This document shows, in pieces, positions 1-64,000 of a stretch of DNA of 64,000 nucleotides. The first letter of the stretch is position 1. Each line of letters begins with the position of its first letter. The DNA comes from Phycisphaerae bacterium (GTDB lineage: Bacteria > Planctomycetota > Phycisphaerae > Sedimentisphaerales > Anaerobacaceae). The stretch is taken from NCBI GenBank assembly GCA_028714255.1, contig JAQTMR010000002.1:144544-208543 (forward strand), given 5' to 3'. The position numbers were made by a program, and so were the translations under genes. The notes under the pieces were generated by a model, which was not told the DNA's origin, searched no databases, and was given only the letters and a program-made list of their open reading frames with translations.

Positions 1-761
1 ATGTATTTTGTTATATTTCAGCCGATTCTTTCGGCGACGGAGAACGTACTTGTCTCTGAGGCGGCGATAGTAGTTGTAGAAGGGGTTTTCATTAAAATGT
101 TAAGCTCGTTCGACACCTTTCGGCTGGAAGATTTCAAGGGATTGAGGTGGCGAACCGCATTTATAGTTGCCGCTATGGGCAATCTGCTTTCGTATTACAG
201 CGGTGATATAATCAGCGGTTAAAAGGCTCACCATAAAAAGAGACGGAGCCGTTCCTCCTCCGGAACGACTCCGTTATGTTTAGCAGAATCGGGAAGTCTT
301 TGGTTCGACTTAGCTTCCCATCAACCGAGAAGCCGATTCTGAAGATATTCGAAATCGGGCGGGTCCTTCTTCTCCTCTTCCCTATATCAGGTTTATATTG
401 GTTTATGAAGGCTCGCCCGATATCATTTTCTGATAATCAGGTAAGATTATCTGCAAAGAATATGCCAACGGCGAAAAATAAAAATGAAGAGATAAACGGA
501 ATTGTTTAACGGTTTGCAAGACAAGCAGTTACGTCCGAATATGTGTTCTACATCTTAAAACGAGCCAATGCCGAGGCCGGGCGTGATGTTGTTTTTTTGC
601 AACACCCAGTTTACGTAGTTAATCTATTTTTACATAAATTAAGTTTGTAAGGCCTTTATAGACAGGGGGATTCGGCGGATGTTTACAAAAAACAACATGG
701 TTGGGGGTAAAGTGAGACAATTGATGCTCGAACAGGGAGAAAATTTGTCTTTTAGGCCGAT
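1..761. other. Intergenic stretch without a convincing gene
   Basis: No ORF here has a recognisable protein, and the ORF-track entries at 1-222 and 276-509 lack a ribosome site and family resemblance. Visible structure: a terminator-like hairpin at 235-274, a divergent copy of the GGTTCGACNNNGCTCACC-type repeat at 302-322, and a pair of inverted arms (atcgggcg near 353, cgcccgat near 411). The last 100 bases lie downstream of the minus-strand sulfatase-like gene. Confidence 0.5.
235..274 (-). terminator. Intrinsic terminator-like hairpin
   Basis: Arms at 243-255 and 262-274 pair over 12 of 13 positions (ACGGAGCCGTTCC against GGAACGACTCCGT) around a 6-base loop. Read on the minus strand, the stem is followed by a T-run (aaaaa at 235-239 on the plus strand). 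It lies about 490 bases past the sulfatase stop, so which transcript it ends is unclear. Confidence 0.55.
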
Positions 762-2774
762 TCAGGGGCGATGTTTAACGGAGGCAACACGATTGTTCCA
801 TCGGCAGAGCCATGAGCCGAAAAGGGTTTTTTTGCCGGCGTGCTTCTGGTTTAGCGGGAAGATGGTATCCTGCCTCCAGGCGGTAATCTCTTCGGTGATT
901 TCGGTGCATTGCTGCTCGGAGAGTTCTATGGGTGACAGTTCGAGGGGGTCGTCGCTTAAATCATAGACGGAGACCATATTTTTGTCCTCGGCGGCGGCAA
1001 GTTTTCCGGCTGGGTAATAGATGAATTTTCGATTTGCTTTTACGAAGCCTGACGGGCTTTGGCTGAGCCAGCCTGAGAAATAAACTTTGCGGTCGTCGGG
1101 TATTTGTCCGAGAGCATCGATGCCATCGAAGTCTGCGGCCTGTGTATCGAAACCTAACAGGGTCAGCAGTGTCGGGGCCAGGTCGATGGAGCTGACGGGT
1201 TGCGTTACGATGGTTTTCGGCTGAATCAGGGACGTTGCCCGCAGACAAAATGGTATTCGCAGGCTCTCATCGAATGGGATTCTCTCGTGGCCGAGGAGGC
1301 CATGCTCGCCGAAGGCTTCGCCGTGGTCCGAGATGACGCAGAGAATGGTTTTGTCGGTGAGGTTGAGTTTTGCAAGCTCGGCGTCGAGTTCGGAGAGGAA
1401 TTTGTCCGTGTAGGAAATAGTCTGCAGGTATTTGTCGAGCGGCTCTTTTGCGGGGGCGTCGAACCATTGCGAGACCTCGTAAGGGTCGTGGGTAACCGAG
1501 AGCATAAGCGTGAGGAAAAAAGGTTTGTCGTCTGATTTTATCCATTCGACTATTGGGTTCAGCATAACGAACTCGTCGCAGGCGAGGTAGCCGAGGAAGG
1601 CATCGGGGTTATTCGAATCGTCTCTTGCCCAGAATTTGTCGAAGCCGAGGTTGTGTACGAGGCCCGGGCGGGATTCGAAGTTTCCCTTTGCGGACTGGAA
1701 GAAAGCGGTTTTGTAATCGGCGTTTTGTTTGAGGATGGTTGCGAGGCTCGCGTAAGGTTTTTCGATGGGGACAGTTTCGGCGATATCCTGCGAGACCGAA
1801 GGCAGCCGGCCGGTAAGGAGGCTAAAGAGAACTTTTGTCGTGTGGGTAAGCGAGGAGCGAGCGTTTGTAAATTCGACGCCCTGCTCCGCGATAGATGCGA
1901 GATAGGGCGTTAGGTTATTTTGTTTATCATAGAGCGAGGTGTATTTGTATTGAACGCCTTCGAGTACGACAAGGACGACGTTGTAGTTTGCCCGGCGATG
2001 TTTGGGCGAGGGCGTAATTTTTAGTTCGTCGAAGGCGGGGATTTTTCGTTTTGCATCGGCGAAATCGGATTTCGTCAGGCGGGCGGAGCCCGGGAAAAGG
2101 ATAGATGTCACGGCCCTTAGCTGGCTGTTGTATCGCATATCTTCGGAGATGATTTGCATGGAGGATGAGCTTCGGCCGGTGAGTGAGGCGGGAGCGAGGG
2201 CTGCGACCAGGACGATGAGAACAGAGACAGTAATTCTGCCTGCAAAGAGTTTTCTGTTGTAATTTGGCAGCAGGGGTTTAGCAAGGACGTAAAAGAAAAA
2301 GGCCAGAGCGACTGCGCTGGGGACGATGAGGATTACAGCGGCGGCAGGTGATTTCGCAAGATTGACGCCGACGATAGATAGTGCGTTGATGGGGTCGCGG
2401 AACAGCGGCAGGAAGACGGTGGGCAGGAGCTGTGTTCCGGTTCTTATCAGCCAGCCTGCGTTCAGGACCGACCAGGTGCATAGGACAGCGGCGAAGATAC
2501 AAGTTGTTCGGATGGCCCATTTGCGGGGCCAGTAAAAACAGAGCAGCGCCAGGATGACTTCGATAATCAGCAGGACGGCGATGTCTGGGAGTATCCAGCC
2601 GAGGTATTCGCTGAGCATTTCGATGCGCAAGGCGTGAAAGAGTTTTACCGCGAGGGTGCAGAACAAGGCTCCGAACATAATAAGGCTGTATTCGCGCGGA
2701 GCCAACCATGCATACAGTCGGCGGACTGGATGCAGCGGTTTTATATTCGCAGCAGTTACTGAAGAGTCAGACAT
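762..2774 (-). CDS. Membrane-anchored sulfatase-fold enzyme (LtaS/EptA-like phosphotransferase superfamily)
   Basis: The 670-residue protein has about five hydrophobic segments in its first 200 residues, then a periplasmic alkaline-phosphatase/sulfatase-fold domain from about residue 265 to 610. The DHGEAFGEHG and LGHE stretches are the usual metal-binding parts of this fold. The nucleophile region (SSLTHTTKVLFSLLTG) has Thr/Ser but no Cys, so a formylglycine sulfatase is unlikely and a transferase that moves phospho-groups on lipids or glycans fits better. It lies 75 bases downstream of acsE on the same strand, but nothing ties it to acetyl-CoA synthesis. The exact substrate cannot be read from sequence. 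Confidence 0.75.
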   Translation of the reverse strand: MSDSSVTAANIKPLHPVRRLYAWLAPREYSLIMFGALFCTLAVKLFHALRIEMLSEYLGWILPDIAVLLIIEVILALLCFYWPRKWAIRTTCIFAAVLCTWSVLNAGWLIRTGTQLLPTVFLPLFRDPINALSIVGVNLAKSPAAAVILIVPSAVALAFFFYVLAKPLLPNYNRKLFAGRITVSVLIVLVAALAPASLTGRSSSSMQIISEDMRYNSQLRAVTSILFPGSARLTKSDFADAKRKIPAFDELKITPSPKHRRANYNVVLVVLEGVQYKYTSLYDKQNNLTPYLASIAEQGVEFTNARSSLTHTTKVLFSLLTGRLPSVSQDIAETVPIEKPYASLATILKQNADYKTAFFQSAKGNFESRPGLVHNLGFDKFWARDDSNNPDAFLGYLACDEFVMLNPIVEWIKSDDKPFFLTLMLSVTHDPYEVSQWFDAPAKEPLDKYLQTISYTDKFLSELDAELAKLNLTDKTILCVISDHGEAFGEHGLLGHERIPFDESLRIPFCLRATSLIQPKTIVTQPVSSIDLAPTLLTLLGFDTQAADFDGIDALGQIPDDRKVYFSGWLSQSPSGFVKANRKFIYYPAGKLAAAEDKNMVSVYDLSDDPLELSPIELSEQQCTEITEEITAWRQDTIFPLNQKHAGKKTLFGSWLCRWNNRVASVKHRP

Positions 2775-2849
2775 AGTGCGCCAAAATACTAAAAGCTGGT
2801 GCTAATAGCAAGAGGATAGCACTGCGCCTGGTTCTCGCCATTCCGGGAG

Positions 2850-3674
2850 TTATTTGTTTATCGAGGAGTAAACCTTTAAGAAGGAGTCGGAATAAATTTG
2901 CTTGTTCATCAGCATTTCGGCGGTGGCGAGGATGTTCATAAGCCTTTCGTCGAAGACGTCGGCGATGGCCGAATCCAGGCCGTGAGAGACCGCCATGGCG
3001 AGAAAGGTACTGTTTATCAGGCTCCTTTGGGTTGTCCCCTGCGAAACGTTCGAAAGGCCTATGGTGATATGCGGAGCAGGCTCGGCGAGGATTGTTATCT
3101 GGTCCATAGCGGCGAGGATGTTGGTCGGCTGAATCTGAGCGTTGGGGACTTTGACGGGCAGAATGATTGGGTCGATGAATAATCGCTGGGTATCGAAGCC
3201 AAGCTCGACGGCTTTTGAAATTATTTCGGCGGCTATCGCAACGCGCGTATCGATATCCTGAGGGACACCGTTTTTGTCCATAGTCAGAGCAATAATGGCT
3301 GACTTTGGTCCGGCGTTTTTGGCCAGTTCGATATATTTATCAAGAATTTCCTCGTCGTTTTTTTTGTTCAGGGGGGATGAATTTAGAAGAATGCCTGGTT
3401 CGGTATTTGCGACCTTTAGTCCCGCGGCGATGACGTCTATTTTTTGTGAGTCGAGGCACAGCGGAGTGGAGCAGGTTTCCTGGATAGTTTCAACGAGCCA
3501 TTGCATCGCAGCCTGCTGGTCTGCGGCGGCAGTGCCGACGTTTACGTCGAGGTAAGTTGCGCCGGCGTCGGTTTGCCTTTTGGCGAGGTCCTGAATGACT
3601 TTTTTATTTTTATCTGCGATGGCCTGCTTAACATCGATGAACATTCCATTGATTCGTTCTGCAATGAGCAACAT
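2850..3674 (-). CDS. acsE: Methyltetrahydrofolate:corrinoid/iron-sulfur protein methyltransferase (AcsE)
   Basis: This 274-residue protein has the pterin-binding TIM-barrel pattern from its first residues (LLIAERING, then GATYLDVNVG and the PLCLDSQK strand). AcsE moves the methyl group from methyl-tetrahydrofolate to cobalt of the AcsCD corrinoid protein in the cytoplasm, joining the methyl branch to the carbonyl branch of the Wood-Ljungdahl pathway. The length is close to the Moorella enzyme. It follows acsD by 30 bases and is the last clear pathway gene of the operon. Related pterin-binding domains occur in MetH and DHPS, but the operon context makes AcsE the clear choice. Confidence 0.93.
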   Translation of the reverse strand: MLLIAERINGMFIDVKQAIADKNKKVIQDLAKRQTDAGATYLDVNVGTAAADQQAAMQWLVETIQETCSTPLCLDSQKIDVIAAGLKVANTEPGILLNSSPLNKKNDEEILDKYIELAKNAGPKSAIIALTMDKNGVPQDIDTRVAIAAEIISKAVELGFDTQRLFIDPIILPVKVPNAQIQPTNILAAMDQITILAEPAPHITIGLSNVSQGTTQRSLINSTFLAMAVSHGLDSAIADVFDERLMNILATAEMLMNKQIYSDSFLKVYSSINK

Positions 3675-3704
3675 AGAAGTCTCCTATCCGGCTACGGCCT
3701 CAGC

Positions 3705-4673
3705 CTACGCCGAGACACGTTTCCAAATCTGGTTGATGAAATTTTTTACGGCGGCGACTGCTCGCGGGTGCCTCATTCGGATTATGTCTGCGCCTGCCTG
3801 GAGCAGACAGATTGCGGTGGCGGCCTCCCACATCGGGCCGCGGTCCTCGACGTTTCCCCAGCCGGGGGCGTCGGCGAGCCTGGCTTCTTTGACGCGCCAG
3901 GCTTCGTAGCCGACATCGCAGATGGCGGGCATCGCCATCATCTTGTCACCTGCGAGTGCGGCGAGGCGCTGGCGTTCCTGAATCGAATATGAATACTCTA
4001 TCCCGTAGCCCAACGCTCCGGTATCCTGAAACGTTACTATTTTTTCGAGCGGGAAACCCATATCCGAGACCAGTATGTTGACTTGTTTTCCGATGTTGAT
4101 GTCCAGAGGCGCTTCGGTAATAAGATTGTGCCCATCGGCGAGAGCGACGGCGGTAATAGATTTGTAGTTGTCTTGTTCGGCGGCGCCGAGGAGGCAGTTC
4201 TGGCCTTTCGCGGCTTCGCTTATTTTGGGTATAATTTGATTATCTTTCTCGTTGTTGCCGCAGCCCCATAGTATAAGAGGGACACCGACGGCTTTAAGGA
4301 CGTCTTCGGTAACTTTGACCGCGGCAGCAGCATCCTTATTTGCTTTGTCAGGGTGGATTCCGTCGAATTTGACGCAGATTAAGTCGGCGCCGAATTCGTT
4401 CACGGCCTTTTTCGCCCAGTCTGCGGGATTTTTAATGACATCTTTGTATGGTTCGATGAGGATATCAGGCCAGTCTTCTGGCGGGACATCCATTATGTCA
4501 ATAGCGATGACGGGTTTTTCGCCGGCGTCTTCGGCAGAGCCGGCATAGACGACATTGCGCGCGCCGCCAACGGTTATTGTCGAGGTTCGGGAGCCGCCGG
4601 TGTCTTTGGTTGAGCCGAGCGTAATCCTGTTTACCGAGCCGGCAAAACTTTCTAAAACTTCAGGGACTGGCAT
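3705..4673 (-). CDS. acsD: Corrinoid iron-sulfur protein small subunit (AcsD/CdhD)
   Basis: The 322-residue protein matches the length of bacterial AcsD. It starts with the CdhD-type segment (ITLGSTKDTGGSRTSTITVGG) and continues as a TIM barrel (DIMDVPPEDWPD, DLICVKFDGIHPD, VPLILWGCGNNEKDN). AcsD pairs with AcsC to form the B12 protein that carries the methyl group between AcsE and acetyl-CoA synthase. It sits between the CooC-type ATPase gene and acsE. The 80-base gap upstream holds a tandem GGTAACT repeat, which is odd inside an operon. Confidence 0.95.
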   Translation of the reverse strand: MPVPEVLESFAGSVNRITLGSTKDTGGSRTSTITVGGARNVVYAGSAEDAGEKPVIAIDIMDVPPEDWPDILIEPYKDVIKNPADWAKKAVNEFGADLICVKFDGIHPDKANKDAAAAVKVTEDVLKAVGVPLILWGCGNNEKDNQIIPKISEAAKGQNCLLGAAEQDNYKSITAVALADGHNLITEAPLDINIGKQVNILVSDMGFPLEKIVTFQDTGALGYGIEYSYSIQERQRLAALAGDKMMAMPAICDVGYEAWRVKEARLADAPGWGNVEDRGPMWEAATAICLLQAGADIIRMRHPRAVAAVKNFINQIWKRVSA

Positions 4674-4695
4674 TTATAATTCTCCAAGTTTAGTA

Positions 4696-4749
4696 GTTAG
4701 TAACTGGTAAATTGGTAACTGGTAACTGGTAACTGGTAATTGGTAATTA
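4696..4749. repeat. Tandem GGTAACT/GGTAATT repeat inside the acs operon
   Basis: The unit ggtaact (with ggtaatt and gtaaatt variants) is repeated about seven times between the acsD start and the cooC-like stop. It ends next to the ATPase stop codon. The repeat has no evident coding role and may lower coupling between the two genes. Confidence 0.8.
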
Positions 4750-4753
4750 TCAT

Positions 4754-5488
4754 TTATCCTTTATTTAGTTCTTGTTCAAGTATTTTTTTAATTGCCGAGA
4801 ACGCGGGGCCGGCTTCTTCGAGGTCGAATACAGTTTTGCCCTGCATCGAGGCATCGGAAACAGCTTTATCGAAAGGGACACAGCCGATGGTTTCGATGCT
4901 GTCGATGTTTTTCGCGGTTTCGGTTCTGTTCCATATAATACCGATTTTTTTCGCTGAGATAGGCAAATCTTTGACGAGGTCAACGATTCTTTTTGCGGTG
5001 GCGATTCCGAGCGGAGTCGGTTCAGTAATGATGAAGAGGAAATCGACGTTGTTAGTTGTCCGCCGGGATAGGTGCTCCATACCGGCTTCGTTGTCTATGA
5101 CGACGAAGTCATATGAGGAGCTTAACTTGTTGAGGAACTGGCGGAGCAGATTATTCGCGGCGCAGTAGCAGGATGGGCCTTCGGGTCGGCCCATAGTAAG
5201 CAAATCGAAACCTTTAGCTTCGGTGATTGCCTGCTGGATGCCGTATTCGAAGGATTGTACCCTGCTTACGCCGGTGTTGTCGGGCGTTTTTGTGCGTGCC
5301 TGCTCGCGGATTTCGGCAATAGTTCCGTGCGGCGGAGTCCCCATTGTCAGGCCGAGGCAGGAATTCGGGTCGGCATCGACGGCTAAGACGGTCTTGCCGC
5401 GGTGCTGCAATAGAAATCGAATAATCATAGCGGCCAGGGAAGTTTTCCCTGAGCCTCCTTTTCCGCTTACGGCGATGGTTATGGGCAT
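4754..5488 (-). CDS. cooC: CooC/AcsF-type nickel-insertion ATPase of the acs operon
   Basis: A 244-residue MinD/ParA-fold ATPase with an N-terminal deviant P-loop (SGKGGSGKT, residues 8-16), VDADPN (residues 38-42) and a CYC motif at Cys107/Cys109, where CooC proteins bind nickel or zinc. Such proteins mature the CODH C-cluster or the ACS A-cluster, using ATP. It lies 15 bases downstream of the RACo gene, so translation is probably coupled. A second, different CooC is encoded divergently at 16231; which one serves CODH and which ACS cannot be decided here. Confidence 0.9.
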   Translation of the reverse strand: MPITIAVSGKGGSGKTSLAAMIIRFLLQHRGKTVLAVDADPNSCLGLTMGTPPHGTIAEIREQARTKTPDNTGVSRVQSFEYGIQQAITEAKGFDLLTMGRPEGPSCYCAANNLLRQFLNKLSSSYDFVVIDNEAGMEHLSRRTTNNVDFLFIITEPTPLGIATAKRIVDLVKDLPISAKKIGIIWNRTETAKNIDSIETIGCVPFDKAVSDASMQGKTVFDLEEAGPAFSAIKKILEQELNKG

Positions 5489-5503
5489 ATTTGCTCCTTA
5501 TAT

Positions 5504-7417
5504 TTATAAAGTTTTTGTCGGTGGGTTTTTTACCGACGGGAAAAGAGATAAATCCGTATGGGGCAGGAAACCTGCCTTGATAAATTCATCCATATATCCC
5601 GGATGGCTCATTAAATCGAAATAGGTCATACTTTCGGCGATTTTTTCGGCGGTATCGAGGGCTTTTCGGCTGAGTAAAACCGTCTTTGCGCCCGCGATAG
5701 AGGTATTACCGACAAACTGAATCTTCTCGATGGGTACATCAGGCAGCATTCCGATAGTGACAGCCTGTTTGACATTGAGGAAGTTTCCGAATCCGCCTGC
5801 GAGATAAATCGCGTCGAGGTCTTCCGGTCTGGTTTGGGTCGATTCCATAAGTACCCGGATAGCGGCGAAGACGCCGGCCTTGGAACGGACGAGATTGTTA
5901 ATGTCGGGCTGGGTTATTACGATTTCCTGATGTTCGCTGTCGGAGGGGACCAGTTGAAACTGCTGTCCTTCGTCGCCTTCTGTCAGGCGTTTATCGCCTT
6001 TGGGCTGGAATCGCCCGGTTCGGTCTATGATTCCTGCTGCAAATAATTCTGCGAGGGTATCTAAAAGCCCTGAGCCGCACAAGCCTACGGGATGGGTGTT
6101 TCCGATGGTTTTAAACTCGACGGAGCCGTCGGGGAGGATGCTGAGTTTTTCAATTGCGCCGGCTCCGGCTCTGGTTCCGTGCTTTACTCCGCTTCCTTCG
6201 AAGGCGGGCCCGGCTGAACTCGAGGCACAGACGAGCCAGTCGCTATTGCCGAGGACTATTTCGCCGTTTGTTCCGATATCGACGAGAAGCGAGACGGTTT
6301 TTTTTGTATACATTCTGGTGGCGAGGACTCCGGCGACGATGTCACTGCCGACATAGGCGGCGACGCCCGGCAGGCAATACAGCAAGCCTCGTTTATTTAT
6401 CCGCAGGCCGATTTCGGCGGCCCGGATTGGGGGGACAGAGCCTGCCGAGGCGACGTAAGGTTCTCTGCGTATCCGCGTCGGGTCGAGATTGAGCAGGAAG
6501 TGAATCATCGCGGTGTTTCCGGAACAGACAATCGCGGTTATATCATGCAAATCGATTTTCTGTCTCGAGGCTAAAGTTGCGATGAGATTATTTATATCGC
6601 TGACGGCGCGATTTTGCATCTCGTCGAAGGCGTCGTTTTCCTCGGCGTACATTATTCTGCGGATATAGTCTTCGCCGAAATTTATCTGGCTGTTATATAC
6701 GGCCTCGGTGTCTATTGTTGAGCCGGTGGTCAAATCGAGCAGATGTGCAACGACGGTGGTGGTGCCGAGGTCAACGGCGACGGCGAAATTTGTTTTGCAT
6801 CGGCATCCCTGCTCGACTTCGAGGACTTCGGCAGTTCCGCCCCTTCGGGCGATTGTCGCAGCGACTTTGTAATCGGCTTCGACGAGCAGTGCCGAAAGAG
6901 CCTTTAGGACACGCAGCCCGGTCTGCATTATGGGTGCATCAATCTGCTCTCGTATTGCCGTACACAGTCTTTCATGGTCGGCGGTATGGTCGCTTACCGT
7001 CGGCGGGGACATCTGGAGGCAGATTTTGCGAACCAGCGGGTCAAACTTAAAGACGCCCTCTGTCTTATCGGCAAGTTTACTGCCGGCGTCGGTGTCGGTT
7101 AGTATTTGAGAAGCCTGCAGGGTGTGCGAGGCAGGGACAGTTACGGTCATATCCGAAAGTATTTTTGTCTGGCAGGCGAGAACGACGTTTTTGCTGATTT
7201 CATCGGTGGTAAGCAAAGTGGTCGGTCTGCTTTGAAATTGTCCGCGGTCGATGGTTACTTTACATTTTCCGCAATAGCCGTCTCCACCGCAGATGCTGGT
7301 TAAATAGATACCGGCCTTGCGGGCGGCTTCAAGCAGAGTAGTTTCCTTCGGGACTTCTATTTTCAGTCCGCTCGGCTCGAAATTGACCAGATATTTCTTC
7401 TTTTTGGCCTGCTCCAT
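5504..7417 (-). CDS. acsV: Reductive activator of the corrinoid protein (RACo/AcsV)
   Basis: The 637-residue protein begins with a [2Fe-2S] ferredoxin domain (Cys43, 49, 52 and 82; SICGGDGYCGKC), followed by a linker and an ASKHA-type ATPase domain with FAVAVDLGTTTVVAHL near residue 210, LLVDIGTNGEIVLG, and YLAGGFGNFLN near the C-terminus. RACo uses ATP to put an electron uphill onto Co(II) of the corrinoid protein when it falls out of the methyl-transfer cycle. It lies between acsC and the CooC-type ATPase, a usual order for bacterial acs operons. Confidence 0.92.
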   Translation of the reverse strand: MEQAKKKKYLVNFEPSGLKIEVPKETTLLEAARKAGIYLTSICGGDGYCGKCKVTIDRGQFQSRPTTLLTTDEISKNVVLACQTKILSDMTVTVPASHTLQASQILTDTDAGSKLADKTEGVFKFDPLVRKICLQMSPPTVSDHTADHERLCTAIREQIDAPIMQTGLRVLKALSALLVEADYKVAATIARRGGTAEVLEVEQGCRCKTNFAVAVDLGTTTVVAHLLDLTTGSTIDTEAVYNSQINFGEDYIRRIMYAEENDAFDEMQNRAVSDINNLIATLASRQKIDLHDITAIVCSGNTAMIHFLLNLDPTRIRREPYVASAGSVPPIRAAEIGLRINKRGLLYCLPGVAAYVGSDIVAGVLATRMYTKKTVSLLVDIGTNGEIVLGNSDWLVCASSSAGPAFEGSGVKHGTRAGAGAIEKLSILPDGSVEFKTIGNTHPVGLCGSGLLDTLAELFAAGIIDRTGRFQPKGDKRLTEGDEGQQFQLVPSDSEHQEIVITQPDINNLVRSKAGVFAAIRVLMESTQTRPEDLDAIYLAGGFGNFLNVKQAVTIGMLPDVPIEKIQFVGNTSIAGAKTVLLSRKALDTAEKIAESMTYFDLMSHPGYMDEFIKAGFLPHTDLSLFPSVKNPPTKTL

Positions 7418-7426
7418 ATAATTTTT

Positions 7427-7534
7427 TCACCGCTGAGTTCGCAGAGAACGCTGAGTTTTTATTTTTATTAATCCTACATTTGACGAATTTATATTTAGCT
7501 GTTTCTCTGCGGGCTTTGCGTGCTCCGCGGTTAA
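7427..7534. repeat. Dispersed inverted repeat between acsC and acsV
   Basis: The left end reads TTCACCGCTGAGTTCGCAGA and continues to CGCTGAG (7427-7456). The right end (7505-7534) reads CTCTGCGGGCTTTGCGTGCT and continues to CCGCGGTTAA. Reverse-complementing the right end gives a near match to the left (ACCGC-GAG-CGCAGAG), so the unit is an imperfect inverted repeat around an AT-rich centre. Elements of this wording are known as dispersed repeats in several bacteria; no search was possible. Confidence 0.7.
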
Positions 7535-7543
7535 TCCTTTATT

Positions 7544-8878
7544 CTATTTCCAGACTTCTTTGAGGTATTTAGGCAGCATCGAACTTTCTCTTGGGCCGAC
7601 CATAACTTCCCAATTAGTTGCTTCTTCGAGTTTACCGCTCATCACCGCAACATAACCTGGGATTATCAATTTACGGTGCTTGACGAGGTCCTGGACGTTG
7701 CATTTGGTCATGGCGTCTGCCACTATCTTTTCGTTCAGCTTGTCGCCGGAGTAAGCGGTCAAAACGGAAGTGCCTTCTGTATCGACGACGAGTATGTAGC
7801 TGGGTACACGACTTGCCTCGACGTCGGACTCGACGGTGTAATAAGTCAGCGAGAAGTTCGTAGTGAACAGCACGGGAGAGTTTTCATCGGGTTCGCCGAC
7901 GGTATAGATTTTCGGCTCGACCTGGACAGGTTTCTGCGGGTCGGTGAATATATTCATTACGGCTGTGGCGATGGGCAGAAAGACATACTGCTCGACGGTA
8001 TCGAGCGCCACGACGCCGGAGTATTTGCAGGCCAGGCCTACAGCGGCGGCGGCCTGTTGGTCGGCGTCGCCGGCGACAAAGGAAATAGTCGGATAGCCTA
8101 ACGGCCTGAATACTTTTTTGAGCGAGAGCACCCGCATCCGCGAGAGATTATATAATTTATCCCGGAGGGTCTCGGTCTGGAGATTGAGGACGATGTCTTC
8201 GATGCCGAGCGATTTGATTTTTTCTGTAAGGCCACAGAGGCTTTCGAGCGAATCGGCCTTTGCGACGATTGGGCATTTGTTTTCTTTGGCGATTTTTGCC
8301 ATTTCCTGTGCGTTATCGTTCGTAGCATTGGCGATAAGCGGGACAAACTTTGCGGTTTTGGCGACCGCGGCGGCCATCGCCTGTGGTGAATCTGAAACAA
8401 GGATTAAGGCAAATGGGCTGGACTGTGCGGCTGTTTCCGCGGCGGCGGCGAAGGCGTCGGCCTGGCCGCTATCGTTAATAACCGCTATGGCGCCGGCTCC
8501 GATTCGAACTCCGACGCGCTCAAACCGCAGTGCGTTTATGGCTTTAATTCGATTTTGCAAATCCGGGCCTGTGAGTTTATCCGAGATTGTCGCAGCAAGG
8601 ACGGTTGGGCTGTAGAATTTTTCTTCGTGCCGGAACATTACGGTTTCCTGACCAATCTGTACCTGATGGTCGCCGCTGCCGAAGACGACTTTTCGCATTG
8701 GAGGAGCCGCTGCGGCGGCGAGAGTATTTTTTGCTTCTTCAGAAACATCCGGGCAACTATCCAGTTTGGCGCGTTTCTGCGCGAGCTGCATGGCAAAGGC
8801 CAGACAAGTGGGCATGCCGCATTTTTTGCAGTTAGTTTTCGGTAAGAGCTTGAAAATTTCCAACCCTGTCAGCGCCAT
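7544..8878 (-). CDS. acsC: Corrinoid iron-sulfur protein large subunit (AcsC/CdhE)
   Basis: The 444-residue protein carries the N-terminal [4Fe-4S] motif with Cys17, 20, 25 and 42 (TNCKKCGMPTC), the same spacing as bacterial AcsC. It is followed by a TIM barrel and a C-terminal B12-binding domain. With AcsD it shuttles the methyl group to ACS; the cluster passes electrons from RACo or ferredoxin to cobalt. Its length is almost that of the Moorella subunit (about 446). It is separated from acsB by 78 bases and from acsV by a repeat-bearing 126-base gap. Confidence 0.96.
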   Translation of the reverse strand: MALTGLEIFKLLPKTNCKKCGMPTCLAFAMQLAQKRAKLDSCPDVSEEAKNTLAAAAAPPMRKVVFGSGDHQVQIGQETVMFRHEEKFYSPTVLAATISDKLTGPDLQNRIKAINALRFERVGVRIGAGAIAVINDSGQADAFAAAAETAAQSSPFALILVSDSPQAMAAAVAKTAKFVPLIANATNDNAQEMAKIAKENKCPIVAKADSLESLCGLTEKIKSLGIEDIVLNLQTETLRDKLYNLSRMRVLSLKKVFRPLGYPTISFVAGDADQQAAAAVGLACKYSGVVALDTVEQYVFLPIATAVMNIFTDPQKPVQVEPKIYTVGEPDENSPVLFTTNFSLTYYTVESDVEASRVPSYILVVDTEGTSVLTAYSGDKLNEKIVADAMTKCNVQDLVKHRKLIIPGYVAVMSGKLEEATNWEVMVGPRESSMLPKYLKEVWK

Positions 8879-8956
8879 AATGTTTCCCTTACAAAATAAT
8901 AACAGATAAACGACGAATAACTAATCATATATCCATCCATGGGTTTTGACCAGTCT

Positions 8957-11146
8957 TTAGAACATAGGTTCGAGTCCGGTCGCGGGATGGCCGGCCTTGG
9001 TAATAAATTCGAGGACCTGCTCTTCGGTAACGGCGGATGTCTCGTCGGCGATTTTGTCGAGGAAATCTCCTCCGCCAAGTCCGAGCTCGTCGGCCCTTTT
9101 TGCGAAAGCATCCCTGATTTCATTTTTGAGCACAGAAGGCATCCAGACGATTCGTTTGATACCGCCTTCGGCAGCGATAAATTTCCTTGAGCAGATGTAG
9201 TGCTTGGAATGTCCGATGAAGCCGGGCGTCTGGTTTCCGCCGCCGACGGTTCCGGCGAGGGTAGAGAATTTCATTCCGCAGGGAGTCATCTCGGGGAACT
9301 CTCTGTTGACGACCATTATTCCGCCTGTCGAAGGCAGGACGGCGGCGATACATTCGAAGCAGCCGCAGGAAGTCATCGGGTCGATAATCATACTGTACTG
9401 GCTCATTTGTGCGACGTTGCCGCCGCTGGCCTTTAAGACGAAATCGTTAATTTTGTCCCACTGTCCGACGGTCGGCTCGATTGATTTGCCTTTTGGAATG
9501 GGCTGATTTGCGCCGGCGGGGTTGATTTCATAAGCAGCCCGGCAATCGAGCCAGCTGTAAGCTCCGCACAAGCCGGGCCTTTCCGGCGAAATTATACACA
9601 CGTGGTTCGGGGCGAAGCTCTGACAGAGGGTACATGAGTAAAAAGTTTCTATGTCCTCATCGACCATGCCTGCCAGTCGGGCATCACGGTCGGCGTAAAC
9701 TTTGGACGCCTGCTCGCGCAGCTTCACGACGTCGGCTTCATCGCTGTATATTTTGACCTGCACCTTGTCGAGGACGTTCGAATACTGCTCGTGATACATC
9801 GCGTGAAGAAGTTTTCCGATGTGTTCGAGTTTGAAGCCCGCCTTTGCGGCGTTTTTGCTGATTCTGATCCATATAGTATCGCGCTGGCCCATGTGCCACA
9901 GGCCCTGCGCTTCGTTCATAAAGGTATGAACCTGTCTTTCGAGGACAGGCTCGAAGTCGGCCTGCATTTTTCTTCCGGCGACTTCGACGATAATAGCCAG
10001 AGGCAATTTCCCGGCCTCTTCCACCGAATCAACGTCCGGGCCATAGACATCTATTTTTCCGTCTTCGACCTCTGCGACGTCGAGCATTCGAATCCATTCG
10101 AGTGCGGGCGTTCTCTGGCCGCCGAATTCGATTTGCATATCTTCTTTTCTAATACGTTCGCCTTCGAAGGCCGGGCTGTAAGAGACAGGGATGGGTACTT
10201 CGGAGATTTTTATTTTCAGGCCGCGAACTTCGATGGCTTTTTCCACTATTTTGTCGTGAGGGATATTGGAGACGACGTGCTCGTAGGTACATACGCCTGT
10301 GGGCAGAATCTGGGGGATGTCGGAATCTGCGATGACGGGGAAGCCGAAGTTGATTGCGCCTGCGGCGGCGGCGTACCATTCGTCAGTGACTTTGCCAAGC
10401 GCAAGGACGAAGGCGAAGACCCTGTTTTTATTGTATTGAAGATTTCGGGTGAAGTCGCCCGGCTGGACGCCGCCGAAGCTTAAGGCGGCCCTGCTGGCGA
10501 AGCCGAGGGCGTAAGCGGCTGCGGAAATGTCGCGGCCGAAGGGTACAAGACGGGTGTCCCAGCCTAACTCAACGCCGCCTTCGACTAACTGCTCGGCGAA
10601 AGAAGTTCCGTTATCGTTACCTGCCATAAAGACGTACAAGCTTCTTTCCTGGCATTTGCGGGCGATTGTGACGGCGGTTTCCACATCAGGGGCTGCACCG
10701 ACAATGGCGGCAAAACCCGGAGCCGAGCCATCGACGAACTGAATGCCTCGTTCGCGGAGGATTATGTCATCTGCGGCGCCGAGCCAAATGCCATCGACGG
10801 GATTGGGGCCGATTAGATATTTGCAGGCTTCAATAATTTCCGCGGCGAAAAGTGTAGCCATGCCTGCATCGAGTGTCGGGCCGAGGTACGGCAGCCATAA
10901 ATCGTCATCGACCAGCGGAGGCATGAGAGGTTTTATTTCTTCGGCCATTACGGTTTCGAAGTCGGCCAGTGTCTCTACGACCCGGCCGGTCATCGAATAG
11001 ATAATTGGTATGTAATAGCCGGTGTTCGGGAACTCGACCTTGCAGTCTCTGCCTTTTTGCTCGATTGCTTTTACAAGTACATGCTCGGCATGTTTGACAA
11101 TGTTATGAGCGCCGCGTATTGCTGCTGAAGCTATGATTTTCGACAT
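8957..11146 (-). CDS. acsB: Acetyl-CoA synthase, full-length bacterial form (AcsB)
   Basis: The 729-residue protein has the long bacterial form with the N-terminal CODH-contacting domain that archaeal CdhC lacks. The A-cluster ligands are visible: SCTLCQSFAPNHVC, then GLCGAYSWLDC, and the Cys-Gly-Cys of TSCGCFECI, whose two cysteines and backbone hold the distal nickel. The enzyme condenses CO arriving through the CODH tunnel, the corrinoid methyl group and CoA into acetyl-CoA, and can run backwards. It starts 23 bases downstream of acsA, so the two are surely co-transcribed. Confidence 0.97.
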   Translation of the reverse strand: MSKIIASAAIRGAHNIVKHAEHVLVKAIEQKGRDCKVEFPNTGYYIPIIYSMTGRVVETLADFETVMAEEIKPLMPPLVDDDLWLPYLGPTLDAGMATLFAAEIIEACKYLIGPNPVDGIWLGAADDIILRERGIQFVDGSAPGFAAIVGAAPDVETAVTIARKCQERSLYVFMAGNDNGTSFAEQLVEGGVELGWDTRLVPFGRDISAAAYALGFASRAALSFGGVQPGDFTRNLQYNKNRVFAFVLALGKVTDEWYAAAAGAINFGFPVIADSDIPQILPTGVCTYEHVVSNIPHDKIVEKAIEVRGLKIKISEVPIPVSYSPAFEGERIRKEDMQIEFGGQRTPALEWIRMLDVAEVEDGKIDVYGPDVDSVEEAGKLPLAIIVEVAGRKMQADFEPVLERQVHTFMNEAQGLWHMGQRDTIWIRISKNAAKAGFKLEHIGKLLHAMYHEQYSNVLDKVQVKIYSDEADVVKLREQASKVYADRDARLAGMVDEDIETFYSCTLCQSFAPNHVCIISPERPGLCGAYSWLDCRAAYEINPAGANQPIPKGKSIEPTVGQWDKINDFVLKASGGNVAQMSQYSMIIDPMTSCGCFECIAAVLPSTGGIMVVNREFPEMTPCGMKFSTLAGTVGGGNQTPGFIGHSKHYICSRKFIAAEGGIKRIVWMPSVLKNEIRDAFAKRADELGLGGGDFLDKIADETSAVTEEQVLEFITKAGHPATGLEPMF

Positions 11147-11169
11147 TTACAAAGTCTCCTGTTTTCGAT

Positions 11170-13113
11170 TTATATCGCCAGTGCCCGGCGTTCTTCCATA
11201 TCGTAAAGTTTGCGGTCCTTTTTGGTGTTTATTCCGAGTGCGTCACGTTTCGCCTCAATGTGTTTAATCATTAATCTTGCTGCCTTGACGGGGTCCTTTT
11301 CGAAGGCCCATTTGCCGCCGAGTTCTTTTTCGATTTCGTCAGTTAAGTATTTCGTCAGTTTCTCGGCGCCGAGTACGGGCAGCGGTTCGCCGACAACGGT
11401 AAAGACTCCGGAAGCTACGAAATACATGCCGATTGAAACAGCTTTTTCGGACATCCATTCCGGAGCTGCGCCTGCGACGGGTAAATCGGAGATGTCATCG
11501 CCGAGTCCGCCTTCGGCGACGATGTTTGCGAGGATTGTGAGAATCCTGCTGTTATCTACGCAGGAGCCGACGTGCAGTACGGGCGGGATGCCTAAAGTTT
11601 CGCAAATTTCACGCAGGCCCTGGCCGCAGTATTTTTCGGCGGCTTCGGGCCTCATCAGGCCGGCCTTGCCCGCGGCCATCGCACCGCAGCCGGTGCTGAC
11701 GACTAAGACATCATTTTTGATAAGCTCTTTTATCATTTCAATGTGGCAGTAATCGTGCATCTGCTTCGGATTGTTGCAGCCGACGACGCCTGCTGCGCCT
11801 CGCAGGCGTCCGGAGATGATAGCGTCGTTTAATGGACGGTAGCTCCGGCGGAAGCTGCCGCCGAGGGCGTAGTAAATATTTTCAGTTGTGAAGCCTGCGA
11901 TGCCGCGTTCGGTGATTTTGGGAATCTTGATTTCGCTTTTTCTGTTGGTGAAATTTTCGATAGCGGTTTTGATTATTTGCCGGGCTATCTGAACAGCTTT
12001 ATCTTCACGAAACTCGATGTGTTCGGCGCCGACTATTTTGCATTTCGGCGAGGTCGTGATTAGCTTGGTGTGGAAGCAACTGCACAGAGAGCTTAGGGCA
12101 GGCATAATACACTGCACATCCACGAGCATTACGTCAACTGCTCCGGTCATTATGGCCAGTTCCTGCTGGAGGAAGTTGCCCGCGACGGGGATGCCGTGAC
12201 GCATTAATATTTCGTTTGCGGTGCAGCAGATACCTGCGATGTTGATTCCGTCGGCGCCTTTTTCTTTTGCGAACTTTAGCAGTTCAGATTCCTGTGATAC
12301 TGCAACAACGATATCGGAAAGAGTCGGTTCGTGGCCATGCACGATTATATTGACCTTCTTTTTGTCGAGTACGCCGAGGTTTGCACCGAAGCGAATTGGC
12401 TGGGGACTACCAAATAAAATATCGGAAAGCTCGGTTGCGATAAGTGAGCCGCCCCATCCGTCAGCCAGACTGCATCGCACGCCCTGCTTGATTAGATTTT
12501 TGTAATCCGAGCCGACGCCCATATGTGTCGTGTGCATAATCTCAACGACTTCGCGGTCTATGGAACGAGGTGTTACGCCGAGCTGGTTCCAGAGTTTTTG
12601 TCTTGTCTTCGGTGCGTAAGCGGCGGCGGTGGCTAAAGCGCCATCCTGCCTGCCGAATTCGTTCATTACTACATCGGAGAGGTCTTTGGCGATTTCCTTT
12701 ATAGACCGGCCTTTGGTATTAATGCCGTACCTTGTTGCGACTGCTTTAAGTTTGTTTTCGTCTTTTATCATATAGTCGCAGGATTCGCTTTCGACGACCA
12801 TCTTGAATGTATGTGCGATGTCACGGCCATGGTCGGAATGTGCGGCTGCACCCGCGGCAATCATTCGCAGCATATTTCTGGCGGCAATCGTGTCGGCGTC
12901 TGCGCCGCATATGCCGGTCTGCGGGCCTTCACCGAACGGGTCAACCCTGCATGGTCCCATCGAGCAGTTCCTACAGCAGATACCGAGTTTGCCGAAGCCG
13001 CACTGGGGCTGCTGTTGTTCGAGTCTTTCCCATGCGTTTTCTATGCCTGCGTCGGCCATATGTTTAAGCATTTCCTGAGATGCTTTATCGATGCTGCGTT
13101 CTTTCGGTTCCAT
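11170..13113 (-). CDS. acsA: Anaerobic Ni-Fe carbon monoxide dehydrogenase catalytic subunit (AcsA/CooS)
   Basis: The 647-residue protein has the N-terminal cysteines for the D- and B-clusters (Cys38, 46, 47, 50, 55 and 69; GICCRNCSMGPC). All C-cluster ligands are recognisable: the His of HGHEPTLSD, and the Cys of GICCTANE, VDVQC, GVVGCNNP, STGCGAMAAGKAG and HVGSCVDNSR. It interconverts CO2 and CO and feeds CO to AcsB. Retention of every ligand argues for an active enzyme. The 160-base gap upstream contains a palindromic element pair, so acsA may have its own promoter or modified read-through from the ferredoxin/flavoprotein genes. Confidence 0.97.
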   Translation of the reverse strand: MEPKERSIDKASQEMLKHMADAGIENAWERLEQQQPQCGFGKLGICCRNCSMGPCRVDPFGEGPQTGICGADADTIAARNMLRMIAAGAAAHSDHGRDIAHTFKMVVESESCDYMIKDENKLKAVATRYGINTKGRSIKEIAKDLSDVVMNEFGRQDGALATAAAYAPKTRQKLWNQLGVTPRSIDREVVEIMHTTHMGVGSDYKNLIKQGVRCSLADGWGGSLIATELSDILFGSPQPIRFGANLGVLDKKKVNIIVHGHEPTLSDIVVAVSQESELLKFAKEKGADGINIAGICCTANEILMRHGIPVAGNFLQQELAIMTGAVDVMLVDVQCIMPALSSLCSCFHTKLITTSPKCKIVGAEHIEFREDKAVQIARQIIKTAIENFTNRKSEIKIPKITERGIAGFTTENIYYALGGSFRRSYRPLNDAIISGRLRGAAGVVGCNNPKQMHDYCHIEMIKELIKNDVLVVSTGCGAMAAGKAGLMRPEAAEKYCGQGLREICETLGIPPVLHVGSCVDNSRILTILANIVAEGGLGDDISDLPVAGAAPEWMSEKAVSIGMYFVASGVFTVVGEPLPVLGAEKLTKYLTDEIEKELGGKWAFEKDPVKAARLMIKHIEAKRDALGINTKKDRKLYDMEERRALAI

Positions 13114-13156
13114 ATACTACCTCGCTTTACTAATTACGTTCAGATAAACAATTACT

Positions 13157-13228
13157 GTCACTCCTGCGCAAGCAGGAGTCCAGAAGCTTCTGATAGAATA
13201 ACTGGATTCCCGCTTTCGCGGGAATGAC
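13157..13228. repeat. Paired palindromic element (GTCATTCCCGC...GCGGGAAT type)
   Basis: Two hairpins face each other. 13157-13183 contains CTCCTGC-gcaa-GCAGGAG and 13202-13228 contains ATTCCCGC-tttc-GCGGGAAT. The halves are mutually complementary at GTCA...TCCAG and CTGGA...TGAC. The wording resembles the ATTCCC...GGGAAT small repeats seen in many bacteria. It sits between acsA and the flavoprotein gene. Confidence 0.85.
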
Positions 13229-13272
13229 ATTTTTGTTTATAAAACAATGTTTCATTAAATATCCAAAAGTTA

Positions 13273-14640
13273 CTAATTCATATTTTTTTCTGCCATCGCT
13301 AAAACCTGTTCTGCTCCTGTGGTTTCAACGACGACGGCTGATTTTTGAGCGTGCACTAACGCCTCGGCAAATTTCGCACGGGGCGAATTGAATCTTTGCA
13401 GAAATTCTTTTCTGTCTTCTGATTCTAATACAGCCTTGTATAGCTGCCAGGCGAACTGTGAGCCGTGCTTTTTAGCCACGAGTTGGGCGCCAACAATTTT
13501 ATCATCGGGGTCAGTTAGGATTTTCGCGGCCTCGAACGAATTCGCTGCCGAATTTTTTATAGATGATTTCGGGACGTTTAAATCGTGTATCTTTACTTTC
13601 AAACCAACTTCCTTTGCGGTGGTGGTGCTATGTCCAATACTGAAAATCTGCAAGCCCAGAATATCATCGGCCTGGGCACGCAGGAATCCTTTAGATTGCT
13701 GATTTGCACCGGCTGCGTTTGCGCCGGCGATTTTGCCGGCAAAGGCACCGATGCTTCCTACAGGAGAATAAACAAAACTGCCCGTATCCATATCGGGACT
13801 TTCCGCACAGTCGCCCGCGGCGTATATATCTCTTGCCGAGGTTTCCATACGGCTATCTACTTTGATTGCGCCGGTCGAGCCGAGTTCGATTCCGCATTTT
13901 TCCGCGAGCGCAACATTTGGTTTCATGCCCGTGCCTATTACGACAAGGTCGGCGGCGATTTTGGCGCACTTGTGAACGACATATTCGACTTGGTCGGCTC
14001 CGCCGATTTCAGATATTGTTTCGTCGGGGAGCATTTTTAATCCCTGCTGCTCGAACTTCGCAGTGAGGATGTCTGAAATATCCGGCTCAAGCAGTTTTCT
14101 AAGAATCCTCGAACGGACGTTGAAGTAAACATCGAGGCCTTTGTGCATCAGGGCCTCGGCGATTTCGAGAGCGATAAAGCCTGCGCCAATTACCACGGCT
14201 GATTTTGCGTTCTTCGCGGCCTCTATGATTTCAACGGCGGCTTCGTAAGTGGTAAATGTGCAAACGCCCTTTTTATCAGAGCCTTTGATTTTCGGAATCA
14301 AGGGAGTAGCACCGGCGGCTAAAACTACCACGTCGTAAGGCAGTTTCTCTTCTTTGCCTGCGGATAGAATAGAGATTGTTTTGTTTTTCGGGTCGATGTT
14401 TGTGACTTCAGCGGGGCAAATCATTTTAATATTATGTTTAGCCAGCGTTTCCTGTGAGAAGATTTTCGCCCCGGCGGGTTCTGTTATGAAGCCTGCGATA
14501 AGCGCAGGGATTGCGGGTCTGCGGTAAGGGACGCGGTCGCCCGTTACTGCCGTTACCTCTGCGCCGCCGTCCTGTTTAGCTGCGGAAATCGCGGCCATCA
14601 TCCCTGCGGCACTGGCACCAATTACAACAATCCTTTTCAC
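13273..14640 (-). CDS. FAD-dependent pyridine nucleotide-disulfide-family oxidoreductase (CooF partner)
   Basis: The 455-residue protein opens with the FAD dinucleotide motif VIGASAAGMMAAISAAKQ, has a second NAD(P)H-binding Rossmann motif near residue 150 (SAVVIGAGFIALEIAEAL), and the FAD contact VDSRMETSARDIYAAGDCAE. This is the NADH oxidase/rubredoxin-reductase group; no redox-active CxxxxC disulfide is visible. Such proteins are found beside CODH and CooF in other bacteria and are thought to pass electrons from CO oxidation to NAD(P)+ or the reverse. The ferredoxin gene stops only 3 bases before this start, supporting a functional pair. Confidence 0.82.
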   Translation of the reverse strand: MKRIVVIGASAAGMMAAISAAKQDGGAEVTAVTGDRVPYRRPAIPALIAGFITEPAGAKIFSQETLAKHNIKMICPAEVTNIDPKNKTISILSAGKEEKLPYDVVVLAAGATPLIPKIKGSDKKGVCTFTTYEAAVEIIEAAKNAKSAVVIGAGFIALEIAEALMHKGLDVYFNVRSRILRKLLEPDISDILTAKFEQQGLKMLPDETISEIGGADQVEYVVHKCAKIAADLVVIGTGMKPNVALAEKCGIELGSTGAIKVDSRMETSARDIYAAGDCAESPDMDTGSFVYSPVGSIGAFAGKIAGANAAGANQQSKGFLRAQADDILGLQIFSIGHSTTTAKEVGLKVKIHDLNVPKSSIKNSAANSFEAAKILTDPDDKIVGAQLVAKKHGSQFAWQLYKAVLESEDRKEFLQRFNSPRAKFAEALVHAQKSAVVVETTGAEQVLAMAEKNMN

Positions 14641-14643
14641 CGG

Positions 14644-15192
14644 TTATTTTCCCCCGCGCCCAGCATCCCTTGCGGGGCTTTTCTTTTTGATTTCTTCGGC
14701 AAGCTGTTTTGACGCCGCTGCGCGTTTCGGCTTTGTTAATTCTTTGAATGATACGAGTTTCATTGCTTTTGTAGGGCAGGCCTCGATGCAGGCGGGCTGC
14801 TGTCCGTCTTCCAATCGCTGCCAGCACATATCGCATTTAATAATCGCCCGTCCCTCCGGCCCGATTTGCAAAACGCCGAAAGGGCAGATGAGCATACATA
14901 GCTTGCACCCGATACATAAATCCTGATTAACTGTAACGGGGCTTTGTTCGTTCAGCCTTTGAATCGCTCCGGTGGGACAAATCTCGACGCAGAGCGGAGC
15001 TTCGCAATGCCGGCATTGAATCGGAACGGCAAATTCGTCTGCGCTTTCTACGGTAACCATCCGTAAAGGCTTCGGCGATTCGGCGACAGCTTCTTCGAGC
15101 ACTTTCGATTTCGAATGCGCGACGGCGCATGCCAGCTCACAGCTTTTGCAAGCGAGGCACTTTTCGATATTTACTACAATGGTTTTATCCAC
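14644..15192 (-). CDS. cooF: CooF-type 4x[4Fe-4S] ferredoxin
   Basis: Four cysteine groups (CLACKSCELAC; CRHCEAPLCVEICP; CIGCKLCMLICP; CDMCW plus CIEACP) give the 16 ligands of four [4Fe-4S] clusters, as in CooF/HycB proteins that take electrons from CODH. The ORF track starts at 15219, but a GTG at 15190-15192 has a clean GGAG site 7 bases upstream and gives an N-terminus (VDKTIVVNIEKC) typical of the family, so I use it: 182 residues. The gene leads the CODH/ACS operon. The basic tail after residue 160 is unusual and may be disordered. Confidence 0.9.
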   Translation of the reverse strand: MDKTIVVNIEKCLACKSCELACAVAHSKSKVLEEAVAESPKPLRMVTVESADEFAVPIQCRHCEAPLCVEICPTGAIQRLNEQSPVTVNQDLCIGCKLCMLICPFGVLQIGPEGRAIIKCDMCWQRLEDGQQPACIEACPTKAMKLVSFKELTKPKRAAASKQLAEEIKKKSPARDAGRGGK

Positions 15193-15619
15193 AGTTTTTC
15201 TCCAATCGGGCTGCGGCAAGGGCTTTGCCCCAGGAACAATTAAACAAAAAACCCACCTCTATCAGGGTGAAAAAAGCGATAATTCCTGATACGCTCCTGC
15301 CAAAATGCCGTCTTGCCTATAAATACGCTTCTTACGGAGAGGAGTTCTTTGTTTCCTGCACCCCACTGCTTCGCTTTGCGAAGCAAAGCGTGGGGGCGGG
15401 TCTGCCAGTATTTAAGATAAAAGACGAATTATATTCGATATTTCGAGAAGTTGCATAGTATTTTCTGTTTTTGGCTTTTTTGGTCGTAATTTGGCGTAAA
15501 GAGCGCTGTTTAAGGGGCAAAGCCGGAGAGTTGTTGCATAAATAAATCGCTTTCTATATTATGAAATTTTTAGAGATTTAATTGTCAGCAATCACAAATT
15601 TAACAAGGCACGTAAAAAA
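15193..15619. promoter_or_regulatory. Divergent control region between the CODH/ACS operon and the DUF3786/CooC pair
   Basis: About 430 bases without a gene. It holds a T-flanked short hairpin (around 15245-15275, CACC/GGTG, T-runs on the minus strand), a nested palindrome at 15361-15395, and a plus-strand promoter candidate TTGTTG (15531-15536), 18-base spacer, TATATT (15555-15560). No clear -35/-10 pair was found for the minus-strand operon. Confidence 0.5.
15361..15395. repeat. Nested palindrome
   Basis: Outer arms CCCCAC (15361-15366) and GTGGGG (15390-15395) enclose a perfect inner stem GCTTCGC-ttt-GCGAAGC (15368-15384). The design, C-rich outer arms and a short inner hairpin, is shared with the palindrome at 28809-28845. 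There is no U-tract, so a terminator role is not supported. Confidence 0.8.
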
Positions 15620-16207
15620 ATGGCAAACGACGGACTTTGGCAGCAGGTTCTAAAGCTCAATGGGCAGGAAACGGCCCAACGGGCGAAGTGCCGGTATTTA
15701 TCCGATTCGCAGAGTTATATCATAACGCTGCTGAACCGCGAATATACGGTTGAACTGTCGGAGAAAAAGATACCGAATGCGGGATTTGCCGAGGAGCTTA
15801 GTATTCTTACTTGCCTGATAAATTCCAAAGATTTGCCGGTCGCTAACAAGTTAAAGACGGCTCATCAGCTTCCGGAAGGGCAATTTTTTTTCAGAGGGCA
15901 TCACAAGTTGGCTACTGAAAAATTAGAAGAGGCCTTCGGGCAATTTCCTGAAAGGCTGTATGATATTATGGATAAATTCGGTGGTATAAGGCGCGAATTC
16001 GGCGACGCCTCTATCGAATTATATGTTCTGCCTCGTGTTCCTCTGACAATAGTAATTTGGCGAGGCGATGAGGAATTCGGCGCGCGGGCGTCAGTTTTGT
16101 TCGACGAGACCGCGGCCGAGCAAATGCCGCTCGATGCGTTATGGGTGTCGGCGAATCTGGCGATTAAGACATTGGCAAAAGAAGTAACCAGTGAAAAACA
16201 CGGTTAG
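15620..16207 (+). CDS. DUF3786 domain protein associated with CODH/ACS
   Basis: The 195-residue soluble protein fits the DUF3786 pattern as I know it: a middle segment with the FFRGHHKL stretch and a C-terminal part with VPLTIVIWRGDEEFGARASVLFD. DUF3786 proteins recur beside CODH/ACS and corrinoid-methyltransferase genes in anaerobes, but their biochemical role is unknown. The next gene, a CooC-type ATPase, starts 23 bases later on the same strand, so the two probably form an operon divergent from the acs genes. The ribosome site is weak (aagg 13 bases upstream). Confidence 0.8.
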   Translation: MANDGLWQQVLKLNGQETAQRAKCRYLSDSQSYIITLLNREYTVELSEKKIPNAGFAEELSILTCLINSKDLPVANKLKTAHQLPEGQFFFRGHHKLATEKLEEAFGQFPERLYDIMDKFGGIRREFGDASIELYVLPRVPLTIVIWRGDEEFGARASVLFDETAAEQMPLDALWVSANLAIKTLAKEVTSEKHG

Positions 16208-16230
16208 TAATACTGTAAAGGGCGATATCG

Positions 16231-17019
16231 ATGACCGAGACAAAAATTTCCCGTGGGGTTAAGATAGCAATCGGCGGCAAGGGAGGCGTTGGTAAGACAA
16301 CTATCTGTGCCGTTTTGGCGCAATTGTTCGCCGAAGATGGTTTAGACGTTTTGGCGATTGACGCTGACCCGAATACCAATCTTGCTTTGGCTTTCGGGTT
16401 ATCTTCCGGCCGAAGCCCCCTGCCTCTTGTGAAAATGGAGGAGCTGGTCGCCGAGCGCACCGGCAGTAAGGGGCAGGCGGCGGGAGCGTATTTCCGGTTG
16501 AATCCAAAGGTAAGCGACTTGCCTGAGAAATACTGGGTCGAAGCGGGCGGCGTAAAGCTATTGGTTCTCGGCGGGATTACACAAGCCGGGGCCGGCTGTG
16601 CCTGTCCGGAGGGAGCGTTCTTAAAAGCGATGCTCGGTCATACTATATTAGCGAGGCAGGAAGTTGTTCTGGTTGATTTGGCGGCGGGCGTGGAGTTTAT
16701 GGGCAGGGCCAGCATCGAAGGTATCGACGCTCTGCTGATTGTCACCGAGCCGGGCGGAAGGAGTATCGAAACCACGAAAACAATCGCGAGGATGGGAAGT
16801 GAGCTGGGAATAAAACACATCGCGGCGATAGCGAACAAGATTACGAATTCGGCTCAGGTCGAGGCGATAAAATCTCAATTGGATATTGCCGTTCTGGCGG
16901 AGATTAACTATGACCCTGCGGTGCAGGATGCGGATTTGCATAATGAAGCCGTTTTTGGGGCCGGCGACGAGCTTGTAAACCAGCTGCGAAAAGCAAAAGA
17001 CAAATTGACAAGTTGGTGA
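16231..17019 (+). CDS. cooC: Second CooC-type nickel-insertion ATPase
   Basis: A 262-residue MinD/ParA-fold ATPase with P-loop GGKGGVGKTT (residues 15-24), IDADPNTN, and a CAC motif at Cys123/Cys125, the CooC nickel site. It is clearly different from the ATPase at 4754, which has CYC and a different insert. It is paired with the DUF3786 gene and lies divergent from the acs operon. The likely role is maturation of the nickel site of CODH or ACS. Its stop is almost adjacent to that of the convergent dockerin/CotH gene. Confidence 0.9.
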   Translation: MTETKISRGVKIAIGGKGGVGKTTICAVLAQLFAEDGLDVLAIDADPNTNLALAFGLSSGRSPLPLVKMEELVAERTGSKGQAAGAYFRLNPKVSDLPEKYWVEAGGVKLLVLGGITQAGAGCACPEGAFLKAMLGHTILARQEVVLVDLAAGVEFMGRASIEGIDALLIVTEPGGRSIETTKTIARMGSELGIKHIAAIANKITNSAQVEAIKSQLDIAVLAEINYDPAVQDADLHNEAVFGAGDELVNQLRKAKDKLTSW

Positions 17020-17021
17020 TT

Positions 17022-19547
17022 TTACGGGCTGGGGACAACGGTATAGGCCGCTTCGTTGAGTGCGCTCCACTTGGCGCCTGCGGTTTTATAAGTGCGTGCT
17101 TTAAGGACAGCGTTTTGATTGAGCGTGAAGCTGCCGGTATAGTGGATTGCGCCGGGGGAAATTGCTCCCGTAAATTGGTCTCGCGGGTCACTGCCGTCGA
17201 GCGTGTAATAGATAGCGTCCACACTACAGGGGTCAGTGATGGTGAATGTGTCACTCGAGGAGACGTCTCCGCCGAATTTGTAAACGCCGTTTACATAAAA
17301 TACCGGTGCGCTCTGCGCGAGGTTGAATAGGCCCTGTTTTTCAAAGACGGCCAATATGGGGGTTTCGCGGTTTGGTATTAGGTTGTCGGGGATGAACCTG
17401 ACGGGGTAATTTGACGTTTCCGGCAGGACGGGCGATACCTCGCCGAACACTTCCCACCACTTCGCGAGGAGATGATTTTTTGTCAATATGCCGCCGTTGC
17501 GGAAATGTTTATGGATGCGGTCGGCGAAGAGCTGTCTGAAGTAGGAATTGGCCTTTAGTGCGCGATATATCTGCGAGGTGGGGTCCCACGGCAGATGATT
17601 AAGGCCTGTGGGACTTGTCCAGTTGGGGAAATCCTCGAAGGCGTTCATATCCATATGGTTTTCGAGGGTCCAGGTTTCGATGCCCTCGGCGTCCCAGATG
17701 GTGAATCTGAATTTACTGCCGTCCGCTTTTTCGCAATGAGCTGTCCAGTTATTGCCGGGCCAGTCGAAGTTGCCGCTGTATATTTGCAGAACGAGGTAAT
17801 CTACGAACATCGGTATATCAAGCCTGTCGGCAACGTAACTATAATAAGTGGTATTGGACAGGTCGTGGGTGTTGGCGTAATTGATTAAGCTGTAAAAAGC
17901 GGCGCTGTCACCGTCTCTAACGCCAGACTGGGTAATAACGTCGAAGTCGTTGTCGGTGTTGTACCATTCCTGATAAAATTCATCATCGGCCCTGCCCGTG
18001 ACATTATAGTAGGCCTTGAATTGGCCGTTGATGTAGAGATTGGCAAACGTGCCGGTCTCCTGAACGCCTCCCATTTCCTTAAACAGTCTTCTCATCCATT
18101 CGTCTTTGACAAACGGTGTGCAGGCATCGTTGTGACCCGCGCGCAAGACGATACTGCCGAACCGCACAACTTCGGGCGTCCAGGCAAAGAACGGATATTC
18201 GAGCCGATTATTGCTGCCGTAGTCACTTCTAAAATATAGATTAAAGCTGAACTTGTTACTGTTCCAGTTAGGCCACCCGCTCCAGCAGGTGCTCCAGTCG
18301 CTGCCGCGGGTGTAACGGGGCCTTGTATAGTCGCTGCCGTGGACGCGAATGCCGCAATTTATCTGGTAATTTGCGTCGGCTTGCGGGTCGATGATTTCCA
18401 GTGAAACAGGTTTTTCGAGGCCTCGCTGCAGGGGATTGTTATAAGTACCCACGCCGCCGGATTGCCAGACGCCGCCGCTGTAATAACCGCCGACGATTGC
18501 CATAACGCCATCCGGCTCAAAGAACGTCTGCCCGTAATCGCCGACCAGTGAAACAAGTGGCATTGCCCTGACAGTTGCGCTTGCCCCGAAGATGTATGTG
18601 TGTGACATTGATGGCGAGGGTCGCCAGCCAGTCTTGGTTGCTGAGGCGCGGAGGCATTTTGTGGAACTTATGGTCACAGGCGCCGTATAACGGATACTCT
18701 GCGGGGAATTCACTTCACCGCTGACCGGGTTGCTGCCATTGGTGGTGTAGTAGATAGTTGCATTAGGCGTGGTGCAGGACATAGTAACATTAAACGGCGT
18801 GTCATAGAAGCCGCGTATATGACTGAATTCGACTTCGTTGACTTCGCCGGTGTAGCCCGGATTGTTATGCGCGCCGGGGGTAGGAGTGGTTGAGAACTGC
18901 CAGTTGTCCCCAGCATCGGGGTACCGCTCGTAGGAGATATTGGTCGTCTGCGACCCAAATGTTATCGAATCAATTAACGTTTCATTGGCGTCGGACAGCA
19001 ATATATCCTCGCCGTCAGCCGAGAGCTTGACCTCAGCGTGAAGTGGGCCTTGATTTGGTTCCTCGTCTGCCCAGATTACAACAAAGCCGTGAGCCGGTAC
19101 TGTTGTCTGCGATGAGTAACCCGAAGGGAATTGCCATTTGGTTGGATTGTCGGGCTTATCCGACAGGTACATCCCGGCCAAGTCTATCGGCGTATCGCCG
19201 AAGTTGTATATTTCAATCCAGTCGTCGTAATCACCGTAGAGGTCATTAATATCGCTGTCGCTATTGTTGGAGGCCATAAATTCGTTGATTGAAAGGGCAA
19301 TGCCGCGGTCAAACCAGGAATTTGCGAGAATTGAGAAATCGACAAGATTAATGCCGTTTAAGCCGTCAATATCCGCACATACGACATCTTCGCAGTCGCC
19401 ATTATCCAGCCACTGCTCGGAGAGAATCTGAATATCCCACCAATCGACCGTGCAATCGCCGCTAATGTCGCCTTGCGGGCACAGCCCGGCAACGGCAAAA
19501 CCAGCCAAAACCCCAACGATTACCAGCGAAAAAAGCGATATTCTCAT
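17022..19547 (-). CDS. Secreted dockerin-LTD-CotH-like surface protein
   Basis: An 841-residue protein with a signal peptide (first ~20 residues, ending AVAG). Domains in order: two dockerin-like EF-hand repeats (GDISGDCTVDWWDIQIL; DIDGLNGINLVDFSIL) at ~25-85; a lamin-tail domain at ~90-215 (SINEFMASNN, DWIEIYN); a chitobiase-type Ig-like domain (IYYTTNGSNPVSG) at ~245-310; a CotH kinase-like region at ~370-700 (GIRVHGSDYTR, NLYINGQFKAYYNV, TIWDAEGIE); and a second chitobiase-like repeat (IYYTLDGSDPRD) at the end. This architecture is common in planctomycetes. CotH proteins can phosphorylate proteins; activity here is unproven. Confidence 0.85.
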   Translation of the reverse strand: MRISLFSLVIVGVLAGFAVAGLCPQGDISGDCTVDWWDIQILSEQWLDNGDCEDVVCADIDGLNGINLVDFSILANSWFDRGIALSINEFMASNNSDSDINDLYGDYDDWIEIYNFGDTPIDLAGMYLSDKPDNPTKWQFPSGYSSQTTVPAHGFVVIWADEEPNQGPLHAEVKLSADGEDILLSDANETLIDSITFGSQTTNISYERYPDAGDNWQFSTTPTPGAHNNPGYTGEVNEVEFSHIRGFYDTPFNVTMSCTTPNATIYYTTNGSNPVSGEVNSPQSIRYTAPVTISSTKCLRASATKTGWRPSPSMSHTYIFGASATVRAMPLVSLVGDYGQTFFEPDGVMAIVGGYYSGGVWQSGGVGTYNNPLQRGLEKPVSLEIIDPQADANYQINCGIRVHGSDYTRPRYTRGSDWSTCWSGWPNWNSNKFSFNLYFRSDYGSNNRLEYPFFAWTPEVVRFGSIVLRAGHNDACTPFVKDEWMRRLFKEMGGVQETGTFANLYINGQFKAYYNVTGRADDEFYQEWYNTDNDFDVITQSGVRDGDSAAFYSLINYANTHDLSNTTYYSYVADRLDIPMFVDYLVLQIYSGNFDWPGNNWTAHCEKADGSKFRFTIWDAEGIETWTLENHMDMNAFEDFPNWTSPTGLNHLPWDPTSQIYRALKANSYFRQLFADRIHKHFRNGGILTKNHLLAKWWEVFGEVSPVLPETSNYPVRFIPDNLIPNRETPILAVFEKQGLFNLAQSAPVFYVNGVYKFGGDVSSSDTFTITDPCSVDAIYYTLDGSDPRDQFTGAISPGAIHYTGSFTLNQNAVLKARTYKTAGAKWSALNEAAYTVVPSP

Positions 19548-19558
19548 AATTCTTACCT

Positions 19559-19587
19559 ATTTTAACGTATCTGAATAGCGAAGTCAA
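19559..19587 (-). promoter_or_regulatory. Sigma70-type promoter for the dockerin/CotH gene
   Basis: On the minus strand TTGACT (19587-19582), a 17-base spacer and TAAAAT (19564-19559) lie just upstream of the ATG at 19547. The short distance implies a very short 5' leader or a leaderless start. Confidence 0.55.
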
Positions 19588-19850
19588 TGACTATTGTGGT
19601 TCTGGGGCGGACGCTGCGTACAAATTTGCGCACCCGAATATGGTAAATCGCTTGGCCGAGTGCGCAGAAAAGGCCGGCCCGTTTAAGGAATCAGTCTTTA
19701 TAAATCCCGGCACTCTCGCCCTAAAGGACTACCATCGGTCGCACGGGAGAACTCAGCTTATCTGCGAAAGAAATAGTGTCAAAAAAATGTGTGCATGAGA
19801 GGCGAATTTTTGCTATTATTTCCGGCGTAAGCCGTCCTGGCGGTTCAAAT
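19588..19850. other. Gap between the CotH gene and tRNA-Thr
   Basis: No ORF or clear hairpin was recognised. A TATTAT hexamer near 19816 could be the tRNA -10 box, but no matching -35 was found. Confidence 0.3.
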
Positions 19851-19922
<72 letters not shown>

Positions 19923-20084
19923 TTCAAAAACGTATTACTTTTTGAGGTTTTTTTTGGGGGGTATTCTGCTTAGTACCGACAATTAAAAACTGGGAAATTT
20001 GTCAAAAAATGGGGTAAATCGGACGTATCAAGTAAAATGGCCTGATGTTTTGAGTGTTTTTTCTGGTATTTACAAAAAAGGTTT

Positions 20085-20110
20085 GTGAAAATAGGTAAGT
20101 TTGGTATAAT
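20085..20110 (+). promoter_or_regulatory. Promoter candidate for the PEP-CTERM gene
   Basis: A TTGTGA-like -35 and a consensus TATAAT (20105-20110) are separated by about 16 bases, 70 bases upstream of the start codon. Confidence 0.5.
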
Positions 20111-20125
20111 AGGTAAATGTAAGGT

Positions 20126-20151
20126 CAGGCTTCTGATATTAGCCTGTTTTT
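20126..20151 (+). terminator. Attenuator-like hairpin in the PEP-CTERM leader
   Basis: CAGGCT (20126-20131) and AGCCTG (20141-20146) form a 6-base stem around a 9-base loop, followed by TTTTT. It lies after the TATAAT box and before the start codon, so it would act as an attenuator rather than a gene-end terminator. Confidence 0.5.
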
Positions 20152-20179
20152 AACGGCGGAAGAAGAAGGAGTGTTAGAG

Positions 20180-20857
20180 ATGAAGAGAGTAATTGCTTTA
20201 GGGGGAGTGTTTTTTTTACTGGTTCTCAGCAGCACAGCCAGCGCAGACCTTATGGCGGTCTGGGATTTTGGTCCGAACTCCACAGACTATACCCTTATCC
20301 CGCAGTATGAGTATGTATCAGGCGTACCCACGTTAGCTGCCGGTAATGCCGACTATGACGACAACGGCGGCGATGGCACTGCTTTCATTGACGCAGCAGG
20401 AAATTCTCATATTGACGGCCAGGGTCTCCATTGGAACGACGTATCGAAAAGCGGCGACAACGATGCTTATATAATTATTACAATCGATACCACCGGATGG
20501 CAGGATATGGCAATCCGCTGGGATTATATGTCGGACAACGGCGGTGACAAGACAGGGCCTGTAAGTTTTGATTTGGATTATCAGATTGGCGATGGCAACT
20601 GGATTAGTATTTTAGACAACTACGCGATTACCAAGGATGACGCATGGCACGAGTTCAGCTATGATTTGTCGTTACTGACCGCTGTAAACAATCTGTCATC
20701 CGTTCAATTTCGCATAGACGACTTCGATGAGGATGATTTAAGCGGCGACTATTGGCAGGACAATATCCAGCTTACAGGTACGCCGATTCCAGAGCCAGTT
20801 TCTGCGGTCCTTTTCGCTCTTGGCGGAATGGCATTGTTAAGAAAACGCCGCAAATAA
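20180..20857 (+). CDS. PEP-CTERM sorted secreted protein
   Basis: The protein has an N-terminal signal peptide ending near TASA and a C-terminal PEP-CTERM sorting tail (PIPEPVSAVLFALGGMALLRKRRK): the PEP motif, a hydrophobic helix and a basic end, processed by exosortase. The middle is Asp/Gly-rich and beta-like (MAVWDFGPNSTDY), with no known enzyme domain. I choose the ATG at 20180 (225 residues) because AAGGA lies 9 bases upstream; the track's GTG at 20171 touches the ribosome site. No exosortase gene is in the window. Confidence 0.85.
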   Translation: MKRVIALGGVFFLLVLSSTASADLMAVWDFGPNSTDYTLIPQYEYVSGVPTLAAGNADYDDNGGDGTAFIDAAGNSHIDGQGLHWNDVSKSGDNDAYIIITIDTTGWQDMAIRWDYMSDNGGDKTGPVSFDLDYQIGDGNWISILDNYAITKDDAWHEFSYDLSLLTAVNNLSSVQFRIDDFDEDDLSGDYWQDNIQLTGTPIPEPVSAVLFALGGMALLRKRRK

Positions 20858-20900
20858 GATTAGGGTGCACATTACGTTCGCAGGTTTTGGCCGATAGTTT

Positions 20901-21806
20901 TCAAAAAACTATCGCTGCGTAGCCGACGGCTTCTTCGCTTGGAGTCCCCATTTTCTCAATCATCACTTTGTTGCTATTGGTATGGGCAAGCAGCAGGCCC
21001 TTTGTTTTACCAAGTTTCTTGGCGACGGCGACCGCTGCAGCCGCTGCGCCTGCTCCGCAGGCATTATAGTTTTCGGCGGCACTTATCAGCATTTTCTGCG
21101 GGTTCAACTGCAAAGCGAAATCAATAAATTCTTTATCGTTAACTTCGCTTGCCCATTTCAGGGCCTTGGCCCCTGTCCCCATAGGCGTAAAGCCGTAGCC
21201 GGGGCCGTAATGGGTCAGGTCGGTTGAGCCGAGGCAGATGATTTTTTTCTGCTGACTTTTAATAATATCGCCGACGGCGTCGCCGAGTGAAATTGCCTGC
21301 TCGCTCGGCGGGGTTAGAATCGGCAGGATTTTCGCACTCGCCTCGGCGAAGCAAGGCGAAGCCGGGTCGCCGAATAAATGCTGAATGAACGGGACCTGAA
21401 CCTCGATACTGTTTGGTTCGCTATCGTGTGCGTCAGGGTCAGCAACAGCGGCGCCGGTTTTCAGGACGGCGTCTGCTAATTCCTCATCGACAGCAATTTG
21501 GCCCAAAGGAGTTAGCCAGCTTCCCTGAGCATAAACAGCCGGGGTGTGGCCGTAATAGCAGTGTGCCGCTCCGAAGATGATGAAGGTATCAACTTCGCCG
21601 CAGCATTGTTTTATCGCGGAGAAGACGAGGCCCGCCAAGCCGCCGCTGAATGTCCAGCCTGCGTGCGGGACGATGCCGGCGACTATTGTTTCGGGCAGAT
21701 GGCCGGGGAGTTTTTCTTCCCGGAGGCATTCGCTGATTTCAGCGAGGCAGGAATTATGCCCGGCGGGGTAAAACTGGCCAGCGACAATCGGTTTTCTTGT
21801 TTGCAT
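20901..21806 (-). CDS. amrB: AmmeMemoRadiSam system protein B (MEMO1-like)
   Basis: The protein has the MEMO family features: RKPIVAGQFYPA at the start, GIVPHAGWTFSGG, FGAAHCYYG, DSEPNSIEVQVPF, and STDLTHYGPGYGF. MEMO proteins are structurally related to extradiol dioxygenases with a conserved His-based metal site; the bacterial role, with AmrA and a radical-SAM partner, is unresolved. Neither partner is next door. A 12-13 residue stretch, GDPASPCFAEASA (21333-21371), interrupts the conserved HLF...KILPIL segment and is encoded by a GC-rich repeat-like sequence. The ATG at 21806 is preferred over the GTG at 21815. Confidence 0.88.
   Translation of the reverse strand: MQTRKPIVAGQFYPAGHNSCLAEISECLREEKLPGHLPETIVAGIVPHAGWTFSGGLAGLVFSAIKQCCGEVDTFIIFGAAHCYYGHTPAVYAQGSWLTPLGQIAVDEELADAVLKTGAAVADPDAHDSEPNSIEVQVPFIQHLFGDPASPCFAEASAKILPILTPPSEQAISLGDAVGDIIKSQQKKIICLGSTDLTHYGPGYGFTPMGTGAKALKWASEVNDKEFIDFALQLNPQKMLISAAENYNACGAGAAAAAVAVAKKLGKTKGLLLAHTNSNKVMIEKMGTPSEEAVGYAAIVF
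21333..21371. repeat. GC-rich repeat-like insertion inside amrB
   Basis: The segment ctcgcctcggcgaag...ggcgaagcc shares wording with the element in the M20 deacylase gene (27887-27965: cgcctcgcggcgaagccgag). It keeps the reading frame and encodes PASPCFAEASA. Confidence 0.55.
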
Positions 21807-21879
21807 CTTAAACACTCGGCGGTTATGATTTTTAAGAGAATTTAGGATAATATTGTAACCATAAGTTCGAGGGAAAACA

Positions 21880-22416
21880 ATGGCGTCTGAAAAGAAAAGT
21901 TCCGTTCATGGTGAGCCTGTCGAATCCATCGCGGTAGTGATGGGTTCCGACAGCGATTTGGCGGTGATGCAAAGCTGTGTCGATAGTCTTAAGGAATTCG
22001 GTATTGAGCCGATAGTTCGGGTGATTTCGGCGCATCGGACGCCTGAGATAGCTGCGGAATTCGCGCAAAACGCTGCTAAAAACAGAATAAAGGTTATAAT
22101 TGCTGCTGCGGGCATGGCGGCGCATTTAGCCGGCGCATTGGCGGCGAAGACTACTTTGCCGGTGATAGGCGTGCCGTTGATTTCGAGTTCGGGGTTGGAA
22201 GGGATTGACGCGTTTTTGAGCACGGTGCAGATGCCGCCCGGCGTGCCGGTGGCGACGGTCGCGATTGGAAAAGCGGGCGCGAAAAACGCGGCTATATTGG
22301 CTGTGCAAATTTTAGCTTTGTCTGATAAAGGCCTTGCTGACAAACTCGTCGAGTTCAAGAAGCAGCAGGCGAAGAAGGTAATCGAAAAAGATTCGGAAAT
22401 TAGGAAAAGTAGGTAA
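21880..22416 (+). CDS. purE: N5-carboxyaminoimidazole ribonucleotide mutase (PurE class I)
   Basis: The PurE core is intact: VVMGSDSDLAVM, ISAHRTPE, GMAAHLAGALAAKTTLPVIGVP and STVQMPPGVPVATVAIGKAGAKNAA. It rearranges N5-CAIR to CAIR in purine synthesis. The N-terminus is about 15 residues longer than usual, and that part (SVHGEPVES) is encoded by a copy of the GGTGAGCCTGTCGAA-type dispersed repeat at 21910-21927. GAGGG six bases before the ATG supports the long start. Its 3' end is duplicated at 25138. No PurK is seen, but a PurN domain lies at 29.7 kb. Confidence 0.93.
   Translation: MASEKKSSVHGEPVESIAVVMGSDSDLAVMQSCVDSLKEFGIEPIVRVISAHRTPEIAAEFAQNAAKNRIKVIIAAAGMAAHLAGALAAKTTLPVIGVPLISSSGLEGIDAFLSTVQMPPGVPVATVAIGKAGAKNAAILAVQILALSDKGLADKLVEFKKQQAKKVIEKDSEIRKSR
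21910..21927. repeat. GGTTCGACAGGCTCACC-family repeat, inside purE
   Basis: Sequence ggtgagcctgtcgaatcc, the inverse orientation of the copy at 22435-22451. Other members: 28892-28909, 52848-52864 and a divergent one at 302-322. Confidence 0.75.
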
Positions 22417-22437
22417 TTTAGGCATATTGAATTGGGT
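22251..22437. repeat. Segment duplicated at 25138-25322 (purE 3' end, original)
   Basis: About 185 bases covering the last ~55 codons of purE and the following bases match 25138-25322 with roughly eight differences by eye. Beyond it the copies share blocks such as ggctttgtttgggtt and gggtttgttttgcataattt, interrupted by different inserts. Confidence 0.9.
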
Positions 22438-22730
22438 TCGACAGGCTCACCACAGGTTGGCTTTGTTTGGGTTTGTTTTAAGTAGTTCATAGTTCGTTGT
22501 TCATGGTTATTAGTCATTGCAGAATAGGGGGTTAAGTATATTTCTGGCGTTTCTGAAATTGGGTTTGTTTTGCATAATTTAGTTGTTTTGATTGAGTCGT
22601 ATCGCTGGACAGAATAGCGTAAGTAACAACTATTATGCAAATTAGTTCCAACATAAGAAGGTTTAAAGAATCCTATGAAAGAGTGGAGTCAAAACAATTA
22701 TGGTTTGACTATCCGGAGGAGTAGAAAAAC
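22417..22730. other. Repeat-rich gap after purE
   Basis: It contains a GGTTCGACAGGCTCACC repeat (22435-22451) and the block gggtttgttttgcataattt, which recurs at 25498. No gene is evident. Confidence 0.6.
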
Positions 22731-23186
22731 TTAAAATTTAAAAACGACACATTTTTTCTTAAAGTCTATTAAATCCACATACGGCAATATAAAATCTTCA
22801 AGGCCTAATATTACAGGGGGTGGGATGATAATATCCCCCTTTTTCTTGGGAACAGTTACATCAAATTTAATGCCTTCAATATTATGTAATACTTTGTCGT
22901 TAAAATCAGTAATTTTTAAGTCAAAGGTATGCTCATAAACATTTGCCGCGCCAACTATGCCAAATGCATCTTCTTTTTTCTTAACTCCTGTATTTTCATG
23001 ACAGTGATAAACTTCTTTTGCTGCCCAATCTGGAATTGCGCTTCTTACCGCACCAGTATCAATAAGCGCACAAGTGCGGCAATATGTTGTAATACTATCT
23101 AAGGGATTGGATAAATATATCGGAACACAGGGGTGCGGGGGCCATTCATGGCTAATTTGTCTAAATGGAAGCTTAACCAATCTCAT
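22731..23186 (-). CDS. Retropepsin-like aspartic protease-domain protein
   Basis: The 151-residue protein carries CALIDTGAVRSAIP near residue 42: a single D-T-G motif in hydrophobic surroundings, as in retropepsin-like (gag-asp protease) domains. Near residue 123 a hydrophobic segment ending in VILGLEDFI matches the second-half strand of such folds (typically LLG-D). No signal peptide is visible. The start ATG directly follows the TAA of the upstream small gene (TAAATG), so translation is coupled. It lies in the accessory segment between the two purE 3' ends. Substrate unknown. Confidence 0.75.
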   Translation of the reverse strand: MRLVKLPFRQISHEWPPHPCVPIYLSNPLDSITTYCRTCALIDTGAVRSAIPDWAAKEVYHCHENTGVKKKEDAFGIVGAANVYEHTFDLKITDFNDKVLHNIEGIKFDVTVPKKKGDIIIPPPVILGLEDFILPYVDLIDFKKKCVVFKF

Positions 23187-23390
23187 TTAATACAAACAAA
23201 CAGCACCTTTGGGTGGGATGAAAAGCAAAACAGGAGTATCATATCCTTTATCCACAGCTTGTTGGCGCACAGCAGAAGCTTTTGGTCCGTGCGCTACGAC
23301 ACGTCCACTTTTGAATGAAGGCATAGCTACGAAGCAATTAGAGTATCTGCTATTGCGAACTATTGGTTTTTTTTGGCGCATTGCTCCCAT
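23187..23390 (-). CDS. Small DUF5678-like protein
   Basis: A protein of about 67 residues with SFKSGRVVAHGPKASAVRQQ and then DKGYDTPVLLFIPP. This beta-strand, helix, beta-strand pattern resembles the small DUF5678 proteins (V-A-G-K...A...G...P-V). The ATG at 23388-23390 has AAGGA seven bases upstream and is preferred over the track's TTG. It is translationally coupled to the retropepsin-like gene. Small proteins of this kind often stand next to such protease-like ORFs; function unknown. Confidence 0.6.
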   Translation of the reverse strand: MGAMRQKKPIVRNSRYSNCFVAMPSFKSGRVVAHGPKASAVRQQAVDKGYDTPVLLFIPPKGAVCLY

Positions 23391-23429
23391 TTCCAAATCC
23401 TTACATAGTAAAGTATACGTTTAAATCGG

Positions 23430-23570
23430 CTATTGTTCAATAAGGAACTCCGCTATTTTTGAAAATTTTACAAAATAAACGCCGTTTTTTTGCTCTACCG
23501 CGAGCTGTGATATTCTGGTTTTTCTTTCATAATCCCTTGTATTGTAATTGGTTAAGGTTGTTTTTGGCAT
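23430..23570 (-). CDS. Putative 46-residue small protein
   Basis: The downstream half of the track ORF 23430-23648 (MPKTTLTNYNTRDYERK...) is rich in charged residues and ends 39 bases before the DUF5678-like gene on the same strand. The upstream half of the track ORF is repeat-derived (see 23632-23657). No ribosome site is obvious, so this may be a remnant. Confidence 0.3.
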   Translation of the reverse strand: MPKTTLTNYNTRDYERKTRISQLAVEQKNGVYFVKFSKIAEFLIEQ

Positions 23571-23631
23571 ATCACAAAAAACAGACACAGACGGGATAGC
23601 AAACGGTGCATCCCACAGGGCAGGCGTTCCC

Positions 23632-23657
23632 CTTATTAGGGCGGACATGCGCGTTTG
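23632..23657. repeat. CTTATTAGGGCGGACATGCGCGTTTG repeat, copy A
   Basis: A 26-base block identical to 25647-25672. Both copies are followed by gtcgaaaa and lie at matching places in the duplicated flanks. Confidence 0.85.
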
Positions 23658-23733
23658 AGTCGAAAAAAATGTGGTTTTGGGGGTCAGGCTTTGGCTAAGT
23701 CGTTGCGAGTAAAGGAATAGAAAAATTCATTTT

Positions 23734-24231
23734 TTACCGCTGGAAGAGATTGGTTATCGCCCAGCCAACAACAGGATTTGTCAGAATGCCCATTAGTACG
23801 CCAATAACTGTTGCCTGATCACGCCGAAGTTTGAAAAACTTTTTTGAAAGGAAGTAGTTATAAAAATAGAGAAGCAATCCAGCGCAAATAAAGAGCGCTA
23901 ACATTCCTAAATCCGGTGGTAAAAGTAAACTGCATATGAATGCCGGAATTAGTGCAATAGCATCGATTACAATTCCGCCGACGAAAACAAGCCCAAAGTA
24001 TGGCAGAAACGCGAGCCGTGTAACAGATCGAATCTCCTTTATGACTAAATATCCTATCAGTAACGAAATGAAATCAGCAATGCAATCAATTGGAATGGCA
24101 TACCACCACGGACTTATGTTAAAGGACCCGCCGAATGAAGGCAATTGAAAGATAAAGACAGGATTTGCGAAGCAAACATTATGTAAACAAAGCACAAAAA
24201 GGCACGCTAAAAACATTAGTTTTGTTTTCAC
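23734..24231 (-). CDS. Uncharacterised multi-pass membrane protein
   Basis: About 165 residues with a signal-like N-terminus (MFLACLFVLCLHNVCFA) and then four hydrophobic segments (ADFISLLIGYLVI; YFGLVFVGGIVIDAIAL; LGMLALFICAGLLLYFY; ATVIGVLMGILTNPVV). The GTG at 24231 has GAGG five bases upstream and is preferred over the track start. No family recognised. It diverges from the membrane-protein gene at 24394. Confidence 0.6.
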   Translation of the reverse strand: MKTKLMFLACLFVLCLHNVCFANPVFIFQLPSFGGSFNISPWWYAIPIDCIADFISLLIGYLVIKEIRSVTRLAFLPYFGLVFVGGIVIDAIALIPAFICSLLLPPDLGMLALFICAGLLLYFYNYFLSKKFFKLRRDQATVIGVLMGILTNPVVGWAITNLFQR

Positions 24232-24301
24232 GAGAACCTCGCAGTTAAATGCCATATAACCATAAAAACAGCTAACCTTAGCATGTCAACGAGTTGCCAT
24301 C

Positions 24302-24329
24302 TTTACTATATCTTTTTTAAATGTATAAT
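24302..24329 (+). promoter_or_regulatory. Promoter candidate for the 24394 gene; divergent TTGACA nearby
   Basis: TTTACT (24302-24307), a 16-base spacer and TATAAT (24324-24329) face the plus-strand gene. On the other strand a perfect TTGACA (24289-24284) faces the 24231 gene but lacks a good -10. Confidence 0.5.
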
Positions 24330-24393
24330 ACAATAGTTCTTCTTAAGAGGTGGTGCTTCAATAAAAATTGGCATCTAAAAAGAGAGGGAATCT

Positions 24394-25080
24394 ATGGGAC
24401 CGGATATTAATGCCATCGGAATAATTTTTGCCCCCATATTTGCAATAGCCGTAAGTCTAATATGGCGAACAACACCTGACAACGCACGCTTTGTCAGGGC
24501 AATCCTTATCCCGGTTTTGATAATCATTCTGACAGCCATAATCACAAAGTTTCTGCCGGAAGATTGGGGTCTCGTTTCTTCCCTTCAATTGTTTTTGCCA
24601 ATTGTCTGTTTGTTTCCAGTGTTATGGCTTGTCGGAAATAGAACAGTAAAATATGCCGCTGTTTGTGTTTTATTTCTCCTTGCAATAAGTTTGAGTGTAC
24701 AATATGTTCACCTTGCTCGCAGCAGCAGGGTTTCGCTAATACAACCGGAAAGAGGAATTGCAATAGATAACTTTCAACAAATGTCTGTTTGTTTTGCTCT
24801 TTATGCCGTAGCATCCAACGACAGCAATTACTACCCTGAGGGCTGGTTATTAGATTCTCCCGTTATGGCCAAATTGCCTGAAAAGTACCGAAAAGCTATA
24901 GAAGAACATAATAAGTTTGATAATCCTGAAACATATCGGTTGTGGCATACGCCCTTTACTCGCATGTATGGTGTGAAAAAGAAGTATCAAGAATTGTGGT
25001 ACCCTGGGGGCAAACTATCACAGGACACTATCGGAAATATGTCACGCAGGGACAGACCCGGCAAAATGGATAATAAATAA
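24394..25080 (+). CDS. Uncharacterised membrane protein
   Basis: 228 residues with four hydrophobic segments in the first ~105 residues (IFAPIFAIAVSLIW; ILIPVLIIILTAIIT; LFLPIVCLFPVLWLVG; AAVCVLFLLAISLSV), then a polar C-terminal domain with YPEGWLLDSPVMAKLP. AGAGAGGG five bases before the ATG is a good ribosome site. Family not recognised. It belongs to the cargo between the two purE 3' ends. Confidence 0.6.
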   Translation: MGPDINAIGIIFAPIFAIAVSLIWRTTPDNARFVRAILIPVLIIILTAIITKFLPEDWGLVSSLQLFLPIVCLFPVLWLVGNRTVKYAAVCVLFLLAISLSVQYVHLARSSRVSLIQPERGIAIDNFQQMSVCFALYAVASNDSNYYPEGWLLDSPVMAKLPEKYRKAIEEHNKFDNPETYRLWHTPFTRMYGVKKKYQELWYPGGKLSQDTIGNMSRRDRPGKMDNK

Positions 25081-25137
25081 AGTAACTCGACAAAGCTTAG
25101 TGCGGGCGGAGGCAGGACTAACCATCGTCGCCGGTAC

Positions 25138-25303
25138 GGCGACGGTAGCGATTGGAAAAGCAGGTGCGAAGAACGCGGCTATATTGGCTGTGCAAATTTT
25201 AGCTTTGTCTGATAAAGGCCTTGCTGACAAACTCGTCGAGTTCAAGAAGTCGCAGGCGAAGAAGGTAATCGAAAAAGATTCGGAAATTAGGAAAAGTAGG
25301 TAG
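25138..25303 (+). pseudogene. purE: Duplicated 3' fragment of purE
   Basis: It encodes the last ~55 residues of PurE (ATVAIGKAGAKNAAILAVQI to the C-terminus) with about three changes against the intact gene. The upstream catalytic part is missing, and the in-frame start of the track ORF lies in unrelated sequence. It is almost surely non-functional as PurE and marks the far border of a segmental duplication. Confidence 0.9.
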
Positions 25304-25583
25304 TTTAGGTGTATTAAATTGGGCCTTGATTGTCCCCGGTTTGAGGATTCCGAGAAGCTCACCCGTAGGGATCTCCGCTTCGCTTCGAGTTTGATTGGCT
25401 TTGTTTGGGTTCGTTTTGACCAAGTGTCCATTGTGCATTTCTTATTGTAATTCATTGTCATACTTGTGGTTGTAAACATTTGACTTTTTTGGAAATTGGG
25501 TTTGTTTTGCATAATTTAGTTGTTTTGATTGATTCATATCTCGTATTGCGTGATGCGTAGGCGAGTTGCGTAAAGTAAGAAAA

Positions 25584-25620
25584 TTAACCACGAATAAACA
25601 CGAATGGACACAGATTTTTT
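25584..25620. repeat. TTAACCACGAATAAACACGAATGGACACAG repeat
   Basis: Contains the CACGAAT unit twice, wording seen in dispersed repeats of several environmental bacteria. Only one copy lies in this window. Confidence 0.5.
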
Positions 25621-25646
25621 TCATAATGCTTAGAATACGTCCCTTT

Positions 25647-25672
25647 CTTATTAGGGCGGACATGCGCGTTTG
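25647..25672. repeat. CTTATTAGGGCGGACATGCGCGTTTG repeat, copy B
   Basis: Identical to 23632-23657. It closes the duplicated segment downstream of the purE fragment. Confidence 0.85.
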
Positions 25673-25830
25673 GTCGAAAATTTTAATCGTCGCTCGTCGC
25701 TAGTCTCTCGTAACTTGATGGGAGAAAAGAGTTAAAAAATTTTGAAATTAGCCGGTTTTGGTGTGTGGGTAGATATAGTTTTGGTTGAAGGATTTGCCTA
25801 TTTTGGTACATTTACACCACTTAACGCCTT

Positions 25831-25870
25831 GTTGGGTAAGGACTTGCAAGATGCCCAACGGGGCATTTTT
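25831..25870 (+). terminator. Intrinsic terminator with a competing antiterminator stem
   Basis: ATGCCC (25851-25856)-AACG-GGGCAT (25861-25866), followed by TTTTT, is a compact terminator. An alternative stem GTTGGGT (25831-25837) with GCCCAAC (25853-25859) would use the same bases and disrupt it. No gene is recognised upstream; the transcript it ends may be a small RNA. Confidence 0.6.
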
Positions 25871-25951
25871 ACTTATTACAACACTCCGCCATTCCTTGCC
25901 AATAGGCCGACCAATAAATTTTCAATAAAACCAAAAATCTTATTAGAAATA

Positions 25952-25980
25952 TTGACAAGATGAAAAAGAGGGTGTATATT
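25952..25980 (+). promoter_or_regulatory. Near-consensus promoter for the 26021 gene
   Basis: TTGACA (25952-25957), a 17-base spacer and TATATT (25975-25980), about 40 bases before the ATG at 26021. Confidence 0.75.
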
Positions 25981-26020
25981 GTATATAGTGATGGTAGATA
26001 TTTTGTGAAAGGGTTCTAAT

Positions 26021-26836
26021 ATGAATGAGTCGGAACAAACAAAAGTCGAAGGGAAAGGCTCTCGAAGTCCTAACTATCCTGCTGTCAGCTTGAAAAAATC
26101 AGTTGAACAAGTAGGACAATTATATGACATCCACAAAACGCGTATCGTGCCAATTAAGATGGTTCACGAACTTTGGGGTTATAAAGCCCACAGTAGCGTT
26201 GGAGACCAATGTATTGCGGCAGCAAAAGCTTTTGGGTTAATAGAGATTACCGGCAAGGGAAAATTAAGAAAGGTATGTGTTTCTTCCCAAGGCCACCGTA
26301 TTCATATGAAAGCCCCCGATTGCGAAGATTTGTTAAAGAAGGCTGCCTTGTCGCCGGCAATATACTCTGAGATATGGGAACACTATCAAGCTGATTTGCC
26401 TAATGATGAGCTTTTGAAAAATCATTTGGTATGGGAACGCCAACCCCGCTTTAATGAAAAGTATGTTGACCGCTTTATTGCACTATTTAGGGAAAGTATT
26501 TCCTTTGCAAATTTAGCCTCTGGCGATATAATCAAAGAGGATGAGACAAAAAATGATACGCCTGAAGACATAAATATTGATGACAATAAACCCAAAGAAG
26601 GTATTTCTATGCCCCCCAAAACCGGCACTTTTGACTTGCCTATCCCGTTATTAGATGGTCTTTCGGCGTTTTTAAGAATACCAAGGCCGATAAGCGAAGA
26701 AAATTATTTGCATCTTGTTAATTTTCTGAAAGCAATAAAACCAAGTATTGTTTCTAAATCTAAACAAGACGAAACCCAAGAGAAAACAGATGAAACTGGA
26801 GGCGGAGATGACGTGGGTGTAAATGAAGAAAAATAA
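26021..26836 (+). CDS. Uncharacterised protein with winged-helix-like N-terminal region
   Basis: 271 residues. The first ~100 residues (SLKKSVEQVGQLYDIH, then MVHELWGYKAHSSVGDQCIAAAKAFGLIEITGKG) read like a helix-turn-helix module known from uncharacterised bacterial proteins in which a G-Y-S core precedes a short helix and 'fGLie'. The middle is acidic and disordered, and the C-terminus (PIPLLDGLSAFLRIPRPISEE) resembles the segment these proteins share near their end. No catalytic motif. It has a strong promoter, GAAAGGG before the ATG, and its own terminator at 26841. A regulator or DNA-associated protein is an inference. Confidence 0.6.
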   Translation: MNESEQTKVEGKGSRSPNYPAVSLKKSVEQVGQLYDIHKTRIVPIKMVHELWGYKAHSSVGDQCIAAAKAFGLIEITGKGKLRKVCVSSQGHRIHMKAPDCEDLLKKAALSPAIYSEIWEHYQADLPNDELLKNHLVWERQPRFNEKYVDRFIALFRESISFANLASGDIIKEDETKNDTPEDINIDDNKPKEGISMPPKTGTFDLPIPLLDGLSAFLRIPRPISEENYLHLVNFLKAIKPSIVSKSKQDETQEKTDETGGGDDVGVNEEK

Positions 26837-26840
26837 AACA

Positions 26841-26871
26841 GGCCACCAGTTGGTAGCTGATGGCCGATTTT
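26841..26871 (+). terminator. Terminator hairpin after the 26021 gene
   Basis: GGCCACCAG-ttggtag-CTGATGGCC pairs over 8 of 9 positions and is followed by gatttt. It starts five bases after the stop codon. Confidence 0.6.
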
Positions 26872-26877
26872 CGTTAT

Positions 26878-27111
26878 CCTAACGTTCACGGATGGCAAAC
26901 GTTAGGGTGGGCCGAAGCCCGATATTTTATGCTGACATCATTATCGACACTTCGGCCTATTTGTCAAGAGCCATTTAGAAAGGAGTCGCAGTATGCGCTC
27001 GCAGACCTACAGTAGGCCGGTAAAGCGACACTGGACGTTTATGTCCGTTAGCGGCCCATAAAAGGCTTGAATTGGCCTATGGCGTGCGCCCTGCCGTTGT
27101 GGTGGGGCGCA
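26878..27111 (+). ncRNA. Candidate structured leader or small RNA with consecutive hairpins
   Basis: Four further stems follow in 230 bases: CCTAACGTT/AACGTTAGG (26878-26906, perfect), GGGCCGAAG/CTTCGGCCT (26909-26958), GGCC...GGCC with inner GGAC/GTCC (27015-27056), and TGCGCCC/GGGCGCA (27085-27111, perfect). Such density, upstream of a well-placed small gene, suggests a structured RNA. No known class is recognised. Confidence 0.4.
26993..27061 (+). CDS. Possible 22-residue leader peptide
   Basis: ATG at 26993 with AAGGAG seven bases upstream opens a 22-codon frame (MRSQTYSRPVKRHWTFMSVS...) ending in TAA at 27059. It is basic and lies between the hairpins ahead of the 44-residue gene. The good ribosome site is the only support; it may be chance. 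Confidence 0.35.
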   Translation: MRSQTYSRPVKRHWTFMSVSGP

Positions 27112-27152
27112 TAGTATTAACAAAAAAAATTTTATAACAGGAGAAAATAATT

Positions 27153-27287
27153 ATGGCTCGTAATGAAAAAACCTCAGCAAAAATGGGCAGACTTGCATCG
27201 AAAATACTAAGAGGCAACTACTCACAAACTGCCAAAAAATTGGCTGGCAGTGTTTTAACTCAACGGCCTGATAGAAAGAAAAGGTAA
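27153..27287 (+). CDS. 44-residue conserved-type small protein (not in the ORF track)
   Basis: The frame MARNEKTSAKMGRLASKILRG... ends ...LAGSVLTQRPDRKKR. AGGAG lies nine bases before the ATG. The pattern 'NEKTS-K-ASKIL...AKKLAGSVLTQ-PD-KK' matches a small, uncharacterised protein type I recall in many bacteria, often near mobile DNA; I could not check this by search. It is basic and probably helical. It sits between a hairpin-rich leader and a large nested hairpin. Confidence 0.7.
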   Translation: MARNEKTSAKMGRLASKILRGNYSQTAKKLAGSVLTQRPDRKKR

Positions 27288-27332
27288 TTAACGAAGCACC
27301 TTGACTTTCTTAATGCAGCGATTGGGTATTGT

Positions 27333-27395
27333 GATGCGCCCGAGTATTTGGGTTGTGCTTATAGTATGCACAATTGTCTTATATTCGGGCGTATC
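27333..27395. repeat. Large nested hairpin
   Basis: Outer arms GATGCGCCCGAGTAT (27333-27347) and ATATTCGGGCGTATC (27381-27395) pair at 13 of 15 positions. An inner perfect stem TTGTGC/GCACAA (27353-27358, 27368-27373) sits inside. There is no T-run, so this is not a plain terminator. It could be a structured RNA or the folded end of a mobile element. Confidence 0.7.
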
Positions 27396-27451
27396 TTCTA
27401 TCACGAAACCTATTGAAGTGCTAAATATAAAGAGGATTTGGGCAGAATTGA

Positions 27452-27474
27452 TAAAAAGTCGCCGGGGCGGCGAC
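27452..27474 (-). terminator. Terminator for the M20 deacylase gene
   Basis: GTCGCC-ggggc-GGCGAC (27458-27474); on the minus strand the stem is followed by TTTTTAT. The stem and the following ggctaaacaa match a copy at 63507-63533, so this terminator is also a dispersed repeat. Confidence 0.7.
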
Positions 27475-27484
27475 GGCTAAACAA
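27458..27484. repeat. GTCGCCGGGRCGGCGACGGCTAAACAA repeat, copy 1
   Basis: Differs at one base from the reverse complement of 63507-63533. Confidence 0.85.
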
Positions 27485-27542
27485 AAAATTTGATACCGCG
27501 GACTTACGTCCTGCGGCTCTGCGGCAGGGCTAACCGAATAAA

Positions 27543-28718
27543 TCAGGTCAGAAATTCCAGGATGAGATTCTTATAGAATTCAGCGGCTTTTTCCATATCG
27601 GCGATTTCGATGTATTCGTCCGGCTTGTGGGCGAGCGGCGTCCGGCCTGGGCCGAAGATTACAATCGGAGCGCCCAAAGAAACAAAATGCGGGCCATCGG
27701 TGGTGTAGCCAACAGCTTTAGTTTTGTTTATCCCCACGGCAGAGCAGAAATCCCTTACAAAATCGCAACTCGAATCGGTTTCCAACGCACCGACTTCTCG
27801 GACAACGGAGGCCGAGGCGTCGAAGTTGGGATTTTCCTGTTTTAGCTTTGCGAAGATTTTTTCAAAGTCAGAGATTATCTCGCGGGTATTTTGTCCCGGC
27901 CCGCCTTGCCCGACTTGCGCTCGCCTCGCGGCGAAGCCGAGGGTCTGGCGAGTCGAGGCAGGCAGCGTGCGAATATCTATTGCGATAGTGCAGTTGTCGG
28001 GTACGACATTAATTTCTTTTCCTGCCGTGATTGTATTAACGCTCATCGAGCAATCGCCCAATAGTTTGTGCGGCTGAAATTTAATTTTATAGCTTTCCAA
28101 TTCGTTCAAGAAAGCTCTCATCGAAGTAATCGCATTTACGCCAAGCTGCGGCATCGAGCTGTGAGCGGTTCGGCCTTTGGTTTTGACTTCGAGCCATAAT
28201 ATTCCGCGATGTGCGGTGACGATATCGAAATCGGTCGGTTCGGGGACAATCACGCCTGCGACTTTCGGCGGGTTGTTCTTGAGGTCATTGATAAATCTTT
28301 TTGCTCCGCAGCTATCGGTTTCTTCGCCTGCAAGGGCGGCAAATATAATATCGCCTTTTAATTTAGTTCCGGAATCGACAATCTGGCGAACTGCGGCAAC
28401 GGCGGCGGCGGTTCCGCCCTTCATATCCATTGAGCCTCTGCCGAAGACTTTGCCGTCGCATTCTTCGGCGGCGAAAGGCGGATGCGTCCAGCCCCGGCCT
28501 GCGGCGACGACATCGATGTGGCAGAGGAACAAAAGGGCGGGCTTTTGTCCTGTGGAGGTTATTTGTGCGGTAAGATTTGCCCTGTTCGTATCCCAGCGGT
28601 CTATTCGGCAAGTTATTCCTGAGCGGGCAAAGTCGTCTGAAATTACCTCAGCGGCGGCCAATTCGCCCTTTTCGGCGGTGGATTCGGCCTGAACAAGTTT
28701 TTTCAAAAGCTCTTTCAT
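27543..28718 (-). CDS. M20-family deacylase/peptidase (ArgE/DapE-like)
   Basis: With the start at ATG 28718 (the track start adds 43 unlikely residues) the protein has 391 residues. Metal ligands are in place: His67 (LCHIDVV), Asp98 (GRGSMDMKGG), the Glu pair 132-133 (AGEETDS), Glu160 (VPEPTD) and a C-terminal His (LAHKPDEYIE). It should remove an acyl group from an amino acid such as acetylornithine or succinyl-diaminopimelate; which one is not decidable. A segment of about 20 residues, LGFAARRAQVGQGGPGQ (27887-27965), interrupts the dimerisation domain and is encoded by a palindromic repeat. Confidence 0.85.
   Translation of the reverse strand: MKELLKKLVQAESTAEKGELAAAEVISDDFARSGITCRIDRWDTNRANLTAQITSTGQKPALLFLCHIDVVAAGRGWTHPPFAAEECDGKVFGRGSMDMKGGTAAAVAAVRQIVDSGTKLKGDIIFAALAGEETDSCGAKRFINDLKNNPPKVAGVIVPEPTDFDIVTAHRGILWLEVKTKGRTAHSSMPQLGVNAITSMRAFLNELESYKIKFQPHKLLGDCSMSVNTITAGKEINVVPDNCTIAIDIRTLPASTRQTLGFAARRAQVGQGGPGQNTREIISDFEKIFAKLKQENPNFDASASVVREVGALETDSSCDFVRDFCSAVGINKTKAVGYTTDGPHFVSLGAPIVIFGPGRTPLAHKPDEYIEIADMEKAAEFYKNLILEFLT
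27887..27965. repeat. Palindromic element inserted in frame in the M20 gene
   Basis: Arms gcccgccttgcccgact and (reverse complement) gcctgcct-cgact frame an inner ctcgcctcgcggcgaagccgag that is itself nearly self-complementary. It adds about 20 residues without breaking the frame and shares wording with the insert in amrB (21333-21371). Confidence 0.65.
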
Positions 28719-28760
28719 GGCTCTGATTATACAAACTATTGCGTGAAAGTAAAAAAAGAG
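28719..28760 (-). promoter_or_regulatory. TATAAT box immediately upstream of the M20 start
   Basis: On the minus strand TATAAT ends seven bases before the ATG at 28718, with a weak TTTTAC/TTTACT about 17 bases further up. Transcription would start at or next to the ATG, implying a leaderless or nearly leaderless mRNA. Confidence 0.45.
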
Positions 28761-28808
28761 GAAAATTTTATTGCGGATTAAAACACAAATGAGCATAATG
28801 CTGGACTT

Positions 28809-28845
28809 GCCCCCTTTTCTGTCTTCGACAGAAGGCGAAGGGGGC
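28809..28845. repeat. Nested palindrome
   Basis: Outer GCCCCCTT (28809-28816) and AAGGGGGC (28838-28845), inner TTCTGTC-ttc-GACAGAA (28817-28833). It is built like the palindrome at 15361. Confidence 0.8.
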
Positions 28846-28891
28846 ATAGCCGGACACTAATCGCCATCGGGCGGGCAGTGGAGAACATAAT

Positions 28892-28909
28892 GGTTCGACT
28901 TCGCTCACC
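28892..28909. repeat. GGTTCGAC-GCTCACC-family repeat
   Basis: ggttcgacttcgctcacc, about 30 bases before the start of the zinc-ribbon gene; related to 22435-22451. Confidence 0.7.
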
Positions 28910-28938
28910 ATCCTGAGCGGCTGAAAGGAGTCGAAGTA

Positions 28939-29673
28939 ATGGGACCTGTATTGAGTGCTCTTATAAAACTTCAAAGCGTTGAAAACCAGCTTCGGGCGGC
29001 AAAAGCAAAACTTGCGAGATGCCGAAGAAACGTAATCATTCAGGAGAACCAGGTCAGGAGCCTGCAAAACGCATACGAAGCCAAAAAAGAAGAGATTCAG
29101 TTAACCAGGGTCCAGTCCGACCGTCTTGAACTGGAACTGAAAACCAGAGACGAAGAGATAGCCAAGTTGCGAGCCCACCTTAACGCGGCGAAAACAAACA
29201 AAGAATACGCCGCGGTTTTGACCCAGCTTAATACAACCAAGGCAGACAATTCCAAATACGAGACGCAAATCCTGGATTTGATGAAGGATGTCGAGGCGGA
29301 CGAAGCAGAATGCGCGAACCTTCAGGGCCAGATAGACGAGAAGAAACAGGCACTCGAACAAATCCGAAAGGAAGCTGAGGTAGCGGCGAGTAAATACGAG
29401 GCCGAGATAGCAGAAATCCAGATTGAATGGGACAAGAAAACACAGGATATACCGGCTGAGCCGTTGCGGGTTTTCAATCGCGTCGCGGAAACTTATGACG
29501 GCGAAGCGCTGGCGGTGATCGAGAAACAGGATGGCAAGGTAGAGGCCTATAGCTGCGGCGGCTGCTTTATGGGCATTACAACGGAGTCCGTCAACCTGCT
29601 GCTGACTAAAGACGACATCATCCGTTGTCCGAGCTGCACGAGGATACTCGTACTTAGCGAATCGAATAGTTAA
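28939..29673 (+). CDS. Coiled-coil C4 zinc-ribbon protein (zf-RING_7 family)
   Basis: The 244-residue protein is a long coiled coil over residues ~5-175 (heptad-rich, Glu/Lys/Leu) followed by a C-terminal zinc ribbon with two Cys pairs (SCGGC and CPSC). This is the pattern of the C4-type zinc ribbon/CdsZ-like family, implicated in nucleic-acid or secretion-related roles in other bacteria. The same arrangement upstream of an RNase H-like gene occurs in other genomes, and here the RNase H-PurN gene follows after 40 bases. The ribosome site is ggagtcg, about nine bases from the ATG. Confidence 0.85.
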   Translation: MGPVLSALIKLQSVENQLRAAKAKLARCRRNVIIQENQVRSLQNAYEAKKEEIQLTRVQSDRLELELKTRDEEIAKLRAHLNAAKTNKEYAAVLTQLNTTKADNSKYETQILDLMKDVEADEAECANLQGQIDEKKQALEQIRKEAEVAASKYEAEIAEIQIEWDKKTQDIPAEPLRVFNRVAETYDGEALAVIEKQDGKVEAYSCGGCFMGITTESVNLLLTKDDIIRCPSCTRILVLSESNS

Positions 29674-29713
29674 TTGCCGGCTTCCGATTTCCAGCTTTAA
29701 GGAGCTAAACACA

Positions 29714-30784
29714 TTGCCGGAGCAAACAGGGCAAATCATCATCTATGTAGATGGCGGCAGCAGAGGCAACCCCGGCCCGGCTGCTGCGGGCTTTGTATTA
29801 GCCGATGCCGGCGGAAACCAATTACAGGCCAAAGCTTTTTTTCTTAACCACGCCACAAACAACGTGGCCGAATATACCGCGATTATAAAAGCACTCGAAG
29901 CAGCGAAGCAGATTAACGCCGAAAGGCTGACGATTTTCAGTGACAGCGAGTTGCTCGTAAGGCAGATTAACGGCCAATACAAAGTAAAGAGCGAGCAAAT
30001 CAGGCCGCTTTTTCAACGGGCGGTCAATTTAATTAACGACTTTGAAGACTGGAAGCTCAAGCACATTCCCAGAGAGAAAAACAAACGGGCCGATGCTCTC
30101 GTTAACCAGGCGCTGGATATCAAAGGGGACATCGAAGACGAACCGGCCCGGGCATCGCAAAATAAAAAACCAATCCGGCTGGGCGTATTGATTAGCGGCG
30201 GCGGCACGACATTAATGAATATTCTCGAATATATAAACAAGGGCCTGTTGAACGCCAAAATCGCTGTCGTAATAAGCTCGCTATCTAAAGCGGGCGGCGT
30301 CAAAAAAGCAAAAGCCGCCGGTCTGGATGTAAAAATCATCCGCAAGAAAGACTATTCCAGCCTCAAGAAGTTTAGCAATCGCATCGAAGACGAGCTTGCT
30401 GCGGCAAATGTTGACCTGGTCATTCAGGGTGGCTGGCTCTGTCTGTGGGAGATACCGGCCCGATACGAAAACCGCGTGATGAACATACACCCAGCTCTTT
30501 TGCCGAGCTTCGGCGGGGAAGGTATGTGGGGACATAATGTTCACGCGGCGGTTCTCGCGACAGGGTGCAGGGTAAGCGGCTGCAGCGTGCATTTCTGCAC
30601 GAATGAATATGATAAAGGGCCTATAATTATTCAACGGTGCTGCCCGGTTAAAAATGATGATAGTCCGGAGAGCCTTGCTGCGAGAGTTTTTGAGCAGGAA
30701 TGTATCGCATATCCCCAGGCCATAAAGCTGTTCGCAGAGGGTAGATTGCTTGTCCGGGACGGCAGGGTGGAAATAAAATCGTGA
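29714..30784 (+). CDS. Fusion of RNase HI-like domain and PurN-type formyltransferase
   Basis: One unbroken 356-residue frame, TTG start with AAGGAG nine bases upstream. Residues ~5-140 are an RNase HI domain with all four acidic catalytic residues: Asp of YVDGGSRGNPGP, Glu of NVAEYTA, Asp of FSDSELLV and Asp of KRADALVNQA. After an acidic linker, residues ~152-356 form a glycinamide ribonucleotide formyltransferase: LGVLISGGGTTLMNIL, NIHPALLPSF and DKGPIIIQ with the Asn/His/Asp active-site trio. The first domain removes RNA from hybrids; the second adds formyl to GAR in purine synthesis. The combination is unusual. Confidence 0.9.
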   Translation: MPEQTGQIIIYVDGGSRGNPGPAAAGFVLADAGGNQLQAKAFFLNHATNNVAEYTAIIKALEAAKQINAERLTIFSDSELLVRQINGQYKVKSEQIRPLFQRAVNLINDFEDWKLKHIPREKNKRADALVNQALDIKGDIEDEPARASQNKKPIRLGVLISGGGTTLMNILEYINKGLLNAKIAVVISSLSKAGGVKKAKAAGLDVKIIRKKDYSSLKKFSNRIEDELAAANVDLVIQGGWLCLWEIPARYENRVMNIHPALLPSFGGEGMWGHNVHAAVLATGCRVSGCSVHFCTNEYDKGPIIIQRCCPVKNDDSPESLAARVFEQECIAYPQAIKLFAEGRLLVRDGRVEIKS

Positions 30785-30845
30785 AGCGTTAATCACCGGT
30801 CGAGTTTCAGCCGAGATGTGAGATACAAACAAAGAGATAACCGAT

Positions 30846-31346
30846 ATGAACAAACGACAAAAAGCCATATTAAGAGATACTGCAACTGTAATAGCTATTA
30901 CAGCTATTGCGGTTGTCGCGATGATTGCCCTGAGGAACTGGATTAATCGTTCGGAAGCAATGCGGGCAATGGAGCATCTCGGACGAGTGGTCGTACAGTA
31001 TCGACAAAGCCATGGTTCTGTTCCCTCAGAATCCTACATCAATAGAACAAGAGAAGAATTAGAAGGGCGTGTTCGGCTCGGCGATGTGACATACAGGGCC
31101 CAGTGGATTAATTTCGAATCGTCTCCCGATGAAATTCTGGCTTATACTGAAAAACCTCACGGTTCATGGCTGTTCGGTAAGAGATATATTGTTCTTCGTC
31201 TTGACGGCCGGATAGAATGGATGGGCAAACAAAAACTCGATATGCTTTTGGCCCAACAGCGGAGCTTCCAGGAGCTCGAATCGTTGCGGGAGAAATCGAA
31301 GCAAATTTTGCATCCCCCATCTTTCGACCCCACCTTCAGCCCGTAG
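30846..31346 (+). CDS. Uncharacterised membrane-anchored protein
   Basis: 166 residues with a single N-terminal transmembrane segment (TVIAITAIAVVAMIAL, residues ~13-30) and a soluble domain. The stretch from EAMRAMEHLGRVVVQYRQSHGSVPS looks like the helix after the anchor in pilin-like or secretion-associated proteins, but no prepilin cleavage motif is seen. No known family recognised. Its stop is close to the convergent clpC stop. Confidence 0.6.
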   Translation: MNKRQKAILRDTATVIAITAIAVVAMIALRNWINRSEAMRAMEHLGRVVVQYRQSHGSVPSESYINRTREELEGRVRLGDVTYRAQWINFESSPDEILAYTEKPHGSWLFGKRYIVLRLDGRIEWMGKQKLDMLLAQQRSFQELESLREKSKQILHPPSFDPTFSP

Positions 31347-31394
31347 ATGTCTTTTTAGCCGGGAAGCCCGGCTTGAAAAGCTGTGCCCTTGTGG

Positions 31395-33887
31395 CTATGT
31401 GACCGGCTGCTTGCTTTGTGAGGGTTCTTCCACCTTGAAGCCTTCGAATTTTAGATGCTCTTCGTCCTGAACGTCAATCTTTATCAGATTTTCGCCCTTG
31501 AATTCTCCTCGCAGCAAACCTTCCGAGAGCGGGTCCTCTATGTAGTGCTCAATTGCCCTTCGCAGGGGCCTTGCTCCAAATTCCGGGTTGTAACCTTTGT
31601 CGATGAGAAATTCCTTTCCCCGTTCGCTAAGCTCCAGTTTCAGGCCGTGCTCAATCAGCCGCTTGAACACCTTTACAAGCTCGTATTCAACAACAATCTG
31701 CAGGTTCTCTCTTGTCAGCGGCTTTAGCACTATTACGTCGTCGAGCCGATTCAGAAACTCCGGTCTGAAATGCCGCTCAACTTCTTTGTGCAGCATTTCC
31801 TTCATTTTCTCGTAGTTGGCCTCGGCTGTTTTCTTTCCGAATCCGAACCCGGAGTTGTTTTTAATGAGGTCTGCGCCGATGTTGCTTGTCATAATCAGCA
31901 CGACGTTCTTAAAGTCAATATGCCGTCCGAAGCTGTCGGTCAACCTTCCCTCATCCATAACCTGCAGGAGCATATTATAGACGTCGGAATGTGCTTTTTC
32001 GATTTCATCCAGCAGCAGTACGGCGTAAGGCCTGCGTCTGATTCTTTCGGTCAATTGCCCGCCCTCTTCGTAGCCGACATATCCCGGAGGAGCGCCAACG
32101 AGTCTGCTGACGTTATGCTTTTCCATAAATTCGGACATATCGATTTGGATAAGGGCATTTTCGTCGCCGAACATAAACTCTGCGAGCGATTTTGCCAGGA
32201 GTGTTTTTCCGACACCGCTGGGCCCGAGGAAAATAAAACTTCCCATCGGCCGGTTCGGGTCTTTTATTCCGCTTCTGGCGCGTCTTACGGCTTTGGCGAC
32301 GGCGTTAATGGCTTCATCCTGCGAAACGACCTTCTTATGCAGTTCGGCCTCTAACTCCAAAAGCCTTTGGGTTTCTTTCTTTTCCAGCCTGGTCAGCGGA
32401 ACCCCTGTCATCTTACTGACAACCTCAGCGATAATTTCGGTATCCACTACGCCGGTGGTTTCTTTATTTTCTTCATACCATTTTTTATGCACCTCTGTCT
32501 TCTCGGTCACAAGCTGCTGAGCCTCATCCCTTAATGCAGCGGCCCGTTCATAGTCGGCGCTTTTAACCGCTTCATCTTTTTCGCGCTGCAGCTTCTCAAT
32601 CTTTTCTTCTATGGCAGTCAAATCCGGCGGCGGCGTCATATTTTTCAGTCGCACCCGTGCACCGGATTCATCGACGACATCTATGGCCTTATCCGGAAGA
32701 CACCTTCCGCTTATGTATCTGCACGACAGCTCTACCGCCTGATACAGGGCCTCATCGGTGAAGCGAACTCTATGATGCGCCTCGTATCTGTCCTGCAGGC
32801 CTCGCAGTATCGCGAGCGTCTCATCTTTTGACGGCGGCTCAACGATTATCGTTTGGAAGCGTCTCTCGAGTGCTCCATCTTTTTCGATATGCTTTCGGAA
32901 CTCATCTAATGTAGTAGCTCCTATACATTGCACTTCGCCGCGAGCCAGGGCGGGCTTTAGGACGTTAGAGGCGTCGATAGCTCCTTCTGCGCCGCCTGCA
33001 CCAACGAGAGTGTGCAGCTCGTCGATGAACAGGATTACGTTCTTGGCCCTTGTAACCTCGTTAATAACGGCCTTTATGCGTTCCTCGAATTGACCACGAT
33101 ATTTTGTTCCCGCAACCATCATTGCCAAGTCGAGGACGACAATGCGTTTGTCTTTTAGTAATTCGGGTACATGTTTATTAATAATTTGCTGACTGAGCCC
33201 TTCTACGATGGCGGTTTTGCCGACGCCTGCTTCTCCGAGCAGGACGGGATTGTTCTTGGTTCTTCTGCAGAGGATTTGTATAAGCCTTTCGATTTCATTT
33301 TTTCTGCCGATAACCGGGTCAAGCTCATCATTGGCGGCCAGCTCAGTCAGGTCTCTGCCGAAGCTATCGAGCGCCGGTGTTTTGCTTTTGGTTTTACGAG
33401 CAATGGCGGGCCCTGTTTTCATATCGAGCGCAGGCTGTCCGCCGTCCACGCCTGCTCCGAGTAAATTCAAAATCTCCTGACGCACATCTTCGAGTTTCAA
33501 GCCCAGCCCGAGAAGTACCTGTGCGGCGATACCTTCGGTTTCCCGCAGCAGTCCCAACAGGATGTGTTCGGTGCCGACGTAATTATGGTTGAGCGCTCTT
33601 GCCTCTTCGATGGCGTACTCGACCACTTTTTTCGCTCGCGGACTCTGTGGAAGTTTTCCCATCGTGACCATATCCGGCCCGCTTTTGACGTGCTTTTCAA
33701 CCTCGAGCCGCAGCTTCTTGATGTCCACATCGAAATTCTTAAGGACGGTAGCGCCAACTCCGCTTCCCTCTTTAACCAGTCCGAGCAGTATATGCTCGGT
33801 ACCTATGACATCGTGGTTAAACCGCTGAGCTTCCTGGTTTGCCAGGGCCATAACTTTCCGTGCGCGATCTGTGAAACGCTCAAACAT
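31395..33887 (-). CDS. clpC: ATP-dependent Clp protease ATPase subunit ClpC
   Basis: The 830-residue protein has the full ClpC layout: two Clp-N repeats (residues 1-145; GTEHILLGL occurs twice), AAA+ module 1 with Walker A GEAGVGKT near 218-225, a UVR-type coiled segment near 420-460, AAA+ module 2 with [14 protein letters not shown] near 555, and a C-terminal D2-small domain. ClpC unfolds substrates for ClpP in the cytoplasm. No mcsA/mcsB or ctsR gene is adjacent, so it is not in the classical Gram-positive operon. A perfect consensus promoter drives it. Confidence 0.96.
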
Positions 33888-33946
33888 CTTTTTACCTCAA
33901 AAACATCTGCCTGGATTAATTCCTGCCATCTCTCAAGAAACAGCAG

Positions 33947-33975
33947 ATTATATTACACTTTGGCCGGCCTGTCAA
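33947..33975 (-). promoter_or_regulatory. Perfect sigma70 consensus promoter of clpC
   Basis: Minus strand: TTGACA (33975-33970), 17-base spacer, TATAAT (33952-33947). All twelve consensus bases match and spacing is ideal. The predicted transcription start near 33940 leaves a leader of about 50 bases. Confidence 0.85.
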
Positions 33976-34280
33976 ACTATCGGTTAGTTCGAGAGAGGCC
34001 ATCCTTGTTTTTATATGCCTCAAACCAAATCAATGTTCGATTACCGGACCATTGTTTTTCTCGACACCAGTTTTATCGACAAAAACGGCTGCTAACTTTC
34101 CTTTTGCCTGGTTAAAAAGCCCGTTTATCGAAGACGAAAAGACAGTTTTAATCCACAAAACGGTTCTTTGGTAAAAAAATTGATTCGCCGGCGGATTTAT
34201 TAATCAAAATCCTCCAGCAAGAGGTTTGTATGTTCGACGCCTTGAGTGGCTACGGCAGGGCCTTTAGCCTGGCGAGTCGA
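33976..34280. other. Gap upstream of the clpC promoter
   Basis: AT-rich sequence with short oligo-A/T tracts and no recognised gene. It follows the stop of the coiled-coil gene at 34281, and no clear terminator is seen. Confidence 0.4.
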
Positions 34281-34547
34281 TTACTGCTTCGGCCCCTGTT
34301 CATCCTGCCCGCCGAGTATTTTCCTCAGATACTCGTTTTCCCGGCGTGTGGCTTCGAGGTCGAAAAGCTGATACTTAATGCATATCCGCAGATAGTCCAG
34401 CGATTCCTGCAGTTCACTAATGCTTTTTTCGAGCTTCTTCTGGTTTTTGTTGTCCTTGGTTAGCGAGCTTACATATTGTGCTTCAGTCGCTCCGCCGAAC
34501 TCCTTGACCAGCTCTTTGAGTTTGTCCTGGAATTGTGCCTCGTCCAT
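34281..34547 (-). CDS. Small coiled-coil protein
   Basis: About 88 residues from ATG 34547 (MDEAQFQDKLKELVKEFGG), preferred over the track's TTG at 34565. The charged, Leu/Lys/Glu-rich helix (SLTKDNKNQKKLEKSISELQ) predicts a coiled coil. No family recognised. It is a single gene between the clpC promoter region and a non-coding gap. Confidence 0.55.
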   Translation of the reverse strand: MDEAQFQDKLKELVKEFGGATEAQYVSSLTKDNKNQKKLEKSISELQESLDYLRICIKYQLFDLEATRRENEYLRKILGGQDEQGPKQ

Positions 34548-35048
34548 ATGTTGTTTCCCACACAAAAAAGTTTTTTCTTCCTATTTTTCCCGCAAGCGTT
34601 GTTAATTCTTGTCCATAAATAGTAGTGCAAAATTCATACCAGTATGTATCCAAATGAGCCTGCCGTAAAATTCCATCGCTCGAACCTGTAAAGTCCGCCT
34701 AAAATCAAAATCAACGCGAGTCCAGACGCCGGCTTTAAGCATTATCCCGAAGTATTGGGACGCAACTGTTGTGCGGATTAGGACTTTGCGTAGCGAAAAA
34801 TCAACATCACGACTTTGCCTGCGGCAGCTTATCCGTCGTAATGGTTTTGCCAAAGGGCAGTTACGTCAGTGTTTATTGTTGTGAACATCACCGGCCTATT
34901 TTGGTCAGTTTTGGTCGAGGGCTTGTTGCCGAGAAGCAAACTTTTTTAGTTGTGAATTCCCTGTCAAAACAACTATAATATATTCAGGCTCGGCCGAGGC
35001 GCAGCCCCCGGCTTGGCAGCATAAATCCTTTTTGAGAAGGACTGGTTT
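34548..35048. other. Non-coding gap upstream of the 35049 gene
   Basis: About 500 bases. The ORF at 34602-34853 is basic and lacks a ribosome site. A promoter candidate for the next gene lies at 34950-34979: TTGTGA (34950-34955), 18-base spacer, TATAAT (34974-34979). Confidence 0.5.
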
Positions 35049-36044
35049 ATGGGCCTGAGAAAAGATAGACCTTCACGGCAGCTTAAATCGCAGTTGATAA
35101 TCATCAGTGTTGTGCTGATAGTGTTGGCCGTAATTACAGTTCTGGCCGTTATGTTCCTGGTTCCCGGTCAGTTGGGCAGCATGCTGCTGCTTATTATATG
35201 GCTGTTTGCCGCGTTTCTGCTTTTGACTGCGGTTATATTAATCCTCTTGAAAATTTTTAGTATCCTTCGTTTGCTTGCGGAAAACAGCGCAAAACTTGAA
35301 AAGATAACCGAGACCCTCGAAAAAGACCGCGATGTTTTGATGCAAATCAATCAAAACACCCGCATCAGCGAGACTGTAAAAGCTGTTGCCTTCCGCGATG
35401 CGAACATACAATCTTTACGAGAGGCCGTTTTTGATAAGCTCCAGCAGCAGGATTACGATGCTACGTATGAAATAATCGATGAAATCGCCCTGCGTGCGGA
35501 ATATAAGGGTTTGGCTGAGTACTTACGAAACCAGGCAAACAACTACCGTGATTCGACCGACACCGAAAGGGTAAATCAGGTCATAGCGCATATCGAAAAG
35601 CTCTTCGATATCTCGCAGTGGGCCAAAGCAAGCGCACAGATTGAAAGGTTAATCTGGGACTTTCCCAAATCCGAAAAAGCCAAAGCGATGCGGCAGAAGC
35701 TGCTCGATAAAAAAGAGGAGCGGAAAAAGATACTGCTCAACGCCTGGGATGACGCCGTGAAGCGACAGGCCACCGACCGAAGCCTGGAGATTCTAAGGGA
35801 GCTTGACCTGTACCTGACTCCAAACGAAGGATTGGCCCTGCAGGAAGCTGCGAAGGACGTTTTCAGAAATAAGCTGCACAACCTCGGCGTCCAGTTCTCT
35901 CTGGCGGTATCGGGAAAACAATGGGAAAGAGCGATTGAGACCGGCGGGCAGATTATCCGCGACTTCCCGAACAGCAAAATGGCTGAAGAAATTCACGAAA
36001 AGTGGGATATTCTGAAGCAGAAAGCTGCACAGCAAAAGGCGTAG
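35049..36044 (+). CDS. Membrane-anchored coiled-coil/TPR-like protein
   Basis: 331 residues. Two transmembrane helices at ~17-38 (IIISVVLIVLAVITVLAVMFLV) and ~45-70, then a heptad-rich helix (SAKLEKITETLEKDRDVL), then helical repeats resembling TPR pairs: KLFDISQWAKASAQIERLIWDFPKSEKA and GKQWERAIETGGQIIRDFPNSKMAE share a clear internal repeat. It probably serves as a scaffold at the cytoplasmic membrane. Function unknown. Ribosome site GAAGGA nine bases before the ATG. Confidence 0.7.
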   Translation: MGLRKDRPSRQLKSQLIIISVVLIVLAVITVLAVMFLVPGQLGSMLLLIIWLFAAFLLLTAVILILLKIFSILRLLAENSAKLEKITETLEKDRDVLMQINQNTRISETVKAVAFRDANIQSLREAVFDKLQQQDYDATYEIIDEIALRAEYKGLAEYLRNQANNYRDSTDTERVNQVIAHIEKLFDISQWAKASAQIERLIWDFPKSEKAKAMRQKLLDKKEERKKILLNAWDDAVKRQATDRSLEILRELDLYLTPNEGLALQEAAKDVFRNKLHNLGVQFSLAVSGKQWERAIETGGQIIRDFPNSKMAEEIHEKWDILKQKAAQQKA

Positions 36045-36137
36045 GCGTACCCCCTTTCCTGTGGAAGCCAATTTCAAACAGCAGCGGCTGGGTAAGCGTG
36101 GGATGAAAATAATTTCCAATTCCAGTGATATTTTTTG

Positions 36138-36166
36138 TTGACACAAAGAATCTCCAGGTTTATTTT
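36138..36166 (+). promoter_or_regulatory. Promoter for the dockerin/beta-helix gene
   Basis: TTGACA (36138-36143), a 17-base spacer and TATTTT (36161-36166), about 70 bases before the ATG at 36234. Confidence 0.6.
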
Positions 36167-36233
36167 TATCGGTGACAGTCTTCACAAAAGTGGGGAAAAT
36201 AATGGGGCAAATGAGTTTTAAGGGGGTAATATT

Positions 36234-39200
36234 ATGCCTGCGGGGAAAGATTGGGTTCTGATTGTTGGTGTCCTGTCAATATTTACTACATCCGTTTTTG
36301 CGGGGTCGAGTTGGCAGCCTGATTTGAATGGGGACGAATTCGTGGATTTCGATGATTTTGCGATGCTGTCGGCGAACTGGCAGAAGTCGGGGGCCGGCCT
36401 TGACGGGGACCTCGATAACAATGGGATTGTCAATACAGAAGACCTGATGCGATTTGTTCACTATTGGCTAACGGAAATTGATTGTGAAAGGGCGGATTTA
36501 AATTACGATGGAATAGCGGATTTTTATGATTTTGCGATATTCGCTGACGCGTGGCTGAGCGGCATCGGCGATGAAAACTGGAGGCTGGACTGTGATTTTA
36601 ATTATGATGACTGGATATATGTTGGCGACTTAGAAAGTTTTACAAGGCACTGGCTGCAAGAGTATCCGGTGGATGTTATTTATGTAGATGCCGATGCTTC
36701 GCCGGGCGGGGACGGCAGTTCGTGGGAAAACGCATTTATCTATCTTCAGGATGCTCTGGACGCGGCAGATGAAGGTTTTCAGATTTGGGTCGCAGAAGGC
36801 GTTTATAAGCCTGACGCAAACAGCAGTGTTCCGAGTGGTACGCATCTTCGAACATCAACATTTCAACTTCCCGAAGGGGTGGCTGTTTATGGCGGATTCC
36901 CGGCGGGCGGATGCTGGGAGTATCGTCAGCCGGGGATTTATGAAACAATTCTCAGCGGAGATATTGGCGTTGCTGGCGCAGTAAGCGATAATTGCTATAA
37001 CGTCGTTGTCGGAGCCAATGATGTGACAATCGATGGTTTTGTAATCTCCGATGGTTATGCGGATGGCACTGGTGACGGGGCGAGGGGCGGGGGAATTCAC
37101 AATGAAGGCGCTAATAATATAAAAATCGTCAATTGTACATTCAGGGACAATTACGCTCGATATGACGGCGGAGGACTATATAATTATGAAAGTCTGGTTT
37201 TTGTGACCAAGTGTGTTTTCAGGAATAACACGGCTGACGATGACGGAGGCGGATTCTACAATAGTAATACGGACGGGAATTTAACAGGTTGTGTGTTCTC
37301 CGACAATCAGGCGGCTAATCGAGGCGGCGGGATGTATAATTATCGAAGTGGATTCGAGGTAATCAATAGTCTATTCAGCGGCAATCACGCGGATGTCAAT
37401 GGCGGAGCTGTTTATAACAGCTACAAGGCGGTGAAGCTTGTTAACTGCACAATCGCGGGTAACTCGGCGGCGATTTTTGCCGGCGGCGTATATAATACCT
37501 ATTCATCGTCCACATTGAGCAACTGTATCGTGTGGGACAATGGAGAAGCGATTTATAACCACAGTTGCAATCCGCATATTTACTATTGCGACGTCGAGGG
37601 CAGCGGCGGCAGCGGCGCGGGCTGGAATGTTAACTTCGGCGCCGACGAAGGCGGCAATATCGATGTCGTACCAGATTTAGATGGCATCCTCGCTTTGCAA
37701 ACGGGTAGTCCCTGTATCGATATGGGAAATAATTTTGCTGTTCCGCGGAATATTACAATGGATATCAAAGGCAACGCGAGATTCAACGGCCCGGTCGATA
37801 TTGGCGCTTATGAATTCGGGCAGCTTGATATGTGGCAAGACTTAGACAGCGATGGTATGCCAGACTGGTTCGAGTATAGATACGAACTTGACCCGAATGA
37901 TACTAACGACGCCCAGGGGGACATCGACAATGATGGATTGAGCAACCTCGGCGAATATGAAAATAACTGCGACGCGATTTACTTCGATACGGACGGGGAT
38001 TTATTAGCTGATGGGTGGGAGGTGCTGTACGGCCTTAATCCGTTAAATTCTGATGTGGTTGAAGTTGTTGACGGCAATAATGTTTACGCGGATGCGGACA
38101 TGGACGGCTTAGATACGTTAAAAGAAGTAATATATGGAGCAAACCCAACCAAGTCGGATACCGACGGCGACGGCACAAACGATGGGGCCGAGGTTGCACA
38201 GGGTAGTTTTCCGGCAAACGCATCCGATGGCGGTGCGGCTCCATCGGCGGATGAGGTTTGTGAGTTGCGATTGACCGTCGGCGACTGGAGCGACAGCAGG
38301 TCTGAACGATACGACCTTGTGGTCGGACCGATTACTCATCAGGCTCCGCAGTTCGGCGTGGTGACATCGGACAATTACAATCAGTTTCGGCCTGGGGAGC
38401 GTTATGAGGTTCGGATTATTCATCGCGGGACGAGTCCGGACAGGTCGTGGTATCCGAACGCCGATTACGATTATGTAGCGGAAATTGAGCAGGTTAGTTT
38501 GCCTGCGGGTGTTGTTATGCAGATAGACGACCCGGACGGGATTTTAGGCACGCATGGCGAGCCGAACACGCCTACGGAATTCTTCGACGCAGCAGGCAAA
38601 ACCGCGTATGTGAATTTGATTAAAGTTGAGATTGTTTCTGTTGATGCGAGTGACCCATTTAATACTAAGGTTAATTATCGCGTGCTTCCTCAAGGTACAG
38701 TTATCTCATCCGCAACCTTCATCGCACCAGGTAAAACTGAAACAAAATATAACCTTTCAGGCGAATTTTACTTTACATATAATCAAAACGACGCAGGATG
38801 GGGCTTGAACACAATTCGTCTGGAGTATGGTGATTCCGGGATTGTAGATTGCGATGTAACCAAAACTTCGAGGATGCCGTCCGATGCGATGGAAGTACTC
38901 GGGGCATACTTTATGGTGGAAGGTGTAGGGCAACGGGTTTATAATCACTCGTTACGCGAGACATACAACTCGTATACTTATTCCACTACTTACTCCGGGA
39001 AAACAATAAATACAGAACACTCAACGGCATTGATAGATTTCGGACAGGACTATGATTCGATTACGGAGTGGACGGAGAGGCATAAATACTCGTGGAGTGG
39101 CGGTGAGAGCGACTGGGTTGAAATGACCGTAGCGGAAGGTTTATTCCCTCCTAATACTGCCGGAAGGGAGTGTTCTACTGCTATGTGGTGTATTCCGGTT

Positions 39201-39308
39201 GATTTGGGTGGAATCGCAGAATGTATCGGGTTGTTGTTGGATTATGGAGGCGGTACAACTCCTGGTATTATAACTAACGCTGAAGTTGATCGGAGTATGC
39301 CCGAATAA
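36234..39308 (+). CDS. Large secreted dockerin/beta-helix/TSP3 protein
   Basis: A 1024-residue protein with a signal peptide (~25 residues ending VFAGS). Four dockerin-like EF-hand units follow at ~28-145 (DLNGDEFVDFDDFAML, DLDNNGIVNTEDLM, DLNYDGIADFYDFAIF, DFNYDDWIYVGDLESF). A right-handed parallel beta-helix at ~148-510 opens with IYVDADASPGGDGSSWENAF and runs through repeating GG(G)-Y/F-N and N-C-F coils. Thrombospondin-3-like calcium repeats (DSDGMPDWFEY, DNDGLSNLGEY, DTDGDGTNDGAE) cover ~540-670, then an uncharacterised beta-rich C-terminal domain. No sorting signal was found at the end. A glycan-binding or pectate-lyase-like role is possible. Confidence 0.85.
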   Translation: MPAGKDWVLIVGVLSIFTTSVFAGSSWQPDLNGDEFVDFDDFAMLSANWQKSGAGLDGDLDNNGIVNTEDLMRFVHYWLTEIDCERADLNYDGIADFYDFAIFADAWLSGIGDENWRLDCDFNYDDWIYVGDLESFTRHWLQEYPVDVIYVDADASPGGDGSSWENAFIYLQDALDAADEGFQIWVAEGVYKPDANSSVPSGTHLRTSTFQLPEGVAVYGGFPAGGCWEYRQPGIYETILSGDIGVAGAVSDNCYNVVVGANDVTIDGFVISDGYADGTGDGARGGGIHNEGANNIKIVNCTFRDNYARYDGGGLYNYESLVFVTKCVFRNNTADDDGGGFYNSNTDGNLTGCVFSDNQAANRGGGMYNYRSGFEVINSLFSGNHADVNGGAVYNSYKAVKLVNCTIAGNSAAIFAGGVYNTYSSSTLSNCIVWDNGEAIYNHSCNPHIYYCDVEGSGGSGAGWNVNFGADEGGNIDVVPDLDGILALQTGSPCIDMGNNFAVPRNITMDIKGNARFNGPVDIGAYEFGQLDMWQDLDSDGMPDWFEYRYELDPNDTNDAQGDIDNDGLSNLGEYENNCDAIYFDTDGDLLADGWEVLYGLNPLNSDVVEVVDGNNVYADADMDGLDTLKEVIYGANPTKSDTDGDGTNDGAEVAQGSFPANASDGGAAPSADEVCELRLTVGDWSDSRSERYDLVVGPITHQAPQFGVVTSDNYNQFRPGERYEVRIIHRGTSPDRSWYPNADYDYVAEIEQVSLPAGVVMQIDDPDGILGTHGEPNTPTEFFDAAGKTAYVNLIKVEIVSVDASDPFNTKVNYRVLPQGTVISSATFIAPGKTETKYNLSGEFYFTYNQNDAGWGLNTIRLEYGDSGIVDCDVTKTSRMPSDAMEVLGAYFMVEGVGQRVYNHSLRETYNSYTYSTTYSGKTINTEHSTALIDFGQDYDSITEWTERHKYSWSGGESDWVEMTVAEGLFPPNTAGRECSTAMWCIPVDLGGIAECIGLLLDYGGGTTPGIITNAEVDRSMPE

Positions 39309-39367
39309 AGATGACATTAACACACTTTTATGAATATCTTAACCATCTTATGGGAAGGAGTATAAAT

Positions 39368-40219
39368 ATGTTTTTACGCGACGAAAATTTAACATACCTA
39401 TTACTTGTTTTACTATATGTAGTCGGGACACCATCATTACACGCAGAAATAGAGGATTCTAATAGTGTTGTGGTTTCCGTAAATGATGTAAACATACTCT
39501 ATAAGGATATAAAGGTAGATCTGAAAGAGGTGCAAATGTTGCATCCCGAATATAGCAAGTTGCAAATAGAGAATGAGGTGCAGAAGCAAGAAACGAGAAG
39601 GCTCATCGGGAAAATCCGTGAGGTGATTTTTAAGCAGAAAATAACCGAGTTTGGACTTACTGTAAGTGAACAGGAAGTGGATGCTCGGGTGGAGGAAATC
39701 TTTAAAAAAACAGGAATGACTAGTGAGAAAGCAAAAGCAATTTGTGAAAGCGGCAAAGCTGTTTATGAAGCATTAGTGGCATGGCAAATGAACCCGTCTG
39801 ATGGAAATGCTATCTATGACGAGAAGTTATCTGATACTCTTATAAGCAAAGAACAGTGGAAGCTATGGCAGAGATGTTGTGACACACCAGAAAAGTTAAA
39901 GGATTTGGTTGTGCCGAAAAATATAGAAGATATGAAAAAAAACAGCCGTGAATCAAGCAGAAGGGATGTATTGTACCAAAAACTGGAGGAGGTTATCACT
40001 AAAGATATTTCTGTAAGCAAGAAAGAGATAGAAGAAGAATATAGAAAGAAACATGGTGCCGAAGAAATAGAACAAATGGGGTTGATAGAAAAAGAGTTAC
40101 TAACTCGTAAAAAGGATATGGCTATAAGAACTTGGTGGCAAGAACAATACAATAAAAGCAATATCGTGATATTAGATAAACGTTTTGATGAAGCATTAGA
40201 ACTTTTGAATAATAGATAA
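39368..40219 (+). CDS. SurA/PpiC-like periplasmic chaperone domain protein
   Basis: Start ATG at 39368 (GGAAGGAG upstream) gives 283 residues; the track start is 19 codons earlier. A signal peptide (LLLVLLYVVGTPSLHA) precedes SVVVSVNDVNILYKDIKVDLKEV, the start pattern of SurA-N-type chaperones (VAVVNDEVIT). Charged helices follow (FGLTVSEQEVDARVEEIFKKTGMT), and no parvulin active-site segment is evident. It starts 60 bases after the beta-helix gene and may assist folding of that secreted protein. Confidence 0.65.
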   Translation: MFLRDENLTYLLLVLLYVVGTPSLHAEIEDSNSVVVSVNDVNILYKDIKVDLKEVQMLHPEYSKLQIENEVQKQETRRLIGKIREVIFKQKITEFGLTVSEQEVDARVEEIFKKTGMTSEKAKAICESGKAVYEALVAWQMNPSDGNAIYDEKLSDTLISKEQWKLWQRCCDTPEKLKDLVVPKNIEDMKKNSRESSRRDVLYQKLEEVITKDISVSKKEIEEEYRKKHGAEEIEQMGLIEKELLTRKKDMAIRTWWQEQYNKSNIVILDKRFDEALELLNNR

Positions 40220-40557
40220 GAAAATAAATTATAAAGCAACGCAGCAAGATATAATTGATGCTGTTTGCCGAGATTTGCTGTTGCCCGCAGGGTAAACTTC
40301 CGTAAGTCGACCGCCAAAGGCGGCGAAAATAGAAAATCGAGAATCGAAAGTAGAAAAAACCTTTGCTGTTGTTTCCGGAAACCGGAATGAGGATCCTGTG
40401 TATTACGCAGCCCTGTACCACGTAGGGTGCAGGGCGAAGTAATATAGGAACAACGGCCGAACTGGAGGACACAACAGCAAATCGGTACCGACAAAGCCAG
40501 AGGCGTGGTGACATCGGACAATTACAATCAATTTCGGCCGGTCAGGCAGGTCAAAGA
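40220..40557. other. Gap with a fragment of the beta-helix gene
   Basis: It holds a 37-base copy (40503-40539) of part of the upstream beta-helix gene and short hairpin-like sequence. No coding frame is supported. Confidence 0.6.
40503..40539. repeat. Displaced 37-base copy of the beta-helix gene
   Basis: gcgtggtgacatcggacaat through aatttcggcc matches 38356-38392 with one mismatch, same orientation, 2.1 kb downstream. Confidence 0.9.
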
Positions 40558-41103
40558 TTACTGAAAGTCAAACAGAGACTGCGTCTTAATCATCGTTACC
40601 TGGTCGGGATAAGCCGCGAAAGTATGTATGTGCAGTTCGGTCTGTCTGGCCTCGAAGTCAATATAGCAGAACGGCTGAAGGCCTCCGATTTCCAGTTCCG
40701 GGAATTTAACAAACACGCCGCGGTTACGAGCAAACTTTTCGAGGTCGGTGTGACTCTGCCGATACAAATTGGGGCTCATCTTTTCGACCTGAAAATCGGT
40801 CATATAGCTGACGCCTCGGCTCAAGGTGCATTTGTGAGAGCGCGGGCCGTGGAATTGAAAACGTTCAATCAAGCCTCGACGGGGAAGCATCTGTCCCGGT
40901 GCGCTTATAACTTCGCTCAGGCAGACATCGCCTGCAAATACGCTGACAACATGCGTGCAGCCTGTTACCCAGATATCGGCTTCGTACTTGCCGGTTCTAA
41001 GCTGTCGTTTGGCGTAAATCTGAAAAAGCTCCGGGTGCAGCGGGCGCTGAAAAAGATTAAACGTCAGTTCTTCGATTGTAATATTGGTCTGCGGCAATTC
41101 CAT
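40558..41103 (-). CDS. DUF2617-like protein
   Basis: Start taken at ATG 41103, giving 181 residues, because a TATAAT box (41157-41152) lies inside the track's N-terminal extension. NLFQRPLHPELF, YEADIWVTGCTHVVSV and LERFQFHGPRSHKC-type stretches fit DUF2617 as I remember it from planctomycetes. No catalytic motif stands out and the protein is soluble. It is convergent with the 39368 gene and follows the CPBP gene on the same strand with a ~210-base gap, so it is probably monocistronic. Confidence 0.65.
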   Translation of the reverse strand: MELPQTNITIEELTFNLFQRPLHPELFQIYAKRQLRTGKYEADIWVTGCTHVVSVFAGDVCLSEVISAPGQMLPRRGLIERFQFHGPRSHKCTLSRGVSYMTDFQVEKMSPNLYRQSHTDLEKFARNRGVFVKFPELEIGGLQPFCYIDFEARQTELHIHTFAAYPDQVTMIKTQSLFDFQ

Positions 41104-41146
41104 AGTGTAAAGGTTCCCATCACTTAAATGCACTCTGCTAACTTCA

Positions 41147-41160
41147 GTGTTATTATACAA
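41147..41160 (-). promoter_or_regulatory. TATAAT -10 box upstream of the DUF2617-like gene
   Basis: Minus-strand TATAAT at 41157-41152. Transcription would start near 41145, placing the track's earlier start outside the mRNA. No strong -35 was seen. Confidence 0.4.
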
Positions 41161-41315
41161 AAAACGCCCCCCTTATTCAAGCTTAATATCAGTATTGATA
41201 AGGCCTGTTTAGCCGTTTATAGGACGATGATTTTGCAAGTTCAGCAATCTACTGGAGTAACGGCAGCGGGTTTTTCGAAAAAAATTAAGCAGCAGTAAAC
41301 AAGGCGTTGTTTTTT

Positions 41316-42095
41316 TTAGGGCTGGGGGAAAAAGGCGTTCATAAAGATTGCAATAATATCGTAATATGCGTGAGCGCCGGCGGTGATTCCGAAGCCTCGA
41401 ATTGCGAAAAGAATAGCGAAGTAAATACCTGCAATTGTCCTGAAACTGAACTCAGGCCAGTTAAACGGACTGCTTTGTACGAATCGGCCTCCCATATATA
41501 TTATATGATGATATGCGCCGAATAGCGCCGACGAGATGCAAACCGCAAGTATAATTGAGATGCCGTGGCCCAGCCGAAAGACGTGCTGAAACACCGTCAT
41601 TAAGACAATAATCAGAATCAGCCGAAAGACGAGTTCTTCATAAATTCCCGCCCCTATGCCGGTAACGACATTAGCTAAAAGCTCCTGCCACCTGCCGTCT
41701 TCTTCTACAATCTCAGGCGAATCTTCGCTATTGTCTTCGACGGAGTAGGCGGGGACAACTGAAGAACATTCCAAAACCGCACCGGTTTGTATAGATGTTG
41801 AGTTGTCAGCGTATCGGTCGCTGTCTTCATGTTGAGGCGGTGCGGAACTGCTCAAAAGCATACTCAAAACAATCAGCGGCATGGCGAGCAGGATGCACTC
41901 GATTGTCATTGGGATTATGTCCCCGAGCCAGAATCGCCAGCTCTTGCGGGATGTTATCTGCAGGGCGAGCAGAATTATCACTACCGTCAAAGGCGTTGCT
42001 ACCCAGCCGAACTTGCTGCCGAAACCCATATACATAAGGCAGTTTTGCAGCCACGAAAACGCTACGACCCTGCCCTGCCAGTAGCGTCCGAGCAA
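41316..42095 (-). CDS. CPBP-family intramembrane metalloprotease; 5' end uncertain
   Basis: Six or more hydrophobic segments and the CPBP (Abi) motifs: EELVFR near residue 155, the FGAYHH segment and the final AHAYYD. Homologues process membrane proteins or prenylated peptides. The track starts at a TTG (42095), but the frame stays open up to a TGA at 42288-42290 and encodes membrane-like sequence (PIYAILFLLPFIIFYEVG) there without an ATG or GTG. A GTG nearby (KNNQTTKYN) is in another frame. A frameshift or a non-standard start about 50-60 codons upstream is likely. Confidence 0.75.
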   Translation of the reverse strand: MLGRYWQGRVVAFSWLQNCLMYMGFGSKFGWVATPLTVVIILLALQITSRKSWRFWLGDIIPMTIECILLAMPLIVLSMLLSSSAPPQHEDSDRYADNSTSIQTGAVLECSSVVPAYSVEDNSEDSPEIVEEDGRWQELLANVVTGIGAGIYEELVFRLILIIVLMTVFQHVFRLGHGISIILAVCISSALFGAYHHIIYMGGRFVQSSPFNWPEFSFRTIAGIYFAILFAIRGFGITAGAHAYYDIIAIFMNAFFPQP

Positions 42096-42399
42096 CTCGG
42101 TACTGATGAAGACTGTGCCAACCTCATAAAAAATGATAAACGGCAGCAGGAAAAGGATGGCGTAAATCGGCCTGCTTGTCCGCTCGAAATAGGAGTCCTG
42201 CGTGAAGTTGAGCAGTTGGCTTGCGCTGCTTTTGTATTTACCTTCCGTTCTGTTGGCCGCAATTGTATTTCGTAGTCTGGTTATTTTTCACCGCCTGATA
42301 TCAAAAAATAGTTGACCGCAGGGCTTAAATTTCGCAGAGTTTAATTTAAATAAAAGGAAATTACAATAGCCGATACTTTTATTCGGGAAAACCGTTACG

Positions 42400-43062
42400 A
42401 TGCTAAGCGAACAGCTTACTGAAATTTATCAACTGTTATTCGACCGCTTCGGCCCCCAGGACTGGTGGCCGGGCGAGACCCAATTCGAGATAATCACAGG
42501 GGCCATACTGACGCAGAACACAAATTGGGGCAATGTCGAAAAAGCGATAGCGAACCTCAAAAATGCAGACCTGTTAACGCCCGAAAAGCTCTATCATCTC
42601 GACGCCCCGAAACTCGCCGAGCTTATCCGCCCGGCGGGCTATTACAATATAAAAACCAAAAGGCTCAAGAGCTTCCTCGATTGGCTCTTTAACAATTACG
42701 AGGGGCAACTGGAAAATCTCGAAGCCCTTGACACCGGCCGTTTAAGAGAAGAGCTTTTAGCGGTAAAAGGCATCGGCCCGGAAACCGCCGATTCAATTTT
42801 GCTTTACGCCTTCGACAGGCCCATCTTCGTTGTTGATGCCTACACCGCGAGGGTAGCTGTCCGCCACGGATTAATCGAGCCTGACTTTGGCTATGAACAA
42901 TTACGGGACTTGTTTCAGTCGAACCTTGCAGAAGACGTTCAGCTTTTCAATGAGTATCACGCCCTGCTTGTTCGGCTGGGCAAAGAATTTTGCAGACCCA
43001 ACGCCAAATGCCCCAACTGCCCGCTCGAAAAACTCCCGCACAATCTTGTTTTCAAACAGTAA
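42400..43062 (+). CDS. EndoIII-superfamily DNA glycosylase (COG2231/MagIII-like)
   Basis: 220 residues of the HhH-GPD fold. GAILTQNTNWGNVEKAI and LLAVKGIGPETADSILLYAF are the glycosylase helix and the helix-hairpin-helix; VVDAYTARV carries the catalytic Asp. The Lys that makes endonuclease III a lyase is replaced (GPETAD), pointing to a glycosylase-only enzyme as in the 3-methyladenine glycosylase III group. At the C-terminus CRPNAKCPNC has three cysteines, but the fourth iron-sulfur ligand is missing. It would excise damaged bases in repair. Confidence 0.82.
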   Translation: MLSEQLTEIYQLLFDRFGPQDWWPGETQFEIITGAILTQNTNWGNVEKAIANLKNADLLTPEKLYHLDAPKLAELIRPAGYYNIKTKRLKSFLDWLFNNYEGQLENLEALDTGRLREELLAVKGIGPETADSILLYAFDRPIFVVDAYTARVAVRHGLIEPDFGYEQLRDLFQSNLAEDVQLFNEYHALLVRLGKEFCRPNAKCPNCPLEKLPHNLVFKQ

Positions 43063-43093
43063 ATCAAGGCCAATATGCTATTAGAGGAGAAAT

Positions 43094-43516
43094 ATGGAAA
43101 AGCCGTGTTTGAATGACAAAAACGAATTCCCGGATGATGAAGTTTTAAGTCGCTATCTTGGAAAAGCGAAAAAGGCGTGGGATTCATTTATCGCTTTCTT
43201 AAATGAGAACCATCCTTCGTTTTCCGGAGAGTGGCGATATTACAATGACGGAAAGAGTTGGCTTTACAAAATAACTAAAAAGAAGAAAACTATATGCTGG
43301 GTCTCAGTTTATCTCAATATGTTCAAAACCAGCTTTTATTTTTCTGATAAGGCAGAAGATTTAATAAAGGCAAGTAAGCTAAAAAAAGAATATATTGATA
43401 AGTTCATTCACGGGAAAAGATACGGAAAAATAAGAGGAATAACTGTAGAAGTTAAAAAGTTGGCAGATTTGAATGCAGCGAAAATACTGATAGAAATTAA
43501 AGAACAGCTAAAATAG
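43094..43516 (+). CDS. DUF3788 family protein
   Basis: 140 residues, soluble. WRYYNDGKSWLYKITKKKKT followed by ICWVSVYLNMFKTSFYFSDK is the typical DUF3788 core. Members of the family have no settled function. A good ribosome site (GAGGAG) is seven bases before the ATG. Base use is AT-richer than neighbouring housekeeping genes, which may suggest transfer. Confidence 0.8.
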   Translation: MEKPCLNDKNEFPDDEVLSRYLGKAKKAWDSFIAFLNENHPSFSGEWRYYNDGKSWLYKITKKKKTICWVSVYLNMFKTSFYFSDKAEDLIKASKLKKEYIDKFIHGKRYGKIRGITVEVKKLADLNAAKILIEIKEQLK

Positions 43517-43607
43517 TTATGTTTTGACGAAGGGACTCTTGCTATACTGCACAGTTAGAGTTTAGAATGACGTTTAATAAACGATATTTTGATTGAAAGG
43601 AGGAAAT

Positions 43608-43889
43608 ATGCTTTCTTGTGTTGGGGCTCAATCTGGTTCGGATATAGCGCCGGTGGTTGCAATCTTTTTTGTCTTTCTTGCGGCACTTTTCATTCTGGTC
43701 ATTATTGCGATAAAACTGATGATTTTCTGCAAGATTTTTTCCAAGGCCGGTTATAGTTGGGCGCTTGGTTTGTTAATGCTTGTGCCGATAGCGAATATAA
43801 TTATGGCCTTTTACCTCGCTTTTGCCGATTGGCCTGTTAACAAAGAACTGCGAGAGTTGAAACAAAAGCAGGATAATACCGCCGGCTGA
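43608..43889 (+). CDS. Small two-helix membrane protein
   Basis: 93 residues from ATG 43608, preceded by a near-perfect AAAGGAGG site; the track start at 43593 lies within that site. Two hydrophobic segments (APVVAIFFVFLAALFILVII and LGLLMLVPIANIIMAFYLAF) and a short charged tail (NKELRELKQKQ). The 'KAGYSWALGLLMLVPIANII' segment resembles small membrane proteins of unknown role. It is followed by a larger membrane-protein gene 35 bases away. Confidence 0.65.
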   Translation: MLSCVGAQSGSDIAPVVAIFFVFLAALFILVIIAIKLMIFCKIFSKAGYSWALGLLMLVPIANIIMAFYLAFADWPVNKELRELKQKQDNTAG

Positions 43890-43924
43890 AAAAACCATCG
43901 GCCTGTTTATTTTGGAGGTAAGAT

Positions 43925-44863
43925 ATGTCGCCGGAACCGCCAAACAGTATAAGCGTAATTGACCCCATTGGCCCTGCCATCGAGAGAGCAAAGGTGATGC
44001 TCTTTAGGCCTTTCGATTTAGGGAAATGGTTCACAATCGGTTTCTGCGCATGGCTGGCGTATCTGACCGGCGGCGGCGGCGGCGGTGGTTTCCAATGGCA
44101 CGAACCCTACAAATCATCCGGGCGGGACGCAAAAGTAACAGAGGCGATTGGCTCGGCGAAAGCATATCTGTTGGGCAATCTTGGCTGGATTATACCCGTA
44201 GCGGCGGTCATAATATTACTGCTAATAGCAATTGGCCTGGTTATACTCTGGCTGAACAGCAGGGGCAAATTTATGTTTCTGCACTGTGTCGCGGGGAATA
44301 AATCGGAAGTTAGTGTCCCCTGGCATAAATTCAGAAAGCACGGCAACAGTCTGTTTCTGTTTCGAATCGTACTAAGCATAATCGGTCTTGCCGTGACGGC
44401 TGTTCCCATCGTTGGCATTGTCTTTTTTGCTATTATGATGGCAAGCAAAGCTGTTACGTATATAGCGGCCATTCCGGGGATTATACTCTGCGGGCTGATT
44501 GTGTTTGTCATTGCGGTAGCGTTAGCTCTGGTGAGGAAATTTACATTCGATTTTGTCGTGCCGATTATGTTCCTGCGGACGGAAAGCTGTATGGCAGGCT
44601 GGCGGGAATTTAGGACGATTCTTTCGGCTAACAAGGCCAGGCTGGCATTGTATATTCTATTTCAAATCGTCATAGCGATGGCGATAGGGACGATAGTTTT
44701 CCTCGGCATTTGCATAGGATGCTGCTTCTGCTGTGTGAGCGCATTGCTTTTCGTACCATACGTTGGCACCGTCATATTGCTGCCGATATTTGTCTTTAGA
44801 CAATCTTATACTATTTATTACCTGCGGCAATTCGGCCCCCGATTCGATGTGTTCGGCTCATAA
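43925..44863 (+). CDS. Multi-pass membrane protein of unknown function
   Basis: 312 residues with about five to six transmembrane stretches (WIIPVAAVIILLLIAIGLVIL; IVLSIIGLAVTAVPIVGIVFF; GIILCGLIVFVIAVALAL; LALYILFQIVIAMAIGTIVF; LLFVPYVGTVILLPIFVF). The start IDPIGPAIERAKVMLFRPFDLGKWF and a Gly-run (GGGGGGG) at ~50-56 are typical of uncharacterised planctomycete membrane proteins. It probably forms a transcription unit with the small gene upstream. Confidence 0.65.
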   Translation: MSPEPPNSISVIDPIGPAIERAKVMLFRPFDLGKWFTIGFCAWLAYLTGGGGGGGFQWHEPYKSSGRDAKVTEAIGSAKAYLLGNLGWIIPVAAVIILLLIAIGLVILWLNSRGKFMFLHCVAGNKSEVSVPWHKFRKHGNSLFLFRIVLSIIGLAVTAVPIVGIVFFAIMMASKAVTYIAAIPGIILCGLIVFVIAVALALVRKFTFDFVVPIMFLRTESCMAGWREFRTILSANKARLALYILFQIVIAMAIGTIVFLGICIGCCFCCVSALLFVPYVGTVILLPIFVFRQSYTIYYLRQFGPRFDVFGS

Positions 44864-44919
44864 AACAACGGCTTTGGTATGGCCGTATAGTGTTTAGTTC
44901 GCGGCACATCAAAGCTTTC

Positions 44920-44947
44920 TTGACAAAGAGCTTTTTTTGTACACAAT
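44920..44947 (+). promoter_or_regulatory. Promoter candidate for the nfnAB-like pair
   Basis: TTGACA (44920-44925), a 16-base spacer and CACAAT (44942-44947), about 55 bases before the GTG start at 45004. Confidence 0.45.
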
Positions 44948-45003
44948 TAGGTTTCTTTGTTTTTTGACTCGTCACAAGCGGGTAAAGTTGAGAGAGCCTA
45001 AAA

Positions 45004-45891
45004 GTGCCGCATAAAATAGTTTCAAAAACCCGGATTAGCGAAGATGTCTTTACGGCTGACGTCGAAACGCCTCTTATTGCCCGCGCTGCCAGGCCGGGCC
45101 AGTTCGTCATTATCGCTATAAACACCGAATACAGCGAACGCATCCCGCTGACAATCGCCGGTGCTGATGCTGAAAAAGGTACTATCCGTTTGATTTGGCA
45201 GCGCGTCGGCAAAACCACTTCTGAATTATCGGATATGAAAACAGGCGACTGTATATCCAACATCGCCGGCCCGCTTGGCAAGCCTACGCATATTCAAAAC
45301 TTCGGTACGGTTGTCTGCGTCGGCGGCGGAATCGGCAACGCGCCGCTGCTGCCAATCGCAAAGGCATTGAAAGAAGCAGGCAGTAAAATCATCAGCATTC
45401 TCGGCGCAAGAACAAAGCCGCTGCTGATTCTCGAAAATGAGTTTGCTGAAATAAGCGACGAGCTGATAATCACGACCGACGACGGCTCATACGGCCGAAA
45501 GGCTTTGGTGACCGAACCATTGAAAGAGATTTGCCGGCGTCAGCCTAAGCCGAACCAGGTCTTTGTCATCGGCCCGGCGATTATGATGAAGTTCTGCTGC
45601 GACGTTACTAAACAATTCGACGTCCCCACGCAGGTTTCGCTCAATACCATTATGGTTGACGGAACGGGTATGTGCGGCGGGTGCAGAATCGAATTCGACG
45701 GCAAACCCAAATTCGTATGCGTTGACGGCCCGGAGTTCGACGGCCATAAGGTCAATTTCGACCTGATGATGAAAAGACTGGGAGCCTATAAAGAAGCTGA
45801 GCAAAAAGCCCACGAGATGTACAAAGAACATCAATGCAAAATTGGCCTCGACAAAACGATGGATGATGGACGAGGGACGAAAGACGAATAA
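45004..45891 (+). CDS. nfnA: NfnA/SudB-like FAD-NAD(P)H and [2Fe-2S] subunit
   Basis: 295 residues, GTG start. N-terminal FAD domain (PLTIAGADAEKGTIRL), NAD(P)-binding segment (VCVGGGIGNAPLLPIAKAL), and the C-terminal [2Fe-2S] cluster cysteines in DGTGMCGGCRIEFDG and KFVCVDGPEFDGH. This is the small subunit of the NADH-dependent ferredoxin:NADP+ oxidoreductase group, also annotated as sulfide dehydrogenase. With its partner it can bifurcate electrons between NADH, ferredoxin and NADPH, which suits an organism with CODH/ACS. The next gene starts 2 bases after its stop. Confidence 0.88.
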   Translation: MPHKIVSKTRISEDVFTADVETPLIARAARPGQFVIIAINTEYSERIPLTIAGADAEKGTIRLIWQRVGKTTSELSDMKTGDCISNIAGPLGKPTHIQNFGTVVCVGGGIGNAPLLPIAKALKEAGSKIISILGARTKPLLILENEFAEISDELIITTDDGSYGRKALVTEPLKEICRRQPKPNQVFVIGPAIMMKFCCDVTKQFDVPTQVSLNTIMVDGTGMCGGCRIEFDGKPKFVCVDGPEFDGHKVNFDLMMKRLGAYKEAEQKAHEMYKEHQCKIGLDKTMDDGRGTKDE

Positions 45892-45893
45892 AG

Positions 45894-47387
45894 ATGACCG
45901 AAAAGCAGAGACAAGAACTTCTTGAGCAGCTATTGGAAAAGCAAAAAACCGGCAAGCTCACACCTGCCGACAGATACGCAATACCTCCGCAGGAAATGCC
46001 CAATCAGGATTCTGTCGAAAGAAGAAGCAATGTTCACGAAGTAGCGACCGGCTATACGGAAACACAGGCCAGGCTCGAAGCGATGCGATGTCTCCAGTGC
46101 AAAAACGCGCCCTGCATCAAGGGTTGTCCCGTCCGCATAAGGATAAGAGATTTTATAGCCGCGATTGCCGAGGGTGATTTCAAAAAATCCCTTTCCATTA
46201 TCAAAGAGAATTCTCTTTTGCCCGCTGTCTGCGGCAGAGTATGCCCGCAGGAGGTGCAGTGCCAGCAGACCTGTACCGTCGGCTTGAAATTCAAAGACAC
46301 GGACAAAGCAGTTTCAATCGGCAGGCTGGAAAGATTCGTCGCCGACCTCGACAAAAATCAGGATGCTGTCCCCGCTGTTGCCGCTGATACCGGAATGAAA
46401 GTTGCCATAATCGGGTCGGGCCCCGGCGGTATCGTCGCCGCTGCAGATACGAGAAAGGCAGGCCATGATGTCACCGTCTTTGAGGCGTTTCATAAGCCCG
46501 GCGGCGTTATGGTATATGGAATCCCGGAATTCAGGCTGCCCAAGGCAATCGTTCAGAATGAAATCGACGTCCTTACCAAGATGGGCGTCAAAATCGTCTG
46601 CAACTTCATCGTCGGCAGAACAAGGACTATCGAACAGCTTATTAAAGAAGACGGTTTCGATGCGGTTTATATCGGCGTCGGGGCGGGCCTGCCCAGGTTT
46701 ATGGGTATCGATGGCGAGTCCCTTATCGGCGTATATAGCGCAAACGAATATCTCACACGCGCCAATCTTATGAAGGCTTACAAGTTCGGCAAAGGTGCCG
46801 ATACGCCGATAGCGATGGCAAAGAAAGTTGCGGTCGTTGGCGGCGGCAACGTCGCTATGGATTCTGCACGAACAGCAGTTCGGCTCGGCGCGGAAAAGGT
46901 TTATCTTATTTATCGAAGAAGCGAAAATGAAATGCCCGCGAGGATGGAGGAAGTTCATCACGCAAGGCAGGAGGGAATCGAGTTTCACTTATTGCAGAGT
47001 CCCAAACGGATAATCGCCGATAAGGACAGCCGAGTGATTGCTGTCGAATGTCTGAAATACGAGCTTGGTGAGCCGGATTCATCCGGCAGACGAAGACCTG
47101 TCCCTATAGAAGGCTCGGAATTTCAAATCGAGGTCGATACTGTAATAATCGCTATCGGCAACATCGCCAATCCCCTGATTCGCCAGACGACTCCGGGCCT
47201 TGAGTTCAACAAATGGGGCAATATCATTGTTGACGAGAATTGTAAAACTTCGCTCGAAGGCGTTTACGCCGGAGGGGACATTGTCCTCGGCGCAGCGACG
47301 GTTATCCTCGCAATGGGCCAGGGCCGAATCGCAGCCGCGGCTATGAATAAGTACCTCGCGGAAAAGAAGACGAAAGCCCAAAGCTGA
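45894..47387 (+). CDS. nfnB: NfnB/GltD-like NADPH- and FAD-binding subunit
   Basis: 497 residues. N-terminal iron-sulfur ligands (CLQCKNAPCIKGCP and CGRVCPQEVQCQQTC), FAD motif VAIIGSGPGGIVAAADTRKA near residue 165, NADPH motif VAVVGGGNVAMDSARTAVRLG, and the FAD contact YAGGDIVLGAATVILAMGQG. GltD, NfnB and related proteins share this plan; pairing with the gene just upstream favours the NfnAB complex. It has a head-to-tail start overlapping the upstream ribosome region, so expression is coupled. Confidence 0.88.
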   Translation: MTEKQRQELLEQLLEKQKTGKLTPADRYAIPPQEMPNQDSVERRSNVHEVATGYTETQARLEAMRCLQCKNAPCIKGCPVRIRIRDFIAAIAEGDFKKSLSIIKENSLLPAVCGRVCPQEVQCQQTCTVGLKFKDTDKAVSIGRLERFVADLDKNQDAVPAVAADTGMKVAIIGSGPGGIVAAADTRKAGHDVTVFEAFHKPGGVMVYGIPEFRLPKAIVQNEIDVLTKMGVKIVCNFIVGRTRTIEQLIKEDGFDAVYIGVGAGLPRFMGIDGESLIGVYSANEYLTRANLMKAYKFGKGADTPIAMAKKVAVVGGGNVAMDSARTAVRLGAEKVYLIYRRSENEMPARMEEVHHARQEGIEFHLLQSPKRIIADKDSRVIAVECLKYELGEPDSSGRRRPVPIEGSEFQIEVDTVIIAIGNIANPLIRQTTPGLEFNKWGNIIVDENCKTSLEGVYAGGDIVLGAATVILAMGQGRIAAAAMNKYLAEKKTKAQS

Positions 47388-47452
47388 ATTTCAGCGATGT
47401 TTTCGCCAAACATACCTGATTTTTTGTTCTATTTTTCGAAATTTTGTCATAT

Positions 47453-47481
47453 TTGACAAGCTGGCTTGGCTTTGGTAACAT
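47453..47481 (+). promoter_or_regulatory. Promoter for the DUF1015/aminotransferase pair
   Basis: TTGACA (47453-47458), a 17-base spacer and TAACAT (47476-47481). Confidence 0.55.
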
Positions 47482-47569
47482 TGCCGCTTCGCAGTTTTCG
47501 GCAAAATTAAGTAAATTCAGAACTTAGAGCTACTAATCGAAATGTAAGGGTGTGATGAAGGGTGCAGTG

Positions 47570-48889
47570 ATGGAAGTTAAACCTTTCAAGGCAGTTAGGT
47601 TCAATGCAGAGGCGGTTGGCGACCCTGCCAACTGCATATCTCCTCCCTATGACGTTATAAGCCCTTCTCAGCAGCAGGAGCTCTACGAAAAAAGCGAATA
47701 TAATATCGTGCGCATAATCAAGGGGCAAATCCGCCCTTCTGATAGCGCCGAGGACAATCAATACACCAGAGCCGCCGGCTATCTTAATTCCTGGATAGAA
47801 AAAGGCATCCTGAAACAGGACCCGATTGAGACTATCTACGCTTACGTTCAGGACTTCCAGATTGCCGGCGACGACTTCCAGCGGTGCAGCTTTATTGCTT
47901 TGGCCAGGCTGGTGGAGTTAGGCTCCAAATGCGGCGTTCTGCCTCACGAGCAGACCCTCAAGGCCCCCAGAGAAGACAGGCTCAATCTCAAAAGAGCAAC
48001 AGCGGCAGATTTCGGCCTGCCCTTTATGCTGTATGAAGATAAGCAAAAAATCGCAGATAAAATCATTGAAAAAGCAGCAGGCGGAGAGCCTTTGATAGAT
48101 TTTTCTGACGAGCAGGACGTCCGGCACCGTTTGTTCGCGATAACCAACGAAAAAGATATTGACGTAATAGCCGGGATGATGTCGAAAAAAAGCTGCATTA
48201 TAGCTGACGGCCATCATCGTTACGAAACGGCCCTGGCTTACTCCAAAGAGTCAACCAACCCGGCGGCTGGTTACCGGATGATGGCGTTTGCCAATACCCG
48301 CAGCGAGGGACTGGTAATTTTGGCTACCCATCGCCTTGTTGGAAATATCGAGGCTTTCGATTCGGCAGAACTAATCGCCAGGCTCAAAGAAGACTTTGAA
48401 ATTACTGAATATAAATTTGGTTGCCAGGGTGATGATAAAGCAAATGCAAAGCAAAAGATGCTTGCGCAGATGAGAACCGAATACGGCAGGGATGAAATCG
48501 CGTTCGGAATTTACAACGGCGGCAACGCTTTTTACACAGCCGTCCTGAAGAACAAACAGGCGATGGAATCAGTTTCGCCGAATATGAGCGTTTACTGGAG
48601 GTCGCTCGATGTCTCTGTATTGCACAAACTGATTCTCGAAAAACTATTGGGCATCGACGAGAAACAACTGGCAGCGGGCAGCCGATTGGAGTATATAAAG
48701 GATAATGACAACGCGATTGACGAATCAATCGCCAAAGTTGATTCGGGGCAGAAGCAGGCGGCGTTTTTTACCAACACGGTAAAAATGCAGCAGATAGAGA
48801 AGGTTGTCGCCGCCGGCGAAAAAATGCCCCAAAAATCGACCTATTTTTATCCAAAAGTTTATACAGGTTTGACTATTAACAAATTATAA
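47570..48889 (+). CDS. DUF1015 family protein
   Basis: 439 residues from ATG 47570 (MEVKPFKAVRFN), which fits family starts better than the track's 47552. The family pattern is clear: ISPPYDVISP, LPHEQTLKAPREDRLNL and IADGHHRYETALAY. These proteins are widespread, have no settled function, and are often next to serine/alanine-glyoxylate aminotransferase or phosphoglycerate dehydrogenase genes, as here. A role near serine metabolism is an inference from context. Confidence 0.9.
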   Translation: MEVKPFKAVRFNAEAVGDPANCISPPYDVISPSQQQELYEKSEYNIVRIIKGQIRPSDSAEDNQYTRAAGYLNSWIEKGILKQDPIETIYAYVQDFQIAGDDFQRCSFIALARLVELGSKCGVLPHEQTLKAPREDRLNLKRATAADFGLPFMLYEDKQKIADKIIEKAAGGEPLIDFSDEQDVRHRLFAITNEKDIDVIAGMMSKKSCIIADGHHRYETALAYSKESTNPAAGYRMMAFANTRSEGLVILATHRLVGNIEAFDSAELIARLKEDFEITEYKFGCQGDDKANAKQKMLAQMRTEYGRDEIAFGIYNGGNAFYTAVLKNKQAMESVSPNMSVYWRSLDVSVLHKLILEKLLGIDEKQLAAGSRLEYIKDNDNAIDESIAKVDSGQKQAAFFTNTVKMQQIEKVVAAGEKMPQKSTYFYPKVYTGLTINKL

Positions 48890-48915
48890 CCTTTTATCTT
48901 AATAGGAGCAGATAT

Positions 48916-50004
48916 ATGGTAGATTGGAAAAACCCGCCAAGATTGTTTATTCCAGGCCCCGTAAAGGTCAATGACGATGTTTTGCAGCAGCTCGCACGTC
49001 CGACACTGGGACATCGCGGCAAAGAATATGCACAACTGCACTCCAGCACGGTCGAGATGCTCAAAAAAATCCTCTTTACCAGCCAGAATATTTTCCTGTC
49101 AACGTCATCTGCTTCCGGGATTTGGGAGGCGGCTATCCGCAACTGCGTGGATTTTAACGAGACAGTTCTGTGCACCTGCTGCGGCGCGTTTAGTGATAAA
49201 TGGGCTGACGTGGCCAAAAGCTGCGGCAGAAACGTGGATACGATAAAAGTCGAATGGGGTAAAGCCGTCCTGCCGGAAATGATTGATGAAAAACTATCGA
49301 CCGGAAAATACGCCGCTATTACGCTTGTTTATAATGAGACGAGCACGGGCCTGATGAATCCGCTCTACGAAGTAAGCGAAATGATGAAGAAGAAATATCC
49401 GGATGTCCTCGTCTTTGTAGATGCCGTCAGCGCGATGGTCGGTCTGCCTTTGCATTTCGATGACCTTGGCTGGGACGTTGCCTTGGCTTCGGTGCAGAAG
49501 GCTTTTGCCATTCCGCCGGGGCTTGCGGTAGCTGCGGTTAGTAAAAGGGCGCTCGAGAAAAGCAAGAAAGTCCCCCAGCGAGGCTATTACTTCGACTTCC
49601 AGTCCTTTGCCAAATCGGCTGAGAAAAATCAGACGCCCACCACTCCGAATATTCCTCATATTATGGCTCTGAACTATCAGTGCGAAAAGCTGGTTGCAGA
49701 GGGTATGGAAAACGTATGGAAGAGACACAAAAAAATGGGTGATTTCGTCAGAAGCTGGGCGAAGGAGAAATTCGGTCTTTTCTGCGAGGAAAAATACGCA
49801 TCCGATACCCTGACAACGGTCAAAAATACGCGGGGCATTGTCGTGGCCGATGTAATTAACGCTGTCCAGAAAAAGCACAATACCGTTTTCGGAAACGGCT
49901 ACGGCGACCTGAAGGAAAAGACGTTCCGCATAGCCCATATGGGTGATATTACCCTTGGCGACATACAAGAGCTGCTCGGCTGGATTGACGAGGAAATCGG
50001 GTAA
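48916..50004 (+). CDS. Class-V aminotransferase (serine/alanine-glyoxylate type)
   Basis: 362 residues of the PLP fold-type I, class V. The PLP Lys is Lys195 (ASVQKAFAIPPG); FVDAVSAMVG gives the Asp that contacts the pyridine nitrogen, and RLFIPGPVKV opens the protein as in the SGAT group. It would exchange amino groups between serine or alanine and glyoxylate/pyruvate in the cytoplasm. AGGAG seven bases before the ATG. It follows DUF1015 by 26 bases. Confidence 0.88.
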   Translation: MVDWKNPPRLFIPGPVKVNDDVLQQLARPTLGHRGKEYAQLHSSTVEMLKKILFTSQNIFLSTSSASGIWEAAIRNCVDFNETVLCTCCGAFSDKWADVAKSCGRNVDTIKVEWGKAVLPEMIDEKLSTGKYAAITLVYNETSTGLMNPLYEVSEMMKKKYPDVLVFVDAVSAMVGLPLHFDDLGWDVALASVQKAFAIPPGLAVAAVSKRALEKSKKVPQRGYYFDFQSFAKSAEKNQTPTTPNIPHIMALNYQCEKLVAEGMENVWKRHKKMGDFVRSWAKEKFGLFCEEKYASDTLTTVKNTRGIVVADVINAVQKKHNTVFGNGYGDLKEKTFRIAHMGDITLGDIQELLGWIDEEIG

Positions 50005-50169
50005 TATCCTAACTGGAGTAATCAGCGGCACTTAAGAACAAAGAAGGTCTGCGCGAACTTCTTTGGCTATCAAATCGTATATGTAGAATACGTTTTTAAA
50101 ATGCTATCTATTTCGTATGGTAATATTATGTGCAAAATATACTTTAACCCAAAGAACCGGGAGGCCCAA

Positions 50170-51636
50170 ATGCAGACTGTCAATCTTAGGCAAAGCAAAA
50201 CCTTATCTCGCTATTACTTAACTTCAGTTTCTTTGATACTTTTATTTTTAATTATTCCAATCTCAGCCTCAGCGCAGGACGCAAACAGTATAGATATTCT
50301 TCGCCAGACGGGTAAGACCTTTGCCAAAATTGCCGGCAAGGCCTCGCCCGCGGTAGTGGGAATCAAAGCCAGCCAGACAGTTACCCAGGAAGTATCCGAC
50401 AATCCCTTTGGCAGTCCTTTTGATGATGAAATCCTCGAACGTTTCTTTGGCCGGCGTTTTCCCCGCCAGCGTTCTCCCCAGCCGCGGCAATATCAGCGCT
50501 CCGCACAAGGCTCCGGGTTTATTGTTTCTTCTGACGGGTACATCCTGACAAACAATCACCTTGTTGGTGAAGCCAACGATGTTGAAGTCAAGCTTGCGGA
50601 CGGCCGGGAGCTTAAAGCAAAGGTCATCGGTTCAGACCCTGATTCCGAGGTTGCGGTCATAAAAATCGATGCAAATGATCTGCCGACCCTTGCGCTGGCC
50701 GACTCCGACAAAATAGAAGTCGGTGAATGGGTACTTGCTATAGGAAATCCTTTCGGATTAAGTCATACCGTTACCGCCGGTATCGTTAGCGCGAAAGGCC
50801 GAAGCGGCTTGAGTCTCGCTGAGTACGAAAACTTTATCCAGACCGATGCCGCCATAAATCCTGGAAATTCCGGCGGACCCTTAATTAATCTCGATGGCGA
50901 GGTTGTTGGTATTAATACCGCCATCCTCGGAGCAAGCGGAAACATCGGTATTGGATTTGCCGTCCCTATCAATATGGCTAAATATATCTATGACCAGTTC
51001 CTCGAAGGAGGAAAAGTCACATACGGCGCCTTAGGTATTATTATCCGCGACCTCGACCCTGACCTGGCAGAATCGTTGGGCATCAAGGACGTCAAGGGTA
51101 TTGTTATCTCCGAGGTCATCAAGGACTCCGCAGCCGAAAAAGCCGGTTTGAAGCGATACGATGTTGTTGTCGAATTTAACGGCGAAAAAGTCGAGGAGGT
51201 CGGCGCCTTCCGCAACCGCGTCGCGATGTTGAAACCCGGGACCAGGGTAGAAATAGTCGTTATCCGCGACGGCAGCAGGGAGAGCCTCGAGGCCGAACTT
51301 GGCGAAAGCTCCGAACAGCTTAAAGGCACCAAAGCTCCTGAAAAGATGATGAAGCAATTAGGCATCGCCGTCCAGAACCTCACCGGCGATTTGGCCCAGC
51401 GCTACGGTTACGAAGACCAGTCGGGCGTAATAATTGCCTCGGTCGAGCCGGACTCCGAGGCCGCTCAAAAAGGTGTTAAGACCGGAATGCTAATTATGGA
51501 AGTTAACCGGGAGACCGTCAAAAATACGAAAGATTTTGATTCGGCTTTAGAGAAGGCCTCCGAAGCGGGAAAAGTCCTGCTGTTAATCAACGATGGACGT
51601 TATCGCACCCTCGTTGTGCTGAAGCTGTCTAAATAG
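50170..51636 (+). CDS. Periplasmic serine protease of the Do/HtrA family
   Basis: 488 residues from ATG 50170, where GGGAGG lies five bases upstream; the track begins 23 codons earlier. A signal peptide (SLILLFLIIPISASA) precedes a trypsin-like domain with His in TNNHLVGE, Asp in DSEVAVIKI and Ser in NPGNSGGPL, then two PDZ domains (~residues 280-370 and ~390-485). It degrades or refolds damaged envelope proteins. The Arg/Gln-rich loop PRQRSPQPRQYQ before the catalytic domain is typical of Do proteases. Confidence 0.93.
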   Translation: MQTVNLRQSKTLSRYYLTSVSLILLFLIIPISASAQDANSIDILRQTGKTFAKIAGKASPAVVGIKASQTVTQEVSDNPFGSPFDDEILERFFGRRFPRQRSPQPRQYQRSAQGSGFIVSSDGYILTNNHLVGEANDVEVKLADGRELKAKVIGSDPDSEVAVIKIDANDLPTLALADSDKIEVGEWVLAIGNPFGLSHTVTAGIVSAKGRSGLSLAEYENFIQTDAAINPGNSGGPLINLDGEVVGINTAILGASGNIGIGFAVPINMAKYIYDQFLEGGKVTYGALGIIIRDLDPDLAESLGIKDVKGIVISEVIKDSAAEKAGLKRYDVVVEFNGEKVEEVGAFRNRVAMLKPGTRVEIVVIRDGSRESLEAELGESSEQLKGTKAPEKMMKQLGIAVQNLTGDLAQRYGYEDQSGVIIASVEPDSEAAQKGVKTGMLIMEVNRETVKNTKDFDSALEKASEAGKVLLLINDGRYRTLVVLKLSK

Positions 51637-51670
51637 TAAAATTGTACCTATAATTTTCTTCATGTGTCTC

Positions 51671-51702
51671 GGCCCCGTTTAGAAAGGCGGGGCCTTTGTT
51701 TT
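51671..51702 (+). terminator. Intrinsic terminator after the HtrA gene
   Basis: GGCCCCG-tttagaaagg-CGGGGCC followed by TTTGTTTT; a perfect 7-base GC stem. Confidence 0.9.
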
Positions 51703-51775
51703 AACCGTAAAGAAGTCACCTCGCAGGAATAAAATATATTGTCACATTCGCAGCTCAACATTAGACTTATAGATT

Positions 51776-52723
51776 ATGTTTTCGAAGATATTGTCTTTTT
51801 ACACAAAGTATTTTGCCGTTTGGGTTGTTTTGTTTGGAGTGGCGGCATATTTCTTTCCCGAGCCTTTCGTTGCTTTAAAAGGCTATAACAAACACTTCTT
51901 TGCCCTGACAATGTTCGGAATCGGGGCGGTACTTCAGCTTGAGGATTTTAAACGAATCGCTCGAAGACCGATTATCGTTCTCATCGGCACCTGCGCACAG
52001 TTTACTATTATGCCCCTTGGAGCTTTTGTCATCGCCAAAGTTTTTGACTTTCCGCCCGAAATCGCAGCCGGCTTAATACTGACCGGCTCGGCGCCCGGTG
52101 CGATGTCGAGTAACGTTATGAGCTATATTGCCAAAGCTGATGTCGCTTATTCGGTTTCGCTGACAACTGTATCTACACTGCTCTGTCCCTTATTGACTCC
52201 GGGGATTACCTTTCTGCTGGCGCGTTCAGAACTGCCTGTTCCTTTTTTGGCTATGTTTCTCGACGTGATTTATATGGTTATTGTCCCCTTGTTTGTCGGC
52301 TTTGGCGTCAGACATCTTTTCAAGGAAAAATTAAACAAGCTCCTGCCGGTGTTCCCTGCCATATCGGTAACTTTTATCATATTTATCTGCTCGCTGGTCA
52401 TAGCCCTCAATAGGGATTACCTGCCGAAGGTGACGGGCTTGATTCTCGCTGCGGCGGTGATACTAAATATTTATGGAATGCTCGCAGGTTTCGGTGTAGG
52501 TGTTATCTTTGATATGAACAAGAGAAGAAAACGGACGCTGACCATCGAAATTGGTATGCAAAACGCCGGCCTGGGTTCGGCCCTGGCGCTCGAGCATTTA
52601 GGCGAAAGAGCCGCGATGCCAGCCGCCGTTTTTGTTTTTGTCTGCATTATTACCGCATCCGTATTGGCCGCAATCTGGCAGAAAACAGACGCCGAACCGG
52701 CCTTGAATAAGCCGAGCGAATGA
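51776..52723 (+). CDS. Bile acid:sodium symporter (BASS) family transporter
   Basis: 315 residues with about nine to ten transmembrane helices. AGLILTGSAPGAMSSNVMSYIAKADVAYSV is the hallmark BASS crossover region, and GMQNAGLGSALAL is the second. Bacterial members move organic acids such as pantoate or 2-keto acids with sodium; the substrate is not known. It stands alone between terminators. Confidence 0.88.
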   Translation: MFSKILSFYTKYFAVWVVLFGVAAYFFPEPFVALKGYNKHFFALTMFGIGAVLQLEDFKRIARRPIIVLIGTCAQFTIMPLGAFVIAKVFDFPPEIAAGLILTGSAPGAMSSNVMSYIAKADVAYSVSLTTVSTLLCPLLTPGITFLLARSELPVPFLAMFLDVIYMVIVPLFVGFGVRHLFKEKLNKLLPVFPAISVTFIIFICSLVIALNRDYLPKVTGLILAAAVILNIYGMLAGFGVGVIFDMNKRRKRTLTIEIGMQNAGLGSALALEHLGERAAMPAAVFVFVCIITASVLAAIWQKTDAEPALNKPSE

Positions 52724-52745
52724 CATATATTAGCTTTCTAACCCG

Positions 52746-52774
52746 TTGCTTTTTAGAGGCGGAAGTAGTATAAT
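52746..52774 (+). promoter_or_regulatory. Strong promoter upstream of asd
   Basis: TTGCTT (52746-52751), a 17-base spacer and TATAAT (52769-52774). A perfect terminator hairpin follows 40 bases after the -10 box. Confidence 0.7.
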
Positions 52775-52813
52775 ACTGTGTTGTTTGTAAATTATTTATT
52801 TTAGAATTTTAAC

Positions 52814-52847
52814 GGGCAGTCCTTCATTTTGACTGCCCCTTATTTAT
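52814..52847 (+). terminator. Terminator between the BASS gene and asd (possible attenuator)
   Basis: Perfect 8-base stem GGGCAGTC-cttcatttt-GACTGCCC followed by a T-rich run. It lies after the promoter at 52746, so it would end either the BASS transcript or the asd leader. Confidence 0.8.
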
Positions 52848-52864
52848 AGTGAGCTTGTCGAACC
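52848..52864. repeat. GGTTCGACAGGCTCACC-family repeat (inverse)
   Basis: agtgagcttgtcgaacc, directly after the terminator. Confidence 0.6.
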
Positions 52865-52900
52865 TATTATGCGTGCTGAATACTTGTAGGAGTCAAAAAT

Positions 52901-53902
52901 ATGGGTTGTAACGTGGCAATTGCGGGAGTAACCGGAGCGGTCGGGCAGGAATTCCTAAAAATCCTCGAACAGCGGCATTTCCCTTTTAGTTCTCTAAAAG
53001 TCCTTGCGAGCAGCCGTTCTGCCGGCAAGAAAATCGAATTCAAAGGCAAAGAATATATCGTCGAGGAACTGACCAAAAACAGTTTTGACCGTATCGATAT
53101 CGCTCTGTTCAGCGCCGGCGGAGACAGAAGCAAGGAATTTGCTCCCATAGCAGCCAAGGCAGGCACAGTCGTGGTCGATAACTCTTCTGCTTTTAGAATG
53201 GATACGAGCGTCCCGCTTGTTGTCCCCGAAATCAATCCGGAGAAAATCGCCGAGCATAAGGGCATCATCGCCAATCCGAACTGTTCGACTATCATCGGCA
53301 TTGTCCCGGTCTGGCCTCTGCACAAGGCAAACCCCGTCAAAAGAATGGTCGTTAGTACCTATCAGGCCGCCAGCGGAGCAGGGACGTCGGCTATGCTCGA
53401 ATTGGAAAATCAGAGTCGTGAAATTCTCGCTGGCAAAGCCCCGACCATAAACGCTTTTCCCTATCAGATAGCGTTTAACTGCTTCAGCCATAATTCCGCT
53501 CTCGGTGCAAATGGGTACAATCAGGAAGAAATGAAAATGGTCAATGAGACCAGGAAGATTTTCGACTGCCCGGATATCGCGATTACCTGCACCTGCGTTC
53601 GAATACCGGTAATGCGGGCACATTGCGAGAGCATCAATCTTGAGTTTAAGGACCCTATCACTGCCGAGCAGGTCAGGGACCTCCTTAGCACTGCGCCGGG
53701 CGTTTCGGTACTGGACGACCGCAAGAATAACCGCTTCCCGATGCCAATTGACGCCACCGACAAGGACAATATTTTGGTCGGTCGAATTCGTCAGGATGAA
53801 TCCATTCCTGAAAACCGCGGCATCAATCTCTGGGTCGCAGGCGACCAGTTGCGAAAAGGTGCAGCTCTGAACGCTGTCCAAATCGCCGAAAAGCTGATAT
53901 AA
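52901..53902 (+). CDS. asd: Aspartate-semialdehyde dehydrogenase
   Basis: 333 residues. Rossmann motif GVTGAVGQEFLKIL, active-site Cys128 in NPNCSTI, STYQAASGAG, and the late catalytic His (MRAHCESINLEF). It reduces aspartyl phosphate to aspartate semialdehyde with NADPH, feeding lysine, diaminopimelate, threonine and methionine synthesis. It is followed after 9 bases by truA. A strong promoter and an attenuator-like hairpin precede it. Confidence 0.95.
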   Translation: MGCNVAIAGVTGAVGQEFLKILEQRHFPFSSLKVLASSRSAGKKIEFKGKEYIVEELTKNSFDRIDIALFSAGGDRSKEFAPIAAKAGTVVVDNSSAFRMDTSVPLVVPEINPEKIAEHKGIIANPNCSTIIGIVPVWPLHKANPVKRMVVSTYQAASGAGTSAMLELENQSREILAGKAPTINAFPYQIAFNCFSHNSALGANGYNQEEMKMVNETRKIFDCPDIAITCTCVRIPVMRAHCESINLEFKDPITAEQVRDLLSTAPGVSVLDDRKNNRFPMPIDATDKDNILVGRIRQDESIPENRGINLWVAGDQLRKGAALNAVQIAEKLI

Positions 53903-53911
53903 TCGCCCGCA

Positions 53912-54652
53912 ATGGCGATGCGTAACATAAAATTAACAATCAGCTACGACGGCCTCAATTACAGCGGCTGGCAGAATCAGCCTGGGAAAAATACAATCCA
54001 GGGCATGCTTCAGCAGGCTCTCGGTGAGTTGACCGGGACATTCATCAAGATAAACGGCGCCAGCCGAACCGACGCAGGCGTCAGCGCACTCGGACAAGTC
54101 GCAAATTTCCTCATTAATTCGCCGATACCGGCTAAAAATTTCGTCAAGGCCCTTAATGACCGCCTGCCGAGGGACATTGTTGTCACCGGGTCAGTCGAAG
54201 TAGATAAGGATTTCGAGGCGTCCAGCTCGGCTAAGTGCAAGCTGTACCGGTACACGATTTTCACCGGCAAAAACCCAAATGTGCTGAAGACCAGAAATTG
54301 CTGGCATTGGCCCGGCTCACTCGATATTGCCGCGATGGAAACAGCCGCGAAGATGCTGCTCGGCAAAAAAGATTTCAAATCATTTGCTGCCGCTGCCGAC
54401 AAACGCGAAAGTTCGGTTCGTACGATGATGCGATGCGATGTTATTCAGGAAGATAAATGGGTCTATATAGATACCGAAGCCGACAGGTTTTTGTATAATA
54501 TGGTCAGAAATATTGTCGGCACTCTCGTTGAGGTCGGCAGGGGCAAATGGAAACCTGAAAAGATGAACGAAATTCTCGAAGCAAAGGACCGCACCGCCGC
54601 CGGCCCAATCGCCCCCGCTGCGGGGCTTTGCCTGATGTGGATAAAGTATTGA
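53912..54652 (+). CDS. truA: tRNA pseudouridine(38-40) synthase
   Basis: 246 residues. The catalytic Asp is in GASRTDAGVSALGQ (Asp54), and MVRNIVGTLVEVGRGKW is the C-terminal signature. It converts uridines 38-40 of the tRNA anticodon arm. Two ATGs (53912 and 53918) are possible; no clear ribosome site decides. The 3' end overlaps the start of the glycosyltransferase frame. Confidence 0.95.
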   Translation: MAMRNIKLTISYDGLNYSGWQNQPGKNTIQGMLQQALGELTGTFIKINGASRTDAGVSALGQVANFLINSPIPAKNFVKALNDRLPRDIVVTGSVEVDKDFEASSSAKCKLYRYTIFTGKNPNVLKTRNCWHWPGSLDIAAMETAAKMLLGKKDFKSFAAAADKRESSVRTMMRCDVIQEDKWVYIDTEADRFLYNMVRNIVGTLVEVGRGKWKPEKMNEILEAKDRTAAGPIAPAAGLCLMWIKY

Positions 54653-55836
54653 AGATTGTGCATATTATAACTCGACTTATTCTCGGCGGCGCGCAGGAGA
54701 ATACGTTAATCACCTGCAAGCTGCTGGCTGAACGCGGCCATGATGTCACACTCATCACAGGTCCTGCTTTAGGCCCGGAAGGGGAATTATTTCAGCAAAC
54801 CAGAAACCAAAAATACAAAACAATCGTGATAGACTCCCTGCGCCGACAAATCAACCCTGTCCACGACATACCGGCTTACCGAGCGATAAAAAAACTTCTA
54901 AAAGAAATCCAGCCGGATATTGTCCACACCCATTCCGCAAAGGCAGGAATCCTCGGTCGTTTCGCCGCACATAAACTTAAAACTCAAAACTTAAAACTCA
55001 AAACTCCATTTATTGTTCACTCAATCCACGGCCTGGCGTTTCATCCTTATCAGAACGAGCTGATAAATAGATTTTATATTGCCGTCGAAAAATCCGCCGC
55101 GAAAAGAACGGACTTTTTTATCAGCGTCGCCGATGCAATGACCAATCAGGCACTCGCTGCCGGCATAGGCAGCCCGGAAAAATTTGTTACCGCATATTCG
55201 GCCATCGAAGAGGACGATTTCCTCAAACCAATATCTGAAAATCTCAAAAGAACTATCCGCCTGAAATACGGAATCGCTGAAGATGCCGTCGTGCTTGTTA
55301 CCATCGCAAGGCTATTTATGCTCAAAGGCCACGACTATATTATCGAATCAGCTAAACAGCTCTCGAAACGATGCAAAAACGCCATTTGGCTTTTCATCGG
55401 TGACGGCAACCTCTCCGAATATTACAAAAATCAGGTTCACAGTCTGGGTTTGGCCGACAGAATCAAATTCACCGGCCTTTTGCCGCCGCACCAGATACCG
55501 GTTATGATTGCCTCTTCGGATATACTTGTTCACTGTTCATTGCGGGAAGGCCTTGCCCGCACACTGCCGCAGGCGCTTGCTTCCAGCAAGCCAGCCGTAT
55601 CTTTCGATGTCGATGGCGCACGCGAAGTCGTAAACGAAAACACGGGCAGATTAATTGAGCCGAAAAACGTAGAGCAGTTGATAAAGGCCTGCGCAGAATT
55701 GATTGAAAACGCCGAGCTTAGAAACAAACTCGGCAAAACAGGCCGGGAATCCGTAAAAGAAAAATTCGCGCCGAATACAATGGTCGATACCATCGAAGCG
55801 GTCTATCGAAGACTGCTGGAGGGAAAGATATTATGA
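54649..55836 (+). CDS. GT4-family glycosyltransferase with repeat-encoded insert
   Basis: The start is probably the TTG at 54649, overlapping the truA stop (TTGA); the track starts seven codons earlier. N-terminal Rossmann half: [16 protein letters not shown]-terminal half: [47 protein letters not shown] with the E-x7-E-like nucleotide-sugar motif. It transfers a sugar from a nucleotide donor in cell-envelope glycan synthesis. Residues ~105-115 ([10 protein letters not shown]) are encoded by a perfect tandem repeat at 54974-55005 and lie where homologues read '...AARLAGVPFIVHT'. Confidence 0.85.
54974..55005. repeat. Tandem AACTTAAAACTCAAA repeat inside the glycosyltransferase gene
   Basis: The 15-base unit aacttaaaactcaaa occurs twice in a row and is in frame ([10 protein letters not shown]). 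Confidence 0.85.
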
Positions 55837-56249
55837 AAAGCTACAGAAAAGAGCTTTGGTTTAATACGCAGGCAAGACGCGAACTTGTAAATATCACGCC
55901 GCAGGTCGAAGAGTGTTTGTGTGAGAGTGGTATTAAAGAGGGCTTATGTCTCGTCAACGCCATGCATATCACAGCGGGGGTTTTTGTTAATGACGATGAA
56001 TCAGGCCTGCATCACGACTTCGAGGTTTGGCTGGAAAAACTCGCCCCCGAAAAACCATATTCGCAATATCAGCATAACGGTGCCGAAGATAACGCCGATG
56101 CGCACCTGAAGCGCACGATAATGGGTAGAGAGGTAGTCGCCGCTGTCACTAACGGCAAATTGGATTTCGGCCCCTGGGAGCAAATCTTCTACGGCGAGTT
56201 CGATGGAAAGAGAAGAAAACGAGTCCTCGTAAAAATCATCGGAGAATAG
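55833..56249 (+). CDS. YjbQ/UPF0047 family protein
   Basis: 138 residues. [11 protein letters not shown]-type start, [38 protein letters not shown] and [13 protein letters not shown] are the family signature with conserved His/Asp residues. Annotated as secondary thiamine-phosphate synthase in some databases, but the physiological role is unsettled. Its ATG overlaps the stop of the glycosyltransferase (ATGA), so they are co-translated. Confidence 0.92.
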
Positions 56250-56254
56250 ACAAT

Positions 56255-57577
56255 CTAATCAATCTTTTCGTCGGCGATGATTTGCTTTAAGCTGTACTGA
56301 TTCAGAACATCCCGCTGCTCTCGAGTTATCTGTTTGAGATTATCCGATGGGCCTATTGCCGACTGTGCGAAACTTATTTTGGCGATGGCTTCGGCAATAT
56401 CCGACAAACTTGTTTTTGCCGGGTCCCTCGCAGGGACAAAACCAGCCTTCGGCTCGGCGGTCTTTATCATAATCCCGCTATTGACAAGATGGTTCAGAAT
56501 CTTCTCGGCAAGCTCGGCGGGAATATTCAATTTGCTGCTGATAACCTCAGATGAAACCGGCGCGTTGTTTTTTTCAAACGCAGCGGCGACCTCTCTTGCT
56601 ATGTTCATAGCGGTGAGGTCGTTGGCTATAAAATAGTCCTCTGTTCTCTTGGCGGCCGCAATCTCGGCGGCATCAAGACTGTTTAAGTGCTGCATCGTAA
56701 ATGTCAATTGCAGTCCGAACAGCACAATAAGCCACGTAATAAAAATCCAGAAAATTCCTAACGGTATAAGCCCCAAAACGCCGTAAACCTGGCTGTAAGG
56801 AATAAGTTTTATAACATACAGACCGAATCCCCACTTCGCAAGACTCCACGCTAAAGCTGCTACCATCGCCCCGAAAATTGCCGCCTTTGCCCGTACCTTT
56901 GTATTCGGCAGAACAAAATAGAGCAGGAAGAATGCGACCACCGCCACCACATAAGACAAAACCGCAGGAGCAATATTTGACAAAATGGTTTTTTCTATCT
57001 GCCCGATGAATGTGTATCGGGTTGTTACATAGATGCCCGCCCCGAGAAGCAGCGGACCAAGAGTCAGAATCGCCCAGTAATTAATTATTCGATGCAGAAA
57101 ATCTCTGCCTTTACCCACGTGCCAGATATTATTAAACGCCTTTTCTATGGTCGATAGTAATGCCAATGCCGCCCAGATAATAAGCACTGTGCTCACCAGT
57201 GCAATCGTCCCTTCGTTCAGCCCGTCAAAGACCCGACCGATTATTCTGTCGAGGTGCTCGGTTAGCTGTACCTTCGCTTCGGGATTCGCAGGGTCGGGAT
57301 ACTCGATGGTCGAAAGATGAAGTTGTTTATAGACGACGCCTTTTACCTTGTCTCCCACTCCCGTATATGCCGGAATAGACTGAAATATCAACAATGTCAC
57401 TACCGCAAGAGGAACAAGGCCGAATATGGTGTGATATGAAAGCGCAGCCGCCTGCTGACCTGCCCTGTTCTTTGTCAAAAGTTTCGCACAGTGCCACCAT
57501 AGTTTAACCTGAAAAACCAGAAATCGGCTCGCCCTGCCAAACTGTTCCGTCGGCACAGTTAAAATTTTTTCCAACAT
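56255..57577 (-). CDS. YihY/virulence factor BrkB family membrane protein
   Basis: 440 residues, six transmembrane helices in the first ~290 residues (ALSYHTIFGLVPLAVVTLLIF; ALVSTVLIIWAALALLSTIEKAFNNIW; ILTLGPLLLGAGIYV; AVLSYVVAVVAFFLLYFVLP; IFWIFITWLIVLFGLQLTF). A C-terminal winged-helix-like domain (EVAAAFEKNNAPVSSEVISSKLNIP) is common in the longer members. Function not established; not an RNase BN despite older annotations. Convergent with yjbQ with a 5-base gap. Confidence 0.9.
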   Translation of the reverse strand: MLEKILTVPTEQFGRASRFLVFQVKLWWHCAKLLTKNRAGQQAAALSYHTIFGLVPLAVVTLLIFQSIPAYTGVGDKVKGVVYKQLHLSTIEYPDPANPEAKVQLTEHLDRIIGRVFDGLNEGTIALVSTVLIIWAALALLSTIEKAFNNIWHVGKGRDFLHRIINYWAILTLGPLLLGAGIYVTTRYTFIGQIEKTILSNIAPAVLSYVVAVVAFFLLYFVLPNTKVRAKAAIFGAMVAALAWSLAKWGFGLYVIKLIPYSQVYGVLGLIPLGIFWIFITWLIVLFGLQLTFTMQHLNSLDAAEIAAAKRTEDYFIANDLTAMNIAREVAAAFEKNNAPVSSEVISSKLNIPAELAEKILNHLVNSGIMIKTAEPKAGFVPARDPAKTSLSDIAEAIAKISFAQSAIGPSDNLKQITREQRDVLNQYSLKQIIADEKID

Positions 57578-57610
57578 TGCGGTCTCCTCTTTTAACTCTA
57601 ACCAGACCTT

Positions 57611-60043
57611 TTATTTCGATAACACCTTTTCGAGCTCCTTCATTAGCTGCTGTTTCAATTGGTCTTGGAGTAATCGGCCTAAATCAAGTTTCGGCTTATC
57701 AACAGTTCCTCTAAGAGGCAGCGCTATCCTTGCACCTTCGACCTCTTTGCCGATTCTCGCCGTTCTGCCTGCCGTAGTATAAGGCAGAGTAACAGTCATA
57801 TTCAAACTTTTATCCAGGCCTATAACGCCGGCGAAATTAACAGGGTTATCGCCGACGTCCATTTGCATATCGTCATATTTCAGGTAACCATTCTGCAAAA
57901 TAAACTTTGTCGGATGAATGGTTATATCCACGCCGCGTTCACTCGCGCCGCCCACCGAAAGAATCTGCCCGAGCAAATCGCCCGCTTCCATGCGAAGCTG
58001 TGTTATCGAAACTGTGCCGATAACTTCGATGTCATTTTTAGCATTTTCCGCCAGCGGTATTGTGAGCCTCTCACATTCGAAATTCGCTGTTCCGCTTACC
58101 CTGACGGCATTGGCGAATATAGGATTCAAATATACCAGGAGTCTTCTGGTTACTTCCTCATTTATTTGAACGTCCTTTACGATCTGAATTGGCCCCGGCG
58201 TTTTCAATAACGTCGGCTTCCGCGTCAAATCCGCCTCGCCGGCGAAATTGAGCCTGCCGTTGTTTACAACCGACGAAAACGGAGCGATTTTCAACAAACC
58301 GTTCTCGATTTGAATATCCACATCGGTTGGCCCGAAATAAAAACCGAAATAATTTGTACTTGCCAGACTCACTTTTGCTTTAACGTCGAAGTCCTTAACT
58401 CCGGGAGCGCTCCAGCCTTGTCCTGTTGCTGCGGAAAAAATCATATCAACCGTCGGCGCAAAAATGCTCACTCCCTCTGCTGAGCGTAATCGAAGATTCC
58501 TGACCGCCGCCGAACCTGCCGTTGTAAATTTATCCCTTGAAATTGACGCTTTGCCCTGACTGGTAAACTCACCGGCTATTCCGTATCCTTTTGTGTCCAC
58601 GAACTGCCCCAGCTCTGTCTGAAACTTCGCTAGATTTACATCGCCGTGGTAATCGAGCTGCTCATCCGTCCCGCTGCATTTTATTACAGCAAACCCGGAG
58701 GACAAATCCAGTTTGTTTAACTTTGTTCCGCTTTTATCTGAGGTGATTTCCACTTCCGCAAGCACCGGCGCTGACAAAGCTGCCATTCTTCCGCCGACCG
58801 TACCTTCCAGCCGTTCGAGAGTTGTCTGCCCCTTTATTTTCCTTGCCCCAGCTTCCATCATGGACTCGACGTTTCCTTTCAGAGTTCCCGAAGTTACCCT
58901 TGTTCCTGCTTTAAGACCCAAAACCCCGGGCATTTGGCCGGCAAGTTGTGCCGCATCGAGTTGGAAACTTCCGCTTAAACTCGAATCCGTCCTCAAAAAA
59001 TCATCCAGCGAACCGAACGTCGCGGGGATAGTGCCTTGCCCGTCAGCCTTGAACCAGTCAGACTCGATATCGAAACTTTCTATATTTATCATCTGCTTGG
59101 CACGGGCCAGTTTTACATTAACGCCCAGTCGGCTTGTCTTAAATCGCCCGCCCGTTAATTTAACGGTGTCCACATTTAAATTGCTGCCATCGACCTTTGC
59201 CGTCAGATTTTCAAGCTGACCATTACTGATTTCGCCTTTTATATTGCCCGAAAGTTTCCCACTGGCCCCGACCTCAATCCCGCCAAGCGCAAAAATCGGC
59301 GCCAGCGATTCGAGTTCTAAATCGTTTACCTCAACAGTTACTTCTCCGCTGGTCCCTTTCCATCGCCAGCCCCGCCCCGGGACTACCCGCCCGTTTGCGC
59401 TAATCTTCGATTCCCTGCCGCCGTCAACTACCGCCAAAGCTATATCGAAATTCGTTCGCTCTCCCGCAGGCCGTAAATCTAAACGCGAGTTTATCCGCGA
59501 TAGCTCGATTGTCCCCGCTTTTGCGTCCGTAACCTTCAAATTACCATCCTTGATGGTCAGGTCAAGTTTTTTAACAGGCAGGGCAATCGGCCGCGATTTT
59601 TTAACGGCAGTTTTCTTGCCTGAACTTGCAGCTTGTTGCCTCGGCTGCACCGGCGAAGGAACAAGATTTATCTCTGCTCTCGGTTCTAAAATCTCCGTTT
59701 GGCCCAATGATAAACTTCCCGTTAAAATAGAAAGGTAACGAGGCTTCGTGGTGATTTGTTTGACCCGAACGGAAGTTTGCCCTGCGTTATCATCGAAACT
59801 GATGTTTATAACCTTAATGCCTTTTAGCCACCCCATTGTAAGACTGGCAAAATCTACTTTTCCGTCTATCGAGCCGTTGATTTTGGACAATATCATCTCT
59901 CGTCCGCCCCTGGAGGACACATACCATGGCACCGCGAGAACCGCCAGCATAATCAAGGCGATTGCCAGCGCCGCCGTCCACTTGAGTATCTTTGTCTTTG
60001 TTTTCTTCTTCGGTTTGGATTTTGTAGTTTCTTCCGTACTCAT
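57611..60043 (-). CDS. AsmA-like inner-membrane-anchored protein
   Basis: Start at ATG 60043 (GGGGAA nine bases upstream) gives 810 residues. A Lys-rich cytoplasmic start and one transmembrane helix (LKWTAALAIALIMLAVLAVPW) are followed by a long beta-rich periplasmic part with the AsmA-type start (VSSRGGREMILSKINGSIDGKVDFASLTMGW) and repeated beta strands. The end (GTVDKPKLDLGRLLQDQLKQQL) is the usual AsmA/DUF748-type tail. Family members form bridge-like structures thought to move lipids between membranes. Confidence 0.8.
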   Translation of the reverse strand: MSTEETTKSKPKKKTKTKILKWTAALAIALIMLAVLAVPWYVSSRGGREMILSKINGSIDGKVDFASLTMGWLKGIKVINISFDDNAGQTSVRVKQITTKPRYLSILTGSLSLGQTEILEPRAEINLVPSPVQPRQQAASSGKKTAVKKSRPIALPVKKLDLTIKDGNLKVTDAKAGTIELSRINSRLDLRPAGERTNFDIALAVVDGGRESKISANGRVVPGRGWRWKGTSGEVTVEVNDLELESLAPIFALGGIEVGASGKLSGNIKGEISNGQLENLTAKVDGSNLNVDTVKLTGGRFKTSRLGVNVKLARAKQMINIESFDIESDWFKADGQGTIPATFGSLDDFLRTDSSLSGSFQLDAAQLAGQMPGVLGLKAGTRVTSGTLKGNVESMMEAGARKIKGQTTLERLEGTVGGRMAALSAPVLAEVEITSDKSGTKLNKLDLSSGFAVIKCSGTDEQLDYHGDVNLAKFQTELGQFVDTKGYGIAGEFTSQGKASISRDKFTTAGSAAVRNLRLRSAEGVSIFAPTVDMIFSAATGQGWSAPGVKDFDVKAKVSLASTNYFGFYFGPTDVDIQIENGLLKIAPFSSVVNNGRLNFAGEADLTRKPTLLKTPGPIQIVKDVQINEEVTRRLLVYLNPIFANAVRVSGTANFECERLTIPLAENAKNDIEVIGTVSITQLRMEAGDLLGQILSVGGASERGVDITIHPTKFILQNGYLKYDDMQMDVGDNPVNFAGVIGLDKSLNMTVTLPYTTAGRTARIGKEVEGARIALPLRGTVDKPKLDLGRLLQDQLKQQLMKELEKVLSK

Positions 60044-60144
60044 TTGCTTGTTCCCCAAAATTACCAGGATGGTCGGCCTCTACATAAAAACACAGGAGCG
60101 TGAAGATGCAGAGTGCCGTCGGCTGATGCGATTATAACTTATAA

Positions 60145-60705
60145 TCAATCGAGCAATATTTCGTTCGATTTATGTTTGACGACCTCATCGACCTTGTCGC
60201 TGAACTCCTTGGTGAGGTCGTCCATTTGTTTCTTGCCGTTCTTCAGGTCGTCTTCGGTGATAAGTTTGTCTTTTTCCTGCTTTTCAAGGTGTTTAATCGC
60301 ATCTCTTCTTACGTTGCGAATGCCGATTTTTGTCTGCTCACTCATCTGTTTGACCTGGGTGACAAGGTTGCTTCTTCTTTCTTCGTTAAGCGGCGGAATG
60401 GTCAATCTTATCATGCCTCTGTCAACAATAGGCGTTATGCTCAGGTCACTGTTCTTGATTGCCTTTTCTATCTCCCTGGCTGAACCCGGGTCGAATGGCC
60501 TAATCAAAATCATATCATGCTGGGGGACCGACACCGCTGCTATAGCTTTAATCGGACTCTGTGTCCCGTAACACTCGACTCTTATATTATCAACCAGCCC
60601 CGCGGACGCTCTTCCGCTGCGAACGCCTTTTAATTCATCCTGCAGCACTTCTACTGCTTTGTTCATCTTCGATTTGTTTTCCAGGATAATTTCTTTAGTA
60701 GGCAT
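60145..60705 (-). CDS. frr: Ribosome recycling factor
   Basis: 186 residues, full length. The family signature is clear: LKGVRSGRASAGLVDNIRVECYG, PFDPGSAREIEKAI and GMIRLTIPPLNEERR. It splits ribosomes after termination with EF-G. It is last in the rpsB-tsf-pyrH-frr order, which is conserved across bacteria; the gap to pyrH is 40 bases. Confidence 0.98.
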   Translation of the reverse strand: MPTKEIILENKSKMNKAVEVLQDELKGVRSGRASAGLVDNIRVECYGTQSPIKAIAAVSVPQHDMILIRPFDPGSAREIEKAIKNSDLSITPIVDRGMIRLTIPPLNEERRSNLVTQVKQMSEQTKIGIRNVRRDAIKHLEKQEKDKLITEDDLKNGKKQMDDLTKEFSDKVDEVVKHKSNEILLD

Positions 60706-60745
60706 CTTCCACCTCGCATCTTATATTGATTTGTCACAGGCCGAG

Positions 60746-61465
60746 CTATTCGCCGATATAAGTACCGACCTGCTCGCCGCGAATCGCTCTGCTTATATTG
60801 CCTTCCTTGAAAATATTCAAAACGATAATTGCGATACCGTTGTCCCTGCAAAGGGCTATTGCCGAGTGGTCCATCACGCGCAGATTGTTCTTTAACACAT
60901 CCCCATAAGAGATTTTCTCGAACAGCTTCGCCTTCGGATTTTTCCTCGGGTCGTCGCTGTAAACCCCGTCCACATTCGTTGCCTTTATGACCACCTCTGC
61001 CTCGAGCTCTGTTGCCCGTAGCGCAGCACAGGTATCGGTTGTAAAAAACGGATTCCCTGTTCCGCCGGCTAATATCGCTACTCTTCCCCGCTCGAGATGA
61101 TGGAAAGCGCGCCTCCGTATAAACGGCTCGCACATCGCAGCGACATCAATCGCGCTTAAGACCCTCGTCGGCTGTCCGAGCTTTTCGAGGACCTCCTGCA
61201 GCGCACAGGCGTTTATAATCGTGGCCAGCATTCCCATATAATCAGCCGTGTTTCTCGGTATGCCGCTGACCTCTGAGAACTTCGCTCCACGCAAAAAATT
61301 TCCCGCCCCGACTACCACTGCCACCTGCGGACCGAGTTTGCATATCTCCGTTATTCTTTTGGCAATTGAATTGAGCGAGTCCCCGTCAATCCCGAATCCC
61401 CCTGCTTTGCAAAAACTTTCCCCAGACAGCTTCAGTAACACTCGCTTATATTTGCTTTTCGCCAT
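60746..61465 (-). CDS. pyrH: UMP kinase
   Basis: 239 residues. KRVLLKLSGESF, VVVGAGNFLRGA, DYMGMLATIINACALQ and GGTGNPFFTTDT are the bacterial UMP kinase motifs. It phosphorylates UMP to UDP as a hexamer and is usually feedback-inhibited by UTP. Encoded between tsf and frr. Confidence 0.98.
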   Translation of the reverse strand: MAKSKYKRVLLKLSGESFCKAGGFGIDGDSLNSIAKRITEICKLGPQVAVVVGAGNFLRGAKFSEVSGIPRNTADYMGMLATIINACALQEVLEKLGQPTRVLSAIDVAAMCEPFIRRRAFHHLERGRVAILAGGTGNPFFTTDTCAALRATELEAEVVIKATNVDGVYSDDPRKNPKAKLFEKISYGDVLKNNLRVMDHSAIALCRDNGIAIIVLNIFKEGNISRAIRGEQVGTYIGE

Positions 61466-61505
61466 TCTTTTAAACGCTATACGTTATCTGTCTGCGGCCG
61501 AACTG

Positions 61506-62372
61506 CTACCCGACTTCGAACCGCACGAATCTTTTTATCTTCGCTGTACCGCCCGATTGTTTGGCCGCCTCATCTAAAACCTGTGTAACGGTTTTGCTGT
61601 CGTCTTTGACAAACTGCTGGTCAACAAGGCAGTTCTCCGCGAAGAACTTTTTCAACTTACCTTCGACAATTTTATCAATGATGTTTGCAGGTTTATTTTT
61701 AATCTGTTCCGCGAAAATGGCTTTTTCTCTTTCGATTACTTCCGGGCTGATGCCGTTCTTGTCCAAAGCCTGCGGTTTGGTTGCGGTAATGTGCATCGCT
61801 ATATCGACCGCTATTTGTTTCAGTGCGTCCCCAGCTGCTGTTTTGTCATCGCCGGTTTCTATCTGCACCATTGTGCCGACCTTGCCGTTAAAGTGAATAT
61901 ATGTGCTGATAAGCCCCGGCAAATCGAGCGTGTATTTCGCAAAATCGCCAACGGCAATCTTCTCGCCCGTTTTGCTGACTAACTCGGTAACTATATCGCG
62001 GCACTTTTTGCCGCCGACGGATGTCTCTAAAATATTCTCTACGCCCGTATCCGCCGAGCATGCCAGTGCAAAATCACCGAGCGATTTCGCCGCCGCGGCA
62101 AAATCATCGCTCTTGGTTACGAAATCCGTCTCGCAGCAAAGCGTCGCCATCGCCGCAACTTTGCCGTCACCGCCGGCCTTGCCGACAACCAGTCCTTCTG
62201 ATGTCTCGCGCTCGGCTCGTTTCGCCAGAGTCGCAAGACCTTTTTTCCTCAACAGGTCTATTGCCTTCTCAACGTCACCGCCGGTTTCTTCGAGCGCCTT
62301 CTTGCAGTCCATCATCCCCTGCCCGCTCATCTGCCGAAGTTTCATTACCGTCGCAGCTGAAATTTCCGCCAT
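61506..62372 (-). CDS. tsf: Elongation factor Ts
   Basis: 288 residues from ATG 62372 (GGAG nine bases upstream); the track starts five codons earlier. The N-terminal TDVGF-equivalent is MKLRQMSGQGMMDCKKALEE, and VAMATLCCETDFVTKSDDF is the dimer core. It exchanges GDP for GTP on EF-Tu. It follows rpsB by about 95 bases. Confidence 0.97.
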   Translation of the reverse strand: MAEISAATVMKLRQMSGQGMMDCKKALEETGGDVEKAIDLLRKKGLATLAKRAERETSEGLVVGKAGGDGKVAAMATLCCETDFVTKSDDFAAAAKSLGDFALACSADTGVENILETSVGGKKCRDIVTELVSKTGEKIAVGDFAKYTLDLPGLISTYIHFNGKVGTMVQIETGDDKTAAGDALKQIAVDIAMHITATKPQALDKNGISPEVIEREKAIFAEQIKNKPANIIDKIVEGKLKKFFAENCLVDQQFVKDDSKTVTQVLDEAAKQSGGTAKIKRFVRFEVG

Positions 62373-62466
62373 TTTCAAGAACTCCAATTTACAATTAGAT
62401 AGTGCATAAACAAATGGCTATAACTTTGCCATAGACGCCGCACAAAGGCGTTTCCGATTTGCGTTT

Positions 62467-63309
62467 TTATTCCGATTGTTCCGGCTCGGCTTGTCCCGTA
62501 GAAGGTTGCTCAGCGGCGCTGTCCTGCCGGCCTTCCTGCCCTGCCCCGGTCGCATCCGCACGGGCCATAGCAGGCCTTCTCGAACGAGTTCGCTTCGGAC
62601 GTGGTCCCGGCTCGGGCCGAGTTGTAACCATCGTCTTGCCGATTGCTACTGCCTCTGCCAGCTCGTTGAGTATCAAATCAATCGCCCTTATCGAATCGTC
62701 GTTTGCCGGAATCGCTATATCAACTGTGTCCGGGTCCGAATCCGTATCAATGATTCCTATCGTTGAAATACCCAGCTTCTTGGCTTCACGCAGGGCAAGA
62801 TATTCCTTGCTGACATCAACAACCACCATTGCGCCCGGCAGACGCGTCATCTCGCGAATGCCTTCGAGGTTGCCTTTTATCTTCCGCATCTCACGTTTCA
62901 GACGTGACGCCTGCTTCTTGCTTTCCTTCTCGAGCGTCCCCGCTTCCTGCATCGCTTCCAACTGCTCCAGCCTCTGTAGCCGGGACCGAATCGTCCTGAA
63001 GTTCGTAAGCGTTCCGCCGAGCCATCGCCCGGATACATAATGCATCTCGCACTTGGCCGCGACGGCCTCAACCGCCTTTTGAGCCTGACGCTTTGTCCCT
63101 ATAAAGACAACGTCTTTGCCGGAAGCAACCACATCGGCGAGCAGCTTCTTCGCCACCAATACCCCGCCCAATGTCTTTCTAACATCAATAATATGGATAT
63201 TGCCGCGCTTGGCAAAAATAAACGGGGCCATCCTGGGATTCCATCTGCTCACACCATGCCCAAAATGCACCCCTGCGTTAATTAGTTCACGAGCCAGCTC
63301 TTTTGCCAC
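62467..63309 (-). CDS. rpsB: 30S ribosomal protein S2
   Basis: 280 residues. LINAGVHFGHGVSRWNPRM, FIGTKRQAQKAV, RWLGGTLTNF and GISTIGIIDTDSDPD are universal S2 signatures. The extra C-terminal tail (RTRSRRPAMARADATGAGQ) of about 45 residues is disordered and Arg/Gln/Glu-rich, longer than in E. coli. First gene of the translation-factor cluster. Confidence 0.98.
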   Translation of the reverse strand: MAKELARELINAGVHFGHGVSRWNPRMAPFIFAKRGNIHIIDVRKTLGGVLVAKKLLADVVASGKDVVFIGTKRQAQKAVEAVAAKCEMHYVSGRWLGGTLTNFRTIRSRLQRLEQLEAMQEAGTLEKESKKQASRLKREMRKIKGNLEGIREMTRLPGAMVVVDVSKEYLALREAKKLGISTIGIIDTDSDPDTVDIAIPANDDSIRAIDLILNELAEAVAIGKTMVTTRPEPGPRPKRTRSRRPAMARADATGAGQEGRQDSAAEQPSTGQAEPEQSE

Positions 63310-63368
63310 AAAAAACCTCCAAATTTCTTTCTTATTTCGTCCGCCTTTCGCCAGCAGACAGACTCGGC

Positions 63369-63397
63369 AAGTTAACGTAAATTCAACAATATGTCAA
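63369..63397 (-). promoter_or_regulatory. Promoter of the rpsB-tsf-pyrH-frr cluster
   Basis: Minus strand TTGACA (63397-63392), a 17-base spacer and TAACTT (63374-63369), 60 bases before the rpsB ATG. Confidence 0.6.
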
Positions 63398-63506
63398 GAT
63401 TTTTTGCCAAATATGGCAATTTTTAGCTCCCGCACCCAAAACCACCGCCAAATCCCCCCAAACCCCGCCTGTGCCCACAAACCCTTTTAGGGCGGGTTTT
63501 GTTAGA

Positions 63507-63533
63507 TTGTTTAGCCGTCGCCGTCCCGGCGAC
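63507..63533. repeat. GTCGCCGGGRCGGCGACGGCTAAACAA repeat, copy 2
   Basis: The reverse complement differs at one base from 27458-27484. On the minus strand its TAA is the stop codon of the RF-1-domain gene, so the repeat supplies that protein's last residues. Confidence 0.85.
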
Positions 63534-63867
63534 GACGCCGTTTGCGTCTCTGCTTCTGTTTGCGTATCTTCTCTGCTTTTAGCCCCGCGGGGCTTTTAGA
63601 GCCGAATTTCGCATCTTCTAACATCTCGCAGAGTCTTTTTCGTGCGTAATACCGGTTCAGACCCTGCGTTCTTCCCCGCTGCATCTTTACTTCCAGCCCG
63701 CTTTTGACGTGTTTCAGATAAACACAGCTTGCCGTCTTATTCACCTTTTGCCCGCCCGGCCCGGCCGAGCGAACATACTTTTCCTCGATATCCGCCTCGC
63801 GCAACCCCAGCCCAACCATCCTCGCCTCCAACTCCTCCTGCTTCTTATCAGTTACTCCAAAATTCAT
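63511..63867 (-). CDS. RF-1 domain peptide release factor-like protein (ArfB/YaeJ type)
   Basis: 118 residues with GPGGQKVNKTASCVYLKH, the GGQ motif that triggers peptidyl-tRNA hydrolysis, and a basic C-terminal tail (RKQKQRRKRRRRRDGDG) that could enter the empty mRNA channel as in ArfB. It lacks the codon-recognition domains of RF1/RF2. Role inferred: rescue of stalled ribosomes. Its last residues and stop codon lie inside a dispersed palindromic repeat. Confidence 0.85.
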   Translation of the reverse strand: MNFGVTDKKQEELEARMVGLGLREADIEEKYVRSAGPGGQKVNKTASCVYLKHVKSGLEVKMQRGRTQGLNRYYARKRLCEMLEDAKFGSKSPAGLKAEKIRKQKQRRKRRRRRDGDG

Positions 63868-63915
63868 AACAAATTCTCTATCCGAAAGCCCTCAACTTTA
63901 TGTTGGGGGTTACTT

Positions 63916-63927
63916 GATTGTTTAGCC
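63916..63927. repeat. GGCTAAACAATC motif, third copy
   Basis: Plus-strand gattgtttagcc is the shared edge of the repeats at 27458 and 63507, here beside a G5/C5 inverted pair. Confidence 0.5.
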
Positions 63928-63962
63928 CCCCGGTTCTTTTATGCTTATATAAGGCTTTCATC

Positions 63963-64000
63963 TTAACCCAAAACAACGTCTTTCAGTGATTTAACCGGAG
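63963..64000 (-). CDS. C-terminal end of a gene cut by the window
   Basis: On the minus strand the frame P-V-K-S-L-K-D-V-V-L-G ends with TAA at 63963. It looks like a genuine C-terminus, but too little is present to name a family. Confidence 0.35.
   Translation of the reverse strand, partial: PVKSLKDVVLG

Follow-up and report, generated by a model that had tools for sequence, protein, structure and literature searches.

An RNase HI–PurN fusion protein conserved over most families of one order of Phycisphaerae

One frame carries two complete enzyme domains

The window, by which we mean the whole stretch of 64,000 nucleotides analysed, carries at 29714-30784 of its forward strand a single open frame of 356 aa with a TTG start; an AGGAG motif lies nine bases upstream of this codon. 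The features of the locus are as follows:

28939-29673, forward strand: zinc-ribbon gene (Zn_ribbon_9, CdsZ-like; PF02591, 41 bits), 40 bases upstream of the fused gene
29700-29704, forward strand: AGGAG, likely ribosome-binding site for the TTG at 29714, from reading of the sequence
29714-30784, forward strand: fused RNase HI-PurN gene (356 aa), matched without a break in 75 of 89 family genomes
29732-30118, forward strand: RNase HI domain, residues 7-135, with D13, E53, D77 and D127; RVT_3/RNase_H match, sites invariant (91 proteins), fold matching 4e19 and 3hst
30119-30172, forward strand: linker, residues 136-153; varies among relatives, pLDDT under 50 at residues 145-149
30173-30769, forward strand: GAR formyltransferase (PurN) domain, residues 154-352, with N257, H259 and D300; TIGR00639 above cut-off, sites invariant, fold matching 3auf
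30846-31346, forward strand: ORF166, which follows many fused genes; in the unfused family f5 a homologue is flanked by purN and nadA

The N-terminal half was matched over cut-off by Pfam RVT_3 (PF13456; 83 bits, residues 12-133) and RNase_H (PF00075; 51 bits), and the C-terminal half by Formyl_trans_N (124 bits, residues 155-337) and by the NCBIfam PurN equivalog TIGR00639, which scored 162 bits (cut-off 150). Family match, fold and D-E-D-D residues place the first half among type 1 RNases H; the equivalog model, fold and N-H-D residues identify the second as a GAR formyltransferase. All seven catalytic residues (D13-E53-D77-D127 and N257-H259-D300) are invariant among 91 distinct fused proteins; the original prediction of one frame with two complete domains, both with intact active sites, is thus borne out, and a degenerate half is ruled out. 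Both halves are under purifying selection, with dN/dS values of 0.04-0.26 (NG86; some of these involve dS above 1 and are unreliable).

AlphaFold prediction (34 fused relatives) gave two confident domains with a mean pLDDT of 86.9, a break at residues 145-149 and a pTM of 0.56; given that break and pTM, the mutual placement of the domains is uncertain. TM-scores by target were 0.96 to Halobacterium RNase H1 (4e19) and 0.91-0.94 to the N-domain of Rv2228c for the RNase HI half, and 0.86 to the Symbiobacterium GAR transformylase (3auf) for the PurN half. The linker of the window protein, IKGDIEDEPARASQNKKP (residues 136-153), had been described as acidic, although it contains 4 acidic and 4 basic residues; the linkers of the relatives average 3.4 acidic and 4.4 basic residues, without acidic bias, so that acidity of the linker does not characterise the family. 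Linker length ranges from 16 to 61 residues (median 18) among the 91 distinct fused proteins, with an identity of about 27%.

Distribution of the fusion

A continuous match across both domains was found in 75 of the 89 genomes of the family (counted by hand from the table); in 6 more a single frame holds both domains but has a longer linker or an insert, and the remaining ones are mostly cut by contig ends or incomplete. Many independent genomes keep this junction uninterrupted in a single reading frame, which excludes the missed frameshift at the linker that the original prediction had advised checking for. An order-wide search found the fusion in families f1, f2, f3, f4 and f7 and in genus g77 of family f6, and did not find it in family f5 nor in the f6 genera g76 and g78. 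Outside the order, the stronger matches, listed across 298 genomes from the class and 294 from the phylum, included none that covered both the RNase HI half and PurN. The fusion is therefore conserved over most families of one order of the class Phycisphaerae (Planctomycetota); its proposed lineage specificity holds, being confined to this order, in which the nearest unfused relatives (f5) have two separate genes. No published RNase HI-PurN fusion was found in open-access full texts, and the fusion apparently has been undescribed so far.

Two fused genes of irregular build were observed: at L186 (G062:C15) the linker is longer and an insert interrupts the match within PurN, and the match of L187 (G112:C55) reads through one TGA. 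Separately, the PurN sequences at L110 and L111 are 62-64% identical to that of the window; the titles of their records, "Actinomycetes bacterium", look misassigned (G183 and G165 fall in the window's class).

Gene neighbourhood and origin of the fusion

Where a locus has enough flank, the gene directly upstream is the zinc-ribbon gene in 84 of 85 cases for the fused genes and in 21 of 22 for the unfused RNase HI genes of the same type in the class. Since it precedes both fused and unfused genes, the zinc-ribbon-rnhA pair predates the fusion. The sole exception among the fused loci, L085, has about 2.1 kb between the two genes, with a 580-residue frame inside.

On the other side of the fused gene, ORF166 encodes a small protein with a hydrophobic stretch at its N-terminus and without a match in Pfam or NCBIfam; at locus L169 of f5 its homologue (27% identity, E 2e-11) is located between purN and nadA. 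The order in unfused f5 is ileS, sometimes followed by one or two small genes, then purN, then nadA, and the ileS-purN adjacency is also found in the outgroup families f12, f13 and f18; IleS and NadA are presumptive identities, named by us from the sequences and not model-based. In the RNase HI tree the fused proteins form one clade, whose support of 92/88 is slightly below the strict threshold; f5 (99/95) is placed close by. Resolution of the PurN tree is poor, and on it a single origin was neither demonstrated nor dismissed (AU test, p-AU 0.10).

The simplest account of gene order and trees is a single transfer of purN-ORF166 onto the end of rnhA. The block would have departed from its site between ileS and nadA and arrived behind the zinc-ribbon-rnhA pair, purN being joined in frame to the 3' end of rnhA early in the order; ORF166 apparently travelled together with purN.

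Elsewhere in the window, three reverse-strand frames (27543-28847, 20901-21815 and 21906-22640) contain the odd in-frame stretches GFAARRAQVGQGGPGQNTREI, SPCFAEASAKILP and CGEPVEPN, which resemble short dispersed repeats that have inserted into reading frames.

Relatives without the RNase HI half

Genera g76 and g78 of f6, represented by three single-contig genomes that are 98-99% complete, have a standalone PurN. Its gene stands directly after the zinc-ribbon gene or overlaps it, which is the place of the fused gene, and the protein clusters with the fused f2/f6 PurN (97/81, PurN tree); the sole RNase HI detected in these genomes is an E. coli-type gene elsewhere. Most likely, the RNase HI half was lost once the other RNase HI was available, and PurN persisted alone. 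That PurN was kept without its partner indicates that the halves can work apart.

Role of the fused protein in its genome

The genome to which the window belongs is 98.9% complete, and its sole RVT_3 or RNase_H match is the fused protein; a second RNase HI was not found with these profiles. Apart from it, the genome apparently has one other RNase H, a divergent RNase HII-like protein of 319 aa (L138:1489-2448, forward strand, G000 contig C5), which gives 35 bits with PF01351 over the whole protein, the first stretch of the match being only 21 residues long.

The fused protein is likewise the only PurN detected. There are two further Formyl_trans_N matches: one in a 321-residue frame that lacks detectable similarity to the fused PurN and, by its size, is presumably a methionyl-tRNA formyltransferase; the other, in a 593-residue frame, is partial and 26% identical. 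PurD is present and PurT was not found, no match in the genome reaching the PurT cut-off; this combination of genes fits GAR formylation by the PurN half. With no other RNase HI or PurN detected, the cell probably needs both halves.

A probable pair of independent enzymes on one chain

Fusions of enzymes from different pathways are often taken to signal a functional link. Here we consider it probable that the protein is two independent enzymes on one chain, joined by a chance fusion early in the order, whose reactions are not coupled. To judge from the domains and the gene content, the N-terminal half, as the only RNase HI of the cell, would cleave RNA in RNA/DNA hybrids, and the C-terminal half, as the only PurN, would serve purine synthesis by formylating GAR; the flexible linker would tether the halves, each acting independently. 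The fusion would then have been kept because both halves are needed and their joint production is harmless, and not because their reactions are coupled. The loss in g76 and g78, the free linker and the separate genes of the sister family together argue against an obligate functional link, and the fact that the halves were separated again in some relatives makes a chance gene move the most likely source of the fusion. Against independence stands the wide retention of the fusion: five families and one genus of a sixth have it in almost every member, and some gain from joint production would also explain this.

A different reading, which we regard as rather unlikely, is that the C-terminal partner physically serves the RNase HI half through substrate contact, dimerisation or stability. 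This type of RNase HI would be without the basic protrusion, as reported for the relative Rv2228c; PurN would provide a folded, possibly dimeric body, and different lineages would have taken different tails for one purpose. The tails on this RNase HI do differ. They comprise PurN in the fused proteins, CobC in Actinobacteria and a C-terminal cupin (profile match 3rns, E 1e-10) in the unfused RNase HI of f5 (L142, L143, L145, L149, L150, L151, L156); a further tail, TIGR04076-like, is present at L144, L146, L152, L153 and L162 (3 of the 5 match, best E 1.2e-6). With the cupin form of f5, this locus shows a second domain architecture of RNase HI, and at L158 and L161 the tail is cysteine-rich and zinc-ribbon-like. 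As unfused relatives bear cupin and TIGR04076-like tails, the C-terminus of this RNase HI seems to gain domains repeatedly; one RNase HI lineage has thus acquired differing partners.

Structural help is also favoured by the RNase H domain of Rv2228c, which in vitro is slower alone than as the full-length protein (PMC7466739). However, the same RNase HI type is almost tailless in several families (L147, L148, L154, L157), the linkers are variable, and removal of CobC hardly affected M. smegmatis, the actinobacterial CobC domain being dispensable for RNase H function in vivo (PMC7466739). Correspondingly doubtful is the combined reading that the zinc-ribbon-linked RNase HI C-terminus is a site of repeated capture (PurN, cupin, TIGR04076-like, CobC) and that the captured body, irrespective of the reaction it catalyses, aids binding, dimerisation or stability.

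The original prediction combined a lineage-specific fusion, which stands, with a coupling of nucleotide supply to RNA turnover, which found no support. Such coupling of purine supply to RNA/DNA hybrid removal, with GAR or formyl-folate being sensed for instance, would agree with the long conservation of the fusion, but we hold it to be quite improbable: the RNase HI half was lost secondarily in two genera with PurN intact in place, the sister family f5 is unfused, the linker is free and variable, the placement of the domains is uncertain, and the two enzymes have no pathway step in common. Moreover, in the most thoroughly studied analogue, MSMEG_4305, the RNase HI-CobC protein of M. smegmatis, the domains are functionally dissociated in vivo (PMC7466739).

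That the one frame yields separate proteins, by an internal start or by cleavage of the linker, is more improbable still. The linker is exposed and variable, as this would require; but the only in-frame start codon at the window junction is a TTG without a Shine-Dalgarno match, and a start codon with such a match occurs in just 6 of 93 relatives, so that an internal PurN start is unsupported. A sequencing or assembly error joining two neighbouring genes has practically no likelihood left and is ruled out as an artefact by the continuous match in 75 of 89 family genomes, the single long frame in 6 more and the fused frames in other families of the order.

With two independent enzymes on one chain as the preferred reading, the visibility of the fusion, of the older neighbourhoods and of the later undoing makes this locus a clear-cut case in which to test the idea that a fusion was fixed by chance while its halves stay independent. 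Annotation should give the protein both names, rnhA and purN.

Comparison with known systems

The nearest parallel is the RNase HI-CobC protein of Actinobacteria (Rv2228c, MSMEG_4305, SCO2299; NF005567), which likewise joins the same N-terminal RNase HI type through a variable linker to a C-terminal metabolic enzyme; its partner is the CobC phosphatase, whereas that of the window protein is PurN. This parallel is drawn from published work and not from a tree computed here. The NF005567 model, whose cut-off is 326, reached 133 bits on the window protein and aligned only to the RNase HI half; the C-terminal half is Formyl_trans_N, not a CobC-type acid phosphatase. The gene upstream of the fused RNase HI-PurN gene resembles Rv2229c, which we take to be a zinc-ribbon protein. 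Rv2229c, a protein of unknown function, is in an operon with Rv2228c (PMC7466739).

Standalone PurN proteins (TIGR00639; 3auf, 2ywr) have the whole domain, the catalytic N-H-D residues and the fold in common with the window protein, which differs in carrying PurN as the C-terminal half of a longer chain. Standalone RVT_3-type RNases HI (Halobacterium 4e19, LC11 3u3g) share with it the whole domain, the D-E-D-D residues and the fold but are without PurN; instead, the halophilic protein is extended at its N-terminus (match at 64-197). In the eukaryotic trifunctional GART (GARS-AIRS-GART; 1meo, 4zyv) a GAR transformylase domain is also found at the C-terminus of a fused chain, but there the partners belong to the same pathway, while the partner in the window protein is a nuclease. 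The window protein thus belongs to the known type of RNase HI with a C-terminal metabolic enzyme, with PurN as a new partner.
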